Under the pieces are notes generated by a model, which made no database searches, was not told where the DNA came from, and saw only the letters and a list, made by a program, of their open reading frames with translations. Shown one piece after another: positions 1-64,000 of a DNA stretch of 64,000 bases. The stretch covers positions 2,170,001 to 2,234,000 of the forward strand of contig JABTUL010000001.1 in the NCBI GenBank assembly GCA_015075425.1, given 5' to 3'. Origin of the DNA: Spirochaetales bacterium (GTDB lineage Bacteria; Spirochaetota; Leptospiria; Leptospirales; Leptonemataceae). Made by a program: the position numbers and the translations under genes. Positions within the stretch are counted from its first letter, which is position 1. Every line of letters begins with the position of its first letter.

Positions 1-1
1 C

Positions 2-1639
2 GTTGTCGCCTTGCTGCTACTTGGCAGTCTATCCGCTTCAAAGCAACTGGAGAATGGCAGCACCGTCAGCCCGACTTTCCAGAACCTGGAACATCAGGGA
101 ACAGAGATTTTTCGCAGTCAAGATAACACGGAAGATATTCGGCTCAGCCGTTCGCTCAGTGGACAAAAGGCCGATGAGCTGCTGGATCTGGATTTTGAGA
201 CGGAGCATCCGGCCACTCTGCGAGATGAAGCCGGTCGTTTTCAGATCCGGCAATCCAGCTATATCAGATCGGCCGACGCAAGGATGGGCCATGCCGCCGC
301 CCTGTTCAGCCGCAAAGAGCATCGCATCGTTATCGATTCTCCGGCTCAGGTCTGGCCCTTCAGCGGATCACTCCAGAGCTTCAGTGTGCAGATGTGGATC
401 AAACCGCTGCACTTCTTTGCCCGCAGCAGCCTGTTCAAACGTGAACTTCCGGACCTGGCTTTCCGGCAGGGCCGGGACCGCAGATTCGAACTCTACATCA
501 AAAATGAAATTCTCGTGGCCGATTTTCAAAATGTTTTTCAAATCGACGACAGGCCCGTCCCAGTACTGCTGACTTCGCGCAGCAAAATCCCCATTGGACG
601 GTGGACTCACGTAACTGCCTCCTACGATGAAACAAACGGCACGGTCAGCCTGTTCATCAATGGCGAAGAGCATCAGGTAGAAAAATTGCCCATTGGAGCA
701 CGGGCCTTCATCAGTGAAAGAGATCGCTCGCCTATCGTTCTATGCGAAAACTACTCCGGACTGATGGATGAACTCAATCTTTCCCGGGGAACACCGCTTC
801 CGCAAAGCAGCAGTTACGGACAACTTCACATGGAACACAACAGGCCGGTTCAGGCAGAGGGCATAGCCCGCTCCTCGGTGGAAAAACTACCGGAAGTAGC
901 AGAAAGGGCCAGAATCTCCTACCGCTCTGAAGTTCCGGAGGGATCGGTGCTTCAAGTGTACTTTCGATCCTCGCTGCGTCCTTTTGATTCTGATACAAAA
1001 GAAAATCTATTGCCCTGGAAAATCTTTTACGACCGGACCGGACCTTTGCAACCTTTTCAATACTATCAGTGGAAAGCTGTATTCAAAGCCGATGCAAAGG
1101 GAAAGCAAAGCCCGGTATTGAAGTCTGTTTTTCTGAGCTATGATCCGGCTCGTGCTCCAGATCCGGTCCAGGATCTGCGCCTCGTTCCCGGATTTTCCCG
1201 CGATGAACAGGTTTGCCTGGAATGGAGCCTGCTCCCGGAAACCGAAGGAGCGGTCCGCTACGAAATCTACTACGGCTACCATCCTGATGAAATGGTGGGA
1301 CTCATCGCCTCCATGCGCCGCGAAGGTCTTCCTGCCCCGATTGTCCGCCTGAATGCCACACTTCTGCCGCAGAATGAAGAAGACAAAAGGCAGCGCGATC
1401 GCATCCGCGATCCCTCGCTCTTTTTGTACAACAAAATGCGTTTGATCATTGATAACAATCTCCTATCAATGAACATGGCCCGGAATCGGCAGCGCAGCAT
1501 GCCTTTTCTTGAGAATGGCCGGGTAGTGTATTTCAAAGTGGTTGCAGTAAAGAGCAATCCCGTGGAACTGCGATCCGCACCTTCCCGGACTGTGTCTGTG
1601 GAGCTGCGAGCCAGATCCGATTCCGGAAATGGATTTTAG
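2..1639 (+). CDS. LamG/Fn3-like surface protein, 5' end outside window
   Basis: The frame is open to the left edge and begins with a hydrophobic run (VVALLLLGSLSAS) that looks like the end of a signal peptide, so the true start lies upstream. Residues of about 80-240 resemble a concanavalin/LamG jelly-roll fold: the region has alternating beta-like segments, including PIGRWTHVTASYDETNG and SLFINGEE, which are typical of this fold. The C-terminal half looks like Fn3 or similar beta-sandwich repeats (RYEIYYGYHPDEM). The protein is probably exported and faces the periplasm or cell surface. The substrate is unknown. It ends 33 bases before the mutase gene on the same strand, so the two may be co-transcribed, but no functional link is evident. 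The family call is by sequence feel; the fold is likely, the role is not known. Confidence 0.6.
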   Translation, partial: VVALLLLGSLSASKQLENGSTVSPTFQNLEHQGTEIFRSQDNTEDIRLSRSLSGQKADELLDLDFETEHPATLRDEAGRFQIRQSSYIRSADARMGHAAALFSRKEHRIVIDSPAQVWPFSGSLQSFSVQMWIKPLHFFARSSLFKRELPDLAFRQGRDRRFELYIKNEILVADFQNVFQIDDRPVPVLLTSRSKIPIGRWTHVTASYDETNGTVSLFINGEEHQVEKLPIGARAFISERDRSPIVLCENYSGLMDELNLSRGTPLPQSSSYGQLHMEHNRPVQAEGIARSSVEKLPEVAERARISYRSEVPEGSVLQVYFRSSLRPFDSDTKENLLPWKIFYDRTGPLQPFQYYQWKAVFKADAKGKQSPVLKSVFLSYDPARAPDPVQDLRLVPGFSRDEQVCLEWSLLPETEGAVRYEIYYGYHPDEMVGLIASMRREGLPAPIVRLNATLLPQNEEDKRQRDRIRDPSLFLYNKMRLIIDNNLLSMNMARNRQRSMPFLENGRVVYFKVVAVKSNPVELRSAPSRTVSVELRARSDSGNGF

Positions 1640-1672
1640 TTGTCCTCCAGGAGTCGGTCTTCCGTATAACCT

Positions 1673-4600
1673 GTGCCCGTTCATCCCATTCGATTCATCA
1701 GCGCTGCCGCGCTTTTTGATGGCCACGATGCCTCCATTAATATCATTCGCCGGATTCTGATGTCGTCCGGTGCGGAAGTCATCCACCTGGGTCACAATCG
1801 GGCCGTTGAAGAGGTGGCCATCGCAGCAATCCAGGAAGATGTGCAGGGAGTCGCGATTTCCAGTTACCAGGGCGGCCACGTTGAATATTTCGAGTTTCTA
1901 AGGCAGAGCCTGGATGAACGCGGAGGGGCTCATATTGAGGTTTTTGGGGGTGGCGGCGGCGTAATCATCCCGGAAGAGATCGCTCGCCTGTCTCAAAAAG
2001 CCGTGCGGCGCATTTACACACCGGAAGATGGTCGTCTTATGGGGCTGCAGGGCATCATCCAGGACATGCTGGAGCACACCGATTTCGATCCATCCGCACA
2101 GATCCCGGACTTTCCACCCCTGTCGTTTCGGGCCACTGCAGCTACCATCAGCGCTCTGGAAAAAGGAATTCCTCTGGAACTGCCACCGCGAAGCTCCCCG
2201 GTCCTTGGCATCACCGGACCGGGAGGCGCCGGCAAATCCTCACTGTGCGACGAACTTATACTGCGGCTGCTCGAACACAATGCGGAGCTAAAAATTGCCA
2301 TCCTGGCGGTGGACCCCACAAGGCCCAGATCCGGCGGAGCGCTTCTGGGCGACCGCATTCGCTTCAATTCTCTTGCCCTTTTTCCGGAAAGACTGTATTT
2401 CCGCTCACTGGCCACTCGCGGTGCAGATGTCAGCACATCTCCGGTACTCAAGGCAGCCTGTAATGCGCTCTCGCTTGCCGGATACGATTTAATCATCATA
2501 GAAACGGGCGGCAGCGGCCAGGCTGACGCGGCTATCGTTCCCCTGTGCGATTATACGCTTTACGTAATGACTCCCGAATTTGGAGCCCCCAGCCAGCTGG
2601 AAAAAATCGCCATGCTGGATTACGCAAACCTGGTGGCCATCAATAAGGTGGATAAAAGCGGGAGCCTTGATGCTATAGACTACGTAAGAAAACAGTTGCA
2701 ACGCAATCGCGAAGCCTTTCAGGAGCCACCAGATAGCATGCCGGTCTTTCCCACAACGGCCAGTCGCTTCCATGATGCTGGCGTGGATGCCTTAAGCCGT
2801 GCTCTCTGCCAGATCTTACCGCTGCATTTACGGGAAGTCCCACCGTCCGTGAAGCGGATGGATGCGGAACTCTTACCTGGCGGCCGGCGAAGGTATCTCT
2901 CGGAAATTGCTGACCGCCTGCGTACTTACCGTAGCGAAAGTCTGACGATGGCCCGGCGGGCCGCACTGGTGGAGGCCCTGCAACTATCGTCGGAGGGGGC
3001 GTCGTCGGGAGTAAAGGAAGAACTGGAAGAGCGCCGGCGCAAGGAAGAGGATAGCCTGGATCCTGATCTAAGGAACTGGCTTGCGGACTGGCCGCGAAAA
3101 AAGGCAGAACTTTCCGCAGAGAAAACCCGTTACCGGGTCCGCGAAGAGTGGATAGAGCAAAAATTGAAATTTACAAGCCTGGCCGGACTCCATCTCCCCG
3201 TCGTCGCCCTGCCGGATCTATACAGTGCCTACGATCTATCTCTCTTTTACTACAAAGAAAACCTGCCGGGATCCTTTCCTTTCACGGCCGGTGTCTTCCC
3301 CTATCGCAAAGCCGACGAAATGCCTACAAGGATGTTTGCCGGCGAAGGCGGTCCGGAACGCACCAATGGTCGCTTTCACTATCTTTCGCAGAATCAAACG
3401 GCCACAAGACTGTCCACCGCATTCGACTCGGTCACACTCTATGGAGAAGACCCGGGCCACCGACCCGATGTCTATGGCAAAATTGGCAATGCCGGTGTCA
3501 GCGTGGCCACCCTGGATGATTGCAAACGCCTCTACAGTGGATTCGATCTGATCCATCCCTCCACCAGCGTGAGTATGACCATCAACGGTCCGGCACCCAT
3601 TATCCTGGCCTTCTTTCTGAATACGGCCATTGACCAGGCGGTGGAAGATCATTTGACCCGCAGCGGTAGAAAATGGGAAGCGCAAAAGAAAATCGAGGAA
3701 TGGTACCGCGAAAGAGGCCTCCCCCAACCGCAGTACAGAAAGGCCCTGCCCTCCGGTCACAATGGCCAGGGTCTTCTGTCCCTCGGGATTTCCGCTGAAG
3801 AAATCATAGAACGTGAAACCTATGAAAATATTAAGGCCACGGTACTCAACCGTGTCCGCGGCACTGTTCAGGCCGATATCCTCAAAGAGGATCAGGCGCA
3901 AAATACCTGTATCTTTTCCACGGAATTTGCGCTGCGCATGATGGGCGATGTACAGGCCTATTTCATTGAGCAGAAGGTTCGTAATTTTTATTCCGTCAGT
4001 ATTTCCGGGTACCACATCGCAGAGGCTGGCGCCAATCCCATCACTCAGCTCGCATTCACACTGGCCAACGGGTTTACCTATGCAGAGTACTATCGCAGTC
4101 GCGGCATGCACATCGATGATTTTGCGCCCAACTTCAGTTTCTTTTTTAGCAATGGACTGGACGCCGAATATGCAGTCATTGGCCGCGTTGCGCGACGCAT
4201 CTGGGCTGTGGCCATGCGCCATCTTTATGGAGCCAATGAACGCTCCCAGAAACTCAAATACCATATCCAGACCAGCGGCCGCTCTCTGCACGCAAGAGAG
4301 ATCGACTTCAATGACATTCGCACCACACTGCAGGCCCTCTATGCTATCTATGATAATTGTAATTCTTTACATACAAATTCCTACGATGAAGCGGTAACGA
4401 CTCCTACGGAAGAATCGGTACGCCGGGCGCTGGCCATTCAGCTCATCATCAATCAGGAACTGGGCCTCAATCAATGTCACAACCCCGTTCAGGGTGCCTA
4501 CATCATTTCAGAACTCACCGATCTTGTCGAAGAGGCAGTTCTTATGGAATTTGACCGATTGACGGAACGCGGCGGAGTACTCGGTGCCATGGAGACGATG

Positions 4601-4954
4601 TACCAGCGCAGCAAGATCCAGTCGGAATCTCTCTTTTATGAGGAACAAAAACATTCCGGCGCTCTACCCATCATCGGCATCAATACTTTCCTTGGCTCAT
4701 CTGCCGGAATGGACACGGTGAAGGAAGTGATTCGTTCTACGGACGCAGAAAAAGAGGAGCAAATCACCGCAACCAGACAATTTCAGGAAGCGCACCGCCT
4801 GAAGGCGGAGACCGCTCTTTTGCGTTTGAAGCAGGCGGCCTGGCGTGGCGACAATATATTCAAAGAACTTATGGAAACGGTCAAAGTGGCCAGTCTGGGG
4901 CAGATTTCCCGCGCGCTCTATGAAACAGGCGGACGCTACCGGCGCAGCATGTAA
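1673..4954 (+). CDS. icmF: fused isobutyryl-CoA mutase (IcmF)
   Basis: Adenosylcobalamin-dependent mutase that interconverts isobutyryl-CoA and n-butyryl-CoA, with its own G-protein chaperone built in. The domain order is that of IcmF: an N-terminal B12-binding domain (DGHDAS with the axial histidine at His18, then SSYQGGH and a GGGGG loop), a MeaB-like GTPase domain with a P-loop (GPGGAGKSS) near residue 185, and a C-terminal TIM-barrel mutase domain. Length 1093 aa is normal for the family. Two positions argue against methylmalonyl-CoA as substrate: Phe555 in RMFAGEG stands where methylmalonyl-CoA mutase has Tyr, and Gln743 in DQAQNT stands where that enzyme has Arg. The start is GTG at 1673; no other good start lies nearby. 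It may act in branched fatty-acid or valine carbon flow. Confidence 0.93.
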   Translation: MPVHPIRFISAAALFDGHDASINIIRRILMSSGAEVIHLGHNRAVEEVAIAAIQEDVQGVAISSYQGGHVEYFEFLRQSLDERGGAHIEVFGGGGGVIIPEEIARLSQKAVRRIYTPEDGRLMGLQGIIQDMLEHTDFDPSAQIPDFPPLSFRATAATISALEKGIPLELPPRSSPVLGITGPGGAGKSSLCDELILRLLEHNAELKIAILAVDPTRPRSGGALLGDRIRFNSLALFPERLYFRSLATRGADVSTSPVLKAACNALSLAGYDLIIIETGGSGQADAAIVPLCDYTLYVMTPEFGAPSQLEKIAMLDYANLVAINKVDKSGSLDAIDYVRKQLQRNREAFQEPPDSMPVFPTTASRFHDAGVDALSRALCQILPLHLREVPPSVKRMDAELLPGGRRRYLSEIADRLRTYRSESLTMARRAALVEALQLSSEGASSGVKEELEERRRKEEDSLDPDLRNWLADWPRKKAELSAEKTRYRVREEWIEQKLKFTSLAGLHLPVVALPDLYSAYDLSLFYYKENLPGSFPFTAGVFPYRKADEMPTRMFAGEGGPERTNGRFHYLSQNQTATRLSTAFDSVTLYGEDPGHRPDVYGKIGNAGVSVATLDDCKRLYSGFDLIHPSTSVSMTINGPAPIILAFFLNTAIDQAVEDHLTRSGRKWEAQKKIEEWYRERGLPQPQYRKALPSGHNGQGLLSLGISAEEIIERETYENIKATVLNRVRGTVQADILKEDQAQNTCIFSTEFALRMMGDVQAYFIEQKVRNFYSVSISGYHIAEAGANPITQLAFTLANGFTYAEYYRSRGMHIDDFAPNFSFFFSNGLDAEYAVIGRVARRIWAVAMRHLYGANERSQKLKYHIQTSGRSLHAREIDFNDIRTTLQALYAIYDNCNSLHTNSYDEAVTTPTEESVRRALAIQLIINQELGLNQCHNPVQGAYIISELTDLVEEAVLMEFDRLTERGGVLGAMETMYQRSKIQSESLFYEEQKHSGALPIIGINTFLGSSAGMDTVKEVIRSTDAEKEEQITATRQFQEAHRLKAETALLRLKQAAWRGDNIFKELMETVKVASLGQISRALYETGGRYRRSM

Positions 4955-4956
4955 GA

Positions 4957-5253
4957 TTACGCACGCAGGCTCAAAAACTCACCGGCCTCATAGTGCCCAG
5001 GATACGGTCGGGCAATCATCAGGAGTTGTTTGATATCTTCCAGGCTGATCACCTGCTTGAGTCTCTCTTCCGGGCTGAGCGTGGTGGGACGCAAAAGAGT
5101 TTTCTCGCGATCCTTGATACGGGAGGATTCCCGGAAAACGTCCATTGACGGCTGGTTTCCTGCCTGCGGCTTCTGTTCTTTTCGTGGAGTTTCCTCCACC
5201 GGAGGCCGGGAACGGTGATCGCGAAAATTCAGGGATGCAGTTTCTACAGTCAT
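4957..5253 (-). CDS. small hypothetical protein
   Basis: A 98-residue soluble, charged protein that I do not recognise. The N-terminal half is proline- and lysine-rich and probably disordered; the C-terminal half (SPEERLKQVISLEDIKQLL, then PYPGHYEAGEFLSLRA) looks helical and more conserved. I chose ATG at 5253 because an AGGAGG ribosome site lies seven bases upstream; a GTG two codons earlier is less well placed. It converges on icmF with only two bases between the stops. It could be a small regulatory or flagellar-associated protein, but nothing in the sequence shows this. Confidence 0.6.
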   Translation of the reverse strand: MTVETASLNFRDHRSRPPVEETPRKEQKPQAGNQPSMDVFRESSRIKDREKTLLRPTTLSPEERLKQVISLEDIKQLLMIARPYPGHYEAGEFLSLRA

Positions 5254-5333
5254 AAGCACTCCTCCTTCTCTCGACTACTACAGTACAGCATTCGGAAAAA
5301 TGCGCCAGAAGCCATACAATTTTTTCTAAAAAA

Positions 5334-6377
5334 TCACGACTCGAGAGCAGCAGCCCCGTGGCCTTCAAGAATGATGGTGCCTTCCCGCAGTATCTTCTGG
5401 AAAACCCCCCGGACCTCCACCTTCTGACCTGGTTTAAATTCGGGGTTGCGGCTGAAAAACACGCGCACCTGTACCCCATCGGCCTGGAAAAGAAAATCCC
5501 GCTCTCCAGCGAATAAAATCTGGCCCTTCCAGCGCACCCGGACACCACGCAGGGCAAAGGGGGCTTTTTGCACTTCGGAGACGCTGATGGGATCGTCAAA
5601 ATCCGGCGCAAAAAAAACCGACTGCCGCAGGGTTGTAGCCCGCTCCTTGACCTCAAAACCGGCATTGGAAAGCTCGAGTTTCCCCAGAAGACGGAGCACC
5701 GCATTGGGCTTCCCCTCTTCCTGGAAACGCTGAATTTCTGCGAAATCGGCTTTGATCTCATCCACGGAGGCATACAGAGTCTCTGGCCTGTCATCTTTCC
5801 CGTAGGAAGCGGGCGGGATGAGCGTGATGTGGGCTGGAGGCAAAAGCTCGGGACGGCCATCCGTTCCCCATGTCCGGTAGAAATAAAAGGCAAGGAAAAG
5901 AAGAAGGGTCCCCAACAAAAAAGCCAGCCCCCAGCGCAGCACAGAACGATTCAAAAAAGTCCGGCGAAAGGGCCGGCGTTGCACAGGAATATACTCGCGA
6001 AAATTGGCCGGGATGCGAATGTCTTCAAGCACCGCTTCCTCTCCCTGTTTGACACGCTCAATCAGCTGGTCGGCCAGCGTCTGGGAGGGATCCATCTGTA
6101 GTATTTCTGTCCAGCAGATCAAAGCCTGATCAAAACGCCGGTGGTGCAGCTGAATGTAGGCTTCCAGGTAGTGATAGTCCGGTCCAGAGCCCGTCGCTTT
6201 ACCAAAAGAGCGAACCCACTCCTCTGCTTGATAGACATGTCCAAGGCCAAACAAAGAAAGCGATCCTAAATAGAAAACCTCCGGATCCACTTCTTTCTGA
6301 CCGCGCAGATCCGAAACCATGCGAAAGGCTTCCTCATAGCGGCCTTCTTCCAGCAGACGTCGCGCTGGATCAAGCAC
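5334..6377 (-). CDS. TPR-containing membrane protein with OB-like C-terminus
   Basis: About 347 residues. The N-terminal half has TPR-like helical hairpins (ARRLLEEGRYEEAFRMVSDL, then YHYLEAYIQLHHRRFDQALI). One membrane segment follows (WGLAFLLGTLLLFLAFYFY, near residue 160), preceded by arginines, so the TPR part is probably cytoplasmic and the C-terminus outside the inner membrane. The last 90 residues (VRVRWKGQILFAGERDFLFQ, VRVFFSRNPEFKPGQKVEVRG) resemble an OB-fold. The open frame runs 51 codons further upstream into aroQ; I prefer GTG at 6377, which overlaps the aroQ stop (GTGCTTGA) and has a GGGGG stretch just upstream. The overlap suggests translation coupled to aroQ. Function unknown. 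Confidence 0.6.
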   Translation of the reverse strand: MLDPARRLLEEGRYEEAFRMVSDLRGQKEVDPEVFYLGSLSLFGLGHVYQAEEWVRSFGKATGSGPDYHYLEAYIQLHHRRFDQALICWTEILQMDPSQTLADQLIERVKQGEEAVLEDIRIPANFREYIPVQRRPFRRTFLNRSVLRWGLAFLLGTLLLFLAFYFYRTWGTDGRPELLPPAHITLIPPASYGKDDRPETLYASVDEIKADFAEIQRFQEEGKPNAVLRLLGKLELSNAGFEVKERATTLRQSVFFAPDFDDPISVSEVQKAPFALRGVRVRWKGQILFAGERDFLFQADGVQVRVFFSRNPEFKPGQKVEVRGVFQKILREGTIILEGHGAAALES

Positions 6378-6816
6378 CTTGCCCCCGAATCCGTCCCAGA
6401 AGACCTTGCAAAGCCAGGTCATAGCCGGTCGTCCCAAAACCAACGACAATACCGGCAGCACCGGCGGATAGATGTGAGTGATGGCGAAACGATTCGCGGG
6501 CGTATACATTGGAAATATGAATTTCGACAAATGGCAAAGCCACAGATGTCAGCGCATCGGCCAGGGCCAGACTGGTATGGGTCAGCGCTCCCGCATTGAT
6601 CAAGATTCCCTGAAATTCCGTCGGGGCCGACTGGATACGATCAATGAGTTCTCCTTCATGATTGGATTGAAACGTAGTTAGCCTGGCGCCCAGGTCCTCT
6701 GCGAGCCTGCACAGCCTGTCATGAATGCTCTGCTGCGTATCCGTACCGTAGATGTGCGGTTCACGGCGGCCGAGCAAATTCAGGTTGGGTCCCTGCAAAA
6801 GTAACACGTTTATCAT
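6370..6816 (-). CDS. aroQ: 3-dehydroquinate dehydratase, type II
   Basis: Converts 3-dehydroquinate to 3-dehydroshikimate in the shikimate pathway. The 148 residues match the type II enzyme in length and layout: the LLLQGPNLNLLGRREPHIYG start with the catalytic Tyr23, NHEGELIDRI, the loop INAGALTHTS, and the substrate-binding segment VEIHISNVYARESFR. ATG at 6816 is the natural start; the open frame upstream lies inside aroB. The start lies one base after the aroB stop, so the two consecutive pathway enzymes are in one operon. The conserved residue after N in the GALTHTS loop is Ala rather than the usual Pro, a mild oddity. Confidence 0.95.
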   Translation of the reverse strand: MINVLLLQGPNLNLLGRREPHIYGTDTQQSIHDRLCRLAEDLGARLTTFQSNHEGELIDRIQSAPTEFQGILINAGALTHTSLALADALTSVALPFVEIHISNVYARESFRHHSHLSAGAAGIVVGFGTTGYDLALQGLLGRIRGQGA

Positions 6817-6817
6817 A

Positions 6818-7924
6818 TTAACCGTACCTTTCCTTCTGCTCTTCCCAGGCCCGCCGAAAATCGGCCGCACTCACCTCCTGACCCATGCGTGGCTGACCCG
6901 GTGCGGCAAGCAAAATGAATCGTGGACTGCCTCCCACTGATTTTTTATCATAGAGCATATGCTCATAAAGATGATCTGCCAGAAGGCCGGCTGTATCCAG
7001 AGGCAACTGCAGAGCTTCCAGCATGGATCGCATGATCTCAAAATCCCGGTCAGACAGACCGGTCAGACGACGGGACAGAAGCAGCATGGTAAAAAGACCC
7101 CGCGAAACTGCCTCTCCATGAGCAAATCGCTGGTAGTGGGTCAGAGACTCCAGAGCGTGTGCCGTAGTATGGCCCAGGTTGAGAATGGCGCGAACGCCAT
7201 GCTCATGTTCATCCTGAGAAACAACACCGGCCTTAAAGGCAATAGAATCCAGAAGGCAGCGATGAAAAGGATCCGACTGGGGATCGCGCAAATGGTTCAG
7301 GTGGGTACGTAGTTCCGTGAGCAGTCGGCCTTCCGGGTCCAGAAAAGCGTGTTTGACCATTTCCGCAAGCCCGCAACGCCATTCCCTTTCCGGCAGAGTG
7401 AGGAAATGGTCGGTATTGCAGCAGACCATCCGGGGCTGGTAGAACGCACCTACCATATTTTTTCCGAGAGCCACGTTGACGGCAACCTTACCACCCACAC
7501 TGGAATCTACGGCTGCAAGTAACGTGGTGGGAAACTGGTAAAAAGCCACGCCTCGCAGAATGGTGGCGGCCACAAAACCGGCAAAATCACCAACAACTCC
7601 ACCACCAAGAGCAAATATGGCAGCGTGGCGGTCGATTCCCTGACGGATCAGCTGGTTGTATACTTTTTCCAGATGGGCGAACTGTTTGGCCTCCTCGCCT
7701 TCTTCCATAAGGAAGAGCCGCTCGCGGGCATCGTCTCCCAGAAGATCGGCCCAGCGGGCAAGGAACGGATCCACGATCAGTGACTGTAGATTGCGTTGCG
7801 AAATCAAAAAAATTCGACTGTGTTTGCGTTTGTGGATCGCCGACTTGATGTAATCGGGCCAGCCAGCGCCGGCTGTAATGGGATACTCAACCCCGCCGGG
7901 AAGTTTGACTTTCAGTTCAATCAT
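6818..7924 (-). CDS. aroB: 3-dehydroquinate synthase
   Basis: Makes 3-dehydroquinate from DAHP with NAD and a divalent metal, the second step of the shikimate pathway; cytoplasmic. The 368 residues show the family landmarks: ALGGGVVGDFAGFVAAT (NAD-binding), FYQFPTTLLAAVDSSVGGK, NMVGAFYQPRMV, and the metal-binding segment LNLGHTTAHALE followed by HGEAVSRG. It overlaps the rnc end by eight bases and precedes aroQ by one base, so it lies in the middle of the acpP-rnc-aroB-aroQ run. Grouping an RNase with aro genes is not functional in any known way and probably reflects gene packing. Confidence 0.95.
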   Translation of the reverse strand: MIELKVKLPGGVEYPITAGAGWPDYIKSAIHKRKHSRIFLISQRNLQSLIVDPFLARWADLLGDDARERLFLMEEGEEAKQFAHLEKVYNQLIRQGIDRHAAIFALGGGVVGDFAGFVAATILRGVAFYQFPTTLLAAVDSSVGGKVAVNVALGKNMVGAFYQPRMVCCNTDHFLTLPEREWRCGLAEMVKHAFLDPEGRLLTELRTHLNHLRDPQSDPFHRCLLDSIAFKAGVVSQDEHEHGVRAILNLGHTTAHALESLTHYQRFAHGEAVSRGLFTMLLLSRRLTGLSDRDFEIMRSMLEALQLPLDTAGLLADHLYEHMLYDKKSVGGSPRFILLAAPGQPRMGQEVSAADFRRAWEEQKERYG

Positions 7925-8645
7925 GCCTTTCTACCTGTTTCAAGGCGGCAAAGGCTGCCTTTTGTTCGGCACTTTTGCGGGAATAGCCCTGACCACGGGC
8001 AAGCTCTTTACCATCGACGATTACGGCGACCTCAAAATAAGGACGATGATCGGGACCTGTCTCTGCGATCAATCGATAGGTGGGTATTTGCTTTTTCTTC
8101 TTCTGATAGAACTCCTGCAATGCTGATTTGGCATTGCGTCCGCGTGCCGGAAGAGCGGGACTCGCCAGAAAAGGTGCAAGCGCATCAAGAGTGAAGCGGC
8201 GAGCCACATCCAGCCCCCGATCCAGATAAATGGCGGCCACCAGAGCCTCAAAAAGATCTGCCAGAGTGGAGGGGCGACTTCTTCCACCGCTCTGCGTCTC
8301 CCCCTTCCCCATGCGAATGTAAGAACCCAGTTCCAGAGTTGCTGCGGCAGTGGCCAGAGTTTCCTCAGAAACAACGGCAGATTTAATGCGCGCCATATCT
8401 CCTTCCCGTAAGGCGGGCAGTTGCTCAAAGAGGTAGCGGCTGACGATCAAACCGACCACAGAATCACCAAGAAATTCGAGGCGTTCATTGTCTTCGCACT
8501 GCCCGTCCTGTTCATTGACGAAAGAGGAATGAGTGAAGGCCGTTTCCAGCCACGAAATCTGCTGCCAGGTAATTCCGATTCTCTGCTGTAAATGCTCTAA
8601 AGAGTGCTGCGAGGCGGGTTTCAAAAGAAAAACAGAGGGCCGCAA
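7917..8645 (-). CDS. rnc: ribonuclease III
   Basis: Double-strand-specific endoribonuclease that processes rRNA precursors and some mRNAs. The signature NERLEFLGDS lies at residues 53-62 and carries the metal-binding acidic residues; a second acidic patch is in LADLFEALVAAIYLD. A dsRNA-binding domain forms the C-terminus (SALQEFYQKKKKQIPTYRLI, then KELARGQGYSRKSAEQKAA). Length 242 aa fits. No ATG exists upstream of the catalytic domain; TTG at 8645 is the best start because GGAGG lies about eight bases before it. That start sits in the loop of a hairpin (see 8635-8657). Confidence 0.94.
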   Translation of the reverse strand: MRPSVFLLKPASQHSLEHLQQRIGITWQQISWLETAFTHSSFVNEQDGQCEDNERLEFLGDSVVGLIVSRYLFEQLPALREGDMARIKSAVVSEETLATAAATLELGSYIRMGKGETQSGGRSRPSTLADLFEALVAAIYLDRGLDVARRFTLDALAPFLASPALPARGRNAKSALQEFYQKKKKQIPTYRLIAETGPDHRPYFEVAVIVDGKELARGQGYSRKSAEQKAAFAALKQVERHD

Positions 8646-8657
8646 GGGCCGGCCCTC
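8635..8657 (-). promoter_or_regulatory. hairpin covering the rnc ribosome site and start codon
   Basis: On the minus strand GAGGGCCG pairs with CGGCCCTC over eight bases around a seven-base loop, GCCCTTG. The 5' arm contains the GGAGG-type ribosome site of rnc, the loop contains its TTG start, and a U-rich run (TGTTTTTCTTTTG) follows. The acpP stop lies seven bases upstream. Seen as a terminator, it would end acpP transcripts; seen as an RNA switch, it would hide the rnc start. Known rnc mRNAs in other bacteria are cut by RNase III in their own leader hairpin, though this stem is short for a substrate. Confidence 0.55.
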
Positions 8658-8663
8658 CAGGTT

Positions 8664-8903
8664 TTATGATTGGTGTTCGTTGATGTACTTTTCTACATCG
8701 CCCACGGTCTGGATTTTTTCTGCATCTTCATCAGAGATTTCGATGCCGAATTCTTCTTCCAGGGCCATGACCAGTTCCACTGTGTCCAGTGAATCTGCGC
8801 CGAGATCATCGATGAAGTGAGCTTCCGGAGTTACTTCCGATTCATCCACACCGAGTTGCTCGACAATGATGGCCTTAACCTTTTCCATTATTTCAGACGC
8901 CAT
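8664..8903 (-). CDS. acpP: acyl carrier protein
   Basis: Carries growing acyl chains on a phosphopantetheine arm during fatty acid synthesis. The 79-residue acidic protein has the modification site GADSLD with Ser38, and the typical helix II-III sequence ([18 protein letters not shown]). ATG at 8903 has a GGAGG ribosome site seven bases upstream (GGAGGCCTAAAATG). It is followed by a hairpin and then rnc; fabG lies upstream on the same strand 125 bases away. The fabG-acpP-rnc order is common in bacteria. Confidence 0.97.
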
Positions 8904-9028
8904 TTTAGGCCTCCATTAATGTATTATGCGCCACAAATGAGAGTGGCAAAACCTGGCGCTATCTGATTTAGGACAGGTTTCCGGGCAAGTGGAAAACGCA
9001 AAAAAACTGGCGATTTCGCACTTTTTTT
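8904..9028 (-). promoter_or_regulatory. acpP upstream region with possible promoter
   Basis: Between fabG and acpP. On the minus strand TTGCCA and CATAAT stand 15 bases apart about 20 bases before the acpP ribosome site, a possible sigma-70 promoter with a short spacer. Near the fabG stop lies a weak GCGA/TCGC stem followed by seven T, a possible poor terminator. Both calls are by eye only. Confidence 0.3.
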
Positions 9029-9775
9029 TCAGGGCAGAAAACCGCCACCATTGATATCCAGAACATGCCCGGTAATGAACGAAGCCATGTCAGAGGCAAG
9101 AAAGGCCACCCCGCAGGCAATGTCCTCCGGCAAACCTTCGCGCCCCAGCGGTATCTTCTTTACCATTTCCACACGAATTTTTTCTGGAATCGCATCGGTC
9201 ATTTCTGTTTTCACAAAACCCGGGGCGATAGCATTGCAGCGAATGTTGCGCGACGCCCCTTCAATGGCGACGGATTTGGTGAAACCGATGACGCCTGCTT
9301 TGGACGCCGCGTAGTTCGCCTGGCCGGCATTGCCATTTTCTCCGGCGATGGATGACAGATTGATAATCGAACCTTTACGTTCCTTCATCATTGCCTTAAA
9401 GGCAAACTGGGTGCATAAAAACGTTCCGGTCAGATTCACGGCAATGACCTGATCCCACTGTTCCATCTTCATGCGCAGGAGCAGTGTATCCCGGGTAATG
9501 CCGGCATTGTTCACTAAAATGTCGATTTTGCCAAAATCCTGCACACATTTTTCAATCAAAGCCTCTGCGTCAGCCGGCTTGCTCACATCCGATTTCAGAA
9601 AGCCCGTTTTTACCCCGAGACCGGCAATTTCGGCCGCAGTAGCCCGCGCCCCCTCCTCGTTCACGTCACTGATAATGACATTGGCTCCAAGGCTGGCCAG
9701 TTTGTGGGCTATGGCTTTGCCAATCCCCCGGGCCGAACCGGTTACGACAGCCGCTTGATTTTTTAGATCGATCAT
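9029..9775 (-). CDS. fabG: 3-oxoacyl-ACP reductase
   Basis: NADPH-dependent reduction of 3-oxoacyl-ACP in fatty acid elongation; a classical short-chain dehydrogenase. The 248 residues show the nucleotide-binding TGSARGIG at 12-19, NNAG at 89-92, and the catalytic Ser142, Tyr155 and Lys159 (NYAASKAG). The C-terminal GHVLDINGGGFLP is typical of FabG. ATG at 9775 has AGGAG seven bases upstream; the open frame continues further but that part has no family similarity. It stands next to acpP, its substrate carrier. It is divergent from the adenylate cyclase gene. Confidence 0.95.
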   Translation of the reverse strand: MIDLKNQAAVVTGSARGIGKAIAHKLASLGANVIISDVNEEGARATAAEIAGLGVKTGFLKSDVSKPADAEALIEKCVQDFGKIDILVNNAGITRDTLLLRMKMEQWDQVIAVNLTGTFLCTQFAFKAMMKERKGSIINLSSIAGENGNAGQANYAASKAGVIGFTKSVAIEGASRNIRCNAIAPGFVKTEMTDAIPEKIRVEMVKKIPLGREGLPEDIACGVAFLASDMASFITGHVLDINGGGFLP

Positions 9776-9861
9776 AAAATCTCCTGTTTCTTGGGTATTG
9801 AAACCGGTATTTCCGGACCACAATCGCTGAAAAATGAATTTCCCTGACAGACTGACCGACA

Positions 9862-12258
9862 ATGAATAGCAGTATGCGTCAGGTCATACAGTTTAAGAAC
9901 GGGACGCGCATTTTCCTGGAACCGGTACCGGCTGGACTCAGTGAGCCAGAACTGGCTCTCAAACTGAGAAAATGGCGGATGAATGATATCCGCAGCATTG
10001 CCTACTATGACGAAGAGCCGCCGGTGCTCCGGCCGGCACTCCGGCAATTTCCGCGCATGCGCCTCGATTCCCGGAAGATCCTGTCGAATTACTCCACTCT
10101 GATCCAGTACAATCGGCAGCTCAAGGAACAGCTCAAGCGCGGCCCCATCCTGCTGCTTTATTCGGAAGCCAGGCAAAACATGGTCATTCTACAGATGGGC
10201 TCTCTGCTCATGCAGAGGCTGCCACCGGAAAGAGTGCTGACCTATTTATGCGGCGATAGCAAAACGGGAGCCGGCGATTTCTGGCAATATACACGCTGGC
10301 TGCACAGGGCAAAGGAAACGGCTCAGCCAAAGTCCGAAAAAGCAGCGACCATCGCTGAGGCGGAGCCCGTCAGTCAGGCGGAGACCCTAAGCCAGGCGGA
10401 GCCCGTCAGTCAGGCGGAGCCGGAGGACATCGACGAGAAATTCGCCCGCTCCAAATTTACCATCCGCGTCAAAATGCTTTCTATCATAACCGGCATCATC
10501 GTCGGATCTCTTTCTCTCATGATCTTTCTGGCTTCCTATTTTTTCCGTCAGGATTCCAGTACACGGGTTGAGGAAAATGGTCAGCAAGTAACCCAGATAC
10601 TGGCCCAGCAGGTAGACCGCGAATTTGAAAATGTCACTTTCAAAGTGCTGCTCATGGCAGCCGAACTGATTCGCGATACCCGCAGCGCAGAGACGGCCCG
10701 ACTCTTTTTCAGTAACAATAAGAATTTTCTCTATATAGGAGTGGCCGCTGCCGCAGACGATCGGCTGACCATTCAAAAGGAACTCATAAACCAGGAAACC
10801 ACGAAGGAGAAAAATCTGGAAGCCGGCGTCTATGGCAAGATGCACCTGGCGCTCGAACAGGACTTCCTCAAAGCGCGGGCGGGGATTCCGGTGGTGCGCA
10901 ATGCTTCCAAGCAGGCCCCCATTCCCGTGATTGGTATGGCTTTTCCTCTCAACGATAAAGTCATCATCGCTTATGTAGAGGCTGTGTACTTTCTGCCGGC
11001 GTTTCGCAAGAAAGACATCCTGACAACGTACATGGTCGACGAAGAAGGAACGGTGATCGCCCATCCGGATACCAATCTGGTGCAGGAAGCCCGCCGCCTT
11101 TCAGACAGTCCCATCGTCAAGACGATGCTTGCTTCCAACAAACAGAATCTTCTTACCCGCTACGAAGAAAACGGCAGCACTTTTATGGCCGCCTTTGAAA
11201 AGCTAAATTACAGCGGCCTGGGCATCATATCCAGTGTGGAAGAGGATCTGGCCCTGGCCGCCGTATACAGGATTCAGCGCCGCAACCTGCTCATCATGGG
11301 TATTGTCGTCTGCGTTGCTGTTTTGATCATCCTTGGTTTTTCGCGAACCATTACCATCCCCATCGTATCGCTTGTGGGGGCCACGCACAAGGTAGAACAG
11401 GGGGAGTACAACGTGGCCATCCGGCCTACTTCGCGCGATGAGATCGGTCAATTGACCTACTCATTTAAGAAAATGGCGAAGGGCCTCAAAGAGCGCGAAA
11501 AGATGAAGGATGCTCTGGGTCGTTTTGTGAATAAAGAAATTGCTGAAATGGTCCTCAAAGGGGAGCTCAAGCTGGGCGGCGAGAGAAAGGAATGTGCGAT
11601 TTTCTTTTCCGATTTGCGCGGGTTTACAGCCATGTCAGAGGGACTCTCACCGGAAGAGGTGGTCGAAATCTTAAACGAATACTTTACTGCCATGGTGAAG
11701 TGCGTGAACGATACGCATGGCATTGTGGATAAGTTTATAGGTGATGCTATCATGGCCCACTGGGGTGCGCTCAAGCAGGTCGGCAACAATACGGAAAACG
11801 CCGTAAATGCAGCCCTGCTCATGCGCAAAGCGCTGATTGATCTGAACGCCAGACATGCCGGGAAAGGCCCCTTTCTGCAAATGGGGTCCGGAATCAATTC
11901 TGGACCGGTGATTTCCGGGCAGATTGGCTCTGAAGACCGTCTGGAATATACCGTGATCGGTGATGCCGTGAATCTGGCCTCCCGGGTGGAAACACTCAAT
12001 AAACCTTTTGGAACGGATATTTTGATCTCTCAAGACGCTTATGAGCAGGTTCCGGGCATTTTTAAAGTCGAACAAATGCCGGCCATCAAGGTCAAAGGTA
12101 AAGCAGAGCCACAGATCATTTACGCGGTAATTGGACGTCTGGATGACCCGGACTGTATGGCAGACCTGGCCACGGTGCGTAAAGCCATGGGTATCCAGGC
12201 CAAGGAAGCCAAAGCACCGCAGGAAGAAGAAGTAAAGTATGAGATTCTGGAAAAGTGA
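9862..12258 (+). CDS. membrane adenylate cyclase (class III) with sensor domain
   Basis: Makes cAMP from ATP. Layout: about 190 cytoplasmic residues of unknown fold, an Ala/Glu-rich tandem repeat (about 167-187), membrane segment 1 (near 205-228), a periplasmic Cache-like sensor of about 245 residues, membrane segment 2 (near 475), a HAMP domain, and a C-terminal class III cyclase domain from about residue 573. Catalytic residues are visible: the metal-binding Asp in FFSDLRGFT and GDAIMAHWG, the adenine-selecting Lys in VDKFIGD and Thr in LEYTVIGD, and the Arg in NLASRVE. The Lys/Thr pair favours ATP over GTP. It begins an operon: the next gene overlaps by 20 bases. The ligand is unknown. Confidence 0.9.
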   Translation: MNSSMRQVIQFKNGTRIFLEPVPAGLSEPELALKLRKWRMNDIRSIAYYDEEPPVLRPALRQFPRMRLDSRKILSNYSTLIQYNRQLKEQLKRGPILLLYSEARQNMVILQMGSLLMQRLPPERVLTYLCGDSKTGAGDFWQYTRWLHRAKETAQPKSEKAATIAEAEPVSQAETLSQAEPVSQAEPEDIDEKFARSKFTIRVKMLSIITGIIVGSLSLMIFLASYFFRQDSSTRVEENGQQVTQILAQQVDREFENVTFKVLLMAAELIRDTRSAETARLFFSNNKNFLYIGVAAAADDRLTIQKELINQETTKEKNLEAGVYGKMHLALEQDFLKARAGIPVVRNASKQAPIPVIGMAFPLNDKVIIAYVEAVYFLPAFRKKDILTTYMVDEEGTVIAHPDTNLVQEARRLSDSPIVKTMLASNKQNLLTRYEENGSTFMAAFEKLNYSGLGIISSVEEDLALAAVYRIQRRNLLIMGIVVCVAVLIILGFSRTITIPIVSLVGATHKVEQGEYNVAIRPTSRDEIGQLTYSFKKMAKGLKEREKMKDALGRFVNKEIAEMVLKGELKLGGERKECAIFFSDLRGFTAMSEGLSPEEVVEILNEYFTAMVKCVNDTHGIVDKFIGDAIMAHWGALKQVGNNTENAVNAALLMRKALIDLNARHAGKGPFLQMGSGINSGPVISGQIGSEDRLEYTVIGDAVNLASRVETLNKPFGTDILISQDAYEQVPGIFKVEQMPAIKVKGKAEPQIIYAVIGRLDDPDCMADLATVRKAMGIQAKEAKAPQEEEVKYEILEK
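10360..10421 (+). repeat. 18-base tandem repeat inside cyclase gene
   Basis: Three 18-base units (GCGGAGCCCGTCAGTCAG and a variant) plus a partial fourth encode AEPVSQ-AETLSQ-AEPVSQ-AEPE. Units one and three are identical. The repeat forms the hinge between the N-terminal cytoplasmic domain and membrane segment 1, so its copy number could vary without breaking the frame. Confidence 0.8.
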
Positions 12259-14287
12259 TGCTTTTCTTGCTGGAGCAGTCAGCGCTCTGGCCCTTTTCCT
12301 GAGCTTTCTGCTGTACCGCGACTTTCAGGCCCGTCTGGATGCCGGCGGACGTCAACTGGTGGGCCATATCACATTCAAAGAGCGGGTGGCCCAGCGGAAA
12401 TACCAGGGACAGGTGATCTGGGAAGATCTGGAACAGAAATCACCCCTTTACAGTAACGATACCATCCGCACCGAGTCTCTGTCAGAAGCTAAAATTACTT
12501 TACTGGATGAAACCGTCCTTTCCCTGGAAGAGAAAAGTATGATCGTTCTGGCCAGCGCCGGCGATGGACTGAACATCAATTTCGAGTACGGCGGCATTCA
12601 GGCAGCTCAGGGGAAAAACAGCAATCTTACCATCCAGGCAGGCGATAAGACGGTTGCCCTCTCCGACAGCGACGTGCGGCTTTCCGGTAAGTCCGGCGAA
12701 GAGCTGAGCATGGTGGTCAATCGGGGCACGGCAGAAGTGCAGTCCGGCGGCAAAACCGAATCTATTGGCGAGAATCAAAAAGCATCGCTTAAGGGAGAGG
12801 ACGTTAAGGTAGAAAAGCTCGCGCTCATTCCCCTCTCTCCGGCTGACGGTGCGCTCCTTTCCACGTCCGGCCGGCTGCCGGTAAACTTCAGCTGGCAGTC
12901 CGGTGGCGCGGCAACCCTTGAGGTGACAGCTGCCTCCGGGGGAGCTGTGGCCACGGCCAACGGCAATGCCGCAGCCACGGTAAACCTTGGCGCCGGCAGC
13001 TACATCTGGCGCATTCGTGCTCAAAATCCACAGAGTCGTGTCATGGAATACAGCCCGTCCCGAAGGCTCACGATTCAAAGCGATGAACCTCTGGTTCTTG
13101 TTTCTCCTGGTAATGGCAGCACTTTCCCATTCACGGATGAGCCGCCGCCCGTTTCTTTTGTCTGGCGGCCCGCTCCCAATGCCACCAATTACACTCTGGA
13201 AATTGCCCGTTCAGCCGGGATGGGTGATGCTGAAGTCCGGTCCGGTGCCTCCACCCGGCTGAGCGTCAATTTATCGGAAGGGCGCTACTACTGGCGGGTG
13301 GGCTACAGGAACCCGCAGACCGGTTCCGAGGTCAAAAGCGCTGTGGCCTCCTTTACCGTGAGCAAGCAGGACAAAGCGGCCGCTCCCTCCCCGGCGCGCC
13401 CATCTGAAGGAGCACAGTTGCCCGATCAAACAGTGCAAAAAGGACTGCTGTTCACCTGGCGCGCCGGTCGGGACATAGCCCAGACAACCCTGGAAGTTGC
13501 GGCCGATCCCGGCTTTGGTAACATCATTTCTTCCATAAACACTTCCGAACAGGTAGCCAGCGTCCGCATCGGCAACGGTCCCGGGCGTTATTTCTGGCGG
13601 CTGCGCGGCCGCACCACCGCCGGCGAAGCAACGGATATTTCTGCCGTGCGTTCCTTTACCGTGCAGCCGGCGGGGAAGATTGAACTGATTGCCCCCTATC
13701 CAGGCGCAGAAGTCGATGGTGGCAATGCCCGCCAGGGTCTGGCATTCAGCTGGAGGTCCAACCCTGGTACCCATAAAATTGAAATCACCGATGAAAACGG
13801 CAGTACACGATCCCTGATCTCGCGCACGGGCACCGCACAGGTGAAACTACGGCCTGGAACCTACAGTTGGAAGGTCAGCCAGAGCGGAGATCTGGGCGAG
13901 GTCCTCGCAGAATCGGAAATTGGACGATTTCGCGTGCGACCGGGAGCCATTGATGTGCGCGTCATTGCCCCGGAACCGGACGAAATCATCGATATCAGTC
14001 AAAAAGACGAGATCGTTTTCCGCTGGCAAATGGTCGACGATATCCGCAACTACCGCATCCGCCTGTATCTGGAAAATAATGAGCTGGTTCTCAATGTGCT
14101 GGCGCAAGGGAATCAGTACCGCCTGCGCGATTTCAAGGATCTTAAACCGGGCAAGGTACGCTTTACCATTACCGCCCTGGAAGGAGACGCTGCGGAGGAA
14201 GGCCGACCGCATTATTTTATTATCGAAGCTCGCTCAGAACTCAAAGCACCGGTTATCATTTCTCCGGAAGTGCAGTTCGCGGAATGA
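12239..14287 (+). CDS. FecR-domain protein with repeated beta-sandwich domains
   Basis: A 682-residue membrane-anchored protein. A single membrane segment near residues 8-26 (FLAGAVSALALFLSFLLY) leaves the rest outside the cytoplasm. Residues of about 45-190 resemble the FecR domain (SPLYSNDTIRTESLSEAKIT, LDETVLSLEEKSMIVL, GTAEVQSGG). Four or five Fn3-like repeats follow, each built as LSPADGA...FSWQ...G.Y.WRI. FecR-type proteins in gram-negatives signal across membranes or bind partners. The gene overlaps the cyclase by 20 bases and is overlapped by the next gene by ATGA, so the three products are likely made together, possibly as one envelope sensing unit. Confidence 0.8.
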   Translation: MRFWKSDAFLAGAVSALALFLSFLLYRDFQARLDAGGRQLVGHITFKERVAQRKYQGQVIWEDLEQKSPLYSNDTIRTESLSEAKITLLDETVLSLEEKSMIVLASAGDGLNINFEYGGIQAAQGKNSNLTIQAGDKTVALSDSDVRLSGKSGEELSMVVNRGTAEVQSGGKTESIGENQKASLKGEDVKVEKLALIPLSPADGALLSTSGRLPVNFSWQSGGAATLEVTAASGGAVATANGNAAATVNLGAGSYIWRIRAQNPQSRVMEYSPSRRLTIQSDEPLVLVSPGNGSTFPFTDEPPPVSFVWRPAPNATNYTLEIARSAGMGDAEVRSGASTRLSVNLSEGRYYWRVGYRNPQTGSEVKSAVASFTVSKQDKAAAPSPARPSEGAQLPDQTVQKGLLFTWRAGRDIAQTTLEVAADPGFGNIISSINTSEQVASVRIGNGPGRYFWRLRGRTTAGEATDISAVRSFTVQPAGKIELIAPYPGAEVDGGNARQGLAFSWRSNPGTHKIEITDENGSTRSLISRTGTAQVKLRPGTYSWKVSQSGDLGEVLAESEIGRFRVRPGAIDVRVIAPEPDEIIDISQKDEIVFRWQMVDDIRNYRIRLYLENNELVLNVLAQGNQYRLRDFKDLKPGKVRFTITALEGDAAEEGRPHYFIIEARSELKAPVIISPEVQFAE

Positions 14288-15684
14288 TCGGAAGAAAAAA
14301 TCGAACAGCTCTCTATGGTCTGTGCGGCTGTATTTTCTTTATGCTGGCCGCCGTCTCCGCTCTTGAGGCGCAGAATCTTTACCTGGAGTGGAAAGCCGTT
14401 GAGGGAGCCGGCGGCTACCGGGTGGAAATCCAGAGTTCTGATGGCAGGCCCATTTTTGATCGCGAGCTGGAGGCCACACGCATTGAATTCACCCTACCTC
14501 CCGGATCCTACCGCAAACGCATTGGCGCTATTGACCGTTTTGGAAAGATTGCCGCCTGGTCCGATTGGTCGCCTCTTTTTATAAAACTTCCCGAAGAACC
14601 GCAAATCGACGCTGTCATTCCGGCCGGACTGGGCAAAAATAAAGCGGAAACGATTCAATTACGCGGTCGCAATCTTTCAGATTCCACAGAGGTTCGCCTG
14701 GAAGGCGGTGGGCTATCCATCCCCGGCAGCGTGAAATTGCGCGGCAAAGATCAGATCGCAGTTACTTTTGATACCAGTGGTCTGCCCGTGGGACCCTACA
14801 GCCTGCAGGTGCAGAACAAAAACTTGCGGGGACAGCCGCGTGAAGTCACTTTGAGTGAGAAATCCTCATCGCGGGCCAGTCTCTCCCTTCTTGTGCCGGG
14901 GGCCAGTCAACTGCAAGCTGGATCCACCACCCGGGCCCTCCTCTGGGGTGGCCTTTTTACCGGGCTTGTAGCGGGGAGTATCAGTGAAAGCTATCAGGCA
15001 GCAACCGTGGCCGCAGCCACGCGGCGCGATCTCACCGTGAATCTCATTGCCTCTCCGAGCACCCTCCTCATTGCCCGGGACAGACTGGATCTGGATAACC
15101 AGGGAGCAATGACACTTGCTTTACTTGGCTACAACAACTATAGATCCTACAAGAACCGCTACGATCAACATCTGCTGAATGCAGCCGTCCTGGGCGGAGC
15201 TGCCGGGCTCGTCTACACGCTACAGTATGCGGATGCCATTGACTGGCAGTGGCTTGAGCTTCTTCCCGGACTACCGCAAATGGAGCGCGGGTCCAGTGCA
15301 CGGGCTGCCTTTTTCTGGACGGGATTCGGTACATTACTCTTTGCTGCAGGGAGGGAAGCTCAATCGGCAAGCGCCGCGGTCAGGAGCCAGAGATCCGAAG
15401 TCATCCCTTCGCTCTTAAGCGATCCCGGCCGGACGCTGGTGCTGCTGTCCACTTTTCCGGCACAGGAGCGCGGCAGGCTCCTCATGCTCAGCTACCACGA
15501 GTCCAGAAAACTCGAAGCCCGCTACAACCGAAACATAACCAACATGAGTGCATTTGGCAGTGGTGCTCTGGCCCTTTTTGCAATTCACCTGGTCGACAAT
15601 GCTGCCGCCTACACGGCATTTACCCGGGTCAGGCCGTCTGAACAGGATGTGATTGGGGAAGTAGGCCTGACCCTGGCTTACTGA
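14284..15684 (+). CDS. envelope protein with Fn3/IPT-like domains
   Basis: 466 residues with a signal peptide (GLCGCIFFMLAAVSALEAQ, cleavage probably after AEAQ-like EAQ). An Fn3-like domain (LYLEWKAVEGAGGYRVEIQS, GSYRKRIGAIDRFG) is followed by an IPT/TIG-like domain (VIPAGLGKNKAETIQLRGRN), then a C-terminal half with several hydrophobic stretches (ALLWGGLFTGLVAGSI, AVLGGAAGLVYTLQ) similar to DUF5683-like membrane proteins. It shares the Fn3 style of the preceding gene and starts in its ATGA overlap. Role unknown; an outer-envelope partner of the FecR protein and cyclase is plausible. Its 3' end overlaps the convergent antiporter gene by 56 bases. Confidence 0.7.
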   Translation: MIGRKNRTALYGLCGCIFFMLAAVSALEAQNLYLEWKAVEGAGGYRVEIQSSDGRPIFDRELEATRIEFTLPPGSYRKRIGAIDRFGKIAAWSDWSPLFIKLPEEPQIDAVIPAGLGKNKAETIQLRGRNLSDSTEVRLEGGGLSIPGSVKLRGKDQIAVTFDTSGLPVGPYSLQVQNKNLRGQPREVTLSEKSSSRASLSLLVPGASQLQAGSTTRALLWGGLFTGLVAGSISESYQAATVAAATRRDLTVNLIASPSTLLIARDRLDLDNQGAMTLALLGYNNYRSYKNRYDQHLLNAAVLGGAAGLVYTLQYADAIDWQWLELLPGLPQMERGSSARAAFFWTGFGTLLFAAGREAQSASAAVRSQRSEVIPSLLSDPGRTLVLLSTFPAQERGRLLMLSYHESRKLEARYNRNITNMSAFGSGALALFAIHLVDNAAAYTAFTRVRPSEQDVIGEVGLTLAY

Positions 15685-17227
15685 AAGTCTGACCTTCAAA
15701 CCAATTTATAAATTCCGTCACAGCACTGTCCAGGCAATTGATGGGAATGCCGCCCGCTTTGCGAATCAATTCAGCAGCCGGCTCATCAAATACTCGAACA
15801 ACAACCTTTGCTGTACCGCCGCGAGCGAGTCGCACTACATGAATGGAATCCTCCAGCCGGCGGGCAAAACTGAGCACCAGATGGGCGGAACGCAAAGAGG
15901 CCGTTCCCAGCATCTGTCTGTTGTTGCGGCTGTCTCCCGCAAAAGCCATCAGGCCCTGGCTGCGTAACTGAGCAACGACTTGAACGTCATCGTCTATAAT
16001 CAGAATCTCACGCCCGGTTTGCTTGAGCATCTCGAGAATTTGCCGGCTCACCGTGCCAAAGCCTAAAATGAGAATGTGACCGCTCAGCCGGGGGCCCTCT
16101 TCTCCGGGACGAAACCCGGGACGATAATGCATCATATAATACGTAGTACGATCTGTAGCCAGAAGTGGAGTAATCGTCATGGTTGTTACGGTGATCAGCG
16201 CGATAATGGAAAAGAGTTCCGGATCGATTTTCCCATTCTGATAAAATAGAAGTGCCGCGGCAAGGGAGAGCTCTCCCGCCTGGGCCAAAAGCAGTCCGCT
16301 CTCCAGAGAGGACCGGGTGGAAATACCCGACCGTTCCCCGATGAAAGTCACGACAGGAGGCGTGATCAGGAAGAGAAGAATTACAAAAGCAAGAACAGTG
16401 AAAAGGCCGCCGGCGGACGGGAAAACGATAAGCGCTCCCAGAGCCACAAAGAAGAAGGCCAGGAAGAAATGGGTTACGGAGAAAAGCTGTCCGCGCACCA
16501 GACCGTTCACCGGAAAAGCGGAAAGTGCTATACCGCCGGCAAAGGCACCCAGGTGCAGGGGTAAACCCAGTCCGTGAGCCATGCCCAGGAAAATAAACAG
16601 TACAGCAAGGGCAAGCAGTAGAAGGATTTCATCGTCCTCTGCAAATTTTTTCACCAGGAAAGGCACGATGATGACATGCATCAAGCTCGATGCCGCCCCC
16701 AGGAGAAGTATGTAGATTCCGGTTTCAAAGTAATGCAAATCGTTTCCTTCCGGGAGGAAAGCAAGAAGCGCCAGCATGATCGTATCCTGTATTAAAAGGA
16801 CCCCGGTAACCAGACGGCCAAAAGGTTCATACATCTGACCGTTGTTGCGCAAGTGGCGTACCACGGCGAGAGTGGAACTGGACGCTACGGCAAACGATAG
16901 AAGCAGGCCGGCATTATGATCATACCCCAATAGATGAGCCAGCCCGTAAGCCGAGAGTCCAACCAGGCTGATCTGAGTGATGGCCATGAGAAAAATCGTG
17001 CCGGAACGATTGGCAAAACGTTCCGGAGAAAGTTCGATCCCCATGGAGAACAGCAGGAAGGCAAGACCCAGTTCCATACTGCTCTGCAAGAATTCCACCG
17101 GTATTTCCGTCAAACTGCCCAGCACCAGACCGCAGACCAGGAGCACCGCAACCACCGGAATCTTAAAGTAACGCGAAATACCGTAGCCCACCGCCGCCGT
17201 GGCCGCAATAATAGCCATGAAGGTCAA
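15629..17227 (-). CDS. CPA2 cation/proton antiporter with TrkA-N domain
   Basis: Integral membrane protein of the Kef/CPA2 family: about twelve hydrophobic segments (residues 5-370), with the conserved cores VVAVLLVCGLVLGS, FLLFSMGIELSP and SFAVASSSTLAVVRHL, then a cytoplasmic TrkA-N nucleotide-binding domain from about 385 (HILILGFGTVSRQILEML, IIDDD). Family members exchange K+ or Na+ for protons and are gated by NAD(H) or other ligands through TrkA-N. It overlaps the next upstream antiporter by ATGA (17224-17227), so the two are likely one operon. Glutathione-gating motifs of true KefC are not evident. Confidence 0.85.
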   Translation of the reverse strand: MTFMAIIAATAAVGYGISRYFKIPVVAVLLVCGLVLGSLTEIPVEFLQSSMELGLAFLLFSMGIELSPERFANRSGTIFLMAITQISLVGLSAYGLAHLLGYDHNAGLLLSFAVASSSTLAVVRHLRNNGQMYEPFGRLVTGVLLIQDTIMLALLAFLPEGNDLHYFETGIYILLLGAASSLMHVIIVPFLVKKFAEDDEILLLLALAVLFIFLGMAHGLGLPLHLGAFAGGIALSAFPVNGLVRGQLFSVTHFFLAFFFVALGALIVFPSAGGLFTVLAFVILLFLITPPVVTFIGERSGISTRSSLESGLLLAQAGELSLAAALLFYQNGKIDPELFSIIALITVTTMTITPLLATDRTTYYMMHYRPGFRPGEEGPRLSGHILILGFGTVSRQILEMLKQTGREILIIDDDVQVVAQLRSQGLMAFAGDSRNNRQMLGTASLRSAHLVLSFARRLEDSIHVVRLARGGTAKVVVRVFDEPAAELIRKAGGIPINCLDSAVTEFINWFEGQTFSKPGSGLLPQSHPVQTA

Positions 17228-18834
17228 AGAAGATCCCCCCGGGCCAGGCGCTCCGCAAAGGTAGGCACCACCGATTCCTTGGGACTGATAATGAAAGCCG
17301 CTCCGATTTTCTCAAGGCCATCTTTCATGGAGGGGTCCCGCGAATGCACAACGTAGGGAATCCCGGCATCCTTACAGCGGAAGGCGAGCAAGTTGTTTGT
17401 GTCCTCAATTTGCAGAGCGGATACAAGGATTTTAGCACGAGCAAAACCAGCCTCGTTTAACGTGCTTGCGTATTCGATGTTTCCATGCATGATCTGACAG
17501 GGTAAGTCCAGAAGTTTGTGCGGATCGTTATCTATAGCAAGGACGGTTTCCCCGCGCTCATGCAGTTCACGGGCCAGTTCCCGGCCCAGCGTATTCATAC
17601 CGATGATGATGACATGATTGCCAGGCAAAATGTGGCGATCCGGCGGATCTTCGCGCGCTCGCAGCCACCTGAGCAGACCCTTCTTCTGAGCAAAAGTATA
17701 CAGGCTGTCGGAATAGACGATCATGTAAGCAGACACCGATATGGTCACAATGCCAATCAAAGAAAATAAAGAGAGGATATCCGCAGATATGGCACCGGCT
17801 GAAATTCCAGCGGCAATAAAAATAAAAGAAAACTCACTGATCTGCGACATGGAAACACCGGCGTAAAACGCCGTCTTCTCTGAATATTTCATCCGGGTGA
17901 TCAAAACAAAAAAGATGAGTGAATTGGTCAAAAGAACGAGAATCGAAAGTAAGAAGGCAGCCAGTAGCTGGTTTTCTGCAGCGGCAAAGTCCATACGCGC
18001 ACCGAGCAATACAAAAAAGATCACAATAAAAAATGTCATAACAGGATGCACGCGTCGGCGCAGGTCACCGGCGTAGCCATCCTGTGCCAGAGCAATTCCC
18101 GCCATAAAAGCACCAATCTCCGGAGACAGCCCGAGCCGGATGGCAAGGACGACCATGAGAAAACACCAGGCAAGGCTCCAGATAAAAATGGTATCACTCG
18201 AGCGGGCGGCCCAGGTAAAGGGATAGGGAAGAACGTAGCGAGCACACAGATACAGAAGAAGGGCAAAAAAGCCCAGAGCCAGAAAAGATCGGCCAATGCC
18301 GGTCAGGACCGCCAGGGCTCCGGATGCAGTACCCATTCCGGAAAGCACTGTTAAAAGGATCACGACTATGATGCTCTGCACCAGAGAAATGCCCACGGCA
18401 ATGCGGCCATACAGTGAATCGAGTTCTCCCTTCTGATCCAGGAGCTTTACCACGACAACCGTACTGGAAAAGGTTACTGCTGTGGCTATGTACGCCGTTT
18501 CCACCGCAGAATAGCCCAGGAGATAGGTCAAACTGCCGCTTAGAAAAACGGTCAGGACAACCTGTCCAATGCCGCCAACCAGGGCCACCGCACCCAGATC
18601 GGCAATGCGGCCGGCACTCATCTCCAGACCCACCAGAAAAAGGAGGAGGACGACACCGCTGTCGCTGATCAGCTGCAGAATCTTATCCTCGGTAACAAGC
18701 CCGCTCAGAGGGCCTAAAATCAAACCCACCACCATATATACAACAATACCCGGCATGCGGATGCGGCTGGCGAGTATGGCCAGAACGGCTGCACAGATGA
18801 GCATCATCCCCAGATTTTGCAGTACCGAACTCAC
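17224..18834 (-). CDS. CPA2 cation/proton antiporter with TrkA-N domain
   Basis: 536 residues; about twelve membrane segments (MPGIVVYMVVGLILGP, VVLLLFLVGLEMSAGRI, ATAVTFSSTVVVVKLL) and a TrkA-N domain from about residue 400 (HVIIIGMNTLGRELARELHE, AIDNDPHKL). It is related to but clearly diverged from the downstream antiporter, which it overlaps by four bases. The GMNTLG motif is a variant of the usual GxGxxG, with the second Gly replaced by Asn, so nucleotide binding may be altered. ATG at 18834. Probably K+/H+ or Na+/H+ exchange; the ion cannot be told from sequence. Two unlike subunits made together could form a heterodimer. Confidence 0.85.
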   Translation of the reverse strand: MSSVLQNLGMMLICAAVLAILASRIRMPGIVVYMVVGLILGPLSGLVTEDKILQLISDSGVVLLLFLVGLEMSAGRIADLGAVALVGGIGQVVLTVFLSGSLTYLLGYSAVETAYIATAVTFSSTVVVVKLLDQKGELDSLYGRIAVGISLVQSIIVVILLTVLSGMGTASGALAVLTGIGRSFLALGFFALLLYLCARYVLPYPFTWAARSSDTIFIWSLAWCFLMVVLAIRLGLSPEIGAFMAGIALAQDGYAGDLRRRVHPVMTFFIVIFFVLLGARMDFAAAENQLLAAFLLSILVLLTNSLIFFVLITRMKYSEKTAFYAGVSMSQISEFSFIFIAAGISAGAISADILSLFSLIGIVTISVSAYMIVYSDSLYTFAQKKGLLRWLRAREDPPDRHILPGNHVIIIGMNTLGRELARELHERGETVLAIDNDPHKLLDLPCQIMHGNIEYASTLNEAGFARAKILVSALQIEDTNNLLAFRCKDAGIPYVVHSRDPSMKDGLEKIGAAFIISPKESVVPTFAERLARGDLL

Positions 18835-18936
18835 CGGAGCACCACTTACGGTGGTTGCCGGGTATGTAAAGGATGAAACCCGCTCTGCTCGCTTGCCAAA
18901 AAAAAACGGCTACCGGGTCATTGTGTCAACGCTGGC

Positions 18937-18963
18937 TTGACAGGTTACGGGGAGGGGTAAAAT
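18937..18963 (+). promoter_or_regulatory. possible sigma-70 promoter
   Basis: TTGACA (perfect -35) and TAAAAT (five of six of the -10) with a 15-base spacer, ending 18 bases before the ATG of the SpoIIE phosphatase gene. A G-rich ribosome site (GGGGGATGT) follows. The spacer is short, which weakens the call. Confidence 0.45.
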
Positions 18964-18980
18964 AACCTTTCGGGGGATGT

Positions 18981-21683
18981 ATGAAAAACGAAGGGATCAA
19001 ATGGTACCGCAGCCTGACTTTCCTGGCCCTGACCGGAATTACTCTGGTGCCGCTCTGGGCCCTGGGCGGCATTGTTCTGATCATGAACACACTGGGCGAA
19101 GACCTGGTGGTGGAAGAATCTTCGCGACTCATTGAAGAACTGGGAAATACGGCCATAACTGAAATTGGCACACGCTCCAGTCAGATCGAAGCTTTGACCC
19201 GAAGCCTGGCCCTTCTGGGCGAAGGTATCCCTCGTGACCCGAATCTTGCCCGGACCGTGTTGCCTGGACTCATCAATTTTCACTCCGATCTTGATGTGGC
19301 CGGCGGCGGTATCTGGCCTGAGCCCTTCACCTTCACTCCTGGAGTGGAGAAGCGCAGCTTCTTTTATGGTCGCAATCAAGAGGGCAAGCTGGAATACTAT
19401 GATGATTACAACACTGGCCGCGGTTACTTCAAAGACGAATGGTATCCGGTGGTTAAATACTCGCAGAGCGGTAAATGTTTCTGGTCCAAATCGTACATGG
19501 ATCCGTATTCGTATCAGCCCATGGTAACCTGTACGGTGGCAATGAGAAATGGTAAAGAATTCCGGGGAGTGGCCACCATCGACCTGCGACTCGAGGGCCT
19601 GCATGATTTCATGGAACGCATCCGACAAAAAACTGGGGGCTATGTTTTTCTTCTGGACAGAAATAATAAATTCCTTACCTTCCCGGAGCCTGATAAGGTA
19701 CGACTGACGGGTACGGATGATAAAGGCAAAACAACCCAGGAGTTCATCACAGCGCAAGAGCTGGGCAAGCGTGAGCCATTGTTTTTGCCCATAGCGCAGG
19801 CCGTAGAATCTATGAATGAAGAAATCCTGAGCCGGGCGCGGGCAATGCCAGGATTTCGTGCGGACATAGCCAGTAAACTCACCGTTGATTCCGATCAAAT
19901 CAATGCAGAAGAAGCAGCAATGATAGCGGCAGTTATTGCGGATCCCATCGGCTCGGAAAAAAAGAATACCAATCTCTTTCGCAAGATCACGATTCCCGAT
20001 GATTTTTTGATCCAGGAAGAATCCCTGGTTTTTCTCTTCAATGTTCCCGATTCCTACTGGAAGGTTGTGGCGGTAAAACCGGTCCGTGAGGCCAGGGCTG
20101 TTGCTGCGGCCATCAGCAGGCTCATCATTGTGCTCATGTCCATTACGATCCTTGGTGGCGTGATTCTGGCAGCTTTTCTTTTGCATGTATTCTTCAATCG
20201 CCCCATCCGGGCCACCACCCGTGCCGTCGAGGAACTGGGCTCCCTTGTCGCAGAACGCAAGTTCCAGCAACTTTCCGAGCACCGCATCCCCGAGCAAAAC
20301 CAGGATGAACTGGGCTACCTGGCCCGGGTAATGAACTCCCTTTCCAGCGAACTCGAAACGAGCTACAAAAGTCTTCTGGAGCTCAACGCCAGCCTGGAGC
20401 AGAAAGTAATTGAACGCACTCAAGAATTACAGAACACCCTCGAAGCGGTGCGCAGTCTGAAATTTCAACAGGACGGAGACTACTATCTCACGTCACTGCT
20501 CATCAATCCGCTTTCCGGCAATTTTGCCCGCAGTGATTACTGTAAGATTGATTTTCTCGTGCGCCAGAAAAAGCAGTTCGAGTTCCGTCACTGGAAAGAA
20601 GAGATCGGCGGCGACATGTGTACCAGCCACTCCATCCAGCTCCAGGGTCGCGCCTGCACGGTTATCGTGAATGCCGATGCCATGGGCAAATCCATGCAGG
20701 GAGCCGGCGGGATACTGGTTCTTGGCTCCATTTTCAACGCAACCATTGCCCGCACCCGCCTGTCTCATGTGATCCAGAAGCAATCCCCCGAACGCTGGCT
20801 GAAAAACGCCTTTATAGAACTTCAAAAAGTATTTGAATCTTTTAATGGTTCCATGCTGATCAGTCTGGTTCTCGCGCTCATTGACGATGAGAGCGGAGTG
20901 CTCTACTTCATTAACGCTGAACACCCGGACCTGGTTCTCCTGCGCGGAGGGAAGGCTCGCTTTTTGACTCCGCAGCAGCAGTTCAAAAAAATCGGTGTGG
21001 TCTGGTCCGGGTTCAACAGCCTGCAAGTTCAGGTATTTCCGCTGGAAAATCGCGATATTGTCATTTTTGGTTCTGATGGACGCGATGACATCGCCATCGG
21101 CGCAGGAGAAGACGGGAACCGGATGATCAATGAGGATGAAACCCTTTTCCTGCGCATCGTTGAAGATTCAGGCGGCGACCTGACGCAGATTCTTTCAAGT
21201 ATAGAAAAGCACGGCGTGCTTACGGATGATCTCTCTCTGGCCCGACTCGAATACGCAAGCACTGCACCGGCCCTGGAAAACTCGACAATACAGAGTATTA
21301 AAGAGGCCAGAGCGTTGCTTGCAAAGGAGGAGCCGGCACACGCTCTTGAAATCCTTTCTCCTTTGCTCACGGCAGGCGACAGCCATCCTCTGCTCTGGAA
21401 ATATATGGCAGATGCGGAATTCAAGCTGGGTGAATACGCTCATGCTGCCGAGCTTGCTCGCCTTTATGTAGAGAGCGCTCCGGCTGATACCTCATTTCTT
21501 TTGCGCGCTTCTTATTATTTCAGTAAGAACGGGGACATCATCCAGGCCATCGACCTTGCCGAACGTTACCGTATGCGTCGGCCCGATGATCTGCGGATTC
21601 TGCAGAGCCTGGCGCGACTGTATCGCAAGAGCGGCAATGAAGAGCGTGCCAGCGAGCTTCTGGCGACTCTCAGTGCGACTTGA
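18981..21683 (+). CDS. Cache-HAMP-SpoIIE phosphatase with C-terminal TPRs
   Basis: A 900-residue transmembrane signalling protein. Membrane segment 1 near 13-35, a Cache-like extracellular sensor (WYPVVKYSQSGKCFWSKSYM, YVFLLDRNNKFLTFPEP) to about 370, membrane segment 2 near 373-401, HAMP, a short coiled coil (LELNASLEQKVIERTQELQ), then a PP2C/SpoIIE phosphatase domain from about 500 with the metal sites GGDMC and NADAMGKSMQGAGG and a later GSDGRDD. The tail (about 765-895) has TPR hairpins. Such proteins usually dephosphorylate anti-sigma antagonists; no such partner is nearby. Monocistronic, with its own likely promoter. Confidence 0.88.
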   Translation: MKNEGIKWYRSLTFLALTGITLVPLWALGGIVLIMNTLGEDLVVEESSRLIEELGNTAITEIGTRSSQIEALTRSLALLGEGIPRDPNLARTVLPGLINFHSDLDVAGGGIWPEPFTFTPGVEKRSFFYGRNQEGKLEYYDDYNTGRGYFKDEWYPVVKYSQSGKCFWSKSYMDPYSYQPMVTCTVAMRNGKEFRGVATIDLRLEGLHDFMERIRQKTGGYVFLLDRNNKFLTFPEPDKVRLTGTDDKGKTTQEFITAQELGKREPLFLPIAQAVESMNEEILSRARAMPGFRADIASKLTVDSDQINAEEAAMIAAVIADPIGSEKKNTNLFRKITIPDDFLIQEESLVFLFNVPDSYWKVVAVKPVREARAVAAAISRLIIVLMSITILGGVILAAFLLHVFFNRPIRATTRAVEELGSLVAERKFQQLSEHRIPEQNQDELGYLARVMNSLSSELETSYKSLLELNASLEQKVIERTQELQNTLEAVRSLKFQQDGDYYLTSLLINPLSGNFARSDYCKIDFLVRQKKQFEFRHWKEEIGGDMCTSHSIQLQGRACTVIVNADAMGKSMQGAGGILVLGSIFNATIARTRLSHVIQKQSPERWLKNAFIELQKVFESFNGSMLISLVLALIDDESGVLYFINAEHPDLVLLRGGKARFLTPQQQFKKIGVVWSGFNSLQVQVFPLENRDIVIFGSDGRDDIAIGAGEDGNRMINEDETLFLRIVEDSGGDLTQILSSIEKHGVLTDDLSLARLEYASTAPALENSTIQSIKEARALLAKEEPAHALEILSPLLTAGDSHPLLWKYMADAEFKLGEYAHAAELARLYVESAPADTSFLLRASYYFSKNGDIIQAIDLAERYRMRRPDDLRILQSLARLYRKSGNEERASELLATLSAT

Positions 21684-21713
21684 CAGTGCCCGGTTACCCG
21701 GGACACCGGGAAT

Positions 21714-22367
21714 ATGTCATTGCATTCCCACCCGGCCTATCCCAACTTCCATCTGGTGGAACATCCGCTTGTCGCTCACAAGCTGACCCTGCTGCGCGAC
21801 AAGAACAGCAACAAGAAACTCTTCAAAGAACTTGTGCATGAAGTCACTCTGCTTCTGGCTTATGAGGCCACAGCCAACCTGCCTCTGATAACCACGCGCA
21901 TAGAAACACCCCTGGAAGCCGCCGATATGCCGGTCATTGCCGGAAAGAAGTCGGTCATTCTACCGATTCTGCGGGCAGGCCTTGGCATGGTTGATGCCTT
22001 CCTTTCTTTGATGCCGGGAGCCCGCGTTGGCCATATTGGCATGTATCGCGATGAAGAAACTTTAGAACCACACACTTATTTTTTTAAGATTCCCCCATCC
22101 TGTCATGAGCGTATCGCCTTCATTCTTGATCCCATGCTGGCAACTGGAGGATCAACCTCTGCAGCTATCACGAGACTCAAGGCGGCCGGGCTATCGCGAA
22201 TGAAACTCGTTTGCCTTCTGGCTTCTCCAGAAGGAGTGGAAAGGATTTCTGTGGATCATCCCGATGTTAAGATTTTTTCTGCGGCGCTGGATCGTGAACT
22301 CGATGAGCATGGCTATATCAGGCCAGGCCTTGGTGATGCCGGCAACCGCCTTTTTGGCACACGATAA
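21714..22367 (+). CDS. upp: uracil phosphoribosyltransferase
   Basis: Pyrimidine salvage: uracil plus PRPP gives UMP. The 217 residues carry the family's PILRAGLGMVDAFLSLMPGA, GMYRDEETLEP and the PRPP loop ILDPMLATGGSTSAAI, ending in GYIRPGLGDAGNRLFGT with the uracil-binding segment. ATG at 21714 gives the usual length; a short leader of 30 bases separates it from the previous gene. An aldolase gene follows two bases after the stop. Confidence 0.97.
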   Translation: MSLHSHPAYPNFHLVEHPLVAHKLTLLRDKNSNKKLFKELVHEVTLLLAYEATANLPLITTRIETPLEAADMPVIAGKKSVILPILRAGLGMVDAFLSLMPGARVGHIGMYRDEETLEPHTYFFKIPPSCHERIAFILDPMLATGGSTSAAITRLKAAGLSRMKLVCLLASPEGVERISVDHPDVKIFSAALDRELDEHGYIRPGLGDAGNRLFGTR

Positions 22368-22369
22368 CC

Positions 22370-23164
22370 ATGACTGGCGCACTCCCCACCAGGCACCTGC
22401 GAGATCGCCTGAAAGCCGACGAAAGGATTCTCTCCAGCTTTCTGACCCTGCGTGACCCGGCCTCGGCTGCTCTTATGACCGCCGCCGGATTTGACTGTCT
22501 GGTCATTGACCTTGAGCATACCCGTCACCATCCCGAGTCTCTGGAAAAAATGATCACCGCTGTTCACCAGGCTGGTGGCGGCTGCGTGGTTCGCCTGCCG
22601 GGACTGTACCGGGAATGGATCAACTGGGCTCTTGATAGCGGGGCTGATGGCCTGCTTTTACCCATGCTCGAAGAGGAAAAATATTTGCAGAAATTTATAG
22701 AATTGTGCCTTTATCCGCCACAGGGAAAGCGCGGCTATAGCGGCCTTTCGCCGGCAACAGGCTACGGGAAAACAAAAACAGAAAACTACTGGCAGAAAGC
22801 TAACGATCGCCTGCTTCTTTGTGTTCAGATTGAAACAGCCCGGGCCCTGGAAAACTTAGCTGGACTTTTGAACCAGGACCGTATTGATTTGTATTTTTTA
22901 GGCACGGGGGATCTGTCGGTGGACCTGGGCACTCCAGGTCAGTACGAGAGCCCCGCATTTCTGCAAGCGATCGACACTTTCTTTTCCTGTCTGCAAAGCC
23001 GCGGTTCTATAGCCCGCAGTGGAATGTATGGTAGCACAAAATCGCGCCTGAAAGAGGGACAAAACCGTGGTGCCCGCTTTCTGGTACATGGATCCGATTC
23101 TCTTTTTTTATTGAACCAGGCACGCCAGGAGCGTCAGGCCCATTCAGTGGAGTCGGCCGGATAA
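22370..23164 (+). CDS. HpcH/HpaI family aldolase
   Basis: 264 residues of the class II, metal-dependent HpcH/HpaI fold, which cleaves or forms 2-keto-3-deoxy-type sugar or aromatic acids. Signatures: FDCLVIDLEH, DSGADGLLLPMLE, KRGYSGLSPATGYG, and the metal-binding Glu in CVQIETARALENL followed by FLGTGDLSVDLG. The exact substrate cannot be told; the family includes 2-dehydro-3-deoxyglucarate aldolase and 4-hydroxy-2-oxovalerate aldolase. It is two bases downstream of upp and so is probably in the same transcript. Confidence 0.85.
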   Translation: MTGALPTRHLRDRLKADERILSSFLTLRDPASAALMTAAGFDCLVIDLEHTRHHPESLEKMITAVHQAGGGCVVRLPGLYREWINWALDSGADGLLLPMLEEEKYLQKFIELCLYPPQGKRGYSGLSPATGYGKTKTENYWQKANDRLLLCVQIETARALENLAGLLNQDRIDLYFLGTGDLSVDLGTPGQYESPAFLQAIDTFFSCLQSRGSIARSGMYGSTKSRLKEGQNRGARFLVHGSDSLFLLNQARQERQAHSVESAG

Positions 23165-23192
23165 CTTGACTCCGACTCAGTCCGTCGGGCAT

Positions 23193-24284
23193 CTACAAAT
23201 TTTTCGTGTTTTTTTCAAGTTCTCCAACATATTTTTCCTGGTACAACTGAACAAATGTCAGAAACAAAATGACCACAAGAGGTCCGTAGAAAATTCCGGC
23301 CACGCCAAAGACCTGCATACCTCCAATGATGGCCAGAAAAACCACAGCCGAGTGAATTTTAAGTCGCGCGCCGACAAAGCGCGGCTTGAAATAGTTTTCC
23401 ACAAGGAGAGCCACGGCGGAACACCAGATAAAAAGCATGAGACCCGCCACCCAGTGCCCCTGAATGAGCAAATAGATAGTAGCCGGGACATAGACAAAAC
23501 TCATGCCCACAAGAGGAATGAAAGCAAGAATGATCATGACCACAGTCCAGAAAAGTACGGATTGAAAATCAGCCAGCCAGAAAGCGAATCCGGCAAGAAT
23601 TCCCTGCAAGAGTCCACCGATTCCATTACCCACAAGCGTGGCAAAGTTCATCTGATTGAATCGTTCAATCACGAGCTCTTTGTCTTCCCGCGCCAGAGGC
23701 AAAATTTCCAGCAGGAACGCCTTGAGTTGCGAGCCTTCGCGAAAGAGAGCAAAAGTGACAACAAACATAATAAAAAATTGGAATAAGAATAGGAATATAT
23801 TTCCTATTATATTATTTACGCTATTCAATATATAGCCACTGACCGCCCCGGCCGCACTGAGGACAAGCTCTATTACCCCTTCCGGAGAATACTCGACATT
23901 AAAAAGAGAAAAAATTTGACTGGCGGTGGATGCCAGGTATCCCTCTCCAAAAAAAGTCTCCGTCAGGAACTCCCGGCTGAGAGTCATCTTGATGGTTTCA
24001 TACGCGGTCAGTGCTTCACGGGCCAGCCGGAAGATGACGTAAATGGAGGGCAATATAACAAGAAGGAAAATGATGATACACACAGCTGCCGAGGACAGAG
24101 TCCGACTGAACTTGAAGCGCCCCATAAACAGATGATGCAGAGGGTAAAATGCCCCCGCAAGTATGGCCGCAAAAATGACCGGTGTAACGATTGGCCAGAA
24201 AAGAAGGCCCATCAAAAAAACGATACCCAGGAAAAAGAAGAGAAAAGTGAAGAGCTGATAGCGAGGCATAAGCTTGCCTGCCAT
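23193..24284 (-). CDS. AI-2E family transporter (PerM-like)
   Basis: About 363 residues with seven or eight membrane segments, the length and profile of the AI-2E/PerM family. Typical features are the N-terminal pair of helices (LFFFLGIVFLMGLLFWPIVT, IFAAILAGAFYPL), a periplasmic loop in the middle, and the C-terminal block GGLLQGILAGFAFWLA, FIPLVGMSFVYVPA, and IIGGMQVFGVAGIFYGPLVV. Members export or exchange small molecules, in some cases Na+ for H+. Several ATGs (24296, 24284, 24269) are possible; its 5' end overlaps the divergent GHKL-like gene, so the start is unsure. Confidence 0.85.
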   Translation of the reverse strand: MAGKLMPRYQLFTFLFFFLGIVFLMGLLFWPIVTPVIFAAILAGAFYPLHHLFMGRFKFSRTLSSAAVCIIIFLLVILPSIYVIFRLAREALTAYETIKMTLSREFLTETFFGEGYLASTASQIFSLFNVEYSPEGVIELVLSAAGAVSGYILNSVNNIIGNIFLFLFQFFIMFVVTFALFREGSQLKAFLLEILPLAREDKELVIERFNQMNFATLVGNGIGGLLQGILAGFAFWLADFQSVLFWTVVMIILAFIPLVGMSFVYVPATIYLLIQGHWVAGLMLFIWCSAVALLVENYFKPRFVGARLKIHSAVVFLAIIGGMQVFGVAGIFYGPLVVILFLTFVQLYQEKYVGELEKNTKNL

Positions 24285-25542
24285 GCTGCGACCCACCGGG
24301 CAAGCACTTCCCGGGCAAAAAGTGGTTGTAAATTTCAGTGCTCAATCGATTCTCTATGTGTTGACAGCTGCCCCTGCCCAGAAGACGGCCTTTGTGGAAT
24401 TGCCGGCTAATCTCATTTTTACACGGGAGGGGCTTGCTCTGCTCTCTGCCAATCCCAACGCAGAAATCAAACGTGTAACCGGCAAAGACGGCAGTCCACG
24501 TGAGGGCATGCAGAGCAAAAGTTACAACGCACCCACAATTCAAAAAATGATCATGAATTCCTACCTGGAAGAGATCTACATTAAACTCCCCGATCTTCTG
24601 CGCAAAAGACATGAAATCATAAGCACGAACAATCTGATTGTATATGCAATCCTTTACAAAAAACTTTCCCCATCTCTGGCAAGGATGCTTTTTGATTCCA
24701 CCGTGGTGAAGGAATTCAATCGCAAGAATCCCAAAAACTCCATTGTGGATCTCAAACACATCAGCATGCAATCAGCGGCGAAGCTGGTGGAATCGAGGAA
24801 AGACCTTTTTCTTTCCATCAAGAAGAGCATCCAGGATGCCGTTCTGTATCAGGTCAGTATCAATACCGAGCTTCAGGAAGAGGATCGCACCATCATGGCT
24901 CGCAGTATTCCTAAGTTCATTGACTGGATCGACAATCGCATATGGTATCTTTATTTCATCATCCACCAGACGCCATTGAAAGAACAAATGCAACGCGCCA
25001 TGGTACGCATGATCACACAATATCTGGATCATACAAGAATCGGTACGCATCTTTCCAATCTCTTGATGGAATTTGTACAGAACGCGGAAAAAGCACACTT
25101 TGAACGGTTGATCATAAAAAACAATCTTGCTAAAAAAGATGACGTGGATACCTATTTGCGCGATCGGGGCAATCGGCAATTTATTATTGATGAAGCAACG
25201 CGCCGCGATCAAATGCTTGAGATATCCTGGTCCATGGCATCGGAGCGCGGCGCTGGCGGGCGCAACTACCGCATCATTATCACCATTTCTAACTATGGCT
25301 TGATCGATGAACGGACCCGGTCTTTGCTTCATAACAAGATGAAAACGAATGTCGATGGCATTGGCCTGGCTTCCTTCTATGAGGGCGGAGGAGACGCTGA
25401 TAAGCTGGGTGCCGGTCTGGGTCTTCTTTACAATTCCTACCTGGAAGATTTATGCCGCAAAGAGGGAATTTTTTATAAAACAAGCATATTTCCTGAGCCG
25501 CGCCATGAGAAAACTACGGTGCAAATGGAACTGGCCCTCTGA
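24274..25542 (+). CDS. GHKL-ATPase-like hypothetical protein
   Basis: 422 soluble residues without a histidine kinase phosphoacceptor. The C-terminal third resembles a GHKL ATP-binding fold: an N-box-like LLMEFVQNAEKAHFERL near residue 265 and a G2-like stretch GGDADKLGAGLGLLYNSYLE near 380; the intervening beta strands (RNYRIIITISNYGLID) fit. The first 240 residues are helical and unlike anything I recognise. Family unclear; it may be a spirochaete-specific kinase relative or an ATPase partner of another signalling protein. GTG at 24322 (VVVNFSAQ) is an alternative start. The stop overlaps glpD (TGATG). Confidence 0.65.
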   Translation: MPAMLRPTGQALPGQKVVVNFSAQSILYVLTAAPAQKTAFVELPANLIFTREGLALLSANPNAEIKRVTGKDGSPREGMQSKSYNAPTIQKMIMNSYLEEIYIKLPDLLRKRHEIISTNNLIVYAILYKKLSPSLARMLFDSTVVKEFNRKNPKNSIVDLKHISMQSAAKLVESRKDLFLSIKKSIQDAVLYQVSINTELQEEDRTIMARSIPKFIDWIDNRIWYLYFIIHQTPLKEQMQRAMVRMITQYLDHTRIGTHLSNLLMEFVQNAEKAHFERLIIKNNLAKKDDVDTYLRDRGNRQFIIDEATRRDQMLEISWSMASERGAGGRNYRIIITISNYGLIDERTRSLLHNKMKTNVDGIGLASFYEGGGDADKLGAGLGLLYNSYLEDLCRKEGIFYKTSIFPEPRHEKTTVQMELAL

Positions 25543-27167
25543 TGCATCGCTTCCTGGAAAATCAGCCCGATCCGATCTATGATGTTCTTATCATCGGCGG
25601 CGGCATCAGCGGTGCCTGCGTGGCCTACGAAGCCGCCAGCCGCGGCCTTTCTGTTGCCCTGGTAGAAAAAGATGATTTTGGCGCCGCCACTTCTGCAGCA
25701 ACATCCAGGCTCATACACGGCGGCCTGCGCTACCTGAACTACCTGGAATTTGGCCTGGTTCGGGAGTCGTTGCGTGAAAGGCGTATTCTGGAAGATATCG
25801 CCCCGAACTTCGTCTATCCACTGCCTTTTCTCATTCCCACCTATCGTTCTTTGTCCAGCAATCGCTTCATCCTCAAGGCGGGGATGATTCTGTATGATAT
25901 GCTATCCTGGGATAAGACCTTTACCCGGCATCGTTCCAAAAAAATTCCAGGGCACCGCAGCCTGTCCGCGAAGGAGGTACTTTCTATTTCGCCACAGGTT
26001 CCAGCGCATAACCTTACCGGTGGACAGATGTATTTTGACTGCCAGAGCATTTTTCCCGAACGACTGACTCTGGCCTTTCTAAAAAGCGCCGCTCAGTACG
26101 GCGCACATCTGAGCAATTATGCCCGAGTCGTGGGTTTTGGACGCCATTCCGACGGCAGTCTGCAAACAGCACAGGTAATCGATCAATTGACCGGACAACC
26201 CTTTGAAATCAAAGCAAAAATCTTCATCAACAGCGCCGGCCCCTGGGTAACGCGGGTACAGAAAGTCGCTACGGGATCTGTGGAACGCCCGATCAGGATG
26301 TCCGAAGGGATCCATATCATTGTCCCCTCTTTACAAAAAGACCATGCGCTGGTCATGCAGACTCCTGATAGACGACATTTCTTCTTAATTCCCTGGCGCG
26401 GACACACCTTGATCGGTACCACGGATCGCGACTACGATGGTGACCCCGATGACTACACAGTGCGTCGGTCCAGCATAGAGCAATTTATAGGAGAAATCAA
26501 TGCCACATTCGGTAAAGAACTTATCCGCTACCAGGACATTCGCTTTGCCTACGGAGGGCTCAGGCCACTTACCGACACACATACAAAAAGCAGCTACAGC
26601 TCTTCGCGACGCTATGAAATATTCGATGGAGAAAAATCGGGAATCAAGGGACTCATCACAGTAGAAGGCGGAAAGTACACGACCAGCCGGAACCTGGCAG
26701 AGAGCGTGGTGAATCTGATCGAGAAGAAACTGGGCGGCAAATTGCGGCCATCGCACACGGTCCTGGAACAACTCTATGGAGCGGAGATGTTTCACCTGGA
26801 AGACTTTCTCCAATTTGCGCCCAGGCGTTATCCCGCATTTGCCGCAAGGACCGTTCAAACTCTGGCGCGCACCTACGGTACGGAATTTGAGCACGTTCTG
26901 CTCCTTGCGACAGATGAAGGGCTTTCCAGATCCTTAAACCAGGACGGAGAAATCCTGGCACAGGTGCTGTACGCCGTACGCAACGAAATGGCCCGGAACC
27001 TTCTGGATGTACTCTTGCGCCGCACCGGACTGGGATCTCTGGGGCACCCGGGCACTAAAATTCTGGAACAAACCGGTAAAATCATGGCGCGAGAATTACG
27101 CTGGTCCAGTCGCTTTTTACAGAGTCAGTTGAGGAAAGCTGATGAGGCGCTGCGTGTCCCGCAGTGA
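25542..27167 (+). CDS. glpD: glycerol-3-phosphate dehydrogenase, FAD-dependent
   Basis: Oxidises sn-glycerol-3-phosphate to dihydroxyacetone phosphate and passes electrons to quinone; peripheral inner-membrane. The 541-residue protein has the FAD Rossmann motif VLIIGGGISGACVA at 14-27, the family block TSRLIHGGLRYLNYLEFGLV, and YFDCQSIFPERLTLAFLKSA, plus GTTDRDYDGDPDD in the substrate region. The C-terminal helical domain is present. The start ATG overlaps the previous stop. Length and motifs are full, so the gene looks active. The following kinase begins right at the glpD stop. Confidence 0.93.
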   Translation: MHRFLENQPDPIYDVLIIGGGISGACVAYEAASRGLSVALVEKDDFGAATSAATSRLIHGGLRYLNYLEFGLVRESLRERRILEDIAPNFVYPLPFLIPTYRSLSSNRFILKAGMILYDMLSWDKTFTRHRSKKIPGHRSLSAKEVLSISPQVPAHNLTGGQMYFDCQSIFPERLTLAFLKSAAQYGAHLSNYARVVGFGRHSDGSLQTAQVIDQLTGQPFEIKAKIFINSAGPWVTRVQKVATGSVERPIRMSEGIHIIVPSLQKDHALVMQTPDRRHFFLIPWRGHTLIGTTDRDYDGDPDDYTVRRSSIEQFIGEINATFGKELIRYQDIRFAYGGLRPLTDTHTKSSYSSSRRYEIFDGEKSGIKGLITVEGGKYTTSRNLAESVVNLIEKKLGGKLRPSHTVLEQLYGAEMFHLEDFLQFAPRRYPAFAARTVQTLARTYGTEFEHVLLLATDEGLSRSLNQDGEILAQVLYAVRNEMARNLLDVLLRRTGLGSLGHPGTKILEQTGKIMARELRWSSRFLQSQLRKADEALRVPQ

Positions 27168-29285
27168 GTGAAAAACCTGGACATGCGGCTCTCAAAAGTC
27201 CTCTGGTTGCTCCTCTGCGCTCAGAACCTGCTGGCGCAACCGCTCTCAGAGGAAACGCTGGAGCAAATCCGGGAGTTCACCCGCCAGAGCGTTCACTCTA
27301 CCATAGATGACATCGCCCGGCTACCGCCCGAGGCCTGGCAGCCGCTGAAAGCCGGTGCTCAAAGCTTTGGTTACACAGACGATGCCATCTGGACACGACT
27401 TAAGCTACACAACCGCGGCACAGCTGAACACTTTATCCTTGAGCTGCGCTATGCGGCCCTGGATCTGGTTGAACTCTATCAGCCACAAAAGGGACGATTT
27501 GCAGTCCGCTCAAGCGGAGATCGCCTGATGAGAAGTCAGCACGAAATAGCGCACAGGCTGCCTGCCCTGCCGCTGGAAATTCCGCCCGGCCAGCCACTCA
27601 CCGTTTACCTTCGCGTGGTCAGCTCCAGCACAGTGATTTTGCCCATTGAGATCTACAGACCCATCGAATTTGCACGCAGATCTGATCGTGATACCCTGCT
27701 TCTGGGTCTTTTCTTTGGGCTTCTGCTGGTAATGGCCTTCTACAACTTGTTTCTGGCAGGACTGCTCCGCAGCCTTGCCTATATTTATTATATTTTATAT
27801 ATTTTGTTTTTCTCTTTATTCCAGATCGCTGATCAGGGGATTGGCGTTCGCTACCTCTGGCCGGATCGCTTTCTCTTTTTACAAAATGAACTGGTCCCGG
27901 TATATATTGGCCTCTCCATTGTCTTTGCCCTTCTTTTCACCCATCGGTTTTTGCGCCTTGGCGAATTTCACTTCTGGGCCAGCCGGCTGGTCCGCTTTTT
28001 GACCATTTATGCCGGCCTCGCAGCCATTACGACCGCTTTTGTACCGTACCGCCTGGCGATTGCCTTGAATATGATCAGCGCTCTGACTCTGCCTCTGGCC
28101 GTTATTCCATCCGGATTCATCTGCATGAAAAAAGGATTCCGGCCAGCACGCTATTTCCTGGCCGCCTGGTTCATGCTGGTTCTGGCAATCGCCTATCGGG
28201 TTCTGGTCAATACCGGAATCGTTTCTCCTGGAATTCTTTCCGAATACAGTATCCAGATCGCTTCGTCCGCGGAAGTGCTGCTCCTTTCCATGGCCCTGGG
28301 AGAACGAATGAGTTTTTCGGAAAAAGAAAGACTGCGGCTGCAATCAGAGGCACTGGAACAGCAGCAATGCCTCAATCAAAGACTGCGTGAAATCGATGCG
28401 TTAAAGGATGAATTTCTGGCGTCAACATCCCATGAATTGCGTACTCCACTGCATGGAATCACCGGACTGGTTCAATCGGTTCTTAGCGGTACCACCGGTC
28501 CTGTTACGGAAAAAACACGCGAGCATCTGGAACTCGTTGTGGCCAGTGGGCGGCGGCTCAACAGTCTCATCCATGACATCCTGGATTTTTCGCATCTAAA
28601 GCACGGCCAGTTGCAACTGCGCCCGCAGGCCATTCCCCTGCAAAACCTTCTGGAGAACACCGCCACTTTATCCCGGCCCATGCTTAAGGCTGGTGTAGTT
28701 CTTACGGTGGACTGCCCTGCGGATCTTTTTGTCCTGGCCGACCACGACCGCCTTGAACAGATTCTCTTTAACTTGATTGGCAATGCGATCAAATTTACGG
28801 CCGCAGGGGAGATCAAAGTCAGAGCAGGAGCGGAAGATAATGGAAAAATACGGATTTCTGTAGTAGATACCGGATGCGGCATACCGCTGGACAGACAGGA
28901 GCGCATCTTTGAAAGCTTCACTCAGGCCGATGGCTCCATCGCACGCGAGTTTGGGGGTACCGGCCTCGGGCTGGCCATTGTGCGCAAGCTGCTGGAATTG
29001 CATAACAGCAAAATAGACCTCAATTCTGCACCGGGCAAGGGATCCCATTTTTCTTTTCTGCTTCCCGCAACCCACAGGTCTGCGGACCTTCCCGCAACCC
29101 TCGGACCGGCAAACCTTCCCGTAGATATTCCCGCAGCGGCCCCGGCCAGAACGCCTCCGGTCATCCAGCAAAATGCCCCTCCGCTATCCGGTGGTCCGGT
29201 AGCTCTGGTCGTCGATGATGACCCCACCAATCGACTGATTCTTTCAGATTTTTTAGCACTGGACAACTGGTCGGTTATTACGTAG
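27168..29285 (+). CDS. 7TMR-DISM hybrid histidine kinase, receiver cut by frameshift
   Basis: Layout: signal peptide, a 7TMR-DISM extracellular domain (about 30-170), seven membrane helices (about 175-385), a HisKA domain with the phosphoacceptor His near 421 (STSHELRTPLHG), an HATPase domain with N-box FNLIGNAIKF, DTGCGIP and GTGLGLAIVRKL, then the first strand of a receiver (ALVVDDDPTNRLI). The frame ends at 29283 just after NWSVIT, in the middle of the receiver. In frame +2 the rest of the receiver and a SpoIIE domain follow (see next entry). Either a real mutation or a sequence error. Start GTG at 27168 or ATG at 27183; it begins directly at the glpD stop. Confidence 0.85.
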   Translation: MKNLDMRLSKVLWLLLCAQNLLAQPLSEETLEQIREFTRQSVHSTIDDIARLPPEAWQPLKAGAQSFGYTDDAIWTRLKLHNRGTAEHFILELRYAALDLVELYQPQKGRFAVRSSGDRLMRSQHEIAHRLPALPLEIPPGQPLTVYLRVVSSSTVILPIEIYRPIEFARRSDRDTLLLGLFFGLLLVMAFYNLFLAGLLRSLAYIYYILYILFFSLFQIADQGIGVRYLWPDRFLFLQNELVPVYIGLSIVFALLFTHRFLRLGEFHFWASRLVRFLTIYAGLAAITTAFVPYRLAIALNMISALTLPLAVIPSGFICMKKGFRPARYFLAAWFMLVLAIAYRVLVNTGIVSPGILSEYSIQIASSAEVLLLSMALGERMSFSEKERLRLQSEALEQQQCLNQRLREIDALKDEFLASTSHELRTPLHGITGLVQSVLSGTTGPVTEKTREHLELVVASGRRLNSLIHDILDFSHLKHGQLQLRPQAIPLQNLLENTATLSRPMLKAGVVLTVDCPADLFVLADHDRLEQILFNLIGNAIKFTAAGEIKVRAGAEDNGKIRISVVDTGCGIPLDRQERIFESFTQADGSIAREFGGTGLGLAIVRKLLELHNSKIDLNSAPGKGSHFSFLLPATHRSADLPATLGPANLPVDIPAAAPARTPPVIQQNAPPLSGGPVALVVDDDPTNRLILSDFLALDNWSVIT

Positions 29286-29350
29286 AAAATGGACAGGCCG
29301 CGCTTTCCTCCCTGCAAAATAGCCTGCCCGATCTCGTACTCCTTGACATT

Positions 29351-30316
29351 ATGATGCCAGGGCTTTCCGGCTACGACGTCTGCCGTAAAATTCGGGCACT
29401 TCATTCGCCCACAGAGCTCCCGGTGATCATGCTTACAGCGCGCAGCCAGCTGGAAGACCTGCTGGAAGGATTTGAAACCGGGGCCAACGACTACTTGCGT
29501 AAACCTTTCGATGCACGCGAGTTGCGGGCCCGCGTGCGCACCATGCTGGCTATCAAGAAATCAGCCCGCATTCAATCGGAATATGCTTCTTTGCAACAGG
29601 AACTGGAAATCGCCTGGCGCATCCAGCAGGCGCTTCTGCCCGGTGAACTGCCCCGGGAAGATGGCATCACCATCGCTGCACGTTATGTGGCCATGGCCGG
29701 CGTAGGAGGTGATTTTTATGATATCGTGCGATTGCCCGGCGGAGAAATAGGCTTCCTCATGGCCGATGTATCCGGTCACGGTGTACCGGCCGCGCTTGTG
29801 GTTTCCGTTTTCAAAATGGCCTTTACGATCCAGAAGGAATACCCCCAGGATCCGGGGCAGCTCTTTGAAAATCTCAACGCCATTTTGATCGGCAATACGG
29901 GCGGGGAATTTATTACCGGAAGCTTTGCTGCTCTCGATCCGCGCAGTCTGATGCTTCAAGTAGTGAACGGCGGACACCCTCCCCTGCTTGTTCATCGGCG
30001 GCGCACAGGAGAAATTATTTCCCTTAGACCCCACGGGCGCATTCTGGGTTTTTTTGCTGAGGTATCGTTTGAAATTGCTCGCCTGAAGCTTGAGACCGGT
30101 GACCGGGTCATACAATATACGGACGGACTGACAGAAGCCCGGCGCGGTGGAGTACTTTTCGAAACGCAGCTCAATAATCTACTGAAAGAGTTTTCCCACC
30201 TTCCCCTGGACCTTTTTCTTGATCAATTGGTCCAGGAAGTGACAGCATGGTCTGGTGGCGCGGACAAAATTCATGATGACGTGGCCTTGCTGGCTTTTGA
30301 AATAACCGACCGCTGA
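29351..30316 (+). CDS. rest of receiver domain plus SpoIIE phosphatase
   Basis: Continues the previous gene in another frame. The receiver's phosphoacceptor Asp lies before this ATG in the same frame (LVLLDIMMPGLSGYDVC), and reading can be traced back to 29282 (VENGQAALSSL), which matches the broken end of the previous frame. Receiver residues visible are the Thr in IMLTARS and the Lys in YLRKPFD. A coiled linker (SLQQELEIAWRIQQALLP) leads to a SpoIIE/RsbU-type PP2C domain (GVGGDFYDIVRLPG, ADVSGHGVPAAL, QYTDGLTEAR). The intact protein would link a membrane kinase to a receiver-controlled phosphatase. It converges on tlyA with four bases between. Confidence 0.85.
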   Translation: MMPGLSGYDVCRKIRALHSPTELPVIMLTARSQLEDLLEGFETGANDYLRKPFDARELRARVRTMLAIKKSARIQSEYASLQQELEIAWRIQQALLPGELPREDGITIAARYVAMAGVGGDFYDIVRLPGGEIGFLMADVSGHGVPAALVVSVFKMAFTIQKEYPQDPGQLFENLNAILIGNTGGEFITGSFAALDPRSLMLQVVNGGHPPLLVHRRRTGEIISLRPHGRILGFFAEVSFEIARLKLETGDRVIQYTDGLTEARRGGVLFETQLNNLLKEFSHLPLDLFLDQLVQEVTAWSGGADKIHDDVALLAFEITDR

Positions 30317-30320
30317 ACAT

Positions 30321-31049
30321 TCAGGCAAAGGAAAGGTAATAGAAAAATTCCTGATTTCCTTTTTTCCCTGAAATGGCAGCCGGAACCACGCTTTTTAGCG
30401 CAATACTTTTATCTTTTAAGAACGACTGGAACTCGCCCTGGATCTCTGCGCTTTGATCCTGCGGTTGCACTCCTTTGATCGTCGTATGACTGGCTTCAAA
30501 CTGGGGCTTGAGCAAAAAAAGCCCTTCCCAGGCACCCGGTTCCGGTAATTGGGATCGAAAGCCGCAGAGAGCCGCTACGATGCTGCGCAGACTCAGAAAG
30601 GACACGTCGCAGACAAAAAACCAATCCTCCGCCAGGTCATCCGGATCAAACCACTCCTTATGGATAGAAGTAATATTATGCCTTTCCAGGACAGTAATCT
30701 CAGGCCTCTTTCGCAGAGAATACTCAAGCTGTCCGTAGCTGACGTCCACCGTGTAGATTTTCTTTGCGCCGCATTCGAGGATCACGCGGGTAAATCCGCC
30801 ATGAGCGGCGCCCACGTCCACAGCGATTCGACCGCGCAGATCAATTTCCAGAGTGCGCAATACAGGCAGGAGCTTCTGACTGCCCCGCAGCTCACGCAGA
30901 GGACGAATGCGGATCAGGTCCTTTTCTACCAGGCGCCGTCCGGCACGGGTTTCGATTGCATCGTTGACCAGAACTCTGCCGGACAGTAGCAGCGCTTTCA
31001 TTTCACGCTCGCCGTGGCCTTTATCCAGCAGATATTGACCCAGGGTCAA
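30321..31049 (-). CDS. tlyA: TlyA family rRNA 2'-O-methyltransferase
   Basis: 242 residues with an N-terminal S4 RNA-binding domain (QYLLDKGHGEREMKALLLSG, VNDAIETRAG) and a FtsJ-like SAM-dependent methyltransferase domain (RGRIAVDVGAAHGGFTRVIL, the SAM motif; VCDVSFLSLRSI). TlyA methylates ribose in 16S and 23S rRNA, which affects capreomycin sensitivity; in some species the protein was first called a hemolysin. It overlaps the polyprenyl synthase by ATGA. Length and both domains are intact. Confidence 0.88.
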   Translation of the reverse strand: MTLGQYLLDKGHGEREMKALLLSGRVLVNDAIETRAGRRLVEKDLIRIRPLRELRGSQKLLPVLRTLEIDLRGRIAVDVGAAHGGFTRVILECGAKKIYTVDVSYGQLEYSLRKRPEITVLERHNITSIHKEWFDPDDLAEDWFFVCDVSFLSLRSIVAALCGFRSQLPEPGAWEGLFLLKPQFEASHTTIKGVQPQDQSAEIQGEFQSFLKDKSIALKSVVPAAISGKKGNQEFFYYLSFA

Positions 31050-31957
31050 CGCAGACGATTCCCGAGGAAGGAGGGAAGTTCCCGCCAGAGTGGTAAAAAA
31101 CGGGGCGATACAGGTAGCTGCTCAACCGCCTTTTGTAGATTCTTCTCTTCCGTCCTGACGTGTGCCTCTGCACGGGCCAGACCCATGAGAAGGGGCGCGG
31201 AAAGCTTTCCAGCCTTTGCATCCTTTCCAATCGTCTTGCCCAGGTCTTCGCTTGTGGATGTAGCATCGAGCAGATCATCCACCCACTGAAACAATTGTCC
31301 CAGCTGCATGCCGATAGAGAAAAATTGACTCACCTGCCCCTCCGGGCAGGCCCGAAAAAGAGCGCCCATTCCGGCTGCTGCTGCAAACAGGGCCCCCGTT
31401 TTTTTCCTGTGAATGCGATACAAAAGCTCTTCCGTCGGTGAAAGATGATTTTTTTCATAAAACAAATCAAGCGCCTGCCCGGCCACCATACCCTGGTGGC
31501 CGGCGGACCCGGCAAGCATCCGGATAAGATCCAGGCGCAGCTCCGCTGCTGCGTCCAGCGAAGCCAGCGTTTCAAAGGCCAGCGTATTCAATGCGTCCCC
31601 GGCTAAAATGGCCTCCCACTCAGAGAAGGCCACATGGCAGGTTGGGCGACCACGGCGCAAATCGTCATTGTCCATGGCAGGCAGATCATCGTGGACCAGG
31701 GAATAGGTGTGAATGGCTTCCAGGGCAAACGCTGCCGGCAAAAGAAGATTCTGGTCTTTAAAATGATCGGGGTTCACTTCCGCGCAAAGAAACAGGAGAG
31801 CCGGCCGCAAGCGCTTGCCCCCTCCGGAAAGAACGTAATCCATGGACCGTGCCAGCTCAGGCACGGTTTCCTGTTTCAGAGCGGGGAGCGCGATCTGTGC
31901 TAAATAGTCATCAAAAACCGTACGGGCAAATTCCAGATAGGAAGATAAACTCTCCAG
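31046..31957 (-). CDS. ispA: polyprenyl (farnesyl/geranylgeranyl) diphosphate synthase
   Basis: Condenses isopentenyl diphosphate with allylic diphosphates for quinone and undecaprenyl lipid synthesis. Signatures: GGGKRLRPALL, the first Asp-rich motif DDLPAMDNDDLRRG with a DDxxxxD spacing, KKTGALF, and the second motif QWVDDLLDATSTSEDLGKT. The only standard start is GTG at 31864 (272 aa), but that loses the first helix of the family. The frame stays open upstream and encodes a convincing N-terminal helix (SLSSYLEFARTVFDDYLAQ), reached from CTG at 31955-31957. That non-standard start would give about 303 aa. The gene overlaps tlyA by four bases; ndk lies upstream. Confidence 0.88.
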   Translation of the reverse strand: MESLSSYLEFARTVFDDYLAQIALPALKQETVPELARSMDYVLSGGGKRLRPALLFLCAEVNPDHFKDQNLLLPAAFALEAIHTYSLVHDDLPAMDNDDLRRGRPTCHVAFSEWEAILAGDALNTLAFETLASLDAAAELRLDLIRMLAGSAGHQGMVAGQALDLFYEKNHLSPTEELLYRIHRKKTGALFAAAAGMGALFRACPEGQVSQFFSIGMQLGQLFQWVDDLLDATSTSEDLGKTIGKDAKAGKLSAPLLMGLARAEAHVRTEEKNLQKAVEQLPVSPRFLPLWRELPSFLGNRLR

Positions 31958-31980
31958 AGTAGTGGACCCGCATCCAGAAG

Positions 31981-32394
31981 CTAAAGAAGTTCAGATTCTT
32001 TAAAGAAAAAGGCAATTTCCGCAGCGGCATTCTCTGCCGAGTCAGAGCCATGCACCGCATTGGCCTCTTTAGATTCAGCATAGAGCGCCCGGATGGTTCC
32101 CGGGGCAGCCTGCGCCGGATCTGTTGCCCCGATCACTTCCCGCCACTTAGCCACGGCGCTTTCTCTTTGCAGGGCGGCAGCAATGACCGGTCCGGAACTC
32201 ATATAGGAACACAGATCGGAGTAAAAAGGGCGCTCTTTATGAACGGCATAGAATTTTTCTGCATCGGCCTTACTCAGCTTGAGATAACGCAGGCCACAGA
32301 TTTTGAATCCTTCTGATTCAATGCGGCTGATGATGTGTCCGGCATGTTTATTTTTGATGGCATCCGGCTTTAAAATAATGAGTGTTTTTTCCAT
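31981..32394 (-). CDS. ndk: nucleoside diphosphate kinase
   Basis: Transfers phosphate from ATP to nucleoside diphosphates, balancing the NTP and dNTP pools. The 137 residues show the N-terminal [12 protein letters not shown], the region [14 protein letters not shown] and the catalytic His in [12 protein letters not shown], ending in [11 protein letters not shown] at 32394 is the family-like start ([10 protein letters not shown]); the open frame further upstream is not conserved. It stands at the head of the polyprenyl synthase-tlyA run and is divergent from the next gene. Confidence 0.97.
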
Positions 32395-32448
32395 GGCCGT
32401 AGCAATTCTGTCGTGGACCGGGACGTCAAACAAAACCGATACTGTAAC

Positions 32449-33687
32449 ATGAAGATCCTTCCCGAACAGCTGGAATTCAGTGATCTGTCCGAACTCAGTG
32501 GATTCGTAGAACGTTTCCGCCTTGCCGGTACGGTCAAACTGCTGGAACCGGTGACGGACAACAGCGGGAGCGTGCTCATCAAAGAAAACGTTGTCATCAA
32601 AGAATCCTCACTGGAAAAGCTGGAACAGTTGAAGGGCCTCTACCGGCCTGTCTTCAAAATAGCTATAGATGCCGATCTATGCCAGCGCATGCGTTCGTTT
32701 CTGATCTCCTTTGCCATGGATCTTCTCAAGCACAAAGACAACCAATTCCTGGCCCACCTGTTTGCCAGCACGGAACATCGCTACCCCGCTTATTTGCGCA
32801 CAGCCCTTCTGCCAAGGCCGGTGCTGCTCACTTTTTACAAGCTGTTCCTTGAATATCATCCCGCTTTTGTTTCCTGCGCTCTGTTTGGCATGCTGTGCCT
32901 TGGAATCATCATCCAGAAAAATATCCGTTTGCGTTTCATCCATTGCAATGCGTTTCTTGCCGGCTTTGTGGCCCGCATGCCTCTTGCCGGCCAGGGAGCG
33001 GCCTACGCTGACAAAAACGCAAGCTTGGCCCTGGCCGCGGCAAGTATGGCCGATCAGCTCCGGCTTGCGCCCGATCTGGGGGCTGCGCTGCGAAACAATC
33101 CATTCGACCTGGAAAAAGCGCCTCCGGTCGCTGCCTTTTCCCTGGTTGCCGAAAGTCCGGATTTCACCGCTGAAGAGAATGCCAGCGATCTTTTGGTCGG
33201 TGCTCCCGAGGAAAATAAAGAGACCCAGAGCGATCCGCGCGCTGTATCTTTACTCACGGAAATCCTGCGGCTGGGCCACTACATTTATGATCTCACCCAG
33301 AAAATCGAGCGCAACGCGGAATTCGCGGAGCAGCTGGTGTACATGGTTGCCTACAATACAGAAAAGGGATACTTTCATAAAGATCTGGCCCTGACGATTC
33401 TGCATCGCTTCAGAGAGTACGAGGCGCTGGCCCGCAAAATCATGCTGATTGCCGAGATCGAAAGTCGCTGCGTTCACCCGCCATCTGCCTGGGCCTACCC
33501 CAAGCCGCGAGCCACGCAGATTCTCTGTCAGAACCGCGTTCACCACTGTCCAATGCTCGTTGCCGGCTGGGATATCAACGTCATTTCACCTCAGGAAGCG
33601 TTTGGTTGGATCGGTAAGAGCCTGGAAGCGGGAAGTTACCCCAAATGTCAGCTGGAATCCGATCTGCAAAAACTTGAACCTGCTTAA
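32449..33687 (+). CDS. hypothetical protein, possibly degenerate HD-GYP-like
   Basis: 412 residues, unfamiliar. The N-terminal 60 residues look like a small beta-strand region ([20 protein letters not shown]) similar to the domain before HD-GYP phosphodiesterases; the middle is helical with hydrophobic stretches ([17 protein letters not shown]), and the C-terminal half ([33 protein letters not shown]) weakly resembles the end of HD-GYP domains. The HD and GYP catalytic residues are not seen, so if related it has lost c-di-GMP hydrolysis. ATG at 32449 is preferred because the 12 codons upstream overlap the ndk start. Its stop lies exactly at the left end of a palindromic element. Confidence 0.5.
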
Positions 33688-33893
33688 CCCGGATTATTCA
33701 TGAAAGTGTATGCGTAAAGTACAGGTTCAAAGAAAAACCGCCCCGCACCGGAACAGTGTGTCGTGCGGCCTTGCCCCTGTCGCGGAGCCACGGAGGGCGC
33801 AGCGCCCCGCATTCGGGCAAGGACGTCCGTATGCGGGGCCAGGGGTAAGGTCGCGTGCGGCGACCCACTGTTTTCACGAATAATCCGGGTTAG
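33684..33893. mobile_element. MITE-like palindromic element
   Basis: A 210-base element ended by 18-21 base inverted repeats (TAACCCGGATTATTC at both ends, one mismatch in the 21), flanked by TTAA on the left and TTAG on the right. Inside are further imperfect inverted arms: ACAGTGTGTCG against CGACCCACTGT-type pairing, CTTGCCCCTG against CAGGGGTAAG, and GCCCCGCAT against ATGCGGGGC, so the element can fold into one long hairpin. No gene is inside. The 412-aa protein's stop codon lies in its left end. Ends and TTAA site recall IS1380-type insertions, from memory only. Confidence 0.65.
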
Positions 33894-33913
33894 TATCTTT
33901 TGACGCCTCGAAA

Positions 33914-34384
33914 TCAACCGCTCAGGGAAAACACAAAGATATCCGGCAAAACCAATCTTTCCGGTCTGGATTTTTCCGGCCAGGAGTAGATTACCCGTCT
34001 GCGTAAACTCTGACCGGGTTTTACTTCCGGCGAGGGAACCGACTTTTTATCGCGCCAGCTGGCCTGGTCCATGATCCACGGATAGCGCACCACACCTTCG
34101 CCTTCCAGCTGGATGCGCATCAGCGGAAAGGGCTGCACTGTTTCGCCATTGTTATGAATCCGCAGCAGGACATGAACGTAAACCGTCCCGGCCGATGCCT
34201 TTTTCTTAAAGCTATCGCGTCGCTCCGTCCCCCCGTAGCGATTGGGACCGATGCTTGCCTCTTCCAGAAAGACTTCCCAAACAGAAGCCAGTCCGGTTGA
34301 TGAGGATGCATGGCGAACCAGAATCTCCGGTGGCGCGGCACAGCCCAGAGCCACGAAAATCAGCAAAGCCGACACTTTAACCAT
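33914..34384 (-). CDS. putative lipoprotein
   Basis: 156 residues with a signal peptide and lipobox (LLIFVALGC, Cys near residue 15) for lipid anchoring. The rest is one beta-rich domain of unknown fold (GTVYVHVLLRIHNNGETVQP, GEGVVRYPWIMDQ, RRRVIYSWPEKSR) resembling extracellular immunoglobulin-type domains (DUF4352-like). Start ATG at 34384 with AAGAGG just upstream; it overlaps the pyrE stop by eight bases, so it is translated after pyrE. Confidence 0.65.
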   Translation of the reverse strand: MVKVSALLIFVALGCAAPPEILVRHASSSTGLASVWEVFLEEASIGPNRYGGTERRDSFKKKASAGTVYVHVLLRIHNNGETVQPFPLMRIQLEGEGVVRYPWIMDQASWRDKKSVPSPEVKPGQSLRRRVIYSWPEKSRPERLVLPDIFVFSLSG

Positions 34385-34943
34385 CCTCTTTTCCTTGCAG
34401 TGAAAAATCGCTCTTAACAAAAATAGCATGCAGGGAAACCCCTTCTTTTTCCAGCGCTTCTCTGCCTCCTTCCTCGCGGTCCAGTATCACCAGAGCACGA
34501 TCCACTTTTTTTCCGGCCTGGCGAAAGGCCTGCACCGCCTGCAGAGTGGATACACCTGTTGTTACAACGTCATCAAGGGCAAGCACCGTGGACACCTCCT
34601 CCAGATTGCCTTCAATCCGACTCTGCATTCCATGATCCTTTTCCGACTTGCGCACAATAAGCGGCCACAGAACGCTTCTTTTGCTGGCAAAAGCATAGGA
34701 ACTGATACCGTAGGACAGCGGATCCGCCCCCATGGTAAGACCACCTATGGCCGCCGTTCCCGGGAAATCCGCCAGAATCTCTTCCACAATCAGGGCAGAC
34801 AGGAGCCAGAGACGCTCCGGCCACAGGGTGATTTTTTTACAATTAAAGTAGTGTTGGGAGCGCCGACCCGAAGCCAGGGTGAACGGTTCCTCCCGAAACC
34901 GATACACGTGCTCGAGCATGAGCTGGTGCAACTTTTCGCGCAT
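34377..34943 (-). CDS. pyrE: orotate phosphoribosyltransferase
   Basis: Orotate plus PRPP to OMP in de novo pyrimidine synthesis. About 188 residues, family-like length. Motifs: FTLASGRRSQHYFNCKKI, the loop IGGLTMGADPLSYGIS, and the PRPP-binding VLALDDVVTTGVSTLQA. The start could be ATG at 34943 (MREKLHQLML) or ATG at 34988; the former matches the family better. Next to lipoprotein and lnt genes but no other pyrimidine gene nearby apart from upp, 12 kb away. Confidence 0.92.
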   Translation of the reverse strand: MREKLHQLMLEHVYRFREEPFTLASGRRSQHYFNCKKITLWPERLWLLSALIVEEILADFPGTAAIGGLTMGADPLSYGISSYAFASKRSVLWPLIVRKSEKDHGMQSRIEGNLEEVSTVLALDDVVTTGVSTLQAVQAFRQAGKKVDRALVILDREEGGREALEKEGVSLHAIFVKSDFSLQGKEDG

Positions 34944-35024
34944 GAACGCTATTTGCCCGAGCAGTTCTTTTGACAAGTAAAGGAACATTGACGCGATGAT
35001 GGCACCGCCAATCTTTGCTGCGGC

Positions 35025-36884
35025 ATGAGCAAAAAAAGTCGGACCGAAAGGCCAAAGAAGCGTTCAGCTATGGGGCGTAAGTGGCTCTGGATTGGCACAA
35101 TTTCCCTAATACAGGTGGTATTGTCGCATTTTGCTTTTGCCCCGGACCGGATCTTTATACTCGCCTGGCTCATGCCGTTGCCCCTCTTCTACCTGGCCGA
35201 CAGGCTCCCGCTCAAGGACCGCATTCGTGCCGGCCTGCTCCTCGGGCTCCTCTCCTGCATCGTAGCCTTCCACTGGGTGATCTATCTCATGAAAGAATTT
35301 GGCGGGATCCCTTACTTCCTGGGAGTCTTTATTTTTATTCCTTACAGCCTGCTGCTCAATCTGAAGCTGCCCCTGTTTTTGACTCTGGCCGGCACGCTTC
35401 GCCGCCCGACTTTGCGCTTCCTGCCGCGCTGGATTTTCCTGCCGTTCCTGGCCGTGCTTTGCGATTATCTGACCCCGCAAATCTTCCCCTGGTACTGGGG
35501 CAATCTGATTGCCGGCGATCCCTACCTGTCGCAGTGGGCTGAAGCCGGCGGCGTGTATCTGTTGACCTTCTTTGTGTTCTTGGGAAGCTACGCGCTGTAC
35601 CGGATACTGTGGCTCATCTGGCGGAGCGGCCGCCGGCTCAAGCGGCTGCAGCAAATCCTCATCAGGCGGCGCGCGTTACTCACTCGAACCATCATTTTTA
35701 TGGTGTTTTTTGTTTTTCTGTACACAGCCGGGGCCGTGCGCTACCATTTCATAGAGGAGCTACAGGCAAGACTGCCTGTTTTGCGCACGGCCATTCTGCA
35801 ACCCAACGCACCACTGGAAAAAGCAGGAGAACAGAAAGTCACTCCGGCCGTGATCGAAACACTGATGCAGGAAACGATACCACGCCTGGCCCACGAAGCT
35901 CATCTGAAAGCCGGACCCATTGATTTATTTGTCCTTCCCGAATCCGCCGTGCCCTATTATTCCACCCAGCGCGGTATCCTTACAGAATCCTCGGGAATGT
36001 ACAGCGCTACGTTTGAAATGATGGCCCAGAAGATAGCCTATTTCTATAACGCGGACGTCTTTTTGAATGACCTGGGTCTGCGTATGGGACAATTTCCGTC
36101 CGGCGAAGATCGTCTGGAATCCACCAACTCTGCCGCCCTCTTTGGTCGGGACGGGCGCAACCAGAAACGCTATGACAAACTCAAGCTCCTGGCCTTTGGC
36201 GAGTACATCCCGGGCTCATGGCTCCTCGAAACAACAGGGCTCATTGATATCGTCCCTGATACTCTGCGCTACAATCGCTTCTATCCGGGAAAAAGTGCCG
36301 ATCTCATGCCCTACTCCCGGCGTGCACAGGACGGCCTTGAAACAGAATGGAAAGAAAGCCCGGACAGTCCCCAGGAATTCCTGAAACTTTTTGAGAAACA
36401 GGGGCGATCCTTTCAGGTGGCCGGCTATTTTTTACCGCTGATCTGTTATGAAGTAATCATCCCGGAACATCTGCAGCAGTACTATGCGGCCGGCATTCCC
36501 GATTTTTTGGTTAACGTCACTCAGGATGGTTGGTACGGAAAAACAATTGAGACCTATCAACATTATGAACTCGGTCGCCTGCGAGCCATTGAGCACCGCC
36601 GCTCCCTGGTGCGAGCCACCAATAGTGGATCTTCCGGCTTCGTTGACCTGCTGGGAAACTATGTCAAACCGCTTTACGGACCGGTATTTAGCGGTCAGGA
36701 AGAAGAGGCCGTCCAGGTATATGATGTTCCCCTGCACCGCGGAGAACCCACTCTTTATGCCCGCTATGGGAACCGCTGGATTTTTGTCCTGAGTTCCTTT
36801 TATGTTCTGGCCGGCTTCTTGCTTTACTACAGAAAGAAATCCGGAAGATCGGGAAAGAAAATCGGTCCTCAAAAAGTGAAGTAA
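35025..36884 (+). CDS. lnt: apolipoprotein N-acyltransferase
   Basis: Adds the third acyl chain to lipoproteins in the inner membrane. 619 residues: about seven membrane segments in the first 240 residues, then a nitrilase-like periplasmic domain, then a C-terminal anchor (FVLSSFYVLAGFLLYY). The catalytic triad is visible: Glu306 (LPESAVPYY), Lys385 (YDKLKLLAFGEY) and Cys474 (LPLICYEV). Length is somewhat above that of E. coli Lnt (512). Divergent from pyrE. The many lipoproteins in this window would be its substrates. Confidence 0.92.
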   Translation: MSKKSRTERPKKRSAMGRKWLWIGTISLIQVVLSHFAFAPDRIFILAWLMPLPLFYLADRLPLKDRIRAGLLLGLLSCIVAFHWVIYLMKEFGGIPYFLGVFIFIPYSLLLNLKLPLFLTLAGTLRRPTLRFLPRWIFLPFLAVLCDYLTPQIFPWYWGNLIAGDPYLSQWAEAGGVYLLTFFVFLGSYALYRILWLIWRSGRRLKRLQQILIRRRALLTRTIIFMVFFVFLYTAGAVRYHFIEELQARLPVLRTAILQPNAPLEKAGEQKVTPAVIETLMQETIPRLAHEAHLKAGPIDLFVLPESAVPYYSTQRGILTESSGMYSATFEMMAQKIAYFYNADVFLNDLGLRMGQFPSGEDRLESTNSAALFGRDGRNQKRYDKLKLLAFGEYIPGSWLLETTGLIDIVPDTLRYNRFYPGKSADLMPYSRRAQDGLETEWKESPDSPQEFLKLFEKQGRSFQVAGYFLPLICYEVIIPEHLQQYYAAGIPDFLVNVTQDGWYGKTIETYQHYELGRLRAIEHRRSLVRATNSGSSGFVDLLGNYVKPLYGPVFSGQEEEAVQVYDVPLHRGEPTLYARYGNRWIFVLSSFYVLAGFLLYYRKKSGRSGKKIGPQKVK

Positions 36885-37963
36885 CCAACTGCCGCGGGGA
36901 CAGCCGTCGAGGCAATCACACCGTGCAAAACGGGCAATTCTGTTTGCGGATCAAAAGCGCCCGTATACAGTCCGGCCGGGGAGACCGATGCCAGAAAAAA
37001 GAAATTTTTGCTAAAATCGACCTCCATTCCGGAAAAGGCCTTATAAGCACCTGCTGAATTGTCGCCTCGCGGGGGTGACAGCACGGACCGGGTCAGAAGC
37101 GCTCCGTTGGCTGTAATTTCGCAGGTGACCAGACCGGCATCGCTGTAAATGTACATGTGCCGCCCGCTTGAGCTGTAGAAAAACCGGGCCGATCCATTTG
37201 CCACGTTGGCAGTGCTGAGACCCGGATCCGTCAGACTGCCGTCACTTCCAATGTTCAGGGTATGAAGGGTGGTGCCGTTCAGCAAATACAGGAAACGGCC
37301 GCCAGGTTCCACGGTCAGCGCTTCCACATTGACCGGCGGAGTCATATTGGCAACGGGGCTTCCCAGTGTACCATCCGCATTCAACGAGTAGTGGGATAGT
37401 TCAACAGCACCGGTATTGGCCAGATAAATAAAGCGACGATCGGGGTGCAGGGCTATCTGAGTGAAAAAACTGGTGCCAAGGGCTGTTGTCTGTATTTTCT
37501 CCGGGCGGTCATCCCGGATTCCGTACACAAACATTGACATGGCCGCATTGGTGGTAACGTAATAAAGCCGTCGCTCTTTATCCAGAAGTCCGTGGTACAG
37601 ACCGCCTGCCTCATTGACCGTATTGCGCAAAACAAGGGTGCCGCTCTGGCTCTCCACAAGGGAAACGCTTGTCGAATCCTGAATCACCCCCAGGCTTCCC
37701 ACTGTGCGCACAATGAACAGGTTGGTTGGACCGCCGGAAGTTCCCTTAGAAATCGGCTGTCCGGAACGCGCACTGATATCAAAGAGTTCCATGCTCCCTG
37801 TGGCCGGGCTCATCAGAATGAGTCTGGCCTCCGGGTCACGGGGAGCCTTGAGTGCCAGTATACTTACCACCAAGGGATTGCAACCGCTGTCAAAGGGTTC
37901 GCAGGGCACACTCACCACCTGGCAGGCAGCCGCAAAAAGGCAGAGAGCAATGTGCCGTCCCAT
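36869..37963 (-). CDS. beta-propeller (lactonase-like) lipoprotein
   Basis: 364 residues with a signal peptide and lipobox (LCLFAAAC). About seven beta-propeller blades follow (FTQIALHPDRRFIYLANTGA, VEALTVEPGGRFLYLLNGTT, FFYSSSGRHMYIYSDAG), similar to 6-phosphogluconolactonase/PgL-type and YncE repeats. No catalytic metal site is evident, so it may bind rather than cleave. Start ATG at 37963 (MGRHIALCLF) is chosen for the signal peptide; the frame is open a little upstream. It converges on lnt with a 16-base overlap. Confidence 0.7.
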   Translation of the reverse strand: MGRHIALCLFAAACQVVSVPCEPFDSGCNPLVVSILALKAPRDPEARLILMSPATGSMELFDISARSGQPISKGTSGGPTNLFIVRTVGSLGVIQDSTSVSLVESQSGTLVLRNTVNEAGGLYHGLLDKERRLYYVTTNAAMSMFVYGIRDDRPEKIQTTALGTSFFTQIALHPDRRFIYLANTGAVELSHYSLNADGTLGSPVANMTPPVNVEALTVEPGGRFLYLLNGTTLHTLNIGSDGSLTDPGLSTANVANGSARFFYSSSGRHMYIYSDAGLVTCEITANGALLTRSVLSPPRGDNSAGAYKAFSGMEVDFSKNFFFLASVSPAGLYTGAFDPQTELPVLHGVIASTAVPAAVGYFTF

Positions 37964-38124
37964 GAGCGCAATCCGTGGAAAGAACGCGCCGGCTGGCAAG
38001 CAAAAGAAAATGGTTGCCAGCTATCGCCTGAGGGATGATCTCATCTTGTGGATTCTTCCTTAACCTGGAGCTTGATCGCGGTGTATGCAGGATTCTTCTT
38101 CCTCCTCCTGCGTCTGAGTCGTGA

Positions 38125-38706
38125 ATGATTCTCGGTCACTATGCAGCCGCGTATCTGGTGCGACCGCATCAAAGGCAGAGCCCGCTGTGGCTCTTGCTTC
38201 TGTGCGCGAATCTGCCTGAGTTCCTCTGGCTCCTCCTGGCACTACAGGGCATCGAATCGCCAGAGCCCGCTTCCCTGCTTGATGCTACCTTTGCCAGCCT
38301 TCAGGTGAGCATGACCTACAGCCACAACCTGGTCCCGAACCTGCTTTTATCCCTGGCCGTATTCCTTGCCATCCGGATCTGGAAGAAGGATCTCTCCCTT
38401 GCTCTGGCCTGTGCTTTTCTATGCGCCAGCCATGTCTGGCTGGATTATCTGGTGGGCTTTGAGCATCAGCTCACAGGTGAGCATTCCGCAAGCATAGGCC
38501 TGAATTCTTATCATCGCTTCCCGCACCTTGCCATTCTAATCGAACTTGCTTTTGCCTGGCTATGTCTTTTCTATTACTCCTGGCAGTCCGCGCGTAAAGG
38601 ACAGGTGCGGCGGGAACTCCGGGCCCTCTTTGTGGCCTTCTCCCTGGGAATCCTTGCATGGCTACCCGTTGCCTCGACTCCCCTGCGACAATTCATCGGC
38701 CTTTAA
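38125..38706 (+). CDS. YdjM/YbcI-like membrane protein
   Basis: 193 residues, about five membrane segments (WLLLLCANLPEFLWLLLAL, NLLLSLAVFLAIRIW, LALACAFLCASHVWLDYL). It resembles the family of inner-membrane, metal-dependent hydrolase-like proteins: an N-terminal GHYAAAYL, the motif YSHNLV and a later SHVWLDYL supply His and Asp residues where a metal could bind. Function of this family is poorly known. It is followed 51 bases later by a sugar dehydrogenase gene on the same strand. Confidence 0.6.
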   Translation: MILGHYAAAYLVRPHQRQSPLWLLLLCANLPEFLWLLLALQGIESPEPASLLDATFASLQVSMTYSHNLVPNLLLSLAVFLAIRIWKKDLSLALACAFLCASHVWLDYLVGFEHQLTGEHSASIGLNSYHRFPHLAILIELAFAWLCLFYYSWQSARKGQVRRELRALFVAFSLGILAWLPVASTPLRQFIGL

Positions 38707-38757
38707 CAACACCGCACTCCGGTTGACGTCTCCGGCACAGTAGCTCTGGCTGCCTTC

Positions 38758-39957
38758 ATGCGACGGATGGCCCTTCTTCTTTTTCTCTTTCTCCCCGGCT
38801 GCGATGCCACCAACCAGGTGATCGCCTGGCTGACCCCTGAATACCAGGCGCAGACAGATCAGGGATTTAAACCCGCCTTCACAGGACAGGATGCCTCGCG
38901 GCAAAAAATTGCTATAAAGCTCAGTCGCATCGGCTCCGGTTTTGCCCAGGTGACGGAACTGGCCTTTTATCCGCGCAACCAGAACTATCTGCTGGTCTGT
39001 GAAAAGAAAGGCACCCTTCGCGCGCTGCAGCTCAAAGATAGAAAAATCCTGCCGCTACTCAAACTGCCCGTGGCTACGAGTTCAGAACAGGGATTGCTGG
39101 GACTCGCTTTCCATCCCGAATTCGCAAGCAACGGTCTCCTCTATCTGCACTACAGTCTGGAAACGCGCGGCCGCAGATTTGGCCGCATCTCGCAGTGGCA
39201 GATGAAGGTGGGACCAGTGCCCACAACTCCCCAAAAAGAACGTGTACTTCTGGAAATCGATCAGCCCTACATCAATCACAATGGCGGCCGACTGGATTTT
39301 GGTCCCGATGGCATGCTCTACATAGGAATGGGCGATGGCGGCCTGCGGGCGGACCCCGGAAAGCACGGGCAGAATCCGGCCACGTTACTGGGTTCCATGC
39401 TGCGCATCGATGTGAACCGCCGTGATGGTGCCAGGCCTTACGCGATACCCCGGGACAATCCGCAAAAGCCCGGCTGGGCTCCGGAAGTCTGGGCCATGGG
39501 TTTACGCAACCCCTGGAAATACTCCTTTGATCCACAGGGTCGATTGATCATTGCCGATGTGGGACAGGATGCCTACGAAGAAATCTCCTGGGCCCGATCC
39601 GGCGATAACCTGGGCTGGGTGGTCATGGAAGGCGACCACTGCTTTGAACCGCCAAAAAACTGCAACCGAACCGGGCTCGTCCGTCCCCTGTATGAGTACG
39701 GTCGCAGCGAAGGGCAGTCGATCACCGGGGGCTACGTGTATCTGGGCAAACGAAAGGATCTGAAAGGAAAATACATTTTTGGCGATTTTGTGAGCGGACG
39801 GATCTGGGCTCTGGATTTGCCCAAAACACAGGAGACTGCCAGAGAAGCCTTCGCTCTGGGGAAATGGCCGCTGCTCATTTCAACCTTTGGCCGGGATAGC
39901 AATGGTGAGATCTATCTGGCTGACTACGGCAAGGGTGATATCTACCGCATCGATTAG
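38758..39957 (+). CDS. PQQ-dependent sugar dehydrogenase-like lipoprotein
   Basis: 399 residues with a signal peptide and lipobox (LLFLFLPGC). The body is a six-bladed propeller of the glucose/sorbosone dehydrogenase family: QGLLGLAFHPEFASNGLLYL, INHNGGRLDFGPDGMLYIGM with the catalytic-type His, EVWAMGLRNPWKYSFDP, GWVVMEGDHCFEPP and ITGGYVYLGKR. Such proteins oxidise sugars or aldoses using pyrroloquinoline quinone in the periplasm. No PQQ synthesis genes are in the window, so activity depends on cofactor from elsewhere, or the protein may be only a binding relative. Confidence 0.85.
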   Translation: MRRMALLLFLFLPGCDATNQVIAWLTPEYQAQTDQGFKPAFTGQDASRQKIAIKLSRIGSGFAQVTELAFYPRNQNYLLVCEKKGTLRALQLKDRKILPLLKLPVATSSEQGLLGLAFHPEFASNGLLYLHYSLETRGRRFGRISQWQMKVGPVPTTPQKERVLLEIDQPYINHNGGRLDFGPDGMLYIGMGDGGLRADPGKHGQNPATLLGSMLRIDVNRRDGARPYAIPRDNPQKPGWAPEVWAMGLRNPWKYSFDPQGRLIIADVGQDAYEEISWARSGDNLGWVVMEGDHCFEPPKNCNRTGLVRPLYEYGRSEGQSITGGYVYLGKRKDLKGKYIFGDFVSGRIWALDLPKTQETAREAFALGKWPLLISTFGRDSNGEIYLADYGKGDIYRID

Positions 39958-40024
39958 GCTTCAGAAAGAAGGGTGCTACGAACGCCACTCGTCCTTAAGT
40001 AGAAAATTTTCCAAAAAAAAAAAA

Positions 40025-40408
40025 ATGGTTGCATTGCGCATTATACGGATCCTACGTGCCCAGATGTTTCGTGTACTTTTTATCAGTTTGTTTTTATTAT
40101 ATGGCTGCACCGCCAGGGCAGGCCTCACGCGAGTGAATATACCGGCCCAATTCGGCGATGCGCAAGAATCCCATGGAGGGCAGCTGAAGTTAGCCACGGA
40201 GGCCGGTGGCTACATGTTGCCTCCCGTGGGTGGCGCCGTCATCCATCCTGAGAGTCTATTAGATATTTTAACTATTCTGCGGATAACAGACAACCATAAC
40301 CACCTTCACATTGATCACGTGAAGGTGAGCAGCTACGCCTTCTTATTCGGGGCTGGATACGGTGTCCAGGGAACCACCATCACAATAAATGGCGAGATGC
40401 GGCCATGA
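40025..40408 (+). CDS. small putative lipoprotein
   Basis: 127 residues if started at ATG 40025 (or 114 from ATG 40064). Signal peptide and lipobox (FISLFLLYGC). Mature part has no recognised fold; it is mixed beta with a Gly-rich stretch (GGYMLPPVGGAVIHPE, GAGYGVQGTTITING). A run of 12 A precedes ATG 40025 without a clear ribosome site. First of a run of small lipoprotein genes; overlaps the next by ATGA. Confidence 0.55.
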   Translation: MVALRIIRILRAQMFRVLFISLFLLYGCTARAGLTRVNIPAQFGDAQESHGGQLKLATEAGGYMLPPVGGAVIHPESLLDILTILRITDNHNHLHIDHVKVSSYAFLFGAGYGVQGTTITINGEMRP

Positions 40409-40800
40409 AATGGGTCTTCTTGCCCGTCATTTTTCTCGCCTGTGCGGGAGGTCACGGACGTTTACGAATCGAGGGGGCGCACTACCCGGTGTCGATGAGC
40501 CCTTTCTTGTTGGGAAAGGATGGGCGCGTGAAATCACTTCACATTGACCTGCAACCAACCGGATCCTTCGAGCATAAGAAAAGATTCTGGGGTATGCTCT
40601 ATTCCTGGGTTTCTCTGACTGGCGACTACAATATTGCGCACTCTGTGAATGAGCAAGTAGAAGCTGCCGGGGGGCAAGGAATTGTCAACCTGAGTATCGA
40701 AGGGAAACAATGCGCAATCAATTACTTTTTTCCTCTATCCGTACTTCCCTTTTGGCCGGGATGCACCAGGACTACCATACGCGGTGAGATAGTCCGATGA
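40405..40800 (+). CDS. small putative lipoprotein
   Basis: 131 residues with a signal peptide and lipobox (FLPVIFLAC). The rest (YPVSMSPFLLGKDGRV, QVEAAGGQGIVNLSIEGKQ, LSVLPFWPGC) suggests one compact alpha/beta domain of unknown function; its general pattern, with a central helix (VNEQVEAAGG) and an end of hydrophobic strands, is found in other spirochaetal lipoproteins. Starts in an ATGA overlap with the previous gene and ends in one with the next, so translation of the run is coupled. Confidence 0.6.
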   Translation: MKWVFLPVIFLACAGGHGRLRIEGAHYPVSMSPFLLGKDGRVKSLHIDLQPTGSFEHKKRFWGMLYSWVSLTGDYNIAHSVNEQVEAAGGQGIVNLSIEGKQCAINYFFPLSVLPFWPGCTRTTIRGEIVR

Positions 40801-41201
40801 AAGTTTCGCGCCTTATACTGCCTTCTCTTGTATTCGCGGGCTTGGTTGTGGAAGGATGTAAGAGTACTCCGCCCAGAGAATTGACCGCAGAAGAAAAAAG
40901 GATAGTCCTTGTCGAAGCCAGTACGATGAGCACGGTCGCTCTCGTCGGCTCACGATGCCGCGCGGGCAACATGTTGGGTGGGGCGCCCCCTGGCTCAAAC
41001 TGGCCGTCTATGGCCATCGCTACAGGGGCAAATGTGGTGCAAATCTTCCCGGTCAGTGCAGGAGGGTTTACGGCGCACCATTCGGCGGCCGGTGGCACGA
41101 CCAAAGTAAATATACCAGGTCTCAACGCCCGTGCATGGACCTGCCCATCGTCAGAAAGGTTTTTGCAGCTCTATCGGACAATGCCCGGGGTTGCCGAGTG
41201 A
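40797..41201 (+). CDS. small putative lipoprotein, DUF4156-like
   Basis: 134 residues, signal peptide and lipobox (LVFAGLVVEGC). The mature part (VALVGSRCRAGNMLGG, ATGANVVQIFPVSAG, ARAWTC) resembles the DUF4156 pattern: a Cys shortly before a Gly, an Asn/Ala-rich helix ending in GANVVQ, and a Cys at the end, so one disulfide is likely. The function of that family is unknown. In the ATGA-linked run. Confidence 0.55.
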   Translation: MKVSRLILPSLVFAGLVVEGCKSTPPRELTAEEKRIVLVEASTMSTVALVGSRCRAGNMLGGAPPGSNWPSMAIATGANVVQIFPVSAGGFTAHHSAAGGTTKVNIPGLNARAWTCPSSERFLQLYRTMPGVAE

Positions 41202-41590
41202 AGCAGTTCCTGGGCCTGTTTGCAATTCACAATGCCAATCGCATCCTGAAAATGTCGTTTGTTGCATGGCCTTTCTTACTGTCCGTAGTATGCTCCAATT
41301 CCCCCATGAGTCAGGCGCGCGAAGCAAAACGGCAAGAGAGGCACGACACCATAGTTGCTCTCTGCTTCTTAACGGTTCCTGCAGCTGAGGGATGTCGGGC
41401 ATTCTGCCAGGGGCAACCTTTGAAGGCAGGAGATCTATGTCTCGGGACAGCTAATAATGCAGGAACCATTCAATGCGGGAATGATGGAGAAAGGATCGTT
41501 ACTCTTGTTCTGTGCAGCTATCTTGCGGCAGGCGGGCTCAGGTATGAGAGGAAGTGTGCACGGAAAGTCTCCGGAAACTGTATTGAATAG
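41198..41590 (+). CDS. small cysteine-rich putative lipoprotein
   Basis: 130 residues from GTG at 41198, which overlaps the previous stop (GTGA). A later ATG at 41252 (MSFVAWPFLLSVVC) gives a cleaner signal peptide and is an alternative. The mature part has about seven cysteines (EGCRAFCQG, GDLCLG, IQCGN, VLCSYL, RKCARKV, GNCIE), suggesting disulfide pairs. Not recognised. The frame is also open upstream of the GTG, which is shadow of the previous gene. Confidence 0.5.
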   Translation: MKQFLGLFAIHNANRILKMSFVAWPFLLSVVCSNSPMSQAREAKRQERHDTIVALCFLTVPAAEGCRAFCQGQPLKAGDLCLGTANNAGTIQCGNDGERIVTLVLCSYLAAGGLRYERKCARKVSGNCIE

Positions 41591-41637
41591 ATTAGCAAAT
41601 GTTTCCGGCATTTTTTCAGATCGGAGGAGGGATTGTG

Positions 41638-42231
41638 ATGGTCTGGCTTAGAACGACACTCCTGATTCTCATCGGCACGCTCGGACCTGGTTGTATTTCC
41701 TGGCATAAAAAGCCAATCTTCTCCTATTCTGAGGTGAGTAAGACTTATGATTTTGCACTCCCATTTAAAGTGCATAGCAATGTGAACGCGGTGGAACCAT
41801 CGACAATACGCAATGCGATCGCCAAAACGGGAAAATTCGCCGGACCAGGCGAACAAACAGATCGCATCGCCTACGCAACCCGTGGCGGCCGCGCCCCTTT
41901 CTTTCTGGAGCTGGACTTCTTTGGACGGGATTATGCAAAACCAGAGTCGCTTGCCCTGGCTGGCTGGCAGGGTGCGGCCATTGGCTCCTTATTCATTATT
42001 CCAGGCTATTTTTCGGCGCCAATGGACGTTGAATGCGCCCTGTATCGCTGGGACCAGCGGTCGGGGGCATACCGTGCGTTACAGAACAAAAACTACGCAA
42101 TCGAAGCCCGGGCCGTGATAGCTGTATTGGCCCTTCCGTTCTTGTGGATCAAGCGTTTCAGGGATGACGAAACAACCGTCTATCGCAACCTGATCCTGGA
42201 CTGCATTGAGGGGGCTGAGAATTCTTTATGA
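41638..42231 (+). CDS. putative lipoprotein
   Basis: 197 residues from ATG 41638, preceded by a strong GGAGGAGGG ribosome site. Signal peptide and lipobox (LLILIGTLGPGC). Body: two hydrophobic stretches (AGWQGAAIGSLFIIPGYF, ARAVIAVLALPFLWIKRF) that may be membrane-associated, and a beta-rich segment (APFFLELDFFGRD). Similar in layout to other spirochaetal envelope lipoproteins; not identified. Its stop overlaps the next gene by ATGA. Confidence 0.55.
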   Translation: MVWLRTTLLILIGTLGPGCISWHKKPIFSYSEVSKTYDFALPFKVHSNVNAVEPSTIRNAIAKTGKFAGPGEQTDRIAYATRGGRAPFFLELDFFGRDYAKPESLALAGWQGAAIGSLFIIPGYFSAPMDVECALYRWDQRSGAYRALQNKNYAIEARAVIAVLALPFLWIKRFRDDETTVYRNLILDCIEGAENSL

Positions 42232-42734
42232 ACCTCCGAGCCTGCGCATTTGCCCTCGTCTGTCAACTTCCAATGATCACGGGGTGCAATAGCTTTCCTG
42301 TCAGAACGCTGGACTCCCTGCCGCCGCAGGCGTCTGCTCAACTGCGGTGGGCGGCCCCTCCCCTTAAGATAGATCCACCGAAAAAGCATAATGCGGACAC
42401 GATATTCTTAGTCGAAAAAAGTTACAGGATCGTCCCCGGTGCATACACATTCCAGTCAAAGTACGCCGATGGATACTACACATCCATTGGCTCAGAGCCA
42501 TTCTCCATAGTAATCGAGGCCGGACAAAGCTATTTCTTATGCGGTCGCAGCAGTATCATGAAATGGGGCATTGATGTCTATCGCCTGAGCCGCCCTTTTG
42601 AACAGCCGGCACACCTGAGCCATGAACAGCTGATGCAGGGGTTTGCAGTATTTTCGAGGCTGCCGGGACAGACAGGAATCTGCTTGTCCGCCGATTTTTG
42701 CGCTGGGGGATTCCAGCCGACCTTGTGCAACTGA
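42228..42734 (+). CDS. small putative lipoprotein
   Basis: 168 residues with a signal peptide and lipobox (LVCQLPMITGC). The centre (EKSYRIVPGAYTFQSKYADG, SIVIEAGQSYFLCG) looks like a beta-sandwich domain of the type found in proteins annotated DUF2846/peptidase-regulatory-like, where PGxYTF and AGQxYFL motifs are common. Last gene of the first lipoprotein run; followed by an intergenic stretch with a strong hairpin and then an insertion element remnant. Confidence 0.55.
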   Translation: MNLRACAFALVCQLPMITGCNSFPVRTLDSLPPQASAQLRWAAPPLKIDPPKKHNADTIFLVEKSYRIVPGAYTFQSKYADGYYTSIGSEPFSIVIEAGQSYFLCGRSSIMKWGIDVYRLSRPFEQPAHLSHEQLMQGFAVFSRLPGQTGICLSADFCAGGFQPTLCN

Positions 42735-42962
42735 GGACAAGAAAGTCGCTTCTTGAAGTTGCAATGACTTCCCCTAATACTCGCAACAATCCAGATCTCA
42801 TAGAGATGATCCGCAGAGGAATTCCCTGAATGATAACTCCCATGAACATTCCAGGAAAGACTTCCGTAGGTGGAACTTCCTTACAATGTTGCAAGGAAGT
42901 TCCAGTCAGGCCGCGCCTGCGGAGAGGCGCCCGCCTTGCCCTTTGAAAGCAGTACCCCTTTA
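42735..42962. other. intergenic stretch with perfect 12-base hairpin
   Basis: No full gene. The first 100 bases read open as a short C-terminal-like peptide (VAMTSPNTRNNPDLIEM, stop at 42829), possibly the end of a lost gene. At 42871-42904 TGGAACTTCCTT pairs with AAGGAAGTTCCA (12 of 12) around a ten-base loop, followed by a smaller stem (CGCCT/AGGCG). No T-run follows, so a terminator is unlikely. Confidence 0.5.
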
Positions 42963-43677
42963 GCAGGCTGCTGAAAAAATCAGAAAATCCTGGCCAATAC
43001 AACATGCTCTTTAAATGATACCGCGGTAAATTGCATGGCCAGAAGAGGTTGAATAAGACTCATCAATCGATTACAGACCCCGAAGCCCTCCTGTGTCGCA
43101 AGGGTCCGGGAAAGGAGGCGCTTCTTTCCTACCTCGGCAATGCCCTACTGAAAACCGTAATGGACTGATTGTTGGATGCACTCTCGTTCGTGCAACCGGC
43201 ACAGCGGAACGGGAAGCTGCTATAGAAATGCTGAAAACCGAAAGAAAGAGAAATCCTTTAAAGAGAATAACCGTCGGAGCGGATAAGGGGTATGATGTTC
43301 GCAGTTACGTGGACTTCTGCCGCAGCATTGCAATTACACCCCACGTAGCAGCCCGAAAAAAGGGATCTGCGATCGATAATCGAACAATCAGAAGCATCGG
43401 GTATAAAATGAGCCAGGTCAGGAGAAAGATGGTCGAGGAACCTTTTGGTTGGGTCAAGACAATCGGCAATTTTCGTCGGTCGCGTTTTTTTTGCCTGGCC
43501 AGAACCGGGTTTGCTTTTTATATTGTGCATGGCAGCATATGATCTGGTTCGAATGCGATAACTGGAAAAAAAGAAGAATCGGGACCGGAAAACGGGAGAT
43601 TGCTCAGCCTTCCGAAGAAATGTTACATAAAATATATTTAACGTAAAAATAATAGTGTGTTTTTCAGCAGCCAGCTA
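42963..43677 (+). mobile_element. decayed IS5-type insertion sequence
   Basis: Ends are inverted repeats: TTAGC-GGCTGCTGAAAAA at 42961-42979 and its near-exact complement at 43660-43677 (18 of 19). Only about 700 bases remain, roughly half a normal element, and the transposase inside is broken (see 43037). The TTAG ends resemble the YTAR target of the IS5 group. A gene on the minus strand ends at the right edge. Confidence 0.7.
43037..43560 (+). pseudogene. IS5-type transposase remnant, C-terminal part
   Basis: C-terminal two thirds of an IS5-family DDE transposase. Matching pieces are HQSITDPEALLCRKGPGK, ENRNGLIVGCTLVRATGTAE, ITVGADKGYDVRSYVD, ITPHVAARKKGSAIDNRTIR, and the DDE Glu region MVEEPFGWVKTIGNFRRSR. 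The frame breaks twice: near 43141 (after GNALL) and near 43535 (before YDLVRMR). The N-terminal part with the first catalytic Asp is gone. Cannot be active alone. Confidence 0.75.
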
Positions 43678-44649
43678 ATCTGCATCCAGAAGCGCAAGAA
43701 ACCCCGCAGATTCGTAGAACGGCGTCAGTCTGGCAGCAAGTATTTCTTCAAGCAGGCCCTGCGCCTCAAGCGCCTCAAGGGCAGGCAGGATGAGGGAAAC
43801 CAGGATGGAAACGACCTCACTGTTTTTAAGGCCGGCATCAGAGAGAAGTTCCCCCAGAGTTTTGCGGGCCAGTAAATTGAGCAAGAAATCCAGATTCAGG
43901 ACCATCAAATTATATAAAAGTTCATGATTTTTAGCGCGAAGAATGGCTCCGGCCAGAGTCGGGCCGCTTTCTGCCATCATACCGGTAATTCCGGCAATGG
44001 TTGCATCACTCATTCGCGCATGAAGTTCGCGCGCCAGGCTTTCCATATGTTCTTCTTTTAGATTTTCCAGGATCAATCGCTCTGTCGAAACAATGATGGA
44101 GCCTGTGTTCTGGGAGATAAAACTGCGCAAAACTGACTCCGCTTTGTCTGTAAAGCCCGCCTGTTCCACCAGACTCTGACCCATTTTGAGTAAAGCCTGA
44201 GCGCCCGGTACTGAAAGAAGTGCATTTTTTTCCAGGGTGAATTTTTTGATCCCCGTGTAAAGAATGTCGGCCGCCACCGTGGCAAATACTTCACTTTTTA
44301 TAATAAGTGAAGCCATCCATCGAAAAAGCTCTATCCCCGCCTGACTTTCTTTAAGAATGCCGTCCAGATCCTCAGCACTCAGGATGGAATTCAGTGGATA
44401 GTGTGTGTTCTTAAGCTGGATATGCTGTCTGTGCAACCATTCTTCGAGAAGCGACGGCGGGACGCCTGTCCGCAGCAGGATTCGGCAACTTTGCAGCAGT
44501 TCTTCGCGGTTCAAAAAAGTTTGCAATGTCAGGGTCTCTGCTCGCTCCAGGGCACTGTGCAAATCGGTCTGCCACCTCTTACCGCTCAGAATTTGCTTTT
44601 TTTCAAAAGCGATGTGCAACTCAAGCAAGCGACTGGCTTTTGAATTCAT
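43675..44649 (-). CDS. hypothetical protein, 3' end at the IS edge
   Basis: 324 residues, all helical, no membrane segments, rich in Leu and Glu. Not recognised. The last codons (LLDAD, stop TAG at 43675-43677) lie at the right edge of the insertion element, and the stop is read from the element's own end (TTAG), so the native C-terminus may have been lost. It overlaps the preceding NfeD-like gene by ATGA. Possibly a cytoplasmic partner of the NfeD-like protein. Confidence 0.55.
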   Translation of the reverse strand: MNSKASRLLELHIAFEKKQILSGKRWQTDLHSALERAETLTLQTFLNREELLQSCRILLRTGVPPSLLEEWLHRQHIQLKNTHYPLNSILSAEDLDGILKESQAGIELFRWMASLIIKSEVFATVAADILYTGIKKFTLEKNALLSVPGAQALLKMGQSLVEQAGFTDKAESVLRSFISQNTGSIIVSTERLILENLKEEHMESLARELHARMSDATIAGITGMMAESGPTLAGAILRAKNHELLYNLMVLNLDFLLNLLARKTLGELLSDAGLKNSEVVSILVSLILPALEALEAQGLLEEILAARLTPFYESAGFLALLDAD

Positions 44650-45029
44650 GGTTCCTCGATTTTTTCGATACGTAGCACGAGGCCCTGCCGGCCCACCACC
44701 CGGACCCGGCTGCCGGGTTCAAGATCCCGGGAACCCTCTGCATGCCACAGCTCATGCTTCACTCTGACCAGAAAGCCACGCTCATGGGGTAGTCTTTTTT
44801 CCACTCTGCCACCAATTCCCTGCAGACCGGCCGGGTCTTTCACAGAACCATCTGGCAGTGACTTGCGCGCGGGAAAAAAAAGGAGCACATCCTTGAGCAC
44901 CCATAAAAAGAAAAAGATCAGCGCAGTGGACGCACCGATCAGCGTCTGGTTGTGCAGGTAGTACAATAGTCCGCCGGCAAAGGTGAGCCCGGGCAATTGC
45001 ATCAGGCAGTAGATCAAAATCTGGCGCAC
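44646..45029 (-). CDS. NfeD-like membrane protein
   Basis: 127 residues: two membrane segments (LMQLPGLTFAGGLLYYL, IGASTALIFFFLWVLKDVLL) and a C-terminal OB-type NfeD domain (GIGGRVEKRLPHERGFLVRV, HELWHAEGSRDLEPGSRVRV). NfeD proteins usually act with a SppA/clp-like protease or a stomatin; neither is in the window. It is divergent from and overlaps the leader of the next plus-strand gene, and it overlaps the helical gene by ATGA. Confidence 0.65.
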   Translation of the reverse strand: MRQILIYCLMQLPGLTFAGGLLYYLHNQTLIGASTALIFFFLWVLKDVLLFFPARKSLPDGSVKDPAGLQGIGGRVEKRLPHERGFLVRVKHELWHAEGSRDLEPGSRVRVVGRQGLVLRIEKIEEP

Positions 45030-45053
45030 AGGGGAACTTTCCAGGAGGGCGAA

Positions 45054-45506
45054 ATGGTTTCAAGAGAAAGGCTTGACCCGGCCGGGGTGCTTGCCCATTT
45101 TCTGCTTATGAGTTTTTTGGATCGACTGGTGGGCCTTGCAAATGAAATCGGAAAGAAGGAAGGAGCCCGGCCGGATCTTCTGGACGGCGTGATCAAACTG
45201 GTTCGGGAAAAGGGCATCCGCGGCCTGGCCGAAGATTTCCGCAGCCGTGGCCTTGGTGATCTGGCGTCCAGCTGGATCGGCCCGGGCGAGAATAAACCCA
45301 TCAGCACGGATCAGATCAAAGCCATCCTGGGTCATGAACGCTTACAGGACCTGGCCCGGCGCGCTGGCGTTTCTCAGGAAAATGCTTCTAAATTCTTTAG
45401 TGAAATCCTGCCAGGCCTTGTGGACCGACTCACCCCTGAAGGCAGACCGCCGGACGATGATCCGGCAGGGGAATCAACTGCGCCGGATGGAAAGCCTGTG
45501 AGCTAA
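45054..45506 (+). CDS. YidB-like (DUF937) protein
   Basis: 150 residues. ATG at 45054 has an excellent AGGAGG ribosome site five bases away; a later ATG at 45108 (MSFLDRLVGLANEIGK) begins the conserved part. Body: helical DUF937/YidB pattern (LASSWIGPGENKPISTDQIK, ILGHERLQDLARRAGVSQEN, FSEILPGLVDRLTPEG). YidB proteins are small and of unknown function. The C-terminus is acidic, disordered. It is in divergent overlap with the NfeD-like gene. Confidence 0.75.
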   Translation: MVSRERLDPAGVLAHFLLMSFLDRLVGLANEIGKKEGARPDLLDGVIKLVREKGIRGLAEDFRSRGLGDLASSWIGPGENKPISTDQIKAILGHERLQDLARRAGVSQENASKFFSEILPGLVDRLTPEGRPPDDDPAGESTAPDGKPVS

Positions 45507-45647
45507 AGAGACTTTAGTAAAAGCGGCCGGGGTTGGCCGGAGACAAAAAAAATGCTCTCTTTTTTTTATCCAGAGCGACTTATTTTTCTTGCCCGTCTGA
45601 TAAGGAAGATAAAAATCTCAACTGTACTCCGGGTGCTCTCTACTTTT

Positions 45648-46154
45648 ATGAAATTCAAGAAGTGTCATGTATTCATCACTCCTTTTTCACTGGCATTCCT
45701 GAGTCTATCATCGTGCATTTTTGCCGAACATTATGGCGCCTACGGTCCTGACAGCGTCTCCCATAGGGAGACAGCCAACTTAATCTCAAAAACAGCGGGC
45801 CGTAGCTGGCTTGTGGCCTGCGAACTGTGGGCCGCAGATCGTATCAATAGTTCCTGTGGGGATGCACCCGGATATCCCTCTATGTACTTGACGGCTTTTT
45901 TGACGGCCCCCAAATATGCGAATCTTGAACATGAATCGTACGCAGCCACATCCGTGCAGGATTGCCTTTCCACTTACTCGTTGACGGCCGTTCTCGCAAC
46001 CAGGACTTACCTTGAAGGGGAGCCGCTGGAGACGGTTAGCGTAGATTTCCTGTACCGGGCAGCCCATATGACCGGAGTCTTCAGTACCGTTTGCGCCGGA
46101 TTGCTCAGGCCTTCGGGCCGGCTGCTCCAGGCAGGAGGGTGGCATTCATGGTAA
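45648..46154 (+). CDS. putative lipoprotein, paralogue of the next gene
   Basis: 168 residues from ATG 45648 with a signal peptide and lipobox (FSLAFLSLSSC). Mature part has paired Cys (LVACELWAADRINSSC, VQDCLSTYS, STVCAGLL). It shares an order of motifs with the next gene: V-x-x-R...IS-T-G, then Cys, then SC, then a helical end. Not recognised as a known family. Starts a five-gene lipoprotein run; overlaps the next gene by seven bases. Confidence 0.55.
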   Translation: MKFKKCHVFITPFSLAFLSLSSCIFAEHYGAYGPDSVSHRETANLISKTAGRSWLVACELWAADRINSSCGDAPGYPSMYLTAFLTAPKYANLEHESYAATSVQDCLSTYSLTAVLATRTYLEGEPLETVSVDFLYRAAHMTGVFSTVCAGLLRPSGRLLQAGGWHSW

Positions 46155-46681
46155 GGGGATTTATGGCAGCCTCGCTGGCCGGCCTCCTGCATTGCTATGC
46201 TCTGACCGGCTGGACACCGCCAGCCAACGTGGATCGCCGCACGGTAGAAGATTCGATCAGCGAGACGCTTGGCAAGGCCTATTTTATAAGCTGCATATCC
46301 ACAGCCGGTCGCCGGTACGGGGGATCCTGTGATTCAGACGGCCGTTGCAGCCTCTATGCTTTCGGCTGCTCGGACGTTCCCGGTTGGGGCCACCCCATGT
46401 TAGTGCTTCGGGCCGTGATGCCAGCCCTTCTGGACCTTCAGGATCCCTACTACCGGGAAGGATCGGTGAAAGATGCCGTGGATGCCGTTGGTAGTGTGGG
46501 ATCTTTGCTGACAGCTTCTGAATTTGGCCGGGCTATTTCGATCTCAGGCAATTCTGCCACAATCAATCTTGTCACCTGGAATGAAATGGCTCTGAGAATT
46601 GGATCTCTGGCCGCCAGGGAAGCTCGCTCAAAGCTGGTCCCGGGCGGCCGCACTGGAGAATTTTATGGTATTGGATTCTGA
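46148..46681 (+). CDS. putative lipoprotein, paralogue of the previous gene
   Basis: 177 residues from ATG 46148 with a short signal peptide and lipobox (AASLAGLLHC). Conserved pieces shared with the previous gene are VDRRTVEDSISETLGKA, ISCIS, GGSCDSDGRC and a helical C-terminus (NLVTWNEMALRIGSLAA). Several Cys suggest disulfides. The two look like a diverged tandem duplicate. Overlaps the next gene by 17 bases. Confidence 0.55.
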   Translation: MVRGFMAASLAGLLHCYALTGWTPPANVDRRTVEDSISETLGKAYFISCISTAGRRYGGSCDSDGRCSLYAFGCSDVPGWGHPMLVLRAVMPALLDLQDPYYREGSVKDAVDAVGSVGSLLTASEFGRAISISGNSATINLVTWNEMALRIGSLAAREARSKLVPGGRTGEFYGIGF

Positions 46682-47087
46682 GCTGCACCGATATTCCAGT
46701 CCGGGCCGATCATTATTGCGGCCTCTTTACCTGGCTTTAGCCCTCTTGCTTTTGCAATGCTCTGGTATGAATGTAGCCACCTTCTTCAATCGCAAGATGA
46801 ATTCCAATCCTGTGACACGCTACAATGATCCTGGCGCCCTCTTTTCCCCCGGAATTGCCCTGTACCTTGCACGAATGCCGCTGCAAACTGCAAACGGTGC
46901 CCTGCGGGCCACCGGGAAATCGTGTGCCTATTCTGTCCTCATGCTCGCCGCCTGGGGAGACTCAAGCATTGAGGCGGCCAAACGGCAGGCAGGCGTGCAA
47001 CAGGTAGCGGTAATTACCGTGGAAAACCTGGCCGTATTGGCCGGGTTTCTTTACCATCGGCACTGCACCATTGTGAGCGGAACCTGA
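46665..47087 (+). CDS. TRL-like lipoprotein
   Basis: 140 residues from ATG 46665, with a hydrophobic leader and lipobox (LALALLLLQC). The C-terminal half matches the TRL-like family pattern: GKSCAYSVLMLAAWGDSSIE, AAKRQAGVQQVAVITVEN, FLYHRHCTIVSG. These are small proteins, often in tandem in spirochaetes and other gram-negatives, of unknown function. First of three TRL-like genes in a row; start overlaps the end of the previous gene. Confidence 0.7.
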   Translation: MVLDSELHRYSSPGRSLLRPLYLALALLLLQCSGMNVATFFNRKMNSNPVTRYNDPGALFSPGIALYLARMPLQTANGALRATGKSCAYSVLMLAAWGDSSIEAAKRQAGVQQVAVITVENLAVLAGFLYHRHCTIVSGT

Positions 47088-47091
47088 AATA

Positions 47092-47412
47092 ATGCGAAAA
47101 CTTTCAAAATTCTTTGTAGTAATGCTCCTTCTGGTCACCATCAGCAACTGTAGCACGGGGCCAGTGGGCTCTCTTCTTTTTACAAAAACAAACTTTGAGG
47201 GCAGCAGTAATTTTGACAGCTCCGTCCGGAGCACGAAATCGGCTACCGGATGCCTTCACTCTGTACTGGGACTGGTGAGTTGGGGAAATGCCGGTGCGGG
47301 ACAGATCGCCAGTGACAATGACATACGCCGCATTGCCACCATCGACCATTCCAATATGCACATCCTGATCTTTTTCTACAGTCGCTACTGCACAGTCGTT
47401 TATGGAGAATAG
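47092..47412 (+). CDS. TRL-like lipoprotein
   Basis: 106 residues with a signal peptide and lipobox (MLLLVTISNC), then GPVGSLLFTKT, ATGCLHSVLGLVSWGNAGAG, IRRIATIDHSN and the ending YSRYCTVVYGE. This is the classic TRL-like layout with the G-(V/I)-G start, a central Gly/Trp-Gly, and a C-terminal V-V-Y-G-E. Four bases after the previous stop. Function unknown; likely periplasm-facing lipoprotein. Confidence 0.75.
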   Translation: MRKLSKFFVVMLLLVTISNCSTGPVGSLLFTKTNFEGSSNFDSSVRSTKSATGCLHSVLGLVSWGNAGAGQIASDNDIRRIATIDHSNMHILIFFYSRYCTVVYGE

Positions 47413-47416
47413 GCTG

Positions 47417-47752
47417 ATGAAAAGACTCTTGATCGCGCTTCCCTTGCTTTTTCTGGGTCACTGCCTGAGCTCCCCTTTACAGGGCTTCCTTTACACCGGC
47501 ACAGAATTTCACCATCGAGGGGCAGAAAACAAGCCCCTGCTGGGGCCGGCCAGCGTGGTCAAGCGAGGAGAGGCCTGCTCCTATGGTTCCATTCTCCAGC
47601 TCCTGACGGCCGTCCTTGTCGATTACGAACCCACGATTGAACAAGCAATGGCCAACGGCGCAATCACAAGCATAGCCGTCGTAGACCGCAGATCAACGGG
47701 GATTTTTTTTAATATTTTCGCAAAGGACTGTATCGTAGTCTGGGGCGAGTGA
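47417..47752 (+). CDS. TRL-like lipoprotein
   Basis: 111 residues from ATG 47417, with a signal peptide and lipobox (IALPLLFLGHC), then PLQGFLYTGTEFHHRG, GEACSYGSILQLLTAVLVDY, IEQAMANGAITSIAVVDR and an ending of CIVVWGE. Third TRL-like protein in tandem; the Trp-Gly-Asp segment is altered (LVDYEP), so it has diverged further than the other two. Ends the run. Confidence 0.7.
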   Translation: MKRLLIALPLLFLGHCLSSPLQGFLYTGTEFHHRGAENKPLLGPASVVKRGEACSYGSILQLLTAVLVDYEPTIEQAMANGAITSIAVVDRRSTGIFFNIFAKDCIVVWGE

Positions 47753-47786
47753 TTGGTCCCGTCGGGCACCACTCCGGTAGGTAATT

Positions 47787-48101
47787 CTACAGCGAATGCG
47801 CTTCATCGCAGCGGCGGTCGCAGTACCGGTGAGCATCAGCGCAGGTGATGGTTATGCCCACCGGATCACATATCTGCCAGAGAATCAGGGAAGGAGAAGA
47901 GTTTTTGTTTGCGTCATAATCTTTACACAGGGAAAACATTTCGCGAAATAGAACCGTGCCCGCAACACAATCCTGCACGGCACTTTCGCAAGCCTCACGC
48001 TTTTTGCAGCCGGCCCGCGTATCTCTAAACACGGGTTCTTCGCCCGTACAGGCCGACAAAAATAATACAAGAAAGGCTGCTTTGCACAATTTAAGAGTCA
48101 T
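47787..48101 (-). CDS. small cysteine-rich putative lipoprotein
   Basis: 104 residues from ATG 48101 (MTLKLCKAAFLVLFLSAC) with a lipobox. Mature part has about nine Cys (AGCKKREACESAVQDC, LCKDY, QICDP, TCADAHRYCDRRC), probably several disulfides. Not recognised; Leptospira-type cysteine-rich proteins look similar. It converges on the TRL run, ending 35 bases after it. Confidence 0.5.
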   Translation of the reverse strand: MTLKLCKAAFLVLFLSACTGEEPVFRDTRAGCKKREACESAVQDCVAGTVLFREMFSLCKDYDANKNSSPSLILWQICDPVGITITCADAHRYCDRRCDEAHSL

Positions 48102-48272
48102 AAAAGAAATGGGGATGATTTCTGAGATCTCTGGCAAGTTTTTTTTCGGGCGACCGGCTCCTTTCCTGCCCCAGTCCCTTTGGAAAATTGTCTGATTGCA
48201 AAAAGCTCAAGCCATGAACCCGGCCCAAAAAGAACTTGCCCTGACCTGTAGCGGGCTCAGGCTCGGGACACC

Positions 48273-48704
48273 ATGGACACAGAGAGGCTGCTGGAATTGG
48301 TTCAAAACCACTACGGTCAGCGGCTGCAATCGCTTGCGTTATTTGGTTCGCGAGCCACGGGCACCCATCGTCCGGATTCGGATGCAGACCTGCTCCTTGT
48401 GATTGACCCGTTGCCCACCGGGCGCATGGCCCGGTCAGCCGAATGGCTCCCCCTGGAGGAGAACTGGCCAGGACCCTTCCTCTCTCCCCTTTTCTACACA
48501 CCGGCTGAGCTACAAATGGGCAGCCCCGCCTTCTTTGGCATGACACTCGGGGAAGTGGCCATTTTGTATGATCATCAGGGACTCCTGGCCAGTTACATTG
48601 AGGATTTGCGCCGCCGGCTCAAGGAAATGGGAGCCCGCCGCATTGGGGTTGGCCGGACGGCTTACTGGGACATGGGCCGGCCGGGCGGGCAGGTGGTCCT
48701 GTGA
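48273..48704 (+). CDS. MNT-type nucleotidyltransferase
   Basis: 143 residues with the minimal nucleotidyltransferase fold: LFGSRATGTHRPDSDADLLL has the GSR-x-x-G and D-x-D of the family near residues 25-42. Such proteins usually act as antitoxin, adding AMP to a partner HEPN toxin. A partner gene would be expected right downstream; only a short scrap is found (48702-48790). The second half of this protein is longer than a minimal MNT. Start ATG at 48273; no good ribosome site seen. Confidence 0.65.
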   Translation: MDTERLLELVQNHYGQRLQSLALFGSRATGTHRPDSDADLLLVIDPLPTGRMARSAEWLPLEENWPGPFLSPLFYTPAELQMGSPAFFGMTLGEVAILYDHQGLLASYIEDLRRRLKEMGARRIGVGRTAYWDMGRPGGQVVL

Positions 48705-48790
48705 CCTTTGAAGACCTGGCCCGTTGCTCTGAAGGCCATCGCTGGAGCCGACCAGGTGCTTCAATTTGCAGCTCAGGTCATCCGATAAGT
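48702..48790 (+). pseudogene. possible HEPN partner scrap
   Basis: A GTGA overlap starts a frame (MTFEDLARC) that reads like the start of a HEPN protein, and after a one-base shift it continues as ALKAIAGADQVLQFAAQVIR and stops. HEPN proteins often begin with such helices, but the fragment is too short for certainty. If right, the toxin half of an MNT-HEPN pair has been lost here. Confidence 0.3.
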
Positions 48791-48880
48791 AAGGGCCTCG
48801 TTGTCCGGCCGCTTTCACCGGCTGTGCGGTCCCTTCACATATTCTCATTGACCCTTCTGCATCCATAGCGACCCTTTTTC

Positions 48881-49539
48881 GTGCCTCGCTTCAAGCTGCG
48901 CTTCGATGAATTCTTCAAGCGAATGGCAGTTGCCTTTTTTGAGCTTTTCGGGTTTCGGGTCACAACAGAAGTCGAAATCTTCAAATTGCCCAAGAAAGCC
49001 GATGTCCTTGTCATTTCTACGGATCAGCTCAATGCAGCGCCGTACAGAGCTATTTCAGCGTGCTGCATTACTTCAGGGAACATAATATTATCAGTTTCAA
49101 GTCACTCGGGGACAGGGTTGGCCAGGATCACATCATCGAACTTCTGAGCTATTACGCTGGCTACGCGCCACCCGAGCGCCTGCCGGATCTGGCGCAGATA
49201 GTCCAGCGCCCGGATCCAGCCGGGCTCGAGAAAAATATCCTCGACAAACTCAAGGAATCACTCTACATACGTATTAAGAGTTTTGAGCCAGAGGATTTGT
49301 GGGAGGGTATTATGCCAACAGCCATGGAAGCGGACATCACAGACCTGGTCATGCCCTACCTGGAAAAAATCAGGGCAGAAAGCGAACTCAGGGGCGAACT
49401 CAGGGGCAAGCTCGAAGGGAAGATCGAAGGCAAGCTTGAGACAGCGCACCGCCTGCGCAGACGCGGCCTGGACCTGGCAATTATTGCCGAAGACACCGGG
49501 CTGACCCTGGAGGAGCTAAAAGCCGCGGGGATCGAGTAA
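48881..49539 (+). pseudogene. Rpn/PD-(D/E)XK nuclease family gene, frameshifted
   Basis: Two frames together make one protein of the Rpn-type (recombination-promoting nuclease, transposase-like PD-(D/E)XK) family: FDEFFKRMAVAFFELFGF, VTTEVEIFKLPKKADVLVIS with the active-site Glu and Asp, then in frame +2 YFSVLHYFREHNIISFKSLG, ELLSYYAGYA and a coiled tail (RGELRGKLEGKIEGKLET) with a C-terminal RGLDLAIIAEDTGLTLEEL. The frame changes between about 49015 and 49050. The motif expected as EFKS reads SFKS. Broken, unless shifting is real. Confidence 0.65.
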
Positions 49540-49559
49540 AATCGGCGGACCCGGGCTCA

Positions 49560-49748
49560 GCAGGAGCGCAGGCCCGTGAATTGAAGAGCCGGCTACGTAT
49601 CCTTCCTCATGCAATAGATGAGAGCCAGAAAATTCTGGTTGATGCGACTGGCAGAAACGACTTCGCCGGACTGGAAGGTGGATGCTCCGGGCCAGGACAA
49701 ATCCCATCGCCAGAAAACCCGCTCCCCGCGGCAAAAAGCGAAGCTTAA
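49560..49748 (-). pseudogene. scrap of a tail-collar-like gene, N-terminal part
   Basis: Minus strand reads WPGASTFQSGEVVSASRINQ and NFLALIYC, then stops. The TFQxGEVVSASRINQNF stretch matches the start of collar-like proteins and is shared with a scrap at 61099-61497; 40 bases (49628-49667) are identical to 61433-61472. No start or signal peptide fits. It lies just downstream of the response regulator gene and the Rpn pseudogene. Confidence 0.55.
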
Positions 49749-50405
49749 TCAGGCTCCCTCATTCTTGAGGGACCACTTTACGGCCTGGCGAATCAAGTCA
49801 CTATTGCTTTCAAGACCCAGTTTGAGTTTGATATTGTTGCGATGGGTGTCGACTGTACTCGTGGAAATTCCCAGGGCTTTGCTTATTTTTTTTGCGGTCA
49901 TACCCTGGCCCAGCATGGTAAAGATTTCAAATTCCCGGTCTGTCAGCCCGCCGGTAGGACTTCCCGGATCTGCGTCTGGACTGCGAAACATGCGGCCCAA
50001 TAATTTGCTGGCCAGAGAGGGCGCGAGGAATATCTCTTTTTTGAGTACAGTCCGGATGGCGGAGATGAGCGCGTCCGCTGTTTCTCCCTTAAGCAAATAG
50101 CCTGTGGCACCCTGTTGCAGTGCGCGTTCGACATAGTCCAGCTCCTCATGCATGGATAGTACCAGCACCGGGATGGCCGGAAATTCTGTGTTGAGCTTCT
50201 TTAATAATGCAAAGCCATTTTCATTATTCTTCAAACCAATGTCGAGGATGACTATATCGGGCTTTACCTGGCCGATGCGGTGGTAAGCTTCCGAAATGGA
50301 ACTCGCATGCCCGCAGACTTCGAAGTCCGGCGTATGACTTACAACAGCCTGGATGCCAGCAACTACCAGAGTGTGGTCCTCGACTACGAAGATTTTCTTG
50401 GTCAT
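49749..50405 (-). CDS. NarL/FixJ-type response regulator
   Basis: 218 residues: receiver domain with phosphoacceptor Asp55 (IVILDIGLKNNENG), acidic pair near 10-11 (VVEDH), Ser/Thr in VLSMHE, Lys in YLLKGETADA, then a LuxR-type HTH (LTDREFEIFTMLGQGMTAKK, TVDTHRNNIKLKLGL). It should bind DNA when phosphorylated. It follows the PAS kinase on the same strand by 157 bases, so that kinase is the likely partner. Target genes unknown. Confidence 0.92.
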   Translation of the reverse strand: MTKKIFVVEDHTLVVAGIQAVVSHTPDFEVCGHASSISEAYHRIGQVKPDIVILDIGLKNNENGFALLKKLNTEFPAIPVLVLSMHEELDYVERALQQGATGYLLKGETADALISAIRTVLKKEIFLAPSLASKLLGRMFRSPDADPGSPTGGLTDREFEIFTMLGQGMTAKKISKALGISTSTVDTHRNNIKLKLGLESNSDLIRQAVKWSLKNEGA

Positions 50406-50562
50406 TCGATCCCTTAGGCACTTTAAAACTGGGACTTACCACCTGGGCAGGACCCGCAGCAGCCATAAAAGCTGTCTCCTTTTTTAGCAACTGATTGTTC
50501 CTGCAGTCTATAAAAAAGTCGATCTACTTAGCAATTTTTTGTTTTGATGCTCCTGATTGGAG

Positions 50563-52800
50563 CTAGGGCTGGCAGGGCAGATAAAACAGATACTCTACAC
50601 CCTCTCCTTCCCTATTACTTACTTGCATCAGCCCTTCCAGTGCTTCCACGCGCATGCGCATGATTTTCAGGCCGATTCCGGTGGAATCAGAAGTGGGTAG
50701 CGGCAGGGGGAGTCCATCGTTCCTGATTTGCAGCATGGCATGCTTTCCGCTCCGTATCAGCTGAATTTCGACTGTCCTGGATTGACCATGCCTGATGCTG
50801 TTGGTTATCGCTTCTCTTACTATGTGCAATAGATGGGTCCAGGCGTCTGCCTGCTGGATCCTTATGGTCTGGTCCACTTTCAGACTGCAATTTATTCGGA
50901 AATGCTCCTGCACCTCTTCCATACTCAGCTGAACGGCAGAAATGAAGCCATTCAGGTCCGCCGGTTGAGCAAGCATGCGACGTGAAAAATCACGGACCTG
51001 ACCAATTGCCTGCTTGATCATCTGTGTGCATACAGCCAGGGTGGCATCAGCCGGGCCGGATCTCCATTCTGGATGGGACTGGATGGAACCCAGCAGAAGG
51101 AGCAATCCGCTAAGCTGGCCGCCAATCAGATCATGCAGGTCGCGGCCAAATTTTTTGATCTCTATTTCACAAAGTTCCAGAAATTCCCTCTGTCTTTCCC
51201 GAGCCACCGATTGAGTAATATCATCAAAAAGAACACCCACCCTGGTGGACGTCATGCGAAAGGCCTGTAGATTGAATATTCTACGCTCGCCATCGGTATG
51301 AACGGCAAACTCACTCTGTTGACCCGTCCGTGACCGCAGGGCGAATTTGGCCATCAAAGACAGTTGCTGCTTTAGTGCAGAAGTTGCAGGATTAGCCCCA
51401 TGCAGGGGCTGCGGCAACGCCAGACCGAGGCCTAAAGTTTGACTGGCCAGGCGATTGCTCTCCACTACCATTACCTCTTCCCGACCATTGAATTCCAGAA
51501 CAACCAACGCTGCTGGCAGGGCCATGATGATTTCATGCACTTCAGCGGAGAGTTTGCTGACTTGATCGGCCAGACTCACCCGATGGCGTGCCAGTTGCAG
51601 ATCCATTTCCTTCTGCGATGTAATATCCCGGATAATGACAGCGATACGACAGGCTTTCTCCGAATCGTTTGCTATTGGACAGATGTGGATTCTGAGCCAG
51701 CGACCGGATAGCTGCTCGGTCATTTGAAAGGATTGTCCACTCTTGAAAGCCTCTTCCAGTAAGGGCTTCAAGAAGTTCGCTACATCGGGCTCAATGCCAG
51801 AGCTGTAAGTCCTACCGATCAGTAATTCTCGTGGCAGGTCCATTTTTTTGCATATGGATATACTGGCATTCAGGATGCGTAAGTTACTATCTACCAGCAG
51901 ACTCTCGTCTCCCGTAGAGTCCAGAAGCGCGGTGGTATCTGCCAGGCTCTGCTGCAGGCGTTCGGTCTTTATTTTTATTAGATTTTCTAGATCATCATAA
52001 TACCCCTGTAGTTCCCGTTCCAATTCCTTCTTGTGTTCGATATCCTGCACCAGGCCAATGACAAAAGCGGGCTCCGCGTTCTGACCCAGAATCAATGAGG
52101 CCGTGAGGCGGGTCCAGATAGACCGGCCATCTGCTCCAATGTATCGCTTCTCCGTCTGGAAATGGCCGCTTTGGCGGCGCAGTAGATCGTCAAAAAGCTG
52201 GATATCGGCTGCCAGATCATCAGGATGTGTGATGTCTCTGAAGTTAAGGTTTTGCAATTCGGGCAGGGTATAGCCCAGCATTTGCTGGAAAGCTTGATTG
52301 GCATCCAGTATGCCGCCTCTCAGGTCAGCAACCACGATACCTACGGCTGCATTCTGGAAGATGGCCTGAAAATGAGCCCGGCTTTCCGCAAGTTCCAGAG
52401 CGGTACGCGTTTGTTCTGTAACATCCACCAGGGAAAGGAGAAGGCCAAGGGCCTGACCATCTGCTTCATGGACGGCGGACAACCGCCAGTCCCAGTAGGT
52501 GATGCCCCACTCTGGATGGTCCGGAAAAATAAAGGGTTTGGCCTTGAATTCGATCGGCTTCCCGGTGTCGCGTACCTTACGGAAGAGGGCCTCATTTTCT
52601 GGATGCGGGTAGAAGTCGAAATGATTTTTACCCAGTAATTCTTCCGGTCGCCGGCCACAGGCCGCCGCATAGGAAGCATTGACCGCGAGAAAATGGAAAT
52701 CATTGTCGAGCAGGACCAGACAGGTGTGGGCCCTGTCGATCAGAGTCTGTAGCAGCAGGTGCTCGCGCTCGACTGCGCCTCTCCGGCTCCTATCTTCCAT
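50563..52800 (-). CDS. PAS-domain histidine kinase (HisKA_3, NarX-like)
   Basis: 745 cytoplasmic residues, no membrane segments. Four PAS-like domains in a row (near 15-125, 140-265, 290-400, 420-530) with PAC-type VTEQTRTALELAE linkers, then a HisKA_3 dimerisation domain with the phosphoacceptor His556 (GRDLHDLIGGQLSGL) and an HATPase domain (ITNSIRHGQSRTVEIQ, GIGLKIMRMRVEALEGL). It senses a soluble signal, perhaps redox or a small ligand, and should phosphorylate the NarL-type regulator next to it. Lies 60 bases downstream of cheX, same strand, so may ride on the chemotaxis transcript. Confidence 0.88.
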   Translation of the reverse strand: MEDRSRRGAVEREHLLLQTLIDRAHTCLVLLDNDFHFLAVNASYAAACGRRPEELLGKNHFDFYPHPENEALFRKVRDTGKPIEFKAKPFIFPDHPEWGITYWDWRLSAVHEADGQALGLLLSLVDVTEQTRTALELAESRAHFQAIFQNAAVGIVVADLRGGILDANQAFQQMLGYTLPELQNLNFRDITHPDDLAADIQLFDDLLRRQSGHFQTEKRYIGADGRSIWTRLTASLILGQNAEPAFVIGLVQDIEHKKELERELQGYYDDLENLIKIKTERLQQSLADTTALLDSTGDESLLVDSNLRILNASISICKKMDLPRELLIGRTYSSGIEPDVANFLKPLLEEAFKSGQSFQMTEQLSGRWLRIHICPIANDSEKACRIAVIIRDITSQKEMDLQLARHRVSLADQVSKLSAEVHEIIMALPAALVVLEFNGREEVMVVESNRLASQTLGLGLALPQPLHGANPATSALKQQLSLMAKFALRSRTGQQSEFAVHTDGERRIFNLQAFRMTSTRVGVLFDDITQSVARERQREFLELCEIEIKKFGRDLHDLIGGQLSGLLLLLGSIQSHPEWRSGPADATLAVCTQMIKQAIGQVRDFSRRMLAQPADLNGFISAVQLSMEEVQEHFRINCSLKVDQTIRIQQADAWTHLLHIVREAITNSIRHGQSRTVEIQLIRSGKHAMLQIRNDGLPLPLPTSDSTGIGLKIMRMRVEALEGLMQVSNREGEGVEYLFYLPCQP

Positions 52801-52860
52801 GCCGTTGCGCCATATAACAGGGGCCAGTGGGAAGTAAAAAAAGGAAAAATAATCCCGGCA

Positions 52861-53370
52861 TCAGCTGCCGGGAAGATCGATAAGCAGCGCTATTTCTACG
52901 GCACCGGCCGTGTGGCGAAAGGCAAAGGTTTGGACGGCATCGGCCAGATCATGAGGTTGCAGACGACGACCGAGTGGACGCACAGAGCCCAGATTGACAT
53001 CGATACCCATTTCGTCCATGGCCACGATGATAGCCCCTGCTAAGGTATTCAGGGTTTCCCAGAGTATATGAACACTATCAAAAGTATTGCTTTCTTGGGG
53101 CAAGCCTGCCAGCATCTGCTTGCCCAGTTGGTCCAGAAGCTCCGGGGCAAATGAGGCGTAAATGTGACCATCCACAATGCCCTCGAAGGCTACGCAGCTC
53201 TGGCGAAATCGTCGCGGGAAGGCCACTTCTGTGGAATCCTCCAGTACACTGCCCAGCAGCTTTTCCAGGACATTACGACTGGCATTGATGATATTCATCC
53301 GGAATTGGGCGGAATGGACCGTCTCCCGGACACGATTCATGGCATCCCTGCGTCGGTCCAGGGTTGTCAT
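52861..53370 (-). CDS. cheX: CheX-like chemotaxis phosphatase
   Basis: 169 residues of the CheC/CheX fold. The CheX active motif E-x-x-N is visible in LWETLNTLAGAIIVAMDEM. CheX removes phosphate from CheY, ending the signal. It is the last of the chemotaxis run and overlaps cheY by ATGA, so it is made with its substrate. The second, N-terminal half lacks the paired motif of CheC, as expected of CheX. Confidence 0.7.
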   Translation of the reverse strand: MTTLDRRRDAMNRVRETVHSAQFRMNIINASRNVLEKLLGSVLEDSTEVAFPRRFRQSCVAFEGIVDGHIYASFAPELLDQLGKQMLAGLPQESNTFDSVHILWETLNTLAGAIIVAMDEMGIDVNLGSVRPLGRRLQPHDLADAVQTFAFRHTAGAVEIALLIDLPGS

Positions 53371-53729
53371 ACAGTTGCCATCACTTCCAGCACACGACTG
53401 GCATCAAAAGGCTTAACGATGAAGTGTTTGGCTCCATTCTTCAGGCACTCTTTAATGATGCTTTCCTTTCCAATAGCACTAACCATAACCACGCGAGCGG
53501 CAGGATTGGCCTCCATGATCAATTCCAGAACGCGTGTCCCGGCCATGGTGGGCATGGTAATATCCAGGGTAACCAGATCAATGTCCTGCATGTGTTCCTG
53601 ATAAGTCTTCACTGCTTCAAGCCCGGAACTCGCTGTCCGCACCACCTCATGTCCAGCCTCCTCGAAGATATGTTTCAATTGCCTGGTGGTGATGGGCGAA
53701 TCATCAACAATCATTATCTTTTTTTTCAT
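53367..53729 (-). CDS. cheY: chemotaxis response regulator CheY
   Basis: 120-residue single-domain receiver. Phosphoacceptor Asp56 (LVTLDITMP), acidic pair Asp9/Asp10 (IVDDSP), Ser in MVSAIG, Lys in FIVKPFD. Such a receiver binds the flagellar switch when phosphorylated by the CheA kinase. It starts after cheB by 20 bases and overlaps the CheX-type phosphatase gene by ATGA. Confidence 0.9.
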   Translation of the reverse strand: MKKKIMIVDDSPITTRQLKHIFEEAGHEVVRTASSGLEAVKTYQEHMQDIDLVTLDITMPTMAGTRVLELIMEANPAARVVMVSAIGKESIIKECLKNGAKHFIVKPFDASRVLEVMATV

Positions 53730-53748
53730 AGTAAATTCTCCTTTGTAT

Positions 53749-54813
53749 TCATGAATGGGCTATGATTTCCGGTACAATAGCAGCGAGCGGCAGCACCTTG
53801 CAGGCAGCTCCCAGTTCTATAGCCTCCCGCGGCATACCAAAAACAACGGACGTTGCTTCATCCTGGGCTATGGTATGGATTCCGGCCTTCCTCATTTCCA
53901 GAAGTCCGCGGGCTCCATCATCTCCCATCCCGGTCAGGAGTATACCAATGGCATTGCTCCCGGCCTGCTGGGCTACGGAACGGAACAGGACATCTGCCGA
54001 AGGACGGTGCCGATTGACCAGTGGACCATCTACGATGCGGGCAAGATAGCGTGCTCCGCTGCGTTCCACCGTCAAATGGCTGTTTCCCGGAGCAATGTAA
54101 GCATGACCACGCAGCAGAGCATCCTGATCGGCGGCTTCGCTGACATTGACAGCGCACAGGGCATTGAGGCGATCCGCAAACATGCGGGTGAAGTGTTCGG
54201 GCATGTGCTGCACGATGACGATGGCCGGTGCGTCGGAGCGTAACTCCTGCAACAATTCAGAAATCGCCTGAGTGCCTCCGGTGGAAGCCGCTATGGCCAC
54301 GATTTTATCTGTAGTGGTCCGCAGAGCTGCTGCCTGAGGTGCCGGTAGAATGACGTCAGCACTATACTTTTTTTCAGGCAATAGCATGGGCCGCAATGTG
54401 GCCGGATTGACTCGCGACGCGGCTCGTATAGCATCGGCGATTTGTAATTGCAGTTCCAGGTAGCGTTCGCGGGTGCCGATTTGCGGTTTGGCGATGACGT
54501 CCACGGCTCCAGAATGCAGAGCCGCAAACAGAGTGTCCGATCCATCCTGTACCAGGCTGGAACAAATGATGACCGGTATGGGATTCTGCTGCATGATCCG
54601 CTGTAAAAAAGACAGCCCATCCATTCGCGGCATCTCCAGATCCAGAATCATGACATCCGGCAATTCCGATCGTAGCAGGCCGGCGGCGTGTATGGGATCA
54701 GAGGCCGTACCCATGAGATCCATATCTGTCTCTTCTGCAAGTATCTGCCGGAAGACCTGCCGTACGAGCGCCGAATCATCTACAACCATCACTTTGATTT
54801 TGCGGTCTTCCAT
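53749..54813 (-). CDS. cheB: protein-glutamate methylesterase CheB
   Basis: 354 residues: receiver (Asp in VMILDLEMPRMDG) and methylesterase domain with the catalytic triad visible as Ser near residue 174 (AASTGGT), His in VIVQHMPEHF and Asp in GMGDDGA. Removes methyl groups (and deamidates Gln) on receptors, with its activity raised by phosphorylation. Ends one base before cheD's start region; cheD precedes it by one base. Confidence 0.95.
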   Translation of the reverse strand: MEDRKIKVMVVDDSALVRQVFRQILAEETDMDLMGTASDPIHAAGLLRSELPDVMILDLEMPRMDGLSFLQRIMQQNPIPVIICSSLVQDGSDTLFAALHSGAVDVIAKPQIGTRERYLELQLQIADAIRAASRVNPATLRPMLLPEKKYSADVILPAPQAAALRTTTDKIVAIAASTGGTQAISELLQELRSDAPAIVIVQHMPEHFTRMFADRLNALCAVNVSEAADQDALLRGHAYIAPGNSHLTVERSGARYLARIVDGPLVNRHRPSADVLFRSVAQQAGSNAIGILLTGMGDDGARGLLEMRKAGIHTIAQDEATSVVFGMPREAIELGAACKVLPLAAIVPEIIAHS

Positions 54814-54814
54814 A

Positions 54815-55306
54815 CTACAGTAGCTGTCCCGGCATTACGTTCGGATGCGTACATTCTGTATGCCCGGTTGAGGGCACAAACCGTAGCTTGCGTGGCAAAA
54901 CCCCGCCAGTGTTGCTCTCGCGGGGAATCAGCCCATGCTGTTGCAGCCATTGGCGGGCTGCCCGCACATTTTCGCCAGCTACATCGTAGAAAGATTCCAG
55001 ACCCGCCGAAAGCACCCGACCACCTCCGAATAGTTTCGCCTCCAGTTCTGGAATTCTGCAGCCTGATCCATAAAGTGTTCGTAACAGATATTCAAGAGCC
55101 CGATCCAGGTAGCACATCAGGCGTTCCGGGTTCGACTCGCCACCTGCTGCTGGAAGCATGGCATGGCAGATTCCACCCATTTTTTTCCCTCTATCATGCA
55201 GAGTTACGGATACACAGGAGCCCAGAATGGTTTCCACCTGCAAATTCTGCTGACGGTAAACAGCGCACTGCCCCGGTAACAAAAATTGGATCTGAATATT
55301 CTTCAT
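54815..55306 (-). CDS. cheD: chemoreceptor deamidase CheD
   Basis: 163 residues. Catalytic Cys31 (LGSCVSVTLHD) and His48 (ICHAMLP) are in place; the Thr/Gly region (AKLFGGGRVL) follows. CheD deamidates Gln to Glu on receptors and can act with CheC-type phosphatases. Four-base overlap with cheR (55303-55306), one base before cheB. Confidence 0.93.
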   Translation of the reverse strand: MKNIQIQFLLPGQCAVYRQQNLQVETILGSCVSVTLHDRGKKMGGICHAMLPAAGGESNPERLMCYLDRALEYLLRTLYGSGCRIPELEAKLFGGGRVLSAGLESFYDVAGENVRAARQWLQQHGLIPRESNTGGVLPRKLRFVPSTGHTECTHPNVMPGQLL

Positions 55307-56136
55307 ACTTTGCGATATATTCCCGGTCCGGTGATTTTGAGGGCAACGTCTATGGACAAGAGCGATTCAGAGTTGCCGATGATCAGATAGCCGCCGCGCA
55401 CCAGGCGCCCACTGAGTCGTTCTACAATATTTTTACGGTTCTGATGATCAAAATATATAAGGACATTTCTACAGAAAATAAAGTGAAAATTCCTGTCAGG
55501 ATATTGTTGATGTTCCATAAGATTTATCCTACAGAAATGCACACGCGAACGAATCTCAGGCGCTACGCGAAATGATTTCTGATTGTTGTCGCGCGGAAAT
55601 AAAAGGCAAGGTTTGTGGTACATTTCCGGTATCTGCTCCAGAAGTTCCGCGCGATACACTGCCTTCAGTGCATGCTCCAGCATACCAGTGGAAATATCAC
55701 TGGCAAGTATAGATACTGGCACCTCCGGTAAGGCCAGAGCCAACTGCATAGACAGCGAGTAGGGCTCTTCGCCGCTGGCGCAGGCAGCGCTCCAGAGGGA
55801 TAGTTCACTCTTGATGAGGGGTAGCATATCCGGCAGTAAGGCCTGCTCCAGCGTTTGAAAGGTCGCTCTTTCCCGGAAGAATTCGGTTTTATTGGTAGTG
55901 ATGGCATCGATCAGGATAACTGTTTCATCCCCATCTTCCTTCTGGAAAAAATAATCGCAGTAGTCATCATAACTGTTCAGGCCAAGCTCTTTCAGGCGCC
56001 GGGAGAGACGATTCATAAGCAGCATACGCTTGTCTGCTGGCATTTTGATGCCGCAGTGGTCCTCAATGAATCGACTCAACCGTTCCTGATTGAAACTGGA
56101 AAAATCTGTTCCTGGTCTTTGCAGCAACAAGGTCAT
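55303..56136 (-). CDS. cheR: chemotaxis methyltransferase CheR
   Basis: 277 residues: N-terminal helical domain ([20 protein letters not shown]) and SAM-dependent domain ([62 protein letters not shown]). Methylates Glu on receptors. ATG at 56136 overlaps the receptor's stop by four bases. The receptor before it lacks a CheR-docking pentapeptide, so CheR must bind directly. Confidence 0.95.
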
Positions 56137-57710
56137 CCCAGTTTCTGAAACTCCGCATCCAGAGCATCCCCGGCATTGGACAGTTCGTAATCAAAGCCCT
56201 TCTCTGACCTGCCATTGCCTTTGCCATTGGTGCTGGCCGTGCGAGTGGTGGAAGTGGTCTTCAGCGTAGTAACGGAAGAGCCCGCCTTGCTTGCGGGCGC
56301 ATGGTGGCTAAAATGCTTCAGGTTTGAAGTGTCTTCCTTTTCTTTACCGTACATGATTACCTCCACTATCCGGCGCAGTTCCTGAGCCTGAGAAGCAAGC
56401 TCTTCTGATGTGGAAGCGAGTTCTTCAGCAGCAGAGGCATTCTCCTGGATGACCGAGCCGAACTGCTCCACGGCTTTGTAGACCTGGCCGGCCCCTGTAT
56501 TCTGTTCCATGCTGGCAGCATTGATTTCAGAAACGAGGCCGGCCGTTCTTTCAATGTCCGGGACCAGCTTGAGAATCAGCTCCCCGGCTCGCCTGGCCGT
56601 ATCCACGCTGCCCTGTGAGAGTTCACTAATTTCTGCGGCTGCGATTTTGCTGCGTTCGGCCAGTTTCTGGACCTCCGAGGCTACGACGGCAAAGCCTTTG
56701 CCCTGGTTACCGGCACGAGCGGCCTCAATGGAGGCATTGAGCGCGAGCAAGCTGGTCTGCCCGGCAATTTCCTGCACTATGCCAATTTTTTCGGCAATCA
56801 GATTCATTGCTTCTACGGTGCGCTTGACCTCTTCTCCACTTTTTCGAGCGTCCTGGGAAACCTGCTGGGCAATTTTTTCTGTCTGTCCGGCATTTTCCGT
56901 ATTCTGTTTGATGGTAGAAGTCATCTCTTCCAGCGTGGAAGAGATCTCCTCAATGGAGGCCGCTTGCTCGGATGCACCCTGGGAAATCTGCTGCGAAGAT
57001 GAGCTCAATTGTTCGCTGCCGGCAGCCACGCCGGCGACGGTACTCAGCGCACTTTGCATCGCCTGGCGGATGTTACGGATAATGAGAACAGCCAGGCCGG
57101 CAGCCAGCACGAGTCCTACCAGTGCCAGAATCAGTGACAGGGTCAGCAGCCGCGAGAAGAGCGCATCACTGGATGTCCTGTCGTCATCCAGAAACTTATC
57201 CTGAGTGGCCAGGATCTCACGCAATACGCCCTGTGCATTGTCGATTTTTTCGCGGCCGGCTGTGGCGCTGAGCGCGCGGGCCCGGGTACTGGATTCAGCT
57301 GTATTGATCAGGGAAAGCTGGATGATCTGTTCCTGGATTTTTTTGAATTCTACCCAGTCTGATCGAAATTTCTTGAGCCTGGCTTTACTCTCGGCAAGGA
57401 TCAGGAGACTATCCAGCTCATCCAGGATTTTTGGCAATTCCTCTTCTGACTTCTGGATTTCGCTTATATAGCGCCGCATTTCCGCTGCATCGGTTTCCAG
57501 AATGAGGTTCTTCTCCGCACGATGAATCTCTAACGTCATAAGCTGGATCCGGGCCGCCAGTCTGATTCTGGGTGCCGTAGAATCGGTGATATTATTGAGC
57601 ATTCCATTGAGTTCGTTCAGACCCCACAGCCCGGCTGCGGCAATAGTCAGCATGAGCAAAATCATGGTTGCAAAAGCTCCAATCAAACGACCGGCAATTC
57701 CTAATTTCAT
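56133..57710 (-). CDS. methyl-accepting chemotaxis protein
   Basis: 525 residues: membrane segment 1 (near 11-31), a helical periplasmic sensor of about 155 residues (4HB-type), membrane segment 2 ([20 protein letters not shown]), a short HAMP-like region, and the signalling hairpin with tip sequence [20 protein letters not shown] and flanking methylation helices ([19 protein letters not shown]). C-terminus DAEFQKLG without a pentapeptide. Ligand unknown. It lies between the split kinase and cheR. Confidence 0.93.
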
Positions 57711-57759
57711 AAATCTCTCCTTATCATTTTGGTAAAATCCAATAATAAATAGTCTCTGC

Positions 57760-58614
57760 TCATAAATTCAGGGTGTTCCTCTGTAGAACGGCTCCAGGAT
57801 CCAGCAGAAAGACAATCTGGTCCTGCCAGCGGGCTGCTGCTTGAACACAGGCCCAGTCCAGACGGAGCATTTCACTGTCCGGCTTGAACAAAGCCTGGCC
57901 GGAAAAATCAGCCACGGTGCGCACGCCGCTAATCAGAAAAGCAACATACGTGCCTTGAAAAAAAAGAACTAAAACCAGAGGATCACTACCCTGATCTAGA
58001 CCCAGACGATCACGCAAATTCAGGACCGGGATGATCTTTCCCTGATGGTTTATGACGCCAGCGATGAAACTCTCTACCTGGGGCAGGGGGGTGATTGCCG
58101 GCCTTTCGATGATTTCGTGCCCCTCCTGGACACTGATGGCGGCCAGAGTCTGACCCACGTCAAAAATGATATAGGCATCCCTTCCCTCCTCTGCTTCCTG
58201 GATTATGTTTTCGGAGCGTGTTTGCACGGCGGCTGTCCCCTGCGTGCACGAGCGCAGGCGTTCCAGCAGATTCTGATCCACAGCTCCCTGCTGGCCATGG
58301 CCAAATTCATGAAGGTGCGAGCGCAGCCGGGCTGAAGCTTCCAGAATCAAATCGATGCAGCTTTCCGTGGCAGCAAATTCGCCGGAACGCACCCGGTCCA
58401 GTACGGATTCAATTTCATGGGATAGCAACTCAACAGAGCCAGCGCCCACCACGCCGGAGTCGCCTTTCAGGCTATGGTAGTGGCGGAAGAGTTCGTTGAT
58501 GGTTTCTTCATCGCCGGGATTTCTTTCGAGCAACAGAAAAAGCCCCTCGGCAGCTCCCAGATGCTCTTCTGCCAGAGTCAGGAATTCATTCAGGTGATCA
58601 TGCATTTCTGTCAT
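57760..58614 (-). CDS. Hpt-CheW fusion (phosphotransfer half of a split CheA)
   Basis: 284 residues: an Hpt domain (1-110) with phosphoacceptor His47 in [15 protein letters not shown], a linker, then a CheW-like domain from about 145 ([53 protein letters not shown]). It lacks dimerisation and ATPase domains. The preceding gene, which it overlaps by ATGA, has exactly those. The layout parallels CheA3 of Rhodobacter (P1 and P5) beside CheA4. The CheW-like part would let it join the receptor array. Confidence 0.9.
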
Positions 58615-60179
58615 ACAGCTTCTCTTTGCTCCCGCTGCCGGTGCATTTGCTTCAGGGAGCTTTTCACATCGATGATCAAAGCCACCCGACCATCGCCCAG
58701 GATGGTTCCGCCGCTGATCCCGGCCACCGACCCGAGGTAAGTTCCGAGTGATTTGATTACGATTTCCTGCTGACCCAGTACCTGTTCGGCGATGATACCG
58801 GAGCGGCCATCCTGTAGTGCAGTTTCGATGAGAAAAAGTTCGGATGGCAATTCTTTCTCGGGCCTGCCAAAGAGGCCAGCAATCGGGTAAGCCGGTATAG
58901 AATACGAGACCAGATTGACCAGGAGAGACTGACCTACGGTCTGGATGTCGGTCTTATGGATACGCGAAACCTTGCCAATGGACAGTAGTGGCAGTGCAAA
59001 AACCTGATCCTGATCTTTGACCAGCAGGGCATCGACGATGGAAAGCGTGAGTGGGATCTTAAGCGTGATGCGCGTACCCTGCCCAACCTGAGATTCGACC
59101 TGGACGCTGCCGCCAATTTTTTCGACATTGCTTTTGACCACGTCCATGCCCACGCCCCGGCCGGAAATGTCAGTGATGCTTCTTGCCGTAGAAAATCCGG
59201 GACGAAATATCAGATCCAGAATTTCCTGTTCACCGGCATTGATCTGGTCCTTCTGAAGCAGTCCGCGCTCCAGGGCGCGGACCTTGATGGTTTCCAGGTC
59301 CAGCCCCCGGCCATCGTCCTCCACGATGACTTTGATGCTATCGTCTTCGTAGAAGGCTTCGACCAGGATATGGCCTTCAACCGATTTTCCCACCCTCAGG
59401 CGTTCGCCTGCAGATTCCAGGCCGTGGTCAATGGCATTGCGGATGAGATGGGTCAGGGGATCGGTCAGGGCTTCCAGAATGACCTTGTCCAGTTCTGTTT
59501 CTCCTCCTGAGAGCAGCAGGCGCACCTGCTTTTCTTGCTTGCGTGCCAGCTCACGGACCATGGCCGGAAGCCGGGCCAGGGTCAGTTCCAGCGGAACCAT
59601 GCGGATACTCAGTGAAAGATCACGGAGCTGCCGTATGACCAGGTCCAGCTGGTTGGAGGCCAGATCCAGGCCGACGGCCAGACTGTTATCGAGTTCCGCG
59701 CGGTGCAGCCTGTGCGAAAGGGTGTCCACCTGACTTTTGCTGATGATGAGTTCACCCACCAGGTCTACCAGTTGTTCGATCTTATCGAGTCCAATGCGAA
59801 TATGGCTGCTTTTTCCGTTACGATGCTGTCCCATTTTCCTGTTTTGCCGTTCCTGCACTCCTTCTGATTTTGCAGGTTGTGCAGAAAGTTCCTCGGCCAG
59901 GGGTGCTGGATGGACCGTCCAGTTAGCCAGACCGTTGACCGGTACCAGCCATTGCGCGACAACATCATTGATTCGGACTCCGGCAGTCCCGGCCTCAGGC
60001 GTGAAAGAAAAAGTGAGCTCATAGCGGTGAGCAGCCTGTGCCGTGCCGGAAAATGGGTCGGGCTTGATGGCAAGCGCCTGATCGCTCGTCGCTGTGGAGA
60101 AAATCTGGTAGAGCTGAACGCCTACGACATCCGGGAAGACCAGATCTTTTTCGAGGTCAACTTCAACCTGCCAGCGCAT
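58611..60179 (-). CDS. cheA: CheA kinase core without Hpt domain
   Basis: 522 residues. The first 95 residues (WQVEVDLEKDLVFPDVVGVQ) look like the P2-type region. Then P3 dimerisation (GLDKIEQLVDLVGELIISKS), P4 ATPase (N-box LTHLIRNAIDHGLE, G1 VEDDGRGLD, F-box IFRPGFSTARSITDISGRG, G2 GVGMDVVKSNVEKIGG) and a C-terminal CheW-like domain. No HxxKG Hpt motif exists anywhere in it, so it must phosphorylate a separate Hpt protein, presumably the next gene. Start overlaps cheW by 17 bases. Confidence 0.92.
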   Translation of the reverse strand: MRWQVEVDLEKDLVFPDVVGVQLYQIFSTATSDQALAIKPDPFSGTAQAAHRYELTFSFTPEAGTAGVRINDVVAQWLVPVNGLANWTVHPAPLAEELSAQPAKSEGVQERQNRKMGQHRNGKSSHIRIGLDKIEQLVDLVGELIISKSQVDTLSHRLHRAELDNSLAVGLDLASNQLDLVIRQLRDLSLSIRMVPLELTLARLPAMVRELARKQEKQVRLLLSGGETELDKVILEALTDPLTHLIRNAIDHGLESAGERLRVGKSVEGHILVEAFYEDDSIKVIVEDDGRGLDLETIKVRALERGLLQKDQINAGEQEILDLIFRPGFSTARSITDISGRGVGMDVVKSNVEKIGGSVQVESQVGQGTRITLKIPLTLSIVDALLVKDQDQVFALPLLSIGKVSRIHKTDIQTVGQSLLVNLVSYSIPAYPIAGLFGRPEKELPSELFLIETALQDGRSGIIAEQVLGQQEIVIKSLGTYLGSVAGISGGTILGDGRVALIIDVKSSLKQMHRQREQREAV

Positions 60180-60732
60180 GCTCTTCCTCCTGACTCCTTA
60201 GAATTTGCTGGATGCTGGCTGCTTCGTGGGCCGAAATCAGGGCCTGAAAATCAAGCACGACGAATGCCATGTCTCCCTGATTGATGATTGAGCGAATGGT
60301 ACGTCCGGAATCATGCCGGGAAAGTTGCCCCCGCTCTTCCAGCTCTTCGCGGGAGACATTGATGACACTGGAAACGGCGTCCACCAGCAGGCCCAGGAGC
60401 GTACCATGCAGTGCAGCAATGAGTATATGTGCACCCTGGCCGGAGCTGCGTTGAAAACCGAGTTTGCGGCGAATGTCGACGACGGGAATGATGTCCTCAC
60501 GGTGTTTCATCATGCCTTCAAGGAGGCTGGAGCGTCCAGGAATAGGCACGATGGTGCCCGTCAGAACGACCTCATTGATGCGTTCCACAGGTAGTGCAAA
60601 CAGGCTACCCTCAACGGTAAAAGTTACGAGCGTGGCCTGATCGACATCGATCTCTTCCTGCATTATTTCAGCGTCGGATCCGCTCAGGAAGCGCTCAAGG
60701 CGCAGAATAAAGCCATTCGATTTATGATCCAT
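60163..60732 (-). CDS. cheW: coupling protein CheW
   Basis: 189 residues, one CheW domain (TLVTFTVEGSLFALPVERIN, VVLTGTIVPIPG, MKHREDIIPVVDIRRKLGF, LGLLVDAVSSVINVS) with a short N-terminal extension of about 45 residues. Links receptors to the kinase. ATG at 60732 has GGGGGAG just upstream; first gene of the nine-gene operon, in front of cheA. Confidence 0.9.
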   Translation of the reverse strand: MDHKSNGFILRLERFLSGSDAEIMQEEIDVDQATLVTFTVEGSLFALPVERINEVVLTGTIVPIPGRSSLLEGMMKHREDIIPVVDIRRKLGFQRSSGQGAHILIAALHGTLLGLLVDAVSSVINVSREELEERGQLSRHDSGRTIRSIINQGDMAFVVLDFQALISAHEAASIQQILRSQEEEHALAG

Positions 60733-61098
60733 CAACTCCCCCAAGAGCAAACACCTATTTCAACAGACAAGGTCCGGCTGGACTCAGGGACCGACCGCAA
60801 ACAGTTAATGCGACTGCAAAACAGAAGGTCAATCAAATTTTTTCATTTCATAAAATTAAATATAACTCATTTTCAAATACTAAAAACCGCTATCGTCTCT
60901 TCATGGAAAGCCCGACATCGCTGGCGCAGCACTTTCCCGGTGCTGCCTTGAGCTATGATCGGATCACATCCACCATGCGACGTAAGCCGGCATCACCGGA
61001 AATTCCGCAGCCACTTTCACAGCAGCATCAATGATTTTTGCTCTGCTCCGGATCCCCCGCTCCGCTCTCCTGAACGTATACAGAACCTGGAACAATTG
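60733..61098. promoter_or_regulatory. upstream region of the chemotaxis operon
   Basis: No gene. The stretch 60830-60905 is clearly richer in A and T than its surroundings, as expected for a promoter. On the minus strand TTGACC stands about 70 bases before the GGGGGAG ribosome site, but no good -10 box is at the proper distance. No sigma-54 or sigma-28 match was found by eye. Confidence 0.35.
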
Positions 61099-61497
61099 CT
61101 ATCGTGCTGCAAAGGATTGCATCCTTGATGGAAAGCCCAAAAGACCCTGCGATATTCCGCCAGGGCTCTGGCGATTTGCGCGAGTGGCCTGGAGCTGTAC
61201 CGCTTTATTGCCCCCGATCTGCAAGGGTCGGTGACCCCAAAAAGCATCGGCCTGGTCGTCGCCCGCTGCCCGGTCGCCATCAGGATCGCGCGCTGTAGCA
61301 TTGCCAGGATCGCGACCGCGAACAAAACGACCGCGCAGATCGTGGCTGCCATTACTGCCATCAGCCAGAATCCAGCCCGATGAACAGGAATCGAGCTAAA
61401 GGCGATGACGGCTCCCTGGGGTGCTACCATCTGAAAATTCTGGTTGATGCGACTGGCAGAAACGACTTCGCCAGCCTGAAAGGTGTGAAATCTGACC
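61099..61497 (-). pseudogene. tail-collar-like protein gene, frameshifted
   Basis: Minus strand reads TFQAGEVVSASRINQNFQM, VAPQGAVIAFSSIPVHRAG, then after a one-base shift near 61372 continues as WILADGSNGSHDLRGRFVRG, DPGNATARDPDGDRAAGDDQ and QSPGGISQGLLGFPSR, stopping at 61099. The IxADGS...DLRGRFVRG motif is that of phage tail collar domains. Signal peptide missing, so broken at both ends. Its first 40 bases recur at 49628. Confidence 0.65.
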
Positions 61498-61643
61498 GAA
61501 TCGCTCAAACTCGCCCTCGGAGAATGGCTTTCCCTGCAGCGGATCCGGGAGCTGAACAAACTCACGAAAAAGGAGCCTCTCCGATTCCAACCAGGCTTTT
61601 CGGCCCAAAAGGTGCGTACGCTAAACCGCCGAAAGCGTGGATG
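61481..61643 (+). pseudogene. VapB-type antitoxin, C-terminal part
   Basis: Reads LTESLKLALGEWLSLQRIRE, LNKLTKKEPLRFQPGFSAQK and VRTLNRRKRG, ending TGA in an ATGA overlap with the vapC remnant. This is the second half of a VapB antitoxin; the DNA-binding N-terminus is gone, replaced by the collar-like scrap. Confidence 0.55.
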
Positions 61644-61830
61644 ATCCTCGTCGACACAAGCATCTGGATCGAATTCCTTCGTGGTAAAGAACCGATCTCG
61701 GCGGAGCTCTCAACCCTGCTCGACGGTAGACAGATTTTAACGATTGAGCCGATTTTCGGCGAACTACTCCAGGGCTGCCGAAACAACGCAGAAACGGCGA
61801 TGGCCTGGTCAATCGGTTTGATACCGCTGG
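61641..61830 (+). pseudogene. VapC PIN-domain toxin, truncated
   Basis: Begins with the PIN-domain start MILVDTSIWIEFLRGKEPIS (first catalytic Asp) and continues through TIEPIFGELLQG with the active-site Glu, then after about 60 residues runs into the antisense of the MaoC gene. The last acidic residues of the fold are missing, so it should be inactive. The open frame goes on to 62045 without likeness to PIN proteins. Confidence 0.7.
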
Positions 61831-61832
61831 CG

Positions 61833-62267
61833 CTACGGCCGCCGGCCAAACATCCCCTGGCCAATAAAGGTCATGACCACCTTGCCTTCCTGATTGCGCA
61901 GTTCGGCCCGGCCGCGGATGAGTCCAATTCCGGCCCGGAACGGCCGTGTCTCCAGCAGTGTAAATTTCCCGGACAGAGTATCGCCGGGACGCACGGGTCG
62001 CTTCCAGCGCAGTTCGTCCACGCCCGGCGAGCCCATGGAAGATGAGGCATTCAGAATGGAATCCACATACAGTCGCATACAGATGCTCGCCGTATGCCAG
62101 CCGCTGGCAATGAGCCCGCCAAAGTGGCTCTTCGCGCCACCTTCATGACTCAGATGAAAGGGCTGCGGATCATACTTCCGGGCAAACTCGATGATTTCTG
62201 CCTCGGTGACCGTATAGCCACCCAGTTCGATTTCCTGACCAATCTGAAAATCTTCAAAGTAACGCAT
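61833..62267 (-). CDS. MaoC-like hydratase (hot-dog fold)
   Basis: 144 residues. Family landmarks: YFEDFQIGQEIELGGYTVTE, IIEFARKYDPQPFHLS with the catalytic Asp and His, FGGLIASGWHTASICMRL, and GVDELRWKRPVRPGDTL. Such enzymes hydrate enoyl-CoA or dehydrate acyl-CoA intermediates. ATG at 62267 has GAGAGGAAGG upstream. The neighbour plus-strand gene diverges. Its 3' end is adjacent to the broken VapC. Confidence 0.85.
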   Translation of the reverse strand: MRYFEDFQIGQEIELGGYTVTEAEIIEFARKYDPQPFHLSHEGGAKSHFGGLIASGWHTASICMRLYVDSILNASSSMGSPGVDELRWKRPVRPGDTLSGKFTLLETRPFRAGIGLIRGRAELRNQEGKVVMTFIGQGMFGRRP

Positions 62268-62407
62268 AAGGCCTTCCTCTCTGCTGTGCAGCTTTTTTTC
62301 CTGATATCCTGTTGCCGACCAAATATCGGTTCTCCTGTCAAGGGAGCTGGATCCTTTGCGCCCAATAAAAGAATTGGACGATTCCGTTCCAGCAGAGAAG
62401 GTGGGCC

Positions 62408-62656
62408 ATGATTGCAATCCCGGATCCAACGTATGGCCTTGTGGTGTTTGATGGGAGCGTTATTGAGGTCTTTGAGAGCAACGCGAAGAGCAGGCGCTAT
62501 CACCTGAAAATGATCAAGAGCATCGAATTGGTTGAAAAGAAAAACTATATCGAGCTAAAATACTCGGACCTGAACATGTCCCAGCATATTCCGTTCAAAG
62601 CGGAAGCAATGGAGCAGGCGCGTGAGCTGGTCAACACTGTCCGGGCTGCTCTGTAG
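62408..62656 (+). CDS. small hypothetical protein
   Basis: 82 residues, alternating beta and a C-terminal helix (SRRYHLKMIKSIELVEKKNY, AMEQARELVNTVRAAL), like a bacterial PH-type fold. Not recognised. Preceded by GAGAAGGTGGG, a usable ribosome site. Followed by the FUSC-type gene 44 bases later. Confidence 0.6.
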   Translation: MIAIPDPTYGLVVFDGSVIEVFESNAKSRRYHLKMIKSIELVEKKNYIELKYSDLNMSQHIPFKAEAMEQARELVNTVRAAL

Positions 62657-62699
62657 CAGTCGGCCAAACGAATGATCGGGATAAGGAGAGATCTATTCC

Positions 62700-63641
62700 A
62701 TGCTGGCCCGGTTCTTTCGCTCCGAGTACACTCTGACCCATCCGCTCTACGTAGCCTTTAAGTCAGCCCTGGCAACACTTCTGGCCCTTGGACTGGACTC
62801 GATCACCGGCAACAGCGACCACGTTTCGGCTACTTTTGTGGCCGTTCTGTCCATCGCACCCACCGTTTACCAGGGTCTCAAACAAGCCGCTCTGCAATTT
62901 CTGGGGAGCGTCATCGGCGGCATTTGCGGCGCTCTGGCCATGGCTATCTTTCTCCTTCACGAGTGGCCCCTGCTATATGCCATTCCACCGGCTGTTTTCT
63001 TTGCCATCATGGGTGCCTTTTTTGTGAAACAGCCTGGAATCCTGATTGTCTCCGCTTTTACGGCTCTTTTTCTGCCCAACATCGCCAATCAATCGCCAAT
63101 GGCTACCCTGCAGATGCGCCTCTTTGCCGTAACCACCGGCGCCGTTTCTGGCTTTATCGTCAATACCCTGGTTTCTGCCTTCGCTCACCGCCGGATCTTC
63201 CTGCGGCGCCGGCGAAAGCTTTACACCTGCCTGTACTTGCAGTTGGGCAGCTACGCCGAACTCGGGCCACCGGCACTCGCTCCTGTCTTTCACCTGCACG
63301 GGCAACTGCAGGCAGAGCTTCATTCAGCATTGCTGGACCTGGGACACACCCGCCAGAAAGGTGCAACTGCGCTAATAGAACGATTGCTCAAAGAAACCGA
63401 TCAGTTGACTTATGTTATGCATCTGGTAAACCAATTGTACTACAGCGCCCGCGCACAGGGTCTGGCATTACCCAAAACCGTTCTCCAGCAGGTCCGTGAG
63501 AAAGTGGCAGAGTTTTGCCTGCCGGACATCCGCTCGACCCCGAAAACAACGACTGCCGGGCCAGCAGTAAGCGATTCACTGGCCACAGAAACAGACCTCC
63601 TTTTTACTGAAATGAACAGGCTCGCAGAGTTTTACCCGTGA
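62700..63641 (+). CDS. FUSC-type (aromatic acid exporter-like) membrane protein
   Basis: 313 residues. About six membrane segments in the first 170 residues (FKSALATLLALGLDSITG, TFVAVLSIAPTVYQGLKQAA, FLGSVIGGICGALAMAIFLL), then a cytoplasmic helical half (LYLQLGSYAELG, LIERLLKETDQLTYVMHLVN). Resembles FUSC/ArAE family members that export aromatic acids or other small anions. A LysR-type regulator gene begins in its GTGA overlap, so regulation by that protein is possible. Confidence 0.75.
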   Translation: MLARFFRSEYTLTHPLYVAFKSALATLLALGLDSITGNSDHVSATFVAVLSIAPTVYQGLKQAALQFLGSVIGGICGALAMAIFLLHEWPLLYAIPPAVFFAIMGAFFVKQPGILIVSAFTALFLPNIANQSPMATLQMRLFAVTTGAVSGFIVNTLVSAFAHRRIFLRRRRKLYTCLYLQLGSYAELGPPALAPVFHLHGQLQAELHSALLDLGHTRQKGATALIERLLKETDQLTYVMHLVNQLYYSARAQGLALPKTVLQQVREKVAEFCLPDIRSTPKTTTAGPAVSDSLATETDLLFTEMNRLAEFYP

Positions 63642-64000
63642 CTCTCACCCAGCTGCGTTATTTGATCGCTGTAGAAAAGTATGGCAGTTTCATCTCAGCG
63701 GCCGAACACTGCTTCGTCACCCAGCCCACCCTCAGTTTGCAGATCCAGAAACTGGAACAGGAGATGGGAGTGGAACTATTCGATCGCAAACGCAATCCAG
63801 TGGTCGTCACCAGGATGGGGGAAAAAATCATCGCTCAGGCACGTCAGGTGCTTCTCGAAGCAGCTCGACTCGAAGAACTCTACCAGAGCGACAGGCCACC
63901 TGGCGGCAGCCTGAAACTGGGCATCATCCCCACCGTCGCACCGGCTCTCCTGCCCCATCTGGTGCGCTCCCTGTCCCATCTTTCCCCGGAACTGGAATTT
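63638..64000 (+). CDS. LysR-type regulator, OxyR-like, 3' end outside window
   Basis: First 121 residues only. N-terminal winged HTH (TLTQLRYLIAVEKYGSFISA, AAEHCFVTQPTLSLQIQKLE, VELFDRKRNPVVVTRMGEKI) and the start of the substrate domain (GGSLKLGIIPTVAPALLP). The HTH and the LGIIPTVAPYLLP-type segment are those of the OxyR branch. The redox cysteines would lie past the window edge. Start GTG overlaps the FUSC-type stop. Confidence 0.85.
   Translation, partial: MTLTQLRYLIAVEKYGSFISAAEHCFVTQPTLSLQIQKLEQEMGVELFDRKRNPVVVTRMGEKIIAQARQVLLEAARLEELYQSDRPPGGSLKLGIIPTVAPALLPHLVRSLSHLSPELEF

Follow-up and report, generated by a model that had tools for sequence, protein, structure and literature searches.

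A che operon in the window (the 64,000-nucleotide stretch of DNA analysed here) appears to encode a chemotaxis kinase divided between two proteins, a kinase core with dimerisation (P3), ATPase (P4) and P5 domains, and a partner, here called HptW, with a phosphotransfer (Hpt, P1) domain and a CheW-type domain. The sequence data support a real, conserved variant of bipartite CheA, the biochemistry of which we infer. We consider it quite probable that the pair works as a two-protein CheA in which the core phosphorylates His47 of HptW in trans and HptW, held in the receptor array, feeds CheY and CheB. That the Hpt of a chemotaxis kinase has here moved onto a CheW-type adaptor, with an origin separate from that of CheA3/CheA4 of Rhodobacter (Cereibacter) sphaeroides, is put forward more tentatively.

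The operon runs from 60750 to 52861 on the minus strand in the order cheW, core, HptW, MCP, cheR, cheD, cheB, cheY and cheX-like, and is contiguous, with intergenic distances of -17 to +49 bp (Table 1). Pfam searches upheld its description as a complete che operon in the first-pass annotation, the CheX match being weak, while the accompanying statement that there is no fused CheA was true of the operon but not of the genome, in which two fused CheAs of 670 and 971 aa are encoded elsewhere. The cheW and core genes share 17 bp, and the cheW product scored 89–98 bits with the CheW profile described below vs. 17–34 with the P5 profile; its core motif is altered (MMKHREDIIPV vs. the usual VINLRGxIIPV). 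Directly downstream of the operon and on the same strand (49749–52800) lie genes for a PAS-rich HisKA_3 histidine kinase and a NarL-type response regulator, with gaps of 60 and 157 bp, which are possibly co-transcribed with it. The 971-aa fused CheA (L048:8796–11711 on contig C1 of the window's own genome, G000) has a CheC/CheX-like C-terminus, an architecture reported from class Leptospirae (PMC10782961), and a similar CheA was also seen in G178 (L173), a genome outside the window's class.

Table 1. Coordinates of the operon features in the window, with the basis of each assignment.
Feature	Position	Strand	Content and basis
cheW	60163..60750	(-)	Start codon uncertain within ORF; Pfam CheW E 8e-25
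Kinase core	58611..60179	(-)	P2-like N-terminal domain, P3, P4, P5, no Hpt; Pfam, ATP-site motifs, PDB profile matches
P2-like domain of core	59835..60179	(-)	Residues 1–115, folded part about 1–95; hhalign and predicted topology
HptW	57760..58614	(-)	Hpt (His47) and CheW-type domain; Pfam, CheW-vs-P5 profiles, model and Foldseek
Methyl-accepting chemoreceptor (MCP), four-helix-bundle sensor	56133..57710	(-)	Pfam
cheR	55303..56136	(-)	Pfam
cheD	54815..55306	(-)	Pfam
cheB	53749..54813	(-)	Pfam; NCBIfam above cut-off
cheY	53367..53729	(-)	Pfam response regulator; D9, D10, D56, K106-region present
CheX-like CheY phosphatase (predicted)	52861..53370	(-)	Pfam CheX 19.5 bits, cut-off 27; ExxN at 105

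Pfam assigned H-kinase_dim (residues 125–189), HATPase_c (240–378) and CheW (384–509) domains to the 522-aa core, and Hpt (8–99, E 5e-13) and CheW (148–279, E 3e-21) domains, joined by a disordered linker at about residues 126–144, to the 284-aa HptW. Neither a kinase or ATPase domain (at E up to 10) nor a receiver domain was detected by Pfam in HptW, and no Hpt was detected in the core even at E = 10. The ATP-binding motifs of the core (N, G1, F, G2 and G3) are all kept, a PDB profile search matched it to P3-P4-P5 of CheA, and the phospho-accepting His47 of HptW (HSLKG) is intact. The domain content given for both proteins in the first-pass annotation was confirmed in this way, as was the 4-bp overlap of their genes, an ATGA that we read at 58614–58611 and that suggests translational coupling. 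Together the proteins hold all of P1, P3, P4 and P5, as a functional CheA unit does, plus an extra CheW-fold domain; P1 and P4, which a single-protein CheA would carry together, are here on separate chains.

The C-terminal domain of HptW was compared with profiles of stand-alone CheWs and of P5s from fused CheAs, half of the sequences being used for training and the rest for testing. Held-out P5s favoured the P5 profile by 25 to 168 bits and held-out CheWs the CheW profile by 56 to 189 bits, with no overlap. In all seven HptWs (the window's and those of six relatives, see below) this domain scored 81–120 bits with CheW profiles vs. 8–37 with P5 profiles, the margin for CheW being 73–75 bits in the window's copy and 63–87 in the others, while the CheW-fold domains of the cores all favoured the P5 profile. 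P5 domains, including those of the cores, formed a clade (99) in the domain tree with HptW outside, and the HptW CheW-like domains grouped together (99), with one long-branched CheW inside; a tree of Hpt domains had too few columns to place HptW, a single HptW clade being neither supported nor rejected (AU p 0.62). Foldseek ranked CheW structures first for the C-terminal half of HptW, with which a PDB sequence search agreed, and matched the N-terminal half to CheA P1 (TM 0.79–0.91 depending on the target). The natural reading of these comparisons is that HptW originated as an Hpt fused to a CheW, not as a CheA that lost its middle.

An aspartate two residues past the lysine of the KG motif (HSxKGD) is invariant in the seven HptWs. 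Once two re-sampled loci of HptW itself are set aside, it occurs in about 1 of the 123 other Hpt domains compared; we speculate that it may tune recognition of the kinase or the regulator. Of the seven HptWs, that of the window has diverged furthest. In place of the NLRG of all 36 matched CheWs and of the six relatives, its CheW motif has NHQG, and coupling may therefore be altered in this copy.

Ahead of P3, the core carries about 100 residues that are conserved in all seven cores (FPSI...DIYR) and that matched no family in a Pfam search. When compared by hhalign with the segment between P1 and P3 in five fused CheAs of spirochaetes, all with a Pfam P2 there, this N-terminal domain scored 36.6, relative to at most 15.8 for 100 column-permuted controls, 8.8 for the reversed alignment and at most 16.8 for other che domains. 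Its predicted topology (beta-alpha-beta-beta-alpha-beta) is that of P2, in a modest model (pLDDT 64) for which Foldseek returned generic ferredoxin-like folds and no P2 among the 50 matches listed; hhalign found nothing in non-spirochaete inter-domain regions, which were mixed and in many cases too short for P2. From the profile comparison we read the domain as a diverged P2, which would place the cut in CheA between P1 and P2. A second Hpt hidden in the core, a doubt raised by the first-pass annotation, was rejected on the missing Pfam Hpt match at the threshold above, on the predicted topology of the N-terminal domain and its alignment with P2, and on the three histidines of this domain, which lack an Hpt context.

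A single-sequence search of genome contigs returned no relatives, and an alignment was therefore used as the query. Among 393 genomes sampled from Spirochaetota (61 related genomes were searched first), seven, belonging to five families, yielded a full-length HptW, as did one of the 22 sampled from the window's own family, in keeping with the earlier remark that the arrangement seems unusual for a spirochaete. Six of the seven HptWs scored 382–448 bits and the seventh 286; the next match scored 113 bits, and from there down the matches were ordinary CheA Hpt or CheW domains. At E 1e-40, no HptW match came from the 1,001 genomes sampled, without a positive control, in four other phyla (345, 398, 129 and 129; those of Desulfobacca, a Rhodocyclaceae genome, Bryobacterales and a planctomycete), and a plasmid search returned no full-length relative. 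Among 80 contig loci returned, the pair was present only in five spirochaete ones, nearly all the others being fused CheAs.

Both proteins are present in all seven genomes, the six besides the window's being independently assembled, and the relatives' proteins share 27–42% identity with those of the window and keep the catalytic residues. In the window and in five relatives the HptW gene immediately follows that of the core, with a 4-bp overlap in two of the relatives (L040, L042), gaps of 24–27 bp in two and 36 bp in one. The same pair in the same order, which the first-pass annotation had proposed to look for, was thus recovered as neighbours in five relatives but not in G178, where the order is core, unnamed ORF, CheR, CheY, HptW, CheY and another ORF, with the pair three genes apart. 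Core and HptW are separate genes that travel as a set. In the core tree the seven cores grouped together (100/100), away from fused CheAs, even those encoded in the same genomes, and the trees of the cores and of the HptW CheW-type domains agree among the seven (G034 with G040, G059 with G178, G033 with G041, and the window with the last two); since vertical inheritance alone gives the same agreement, this shows co-inheritance and not binding. Each pair-bearing genome has one to four further P3-bearing CheAs; the ones inspected came from the window's genome, G034, G040, G059 and G178 and proved to be fused.

Other rearranged CheAs were also observed. In G027, a genome of the window's order, a 241-aa Hpt-bearing ORF is followed by a 458-aa P3-P4-P5 ORF (L052:2232–4359), an apparent split and a possible frameshift, which was long-branched and fell outside the clade of seven cores. 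Four loci from Planctomycetota and Candidatus Adiutrix (L117, L124, L129, L079) encode CheAs whose Hpt is C-terminal (P3-P4, P5, P1), and the three that were placed in the core tree formed one long-branched clade.

CheA3/CheA4 of R. sphaeroides, which had been named as the known parallel, matches the spirochaete pair well in function but not in construction. Both systems combine a protein that has an Hpt and a CheW-fold domain with a second one that has dimerisation, ATPase and P5 domains, and encode the two in one che operon. Part of the P1 of R. sphaeroides CheA3 (PDB 3kyi) was used as a query for CheA3 orthologues; 10 of the 375 genomes searched in that family had one, and six loci were read. 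The CheA3 C-terminal domain is P5-type (51–78 bits, CheW at most 8), whereas that of HptW is CheW-type by the scores given above. CheA3 orthologues are 1030–1240 aa long, whereas the seven HptWs are 284–325 aa and lack the very long linker (794 residues in CheA3), which holds degenerate CheA domains (PMC10782961) and a CheY6 phosphatase region (PMC2829493). CheA4 (399–413 aa) starts P3 at residue 13–25 and has no P2-like domain, whereas the spirochaete cores begin with one, and the cluster has cheA4 at one end and cheA3 at the other, whereas the spirochaete genes are together. CheA3 has been proposed to be a CheA with decayed middle domains (PMC10782961); its P5-type C-terminus and the cheA3/cheA4 layout fit this proposal, which HptW does not.

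Hamer et al. list a few short-linker P1-P5 proteins from an architecture search (PMC2829493), which, set beside HptW by description, likewise combine an Hpt with a CheW-fold domain and have a shorter linker, and C. saccharolyticus also has a P3-P4-P5 CheA besides its P1-P5 protein. Bipartite CheAs with a stand-alone Hpt gene are known (PMC10782961). A Candidatus Scalindua locus (L116), in which a bare Hpt gene adjoins the core, resembles the spirochaete pair in having the Hpt apart from the core in one operon, but its Hpt protein has no CheW domain and hence no adaptor anchor, whereas HptW has one. CheV, a CheW fused to a receiver domain, also places a phosphorylation domain on a CheW-type adaptor, but this receiver accepts phosphate, whereas the N-terminal Hpt of HptW donates it.

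In favour of a true CheA3/CheA4 system, related by common descent to the alphaproteobacterial one, P1 is separated from P3-P4-P5 in both, and a joint core clade was not rejected (AU p 0.168), so that the cores may share an ancestor. However, the spirochaete cores and CheA4 formed separate 100/100 clades in the best core tree, in which the spirochaete cores share with fused CheAs a branch (98/91) that contains no CheA4, and the differences in C-terminal domain type, P2-like domain and linker also argue against this reading, which as a whole we regard as quite unlikely. HptW might instead be a shared phosphotransfer adaptor, also or mainly phosphorylated by fused CheAs and joining chemotaxis pathways, as fused CheAs occur in all seven genomes and a CheW-type domain could enter other arrays; that the two fused CheAs of the window's genome could also phosphorylate HptW counts against a two-protein CheA. 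Yet six of the seven genomes have HptW next to the core and the seventh has both in one cluster, the two trees branch alike, and fused CheAs have their own Hpt, whereas the core has none but that of HptW, which makes a shared adaptor unlikely.

The divergence and altered CheW motif of the window's copy could point to a decaying remnant, or the pair could be a fused CheA split by mutation or, the other doubt raised in the first-pass annotation, by an error of sequencing or assembly. A broken CheA would have the Hpt upstream and a single CheW-fold domain, whereas here the Hpt is downstream, after the core, and there are two such domains, and the pair recurs in the six other genomes at the identities given above with catalytic residues kept. 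An assembly or frameshift artefact was rejected on these grounds, and a remnant of any kind is very improbable.

The two-protein CheA, our preferred reading, is supported by the complementary domains of core and HptW and by both active sites being intact. The core would dimerise through P3 and bind receptors through P5, and its P4 would use ATP to phosphorylate His47 of HptW in trans. This is expected by analogy with R. sphaeroides, in which an Hpt-less kinase phosphorylates a separate Hpt protein and neither partner autophosphorylates alone, whereas the mixture does (PMC3591291). The CheW-type domain would anchor HptW in the receptor array near the kinase, with the Hpt on the adaptor and not on the kinase chain; phospho-HptW would then pass phosphate to the operon's CheY and CheB, which the P2-like domain of the core probably recruits, and CheX would take phosphate off CheY. 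The sequences show which domains are present, that the catalytic motifs are intact and the pair conserved, that HptW is of the CheW type and that the core has a P2-like domain; we infer that phosphorylation occurs in trans, that HptW is placed in the array, that the P2-like domain works as a P2 and that phosphate flows in the direction given.

The split CheA of R. sphaeroides has been called unique to this species and its relatives (PMC10782961) and too rare for a useful paradigm (PMC2829493). No description of the spirochaete pair, of a CheW-type Hpt partner or of a P2-bearing core was found in the literature searched, which mostly excluded subscription journals. A second split system, in another phylum and of different parts, would provide an independent case beside the only one studied. 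Ultrasensitivity has been predicted for split kinases (PMC3591291), and HptW, being short and without the phosphatase linker that complicates CheA3, should offer a simpler system in which to test it. The pair also raises the question of whether a phosphodonor can work from the CheW position of an array. If an Hpt on an adaptor of separate origin proves true, donor sites would stand at adaptor positions in the receptor array, and their number per kinase could vary, whereas a fused CheA fixes it at one per subunit.
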